8,910 nt of DNA. Origin: Bacillota bacterium. Lineage in GTDB: Bacteria; Bacillota; Bacilli; Bacillales_B; DSM-18226. This document shows positions 1 through 8,910 of this stretch, one piece after another. The stretch is taken from positions 1 to 8,910 of the forward strand of contig JAKACS010000095.1 of assembly GCA_021821235.1 (NCBI GenBank), given 5' to 3'. Position 1 is the first letter of the stretch; each line of letters begins with the position of its first letter. The position numbers were made by a program, and so were the translations under genes. The notes under the pieces are model-generated. The model made no database searches and had not been told where the DNA came from. It worked only from the letters and a program-made list of their open reading frames with translations.

Positions 1-100
1 CAAAAAAGTTAACATAATGTTGTTATAGTATACTTTATCTGAAATGTCCTGTACTTTTTCCCAAAACTGGGTATCTGTCTATTCCTCCGCTTTTTTGATA

Positions 101-109
101 CATACACTA
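101..109 (+). promoter_or_regulatory. Candidate sigma-E/sigma-K -10 element
   Basis: CATACACTA lies 35 bases upstream of the start codon at 144. It matches the Bacillus sigma-K -10 (CATA-N3-TA), and its first eight bases match the sigma-E -10 (CATACA-H-T). The -35 position is poor for either factor: only TATT-like sequence lies 14-17 bases upstream. Mother-cell expression would suit the coat-like product. The assignment rests on the -10 and on the gene it precedes. Confidence 0.5.
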
Positions 110-143
110 TTTTTGAATTTAAACTTCTAGAGGAGCGATAAAA

Positions 144-437
144 ATGGAAAAAAAGCCCTATGTAACAGCACCTGTAGTGCCTGCACAGCCAGTGCCTACT
201 GCACCGATGATGCCGATGCAAGAAATGGCCATGCCCACTGCGCCAACTTGTCCAACCTATATGCCGCAGTATGGTTATGAACAATGCTGCTATCCTATGC
301 CGATGTTTAGTCCTTGCTGTCCTCAAATGGTAAATCCTTGCTGTGGACCTGTTTTCGATCCATGCTGTTATCCGCCAGCCTTTGATCCTTGCTGTATGCC
401 GATGCAGCCATATTCCCCATATGGCTTTCCCTATTAA
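144..437 (+). CDS. Small Cys-Cys/Pro/Met-rich protein, probable spore coat component
   Basis: This 97-residue protein has no recognisable enzymatic domain. Residues 1-35 are rich in Pro, Met, Ala and Val. Residues 36-97 carry five Cys-Cys pairs, at 48-49, 58-59, 66-67, 74-75 and 83-84, at spacings of 8-10 residues. Most sit in units of the type (N/D/S)-P-C-C-x-P. One single Cys lies at 36, and the C terminus is rich in Tyr, Pro and Phe. There is no signal peptide or membrane segment. The composition suggests a structural protein cross-linked through disulfides or dityrosine, as in Bacillus coat and crust proteins, but I do not recognise it as a named Cot protein. The start is supported by AGAGGAG at 129-135. 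The gene stands alone between a sporulation-type -10 and its own terminator. Coat function is inferred from composition and promoter. Confidence 0.75.
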   Translation: MEKKPYVTAPVVPAQPVPTAPMMPMQEMAMPTAPTCPTYMPQYGYEQCCYPMPMFSPCCPQMVNPCCGPVFDPCCYPPAFDPCCMPMQPYSPYGFPY

Positions 438-450
438 GTTGATTGAGAGT

Positions 451-479
451 AAAAACCCTTGGCAAAGCCAGGGTTTTTT
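451..479 (+). terminator. Rho-independent terminator of the Cys-rich gene
   Basis: The arm CCCTTGGC (456-463) pairs with GCCAGGG (467-473) around an AAA loop, with one bulged T. A run of six T follows and an A run precedes. It begins 14 bases after the stop codon. Confidence 0.88.
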
Positions 480-549
480 CAATTTCATAGTTTACTTCCA
501 TTAAAAAAAGGATAGTTAAAGAGAAAGATCAATGCTTCGGGGGTAACCT

Positions 550-1617
550 ATGTGGATTCAGAAACGATTTTTCATGTATGCAAGCGGAATCCTTTTCATC
601 TTGCTTATTATTTTTCTAGCCGGAAAAATAGACTATTTTTTAACGCCCTTTCAAAAAATGATTTCTACCGTTTTTTTTCCGATGACGCTCTCAGGCCTGT
701 TCTATTACTTGATGCGGCCGCTTGTACGATTCCTAAGCAAATATTTAAACAAAACAGCGAGTATCCTCCTAACATTTCTTGTTTTTATTGGTGGCGGTTA
801 CCTCCTTTTTCAAATGACGAGCGCAACCATTTCCGGCCAGATTCAACAGCTTACCAATCAATTTCCAGAGAAAGTGGGCGAAATTTCAGATCAATCCAAG
901 AACATGAGCGGCCATGTATTTGGCAATGATTCCATACGTAAAATCGAGAAACGGGTCAATGACTATTCCCAATCGTTCTATCATTTAATTGAAAAAAATC
1001 TCCTAAATATCGTTTCAACGATAACCAATATTGCCGCAATTTTCGGGATGGTTCCGTTTATTGTTTTTTATTTATTGCGGGACGATGAAAAAATGCGACC
1101 CCGATTATTAAACTATCTTCCCGAAAATCACGTAGAAGAAGGGAACCGAATTTTACTGGACATTGATAAAACCTTATCCACTTACATAGTCGGCCAGCTT
1201 CTTATTGCCGTTGCCGATGGAATCTTTCTTTACATTGGTTTTCTGATTATCGGGTTGAACAACAGCCTGATTCTCGCATTTTTTGCTATGATCTTAACGG
1301 TTGTACCATTTATCGGACCGATTATCGGCATTATTCCAGCTGTTCTTGTTGCGCTAATCGAATCACCCTTTATGGTATTAAAAGTGATTGTCGTCACCTT
1401 GATCGCGCAACAGCTTGATGGCAACCTCGTTACGCCGAAAGTGATGGGAAACCGACTTGATCTGCATCCTTTAACTGTTATTTTTCTGCTGCTGTTGTCA
1501 GGATCAATGTACGGCTTTATCGGCATCCTGATTGCGATTCCACTTTACTCCATCATTAAAGTGACCTTGAAAAATCTATATAGGTTTTACAAGCTAAGAA
1601 AATTGGAAATCTACTAA
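550..1617 (+). CDS. AI-2E family (PerM-type) membrane transporter
   Basis: The product is a 355-residue polytopic inner-membrane protein of the AI-2E/UPF0118 family. Hydrophobic segments lie near residues 8-26, 38-56, 68-92, 150-177, 208-235, 238-270, 272-288 and 306-338. A hydrophilic, probably extracytoplasmic stretch fills 93-148, the usual arrangement for the family. Family signatures are visible in the C-terminal half: VPFIGPIIGIIPA (252-264), QLDGNLVTPKVMGNRLDLHP (288-307) and GFIGILIAIPL (322-332). The length is normal. Members have been linked to AI-2 export, Na+/H+ antiport or other small-molecule export, so the substrate cannot be read from sequence. The ATG is preceded by a GGGGG stretch at about 539-543, a moderate ribosome binding site. 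The gene appears monocistronic, since a terminator lies on each side. Confidence 0.9.
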   Translation: MWIQKRFFMYASGILFILLIIFLAGKIDYFLTPFQKMISTVFFPMTLSGLFYYLMRPLVRFLSKYLNKTASILLTFLVFIGGGYLLFQMTSATISGQIQQLTNQFPEKVGEISDQSKNMSGHVFGNDSIRKIEKRVNDYSQSFYHLIEKNLLNIVSTITNIAAIFGMVPFIVFYLLRDDEKMRPRLLNYLPENHVEEGNRILLDIDKTLSTYIVGQLLIAVADGIFLYIGFLIIGLNNSLILAFFAMILTVVPFIGPIIGIIPAVLVALIESPFMVLKVIVVTLIAQQLDGNLVTPKVMGNRLDLHPLTVIFLLLLSGSMYGFIGILIAIPLYSIIKVTLKNLYRFYKLRKLEIY

Positions 1618-1624
1618 GAATACC

Positions 1625-1646
1625 CGGGCAAAACCCGTTTCTTTTT
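1625..1646 (+). terminator. Weak rho-independent terminator between convergent genes
   Basis: CGGG (1625-1628) pairs with CCCG (1634-1637) over a five-base loop, followed by TTTCTTTTT. The stem is only four base pairs, so termination may be partial. It lies eight bases past the transporter stop. The minus-strand version lacks a T tract. Confidence 0.5.
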
Positions 1647-1657
1647 GGTTTGGGCAG

Positions 1658-2059
1658 TCAAACATCCAATGTGTGCAAATGTTTTTCCAGCTCTGCTCGT
1701 ATTGTATCAGGGATCCTCTCTGTCGTTTGCATTGAGAAATTAAAATTCACATAGACGGCCAATCCTTTAGCACAACATTTGCCTTCCTGATGAATTTCTT
1801 CGTAAACCTTCAAGCTTGTATTTCCGATTTCTTTGATCCACGTTTTTACGGTTACTCTTTTTCCATAATAAAGTTGCCGAAGAAAATCGACGTTAAAATG
1901 GATAACAACCATCCGCCAATCGTGAAACGATAAATCTGGATTAAACAATCTAAATATTTCTTCCCTTCCAGCCTCAAACCAGACAGGTATCGTGGTATTA
2001 TTGATATGACCGGCGCCGTCTGTTTCCGACACTCTTGGCGTAATGATGGTCTCGAACAT
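1658..2059 (-). CDS. Hotdog-fold acyl-CoA thioesterase (4HBT family)
   Basis: This is a cytoplasmic acyl-CoA thioesterase of 133 residues from the preferred start. The 4HBT signature is ETDGAGHINN at residues 12-21, with Asp14 in the catalytic position and His-Ile-Asn-Asn following. The helix VWFEAGREEIF (26-36) and the strand segment FNVDFLRQLYYGKRVTVKTW (55-74) are typical of the fold. The frame is open further upstream to a TTG at 2098, but no ribosome binding site precedes that codon. The ATG at 2059 has AAGGGG eight bases upstream, and family members begin at this point. Acyl chain preference is unknown. The gene is convergent with the transporter and divergent from the dehydrogenase operon. 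Two adjacent Cys (95-96) are not part of the family motif. Confidence 0.88.
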   Translation of the reverse strand: MFETIITPRVSETDGAGHINNTTIPVWFEAGREEIFRLFNPDLSFHDWRMVVIHFNVDFLRQLYYGKRVTVKTWIKEIGNTSLKVYEEIHQEGKCCAKGLAVYVNFNFSMQTTERIPDTIRAELEKHLHTLDV

Positions 2060-2067
2060 ACAATCAT

Positions 2068-2073
2068 CCCCTT
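2068..2073 (-). promoter_or_regulatory. Ribosome binding site fixing the thioesterase start
   Basis: On the minus strand GGAAGAAGGGG ends eight bases before the ATG at 2059. This supports the shorter 133-residue reading over the TTG start at 2098. Confidence 0.75.
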
Positions 2074-2126
2074 CTTCCTTTTTTATTCCACTTTTCAAAC
2101 AAATTTCCTTCTTTCTCGGGCATTTT

Positions 2127-2143
2127 CTAGCTAGGAATATTCC
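2127..2143. promoter_or_regulatory. Abutting palindromes in a divergent intergenic region
   Basis: CTAGCTAG (2127-2134) runs directly into GGAATATTCC (2134-2143), sharing one base. Both are perfect palindromes and sit near the middle of the 173-base gap between the thioesterase start and the dehydrogenase start. The position suits an operator acting on both genes. I recognise no known regulator consensus, and short AT-rich palindromes can arise by chance. Confidence 0.3.
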
Positions 2144-2232
2144 GGGAAATAAAGGATTATCGATTTAACGGCTCGAATTTAATTAGTGAAAATGGATATT
2201 TGACTGTAAATCCGAAATGAGGAGGAAAAGCT

Positions 2233-3660
2233 GTGGAAACGAAAGGTTTATTTTTAAACGGAAAGTGGCTTGTCAAAGAGCGGACTTATCCATTGTATTC
2301 TCCGTACAGCGGCGAGCTGCTTGCCAACATCAGCAAAGCAGATCGGGATGATGTGGATGGAGCAATCCAAACCGCCCATAAGGTTTTTCAAGAGATGCGA
2401 GAAATGCCGGCATACAAACGAGCAGAAATCTTATATCGCGTTGTAGGACTGATAAAGGAAAACAAAGAAGAACTGGCAAAAATCATTGCACTCGAAGCGG
2501 GCAAACCGATTCGAGCCGCACGGGCTGAAATTGACCGGACTGTTGCAACCTATCAATTTGCCGGCGAAGAAGCAAAACGGATTTACGGTGAAACGATTCC
2601 GATGGACGCAGCACCCGGGGGGGAAAATCGGCTTGGAATGACATGGCGGGAACCGCTCGGTGTTGTTGCCGCCATCACCCCGTTCAATTTTCCGTTCAAT
2701 TTAGTCGCCCATAAATTGGGACCTGCATTCGCCGCTGGCAACACCGTTGTATTAAAACCAGCTAACCAGACACCGTTAAGCGCTTTAAAAATCGCAGAAA
2801 TCTTCCAGCAAGCGGGTCTTCCCGATGGCGCCCTTCAAGTGGTTTCAGGCAGCGGCAGTGAACTCGGTGATATTCTTGCTACCCACCCGCTGATTAAAAA
2901 AGTTACCTTCACTGGTAGCCCGGAAGTTGGAAAAGAAATTAAAGCAAAAGCCGGCTTACGCAAAGTAACGCTTGAACTTGGATCCAACTCTGCGGTAATT
3001 GTTGAACCCACAGCAAACCTAGAGCCGATTCTTGCCCGCTGTGTTGAAGGGGCATATGCTTATGCAGGCCAAGTCTGCATCTCGTTGCAGCGGATTTTTA
3101 TTCATGAATCAATTTACGAACAATTCAGCAATCGCTTCAGCGAATTAACCGATCATGTGAAAGTCGGTGATCCATTGGATGAAGATACAATGGTCAGTGC
3201 AATGATTCATGCCAAAGAAGCGGAGAGAATTGAATCATGGGTGGCCGAAGCTGTTGGTGAAGGAGCAAGAATTGTTTCTGGCGGTAACCGAAACGGTGCC
3301 AGCTTTGCACCTACTGCCTTGATCAATGTGTCAAAAGACATGAAAGTTTGCTGCCAAGAAGTTTTTGCCCCTGTCGTTGCTTTGATCCCTTATCAAAATC
3401 TCGATCAGGCAATCAGCATGGTCAACGATTCCAATTACGGATTAAACGTTGGGATTTTTACCGAAGACATCAATAAAGCCTTTTTTGCAGCGAAAAAAAT
3501 TGAGTCTGGCGCAGTCATCATCAACGATATTCCAACGTTCAGAGTGGATCATATGCCATACGGAGGGATAAAAGAAAGCGGTTACGGACGTGAAGGCATC
3601 AAATATGCCGTTGAGGAAATGACTGAATTAAAATTTGTAACGATCAAAACCTCGATCTAA
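2233..3660 (+). CDS. NAD(P)-dependent aldehyde dehydrogenase
   Basis: This 475-residue enzyme of the aldehyde dehydrogenase superfamily should oxidise an aldehyde to its acid. Catalytic features are intact: TPFNFP (149-154) with the oxyanion Asn152, LKPA with Lys175, the nucleotide-binding stretch TFTGSPEVG (225-233), the general base Glu248 in TLELGSN, the nucleophile Cys282 in GQVCIS, and Glu376 in QEVFAP. The context GQVCISLQRIF recalls the branch containing lactaldehyde, sulfolactaldehyde and succinate-semialdehyde-type enzymes, but the substrate is not determined. The start is GTG with a strong GAGGAGG (2219-2225) seven bases upstream. It is the first gene of an operon, with the iron alcohol dehydrogenase following after 17 bases. 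The pair looks like an alcohol-to-acid oxidation module, or the reverse for detoxification. Confidence 0.93.
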   Translation: METKGLFLNGKWLVKERTYPLYSPYSGELLANISKADRDDVDGAIQTAHKVFQEMREMPAYKRAEILYRVVGLIKENKEELAKIIALEAGKPIRAARAEIDRTVATYQFAGEEAKRIYGETIPMDAAPGGENRLGMTWREPLGVVAAITPFNFPFNLVAHKLGPAFAAGNTVVLKPANQTPLSALKIAEIFQQAGLPDGALQVVSGSGSELGDILATHPLIKKVTFTGSPEVGKEIKAKAGLRKVTLELGSNSAVIVEPTANLEPILARCVEGAYAYAGQVCISLQRIFIHESIYEQFSNRFSELTDHVKVGDPLDEDTMVSAMIHAKEAERIESWVAEAVGEGARIVSGGNRNGASFAPTALINVSKDMKVCCQEVFAPVVALIPYQNLDQAISMVNDSNYGLNVGIFTEDINKAFFAAKKIESGAVIINDIPTFRVDHMPYGGIKESGYGREGIKYAVEEMTELKFVTIKTSI

Positions 3661-3677
3661 AAGAAGGAGGAATTCAA

Positions 3678-4877
3678 TTGACTGTTTCAAAGCTTGTTTT
3701 TACTCCATTAAGCTATACGGGTTGGGGATCGCTTAAGCAATTGGTTCCCGAAGTGGGAAAATACCGCCCTGATAAAATTCTTATTGTAACCGATCCCACC
3801 CTCGTTTCACTTGGGTTAGTGAATCGGGTAATCGATCCCCTTGAACAGGAAGGTTATTCTGTAACAATTTATTCGAGCATCGTTCCAGAACCGCCGCTTG
3901 AAACAGGAGAAAAGCTCGTCCAGTTCACTCGGGAAGGCCGTTTTGACATGGTAATAGGTGTCGGCGGCGGAAGTGCTTTGGATTTAGCGAAATTGGCAGC
4001 TGTTCTCACTGACCATAAAGGCAATGTGGCAAGTTATTTAAATTTGACTGGAACAAATCAAATAACTAAAAAAGGGTTGCCGAAGATTTTAATTCCTACG
4101 ACGTCTGGTACAGGTTCTGAAGTCACCAATATCGCAGTTCTCTCTCTTGAGAATACAAAAGATGTCGTTACACATGATTATTTGCTGACAGATGCAGCTA
4201 TTGTTGATCCGGAGTTGACAGTATCCCTTCCGGCAAAAGTTACTGCTGCAACAGGGGTTGATGCGCTCACCCATGCAGTTGAAGCTTATATATCTATAAA
4301 CGCGAATCCGGCAACCGATGGTCTTGCACTTCAGGCGATTCGCTTAATTAGCGGTTCGATCCGAACTGCCGTAATGGATGGCAGTAACCGACAGGCACGG
4401 ATCGATATGAGCTATGGCAGCTATATTGCAGGTTTAGCTTTCTTTAATGCAGGTGTAGCCGGCGTCCATGCACTCGCATATCCGCTTGGCGGCCAGTTCC
4501 ATCTTGCCCATGGCGATTCGAATGCCGTTCTTCTCCCATATGTTATGGGGTATATCCGGCAAAGCTGCCCAAAACGAATGGCGGATATTTTCACTGCATT
4601 AGGCGGAGACATTTCAAATTTAACAGAAGACGAAGCATCCAGACAATGTGTGCATGAATTGAAACGATTGGTTTACGATGTTGGCATTCCTAATACGATC
4701 GCTGAATTTGGCATTCCCGAAGCTGCTTTATCCAAGCTTACTGAGGATGGAGTGAAGCAAAAACGGCTGTTAAACCGCAGTCCGCTCCCGCTTAGCAAAG
4801 AGGATATTTATGCGATATACAGCGCCGCATTTCATGGAAAGCTTGTTGAGCCAAAAACAAACACTTCAGCTAAATAA
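3678..4877 (+). CDS. Iron-containing (type III) alcohol dehydrogenase
   Basis: This 399-residue cytoplasmic oxidoreductase belongs to the Fe-ADH family and interconverts an alcohol and an aldehyde or ketone with NAD(P). The N-terminal nucleotide domain carries GVGGGSALD (94-102) and PTTSGTGSE (140-148). The metal ligands are all present at family spacing: Asp195 and His199 in DALTHAVEAY, His264 in GVHALAYPLGG, and His278 in HLAHGDSNAV. Glycerol, 1,3-propanediol, lactaldehyde and 4-hydroxybutyrate enzymes all share this scaffold, so the substrate is open. The start is TTG, chosen because AAGGAGG (3664-3670) lies seven bases before it and it gives the usual family N terminus. It is the second gene of the aldehyde dehydrogenase operon and is followed by a terminator. 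A small inverted repeat, TAACAT/ATGTTA (4875-4890), starts at its stop codon. Confidence 0.93.
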   Translation: MTVSKLVFTPLSYTGWGSLKQLVPEVGKYRPDKILIVTDPTLVSLGLVNRVIDPLEQEGYSVTIYSSIVPEPPLETGEKLVQFTREGRFDMVIGVGGGSALDLAKLAAVLTDHKGNVASYLNLTGTNQITKKGLPKILIPTTSGTGSEVTNIAVLSLENTKDVVTHDYLLTDAAIVDPELTVSLPAKVTAATGVDALTHAVEAYISINANPATDGLALQAIRLISGSIRTAVMDGSNRQARIDMSYGSYIAGLAFFNAGVAGVHALAYPLGGQFHLAHGDSNAVLLPYVMGYIRQSCPKRMADIFTALGGDISNLTEDEASRQCVHELKRLVYDVGIPNTIAEFGIPEAALSKLTEDGVKQKRLLNRSPLPLSKEDIYAIYSAAFHGKLVEPKTNTSAK

Positions 4878-4891
4878 CATATTTATGTTAC

Positions 4892-4931
4892 GAAACGGTG
4901 TCCACTTGCCGGCCACCGTTTCAATGTTTTT
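4892..4931 (+). terminator. Rho-independent terminator of the dehydrogenase operon
   Basis: GAAACGGTG (4892-4900) pairs perfectly with CACCGTTTC (4914-4922) over a 13-base loop, followed by AATGTTTTT. It closes the dehydrogenase operon, so the downstream CGCGG gene needs its own promoter. Confidence 0.82.
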
Positions 4932-4972
4932 ATTCATCTTTTTAGGACAAGAACTTCCCCAATCCTCTCTAC

Positions 4973-4988
4973 TGTGATGCCTCTCACA
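4973..4988. promoter_or_regulatory. FNR/CRP-type operator upstream of the CGCGG gene
   Basis: TGTGATGCCTCTCACA is a perfect TGTGA-N6-TCACA palindrome, the consensus bound by Bacillus Fnr and related CRP/FNR-family regulators. Its centre is at 4980.5. The TACAAT at 5010-5015 would place transcription start at about 5022, so the site is centred at about -41.5. That is the class II activation position. The operator occupies the place of a -35 element, and no good -35 is present there. Among FNR-family members, an oxygen-responsive Fnr is the most likely binder in a Bacillus. Confidence 0.62.
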
Positions 4989-4991
4989 ACC

Positions 4992-5018
4992 TTCATTGTT
5001 TTTTCCCTTTACAATGAA
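4992..5018. repeat. Inverted repeat overlapping the CGCGG promoter
   Basis: TTCATTGT (4992-4999) and ACAATGAA (5011-5018) form a perfect eight-base inverted repeat around an 11-base T/C-rich spacer. The right arm overlaps the TACAAT -10 box. It could be a second operator, possibly for a repressor. I do not recognise its consensus. Confidence 0.4.
5010..5015 (+). promoter_or_regulatory. Candidate sigma-A -10 box for the CGCGG gene
   Basis: TACAAT differs from TATAAT at one base. It lies 27 bases before the start codon, giving a predicted leader of about 21 bases. The sequence 17 bases upstream (CAACCT) is a poor -35, as expected if an activator at 4973-4988 replaces it. Confidence 0.5.
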
Positions 5019-5042
5019 AAATGAAAGCGAGGTGATTCAATC

Positions 5043-5303
5043 ATGGAAAAAAATTGGTCTATTTCTCTAGAACATGATGAATATGAAACCAATATTGATC
5101 TTGTTCTAGAGGGCGCAATTAACGCAGTAGCTGAAACATCCAGCGGTTTTTATGTCAATCTCGTCACTCCTGCTAAATATGGCAATCCAGATGAGTATTT
5201 AACCGACGTTTTGAATTGCCAATTTGGTTCAACAATTCGATCAAAGTTTATCGATCAATGCGGCTGCGGCGGATATGTATTAAGAGTGTGGAAACAAGCT
5301 TAA
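5043..5303 (+). CDS. CGCGG-family protein, putative radical-SAM-modified RiPP precursor
   Basis: This 86-residue soluble protein has no signal peptide or membrane segment. Its C-terminal region carries Cys-Gly-Cys-Gly-Gly at residues 73-77 (DQCGCGGYVLRV), and one further Cys lies at 59. The N-terminal half is acidic, and residues 35-53 read GFYVNLVTPAKYGNPDEYL. From memory, this architecture matches proteins annotated as the CGCGG-family putative rSAM-modified RiPP, found in Bacillus relatives and haloarchaea. In that proposal a radical SAM enzyme modifies the Cys/Gly-rich tail, but the product is unknown to me. No radical SAM gene is present in the window. The start is supported by GAGGTGAT (5029-5036). 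The gene forms its own unit, with an FNR-type site upstream and a hairpin that includes its stop codon downstream. Family assignment is fairly confident; RiPP function is inference. Confidence 0.78.
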   Translation: MEKNWSISLEHDEYETNIDLVLEGAINAVAETSSGFYVNLVTPAKYGNPDEYLTDVLNCQFGSTIRSKFIDQCGCGGYVLRVWKQA

Positions 5304-5333
5304 AAAGCTTTGGTCACAAAGCCTTTTAAGCTT
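5296..5333 (-). terminator. Long hairpin terminator between convergent genes
   Basis: Positions 5296-5312 pair with 5317-5333 over a four-base loop, making a 17-pair stem. The single A/C mismatch (5306/5323) becomes a U-G wobble in the minus-strand RNA. On the minus strand the inner hairpin GCTTTG-TGAC-CAAAGC is followed by TTTTT, a standard terminator for the MATE gene. On the plus strand the same core is followed by CTTTT and could also stop the CGCGG transcript. The CGCGG stop codon at 5301-5303 lies inside the stem. Confidence 0.75.
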
Positions 5334-5346
5334 CAAACCTGTTAAA

Positions 5347-6705
5347 TTAAGCAGATTCCCGGCTGAATTTTCGCTTTTGGATTAAAATCAACCGCGAGGA
5401 AAGGCCAATACCGGCTGCCAGCAGGCCAATCGTAAGTCCGATCCAATATCCAGCTGCGCCAAGCTTCGCTATGTTTGCTAACAGATAACCAACCGGCAGA
5501 CAAATAAGCCAATAGGCAATTAACGTCATAATAAACGCTGGATTCACATCTTTATAACCCCTAAGTGCTCCTTGTGCCGTAACTTGAATCGCATCTGATA
5601 GTTGAAAGAACAATGCGTATATAAGAAATTGGCCGGTTAACTTGATTACAGCCGGTTCGTTCGAATAAAGACCTGCGACCTGATAACGGAACAAAACAAC
5701 AAACACCCCGGTAAAAATTGCAATGATAACAGCAAGAGACAACCCGAGCCAGCTGTAGTCCCTAGCATCGCGGAAACGCTTCGCGCCAACCTCATAACCG
5801 ACCAAAACAGTCAATGCCAACGAAATGCTATAGGGGATCATATAAAGAAATGAAACAATATTTAACGCAACTTGATAAGCTGCAATCGTTGTCACATCAT
5901 ACTGGCTAATTAGGATCGTAACAACCGCAAAGATACTTGTTTCAAAAAAGATCGATAACCCCATTGGTATGCCAATTTTTAAAATTTCGTTGCATTTTGC
6001 AAGTGATAACTTTTTAAAGTATACGAATTTTGCATAACTTGAAAAAGGGTCTTTCGTTTTTATAATCATGATCGTAATGGCAAGAATGACCCAATAAGTA
6101 AATGACGTGGCATAGCCGGCACCTGCCCCGCCAAGCTTAGGAAAACCCCAGCGGCCAAAAATCAGCACATAATTCAAAAACAAATCGATTGGCAGTGAAC
6201 TCAATAAAATAAACATAACCGTTCGAGTCTTGCCCAGCGCATAAATGAATGACCGTAATGCATTAAAGATAAAGAGTGGGATAATCCCCCAGGCCAACCC
6301 AAACAAATAGTTTTTGGCTACTGTTTGAACAGTCGCTGTTAAATTCATCATTGCCAAAATAGGATCAAGCAGTAAAAAACCGCCAAGTAGAACGATCACG
6401 GAGATAACAATTGCCAAGAAAATGCCATGACCTAGTACGGAAGAAACTTCGTTGTGCTGTTTTTGGCCAAAACGCTGTGCAGCAATCGGTGAAACGGCAA
6501 GCAAAATCCCACTTAAACCTGTAAAAACAGGACTCCAAATTGAAGAACCAATGGCTACTCCAGCCAATTCTGTCGAGCCATATCTCCCGGACATCGTCGT
6601 ATTAAAAAAAACCATTGAAAACATGCCTAGCTGTGTGATTAAAATTGGAATTAATAAAATAAAAATTTGCTTTACCTTTTCACTTAGTGTAAATGTCTGA
6701 TCCAT
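5347..6705 (-). CDS. NorM-like MATE family efflux transporter
   Basis: This 452-residue protein has twelve predicted membrane helices in two homologous halves, split by a basic loop near residues 215-240. It should export cationic drugs or metabolites in exchange for Na+ or H+. Acidic residues known to matter in Vibrio NorM are visible at equivalent places: Glu255 in FFETSIFA and Asp371 in QLSDAIQ. The TM1 acidic residue, normally in a D-T-x-M-x-G motif, is Asn35 here (FFNTTMSG). The conserved QRFGQ (77-81) and the TM7-8 stretch AAYQVALNIVSFLYMIPYSI (275-294) support the family. The ATG has GAGGAG (6712-6717) six bases upstream. The gene lies 126 bases downstream of the BtuF-like gene on the same strand, so cotranscription is possible. 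It is convergent with the CGCGG gene. Confidence 0.92.
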   Translation of the reverse strand: MDQTFTLSEKVKQIFILLIPILITQLGMFSMVFFNTTMSGRYGSTELAGVAIGSSIWSPVFTGLSGILLAVSPIAAQRFGQKQHNEVSSVLGHGIFLAIVISVIVLLGGFLLLDPILAMMNLTATVQTVAKNYLFGLAWGIIPLFIFNALRSFIYALGKTRTVMFILLSSLPIDLFLNYVLIFGRWGFPKLGGAGAGYATSFTYWVILAITIMIIKTKDPFSSYAKFVYFKKLSLAKCNEILKIGIPMGLSIFFETSIFAVVTILISQYDVTTIAAYQVALNIVSFLYMIPYSISLALTVLVGYEVGAKRFRDARDYSWLGLSLAVIIAIFTGVFVVLFRYQVAGLYSNEPAVIKLTGQFLIYALFFQLSDAIQVTAQGALRGYKDVNPAFIMTLIAYWLICLPVGYLLANIAKLGAAGYWIGLTIGLLAAGIGLSSRLILIQKRKFSRESA

Positions 6706-6732
6706 CGTAAACTCCTCAAATTAACAGCAAAA

Positions 6733-6755
6733 TTGGATCCCTATAAGAGACCCAA
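6733..6755 (-). promoter_or_regulatory. Hairpin in the MATE leader, possible attenuator
   Basis: In the minus-strand RNA nine consecutive pairs form (UUGGGUCUC with GGGAUCCAA, loop UUAUA), two of them G-U wobbles, followed by UUUUG. The plus-strand version has two A/C mismatches, so the structure favours minus-strand RNA. Only about 15 bases separate it from the MATE ribosome binding site, too few for a promoter. Transcription of the MATE gene must therefore pass through it, or start just upstream of it. Confidence 0.45.
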
Positions 6756-6831
6756 CTACTATCATACTTGAATTTGTATATTTTTTCTAGATTCATTGGG
6801 ATGTTTTCCTGTAATTATTGGAGCAAACCTT

Positions 6832-7602
6832 TCACACTGAGCAATGAAGCAAGTGAACGAGCATTTCCAAACCATCCAAAAGCCGCGGCGATGGCCTGCA
6901 GTATAACTCTTCTTCTAAAATAAAAATCCGGTTTTCCGTTATGTTTAGTGTTCCAAAACCAATTCGGTTTGTTATACTCGTTTTGTTCACTTTTTTCTTT
7001 CTGACCCCAACCCATGCTAAACAAATAAAATCCGGCATTCGATGAACAATGTTCCTCCAGTCTGTTTGCACACTTGCCAGTTCGACATCTGCAAAAAGAT
7101 TTACCGCACCTGCTGCTTCCGAGATCTCAGTTAGCCAGTTGTACTTCCCTGGTGTAAAAATCGGATTTGGCCACCACTCCCAATAAATACTTGGCCGTGG
7201 GCAGGTTGTTCCGGCATTTTGTTTGATAGTATCCAATCTTAAACGAAACTTTTTCGCCGCTTCAATCCCAAGTTCCCGATTACCGAGTGCTTCTGCAGCC
7301 GTTTTTAAATCCTCCTCAATTTCTAGAAGCGATTGCGGATTTAAAATAATATGCGGAATATTCCTTTTCTTCAATGCTTCTACATTTTTTTCCATACCAG
7401 GAACACTTAAAGATGCAAGGACAAGATCTGGTTTCAATTGGGCAACCAGTTCCATGTTAATGGATAGATCAGGACCAACCTTTGGCAGATGTGTAACCGT
7501 CTTGGGCCAATCAGAATAATCATCGACGGCTACTAAATTCGATGTCAAACCGAGGTATTCTACAATTTCCGTGTTGCTTGGACAGAGCGAAATGATTCTC
7601 AA
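6832..7602 (-). CDS. BtuF-like substrate-binding domain protein, no signal peptide
   Basis: The 256-residue product is a two-lobe substrate-binding protein of the Peripla_BP_2/BtuF type, the fold that binds cobalamin or ferric siderophores. The N-lobe opens with RIISLCPSNTEIVEYLG (2-18), followed by VGPDLSINMELV (42-53) and KPDLVLASLSVPGME (57-71). The C-lobe has IYWEWWPNP (139-147), DFICLAWVGV (191-200) and YCRPSPRLLDGL (234-245). There is no secretion signal or lipobox; the fold begins at residue 2, so the protein is probably cytoplasmic. The frame extends upstream to a TTG at 7662, but AGGAGGA (7611-7617) lies eight bases before the TTG at 7602, which matches the family N terminus. No ABC permease or ATPase is nearby. 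A cobalamin-binding or corrinoid-sensing role is possible, but the ligand is not shown. Confidence 0.85.
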   Translation of the reverse strand: MRIISLCPSNTEIVEYLGLTSNLVAVDDYSDWPKTVTHLPKVGPDLSINMELVAQLKPDLVLASLSVPGMEKNVEALKKRNIPHIILNPQSLLEIEEDLKTAAEALGNRELGIEAAKKFRLRLDTIKQNAGTTCPRPSIYWEWWPNPIFTPGKYNWLTEISEAAGAVNLFADVELASVQTDWRNIVHRMPDFICLAWVGVRKKKVNKTSITNRIGFGTLNITENRIFILEEELYCRPSPRLLDGLEMLVHLLHCSV

Positions 7603-7610
7603 TGACCGTT

Positions 7611-7617
7611 TCCTCCT
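7611..7617 (-). promoter_or_regulatory. Ribosome binding site fixing the BtuF-like start
   Basis: AGGAGGA on the minus strand, within GAGAGGAGGAAACGGTCA, ends eight bases before TTG at 7602. The ATG at 7626 and the TTG at 7662 lack comparable sites, so the 256-residue product is preferred. Confidence 0.8.
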
Positions 7618-7705
7618 CTCCCTCATTTCATTCCAATTTATTTTCTCAATTTCAACAGCCAATAAAAATAAAAACCGTTAGATCAAATTACATGCCTCAT
7701 TAAGC

Positions 7706-7790
7706 GAACTATTTCCCTTAAAATCAGGAACATAGTTCAGCTCCATTCTATATTTTGCAACTTCGACAAAAAAATAGCAAATAGTTCCTG
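7706..7790 (-). repeat. Three mutually complementary segments upstream of the BtuF-like gene
   Basis: On the minus strand three segments share the core GAACTAT or its complement. L is CAGGAACTATTT (7790-7779), M is GAACTATGTTCCTG (7738-7725) and R is AAATAGTTC (7714-7706). L can pair with R over nine bases, L with M over seven (CAGGAAC/GTTCCTG), and M with R over seven (GAACTAT/ATAGTTC). These pairings exclude one another. A TATAGA at 7752-7747 could be a -10 box, in which case the segments would be repeated operator sites around the promoter. If transcription starts further upstream they would form a switching leader. The 160 bases between 7603 and 7762 hold no gene. Confidence 0.45.
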
Positions 7791-7814
7791 TTTTCGGCTG
7801 CCTGCTGTTTAAAC

Positions 7815-7849
7815 AATAAAAGAAGAGCCTTATCCTAGAAGGATAAGGC
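7815..7849 (-). terminator. Rho-independent terminator of the CoA-transferase gene
   Basis: On the minus strand GCCTTATCC (7849-7841) pairs perfectly with GGATAAGGC (7835-7827) over a five-base loop, then TCTTCTTTTATT follows. A matching AAAAGAA run upstream can lengthen the stem. It starts 11 bases after the stop codon at 7860-7862. Confidence 0.9.
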
Positions 7850-7859
7850 CGTTCTTTTA

Positions 7860-8910
7860 TTATTCATGCGGCTGCAAGGTTTTCTGAAGCATTGTTCCTT
7901 CTTTTGCAAATTGGATGTGCCATGAAAATGCTTTTTCCAAAATATGCGGGGTTTGGCCGCCGCGGTTTAGTGCTTCATAGTAATACTCTCTTAGCTGCGG
8001 ACGGTACATTGGATGTGCGCAATTTTCAATAATTAATTCAACCCGCTCTCGTGGTGCCAAGCCTCGCAAGTCTGCATAGCCTTGTTCAGTGACCAACACG
8101 TCAACATCGTGTTCCGTATGATCAACATGTGATACAAATGGGACAATACTGGATATTTTTCCACCCTTGGCGATCGATTTTGTCACGAAAATCGCTAGAC
8201 GGGCATTGCGGGCAAAATCACCCGAACCGCCGATCCCATTCATCATTTTTGTTCCGAGGACATGTGTCGAATTCACGTTTCCATAAATATCCGCTTCCAA
8301 CGCTGTATTAATTGAAATAAGCCCCAAACGACGAATGATTTCCGGATGATTCGATATTTCTTGCGGCCGTAGAACAATTCGGTCGCGGTATTTTTCAAGG
8401 TTGCCGAGAACCGTTTTCATTTTTTCCTCGGATAAGGTAATTGAGCAGCATGAGGCAAAATTGACTTTGCCAGCATCAAACAGATCAAAGACAGCATCCT
8501 GAAGAACTTCAGAATAGACTTGCAAATCCTCAAATTCCGAATCCAACAATCCGTGGAAAACAGCATTTGCCACAGAACCGATCCCTGACTGCAACGGTGC
8601 TAGCCTGTTCGTCAGCCTTCCAGCAGCAATCTCATTGCGCAAAAAGTCAATCAAATGATTAGCCATGGTAACCGTTTCTTCATCTGGCGGAACAATGGTC
8701 GATGGGGAATCCAACTGATTGGTAAAGACAATTCCTTTAATCTTATCAAAATCAACAGGGATGCCGATTGTGCCAATCCTGTCATCTGGTTTCTGCAGCG
8801 GGATTGGCGTGCGCTCCCCTTGTTTTCCCGGATCATAAATATCGTGAACGCCTTCCAACAATTCCGACTGTGCTAAATTGATTTCGATAATAACAGACTT
8901 TGCATGCTTG
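7860..8910 (-). CDS. Acetyl-CoA hydrolase/succinate CoA-transferase, N terminus outside the window
   Basis: The C-terminal 349 residues of an enzyme usually near 500 residues are visible; the frame stays open to the right edge. Residues here are numbered from that edge. The family moves CoA between acyl-CoA and a carboxylate, such as succinyl-CoA with acetate or propionate, or hydrolyses acetyl-CoA. Diagnostic parts are LEGVHDIYDP (18-27), PLQSGIGSVANAVFHGL (105-121), VYSEVLQD with the nucleophilic Glu134 (131-138), LRPQEISNHPEIIRRLG (180-196), GTKMMNGIGGSGDFARNA (219-236) and VSHVDHTEHDVDVLVTEQG (259-277). The sequence resembles the YgfH/succinate CoA-transferase subfamily more than 4-hydroxybutyrate transferases. 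A TTG at 8861 is not the start, because family-like sequence (VIIEINLAQSE) continues upstream of it. The gene is closed by a strong terminator and looks intact in the visible part. Confidence 0.93.
   Translation of the reverse strand, partial: KHAKSVIIEINLAQSELLEGVHDIYDPGKQGERTPIPLQKPDDRIGTIGIPVDFDKIKGIVFTNQLDSPSTIVPPDEETVTMANHLIDFLRNEIAAGRLTNRLAPLQSGIGSVANAVFHGLLDSEFEDLQVYSEVLQDAVFDLFDAGKVNFASCCSITLSEEKMKTVLGNLEKYRDRIVLRPQEISNHPEIIRRLGLISINTALEADIYGNVNSTHVLGTKMMNGIGGSGDFARNARLAIFVTKSIAKGGKISSIVPFVSHVDHTEHDVDVLVTEQGYADLRGLAPRERVELIIENCAHPMYRPQLREYYYEALNRGGQTPHILEKAFSWHIQFAKEGTMLQKTLQPHE

Follow-up and report, generated by a model that had tools for sequence, protein, structure and literature searches.

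A CGCGG-family protein with a predicted TusA/SirA-like fold is probably linked to anaerobic nitrogen-oxide respiration in Bacilli and haloarchaea

The stretch of DNA analysed here (the window, 8,910 nucleotides from a bacterium of the Bacillota) carries on its forward strand, at 5043–5303, an open reading frame of 86 residues that begins with ATG, exactly where the first-pass annotation had placed it. A ribosome-binding-like sequence, GAGGTGATT, can be read on the same strand at 5029–5037 and ends 5 nt 5′ of the start codon. The gene looks monocistronic: a perfect palindrome lies on its 5′ side, a strong hairpin follows the reading frame, and beyond the hairpin is a convergent gene for a MATE protein. 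This hairpin (5296–5333, forward strand; –18.1 kcal/mol, z –4.8 against shuffled sequences) is likely to be a bidirectional terminator between the two converging genes. It was not flagged by a consensus terminator scan, and consensus promoter and terminator scans returned nothing on the gene's own strand.

The other genes of the window with Pfam matches encode an AI-2E transporter, a thioesterase, aldehyde and iron alcohol dehydrogenases, the MATE protein, a periplasmic-binding-type protein and an acetyl-CoA hydrolase/transferase. These neighbours give no hint of the function of the CGCGG gene. As had been remarked before, no modifying enzyme lies beside it: there is no radical SAM gene among the window proteins scanned. 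Just upstream, the aldehyde dehydrogenase and the iron-type alcohol dehydrogenase form a tandem (2233–4877, forward strand). A 97-residue Pro/Cys-rich protein with repeated Cys-Cys-Pro-like units, without a Pfam match and spore-coat-like by eye only, is encoded at 144–437 of the same strand.

To what family does the 86-residue protein belong? It matches NCBIfam TIGR03995 (target_X_rSAM), the ‘CGCGG family putative rSAM-modified RiPP protein’, at 118.2 bits (E 1.5e-34) against a cut-off of 70, over positions 1–83 of the 83-position profile. The membership proposed in the first-pass annotation is thus upheld by the HMM search. One search yielded 157 homologues at E ≤ 1e-3 and a profile search 582; together with the TIGR03995 match these show that the reading frame is not a chance one. 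The nearest named relatives are mostly from Bacillus, Cytobacillus and Neobacillus. Pfam holds a precomputed entry for homologues (PF26005), yet a Pfam scan of the protein itself gave no match at E ≤ 10. No convincing relative of solved structure was found by sequence, the best match having an E of 0.32.

The CGCGG motif occupies residues 73–77 (codons at 5259–5273, forward strand). It was earlier described as a tail, wrongly, since nine more residues, YVLRVWKQA, come after it. The protein has only three cysteines, at 59, 73 and 75. In an alignment of 91 sequences few parts are as well conserved as IDQCGCGGYVLRVWK; C73, C75, G76 and G77 are each present in all 91 and G74 in 90, a conservation favoured by the fact that part of the homologues had been collected by the pattern IDQCGCGG. 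One homologue outside this alignment, P0135, has CGCEG instead.

The AF2 model of the protein has a mean pLDDT of 94.6, with no residue below 70. In this prediction the chain is folded throughout, into a TusA/SirA-like domain in which, from the sequence, the model and the alignment, Cys73-Gly-Cys75-Gly-Gly77 forms the turn of a C-terminal β-hairpin. The folded look of the N-terminal region and the lack of an obvious leader cleavage site, both noted at first sight, agree with this wholly folded model, which has no division into leader and core; the unstructured leader and core peptide expected of a RiPP precursor are absent from the AF2 prediction. TusA, TsuB and SirA are among the best structural matches of the model, and Foldseek searches of viral and PDB libraries gave no match at E ≤ 0.001. 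The sequence identity with TusA, SirA and TsuB (YeeD) is 6–14%. In TusA the carrier cysteine belongs to a CPxP motif at the first helix; the CGCGG protein has no such motif, and its own conserved cysteines are those of the C-terminal hairpin.

How does the protein compare with DUF2249 (PF10006), whose genes neighbour CGCGG in some Bacilli and haloarchaea? The two have the same predicted order of elements and share the top PDB matches 8k1r, 3lvj, 3hz7 and 2lxr, a likeness to be read knowing that the DUF2249 model was built on 4 sequences and that the fold itself is a common one. By sequence, on the other hand, there is no Pfam match and hhalign returns probabilities of 0.2% and 0.7%; homology at that level was rejected, the profile comparisons being non-significant although one gives a co-linear alignment of 65 columns. 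The conserved Cys-X-Cys hairpin is a feature of the CGCGG protein, missing from the eight DUF2249 sequences aligned. Two published observations bear on the DUF2249 proteins. In the part of PMC6282519 that we could consult, two of them, DrpA and DrpB, affect the expression of nitrate-respiration genes in Thermus thermophilus, and in the consulted part of PMC11218638 four are induced in denitrifying H. mediterranei. The string ‘CGCGG’ is absent from the main text of PMC11218638.

The palindrome upstream of the gene, TGTGA-N6-TCACA (TGTGATGCCTCTCACA), lies at 4973–4988, matches without a mismatch and is centred some 62 nt before the start codon. We take this half-site and spacing to be those of FNR/CRP-type regulators. 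It is the sole match in the window at ≤1 mismatch; taken alone it is weak, because 40 of 200 shuffles of the window also reach one such match. The box was first noticed by eye in the window, so that the independent test is confined to the other loci. Within 250 nt upstream of 83 CGCGG reading frames, including two degenerate second copies (L029, L067), the best match had 0, 1, 2, 3 or 4 mismatches in 4, 36, 22, 14 and 7 cases, respectively. A box at ≤1 mismatch therefore precedes 40 of the 83, against 42 of 1038 other reading frames of the same loci, these being mechanical reading frames rather than curated genes, as also in the palindrome counts below. Within 200 nt upstream, 38 of 81 loci have the box at ≤1 mismatch; permuted half-sites reach at most 3 and other spacer lengths at most 5 of the 81. 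After redundancy reduction the box is present in 25 of 61 loci. We conclude that, in Bacilli, the CGCGG family carries an enriched, putative FNR/CRP-type promoter box.

Which genes lie nearby? We kept 80 of 93 related stretches as the Bacilli-type locus set. In Schinkia azotoformans (L016) and in Calidifontibacillus (L009 and L033), narG/narH, CGCGG, a small reading frame, DUF2249 and qNor all fall within about 10 kb. CGCGG, the small reading frame, DUF2249 and qNor recur together, without nar genes, in L020, whose contig is only 4.3 kb long. NarG is 1.3 to 6 kb from CGCGG in L036, L037 and L042. The NarG proteins of L016, L009 and L033 and the NarH of L016 score far above the NCBIfam cut-offs; the qNor of L016 matches PDB 3ayf, and its DUF2249 gene matches PF10006. 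In L101, CGCGG has DUF2249 as its immediate neighbour on the same strand, beside a DUF1858-DUF2249 (DrpB-like) gene, and in G277 qNor adjoins CGCGG. In 73 of the 80 loci the fetched stretch contains neither NarG, qNor nor DUF2249, and the same is true of the window.

Several small reading frames also recur. One of about 90 residues overlaps the 3′ end of CGCGG in 34 of the 80 loci (for example at L014:10246–10524, forward strand) and is not found in the window; three that were scanned had no Pfam or NCBIfam match above cut-off. Another, of about 103 residues, is found in 13 of the loci from L038 to L066, just upstream of CGCGG and pointing away from it on the other strand; a by-eye guess that it is HesB/IscA-like was dropped, there being no Pfam match. 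In Alicyclobacillus-type genomes a membrane-looking protein of about 430 residues without a Pfam or NCBIfam match adjoins CGCGG (L079:8550–9866; L095:7935–9218), and a protein of about 112 residues also recurs in these genomes' loci.

Co-occurrence was counted in a class sample of 299 genomes, 12 with CGCGG, and a family sample of 106, 27 with CGCGG. DUF2249 is present in 12/12 of the CGCGG genomes of the class sample against 56/287 of the others, and in 26/27 against 43/79 in the family sample. For qNor the class sample gives 7/12 against 27/287, and for NarG the family sample gives 18/27 against 16/79. NirK was rejected as a general partner in Bacilli (0/12 against 11/287, class sample). Among the family-sample genomes with DUF2249, NarG is found in 17/26 with CGCGG against 8/43 without (p 1e-4), although this and the other co-occurrence p-values are a guide only, because the sampled genomes are related.

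The haloarchaea give a second view of the family. CGCGG occurs at 43 places in 32 plasmid records; all 20 records among the matches listed are haloarchaeal, and 18 of them (the 20 less two that are unannotated) were examined, at one place each. An exact CGAA-N4-TTCG palindrome is present in 12 of the 18 promoter regions, which span the 200 nt before the annotated start and the first 60 nt behind it; of the other upstream regions, 23 of 285 have it. In eleven of the 12 the palindrome stands at –50 to –52 relative to that start. As far as PMC5746218 could be consulted, this palindrome is common to denitrification-related genes and ahbD and, by work cited there, is essential for transcription of nirK. 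In 13 of the 18 loci nirK, qNor, DUF2249 or ric lies within about 6 kb of CGCGG. In six, nirK is close to it, with a gap of just one base between the two genes in Halomarina (L115). The identity of qNor was confirmed against PDB 3ayf in L109, L110, L111, L118, L123 and L128; the ‘qNor’ annotated in L113 is an ordinary oxidase. The other five loci, all from Halorussus (L116, L125, L127, L129 and L130), have none of these four neighbours, and all five have the exact palindrome. Most of the Halorussus loci otherwise share MmgE/PrpD, MBL-fold and glycosyltransferase genes. By gene order, then, CGCGG adjoins narGH, qNor, nirK or DUF2249 in a few Bacilli and in most of the haloarchaeal loci examined.

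What of the radical SAM enzyme that the name of the family implies? TIGR04053, taken from the outset as its presumed partner (a 2011 paper by Haft and Basu is reported to deal with rSAM target peptides), exceeds its cut-off in 66 of the 67 relatives' genomes searched directly. In the family sample it is found in 26/27 CGCGG genomes against 58/79 others. The class sample, scored at E ≤ 1e-90 with at most 6 first-look candidates per genome, gives 10/12 against 83/287, a count that missed a split hit in G260 (which makes it 11/12) and a third copy in G295, and that may likewise be too low for the 287. Once only genomes with DUF2249 are compared, nothing of the association is left in the family sample (25/26 with CGCGG, 42/43 without; p 0.86), while in the class sample the figures are 10/12 and 35/56 (p 0.15, or 0.046 with G260 counted). 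Thus CGCGG co-occurs with DUF2249 and NarG, and in the family sample TIGR04053 brings no further association once DUF2249 is taken into account. The radical SAM co-occurrence raised in the first-pass annotation is seen in nearly all relatives' genomes searched, but it is not specific: 58 of the 84 family-sample genomes with TIGR04053 lack CGCGG. Two genomes, moreover, have CGCGG without TIGR04053. One, G422, comes from the family sample, and its assembly is probably fragmented. The other, G251, is about 3.6 Mb in size, with 3.62 Mb on contig C1 alone; the AhbD model finds nothing better there than MoaA.

An adjacent radical SAM enzyme was sought in the 80 Bacilli-type loci by motif scan, by clustering and by a TIGR04053 search of the neighbours, and none recurs: TIGR04053 had no match, and the motif scan gave only two hits, unrelated-looking and more than 6 kb away. 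Elsewhere TIGR04053 genes come near CGCGG, at a distance of about 3 kb in L093 and in L094 and of 2.7 kb in Halarchaeum (L109). TIGR04053 proteins score next best to the heme b synthase AhbD. AhbD proper (TIGR04545) was not found above cut-off in the four genomes searched, and only one of 14 controls exceeded that cut-off. From the result for these controls, the UniRef name of the H. volcanii member P0196, which begins ‘Coproh’, and its TIGR04053 match at E ≤ 1e-90, we infer that P0196 is the heme synthase HVO_2144. The consulted passages of PMC5746218 report that deletion of HVO_2144 (ahbD) strongly cuts anaerobic growth and that protoheme rescues it: under DMSO respiration growth returns roughly to that of the parent, under denitrification it returns partially and only with DMSO added. 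A heme-making role explains the many carriers without CGCGG and also the genes for TIGR04053 directly beside qNor in five Bacilli of the class sample (G277:C102, G313:C46, G036:C9, G103:C1 and G058:C1); the partial rescue leaves room for a second role. Many family-sample genomes have two TIGR04053 copies, in score classes of about 522–541 and 487–511 bits, which suggests two subfamilies.

Taking these lines together, we consider that the product of the CGCGG gene is probably no RiPP precursor but a small protein, likely cytosolic, that serves anaerobic nitrate/nitric-oxide respiration as an accessory or a sensor. The tie to this physiology is drawn from the FNR/CRP-type box, from the haloarchaeal palindrome with its nirK, qNor and DUF2249 neighbours, and from the co-occurrence with DUF2249 and NarG. 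The protein would act like DrpA and DrpB of Thermus; Cys73-X-Cys75, at the hairpin turn, may bind a metal or react with a nitrogen oxide, as a metal, NO or redox site, and the protein might then pass the resulting state to the respiratory machinery or protect that machinery. TIGR04053 would accompany it as the enzyme that makes heme anaerobically (AhbD-type) in this physiology. Family, fold and radical SAM co-occurrence survive from the earlier interpretation, as does its own doubt that the product is a secreted peptide; the RiPP reading is not supported, and the FNR-type box and the nitrogen-oxide link had been missed. The RiPP label of TIGR03995, borne out neither by the predicted fold, nor by context, nor by conditional co-occurrence, is probably wrong.

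Might the protein nevertheless be modified, as NCBIfam has it, by the radical SAM/SPASM enzyme TIGR04053, receiving for example a thioether at CGCGG, with a product that is perhaps a protein-borne cofactor? We regard this as unlikely. The near-invariant motif, the 66 of 67 genomes, the class-sample association that with G260 persists even given DUF2249, the three nearby genes and the finding in PMC5746218, as far as consulted, that heme restores denitrifying growth of the ahbD deletion only in part speak for it; the AhbD-like character of the enzyme, its place beside qNor, its abundance without CGCGG, its absence from G251 and from the 80 loci, the loss of association given DUF2249 in the family sample and the wholly folded predicted chain weaken it. 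Decidedly unlikely, in our estimate, is a blend of the two readings, in which the AhbD-like enzyme turns the CGCGG hairpin of a folded TusA/DUF2249-type protein, belonging to the nitrogen-oxide regulon of Bacilli and haloarchaea, into a protein-borne cofactor for redox or NO binding. If true, denitrification would include a component built post-translationally, one that the literature searched does not describe.

NarG and NO-damaged Fe–S centres need a supply of sulfur, and a TusA-like carrier could deliver persulfide, for example to the molybdenum cofactor or the Fe–S maturation of nitrate reductase. The structural matches to TusA, TsuB and SirA would suit such a role, as would a gene annotated as TusA-family at a distance of about 9 kb in one haloarchaeal locus (L114). 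We think it very unlikely, however: the CPxP motif is missing, the conserved cysteines sit in the C-terminal hairpin, and no cysteine desulfurase or sulfurtransferase recurs by eye among the 45 neighbour clusters listed, which were partly family-scanned. It is more doubtful still that this is an unrelated housekeeping protein, tied to nitrogen oxides through lineage inheritance and chance adjacency. The sampled genomes are indeed related, and 73 of 80 Bacilli-type loci, like the window, have no NarG, qNor or DUF2249 nearby; but two unrelated regulatory palindromes, and adjacency to nar, nir, nor or DUF2249 genes, are found in two domains of life.

The CGCGG family is already catalogued; what is new is the functional link to nitrogen-oxide respiration, of which we found nothing in the literature searched. 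Searches by motif and family identifiers gave, among the matches listed, no paper on the CGCGG family, TIGR03995 or TIGR04053. Placing the family in an anaerobic nitrogen-oxide regulon would give it a function testable in a tractable host, Haloferax volcanii, which has a copy. The poorly understood DUF2249/Drp factors of denitrification would also be joined by a protein with conserved cysteines, and the RiPP-maturase reading of TIGR04053 is called into question.

A similar case lies inside the haloarchaeal nirK/qNor/CGCGG denitrification island of L123, where 640–2162 of the forward strand encodes an Htur_1727 ‘candidate RiPP’ together with a TIGR04347 pseudo-SAM protein. Htur_1727 (TIGR04031) belongs to a different family; like CGCGG it is a small ‘rSAM-partnered candidate RiPP’ found near nirK and qNor. 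Its SAM-like partner TIGR04347 scores next best to NirJ1/AhbC, so that its RiPP label, too, may need review.
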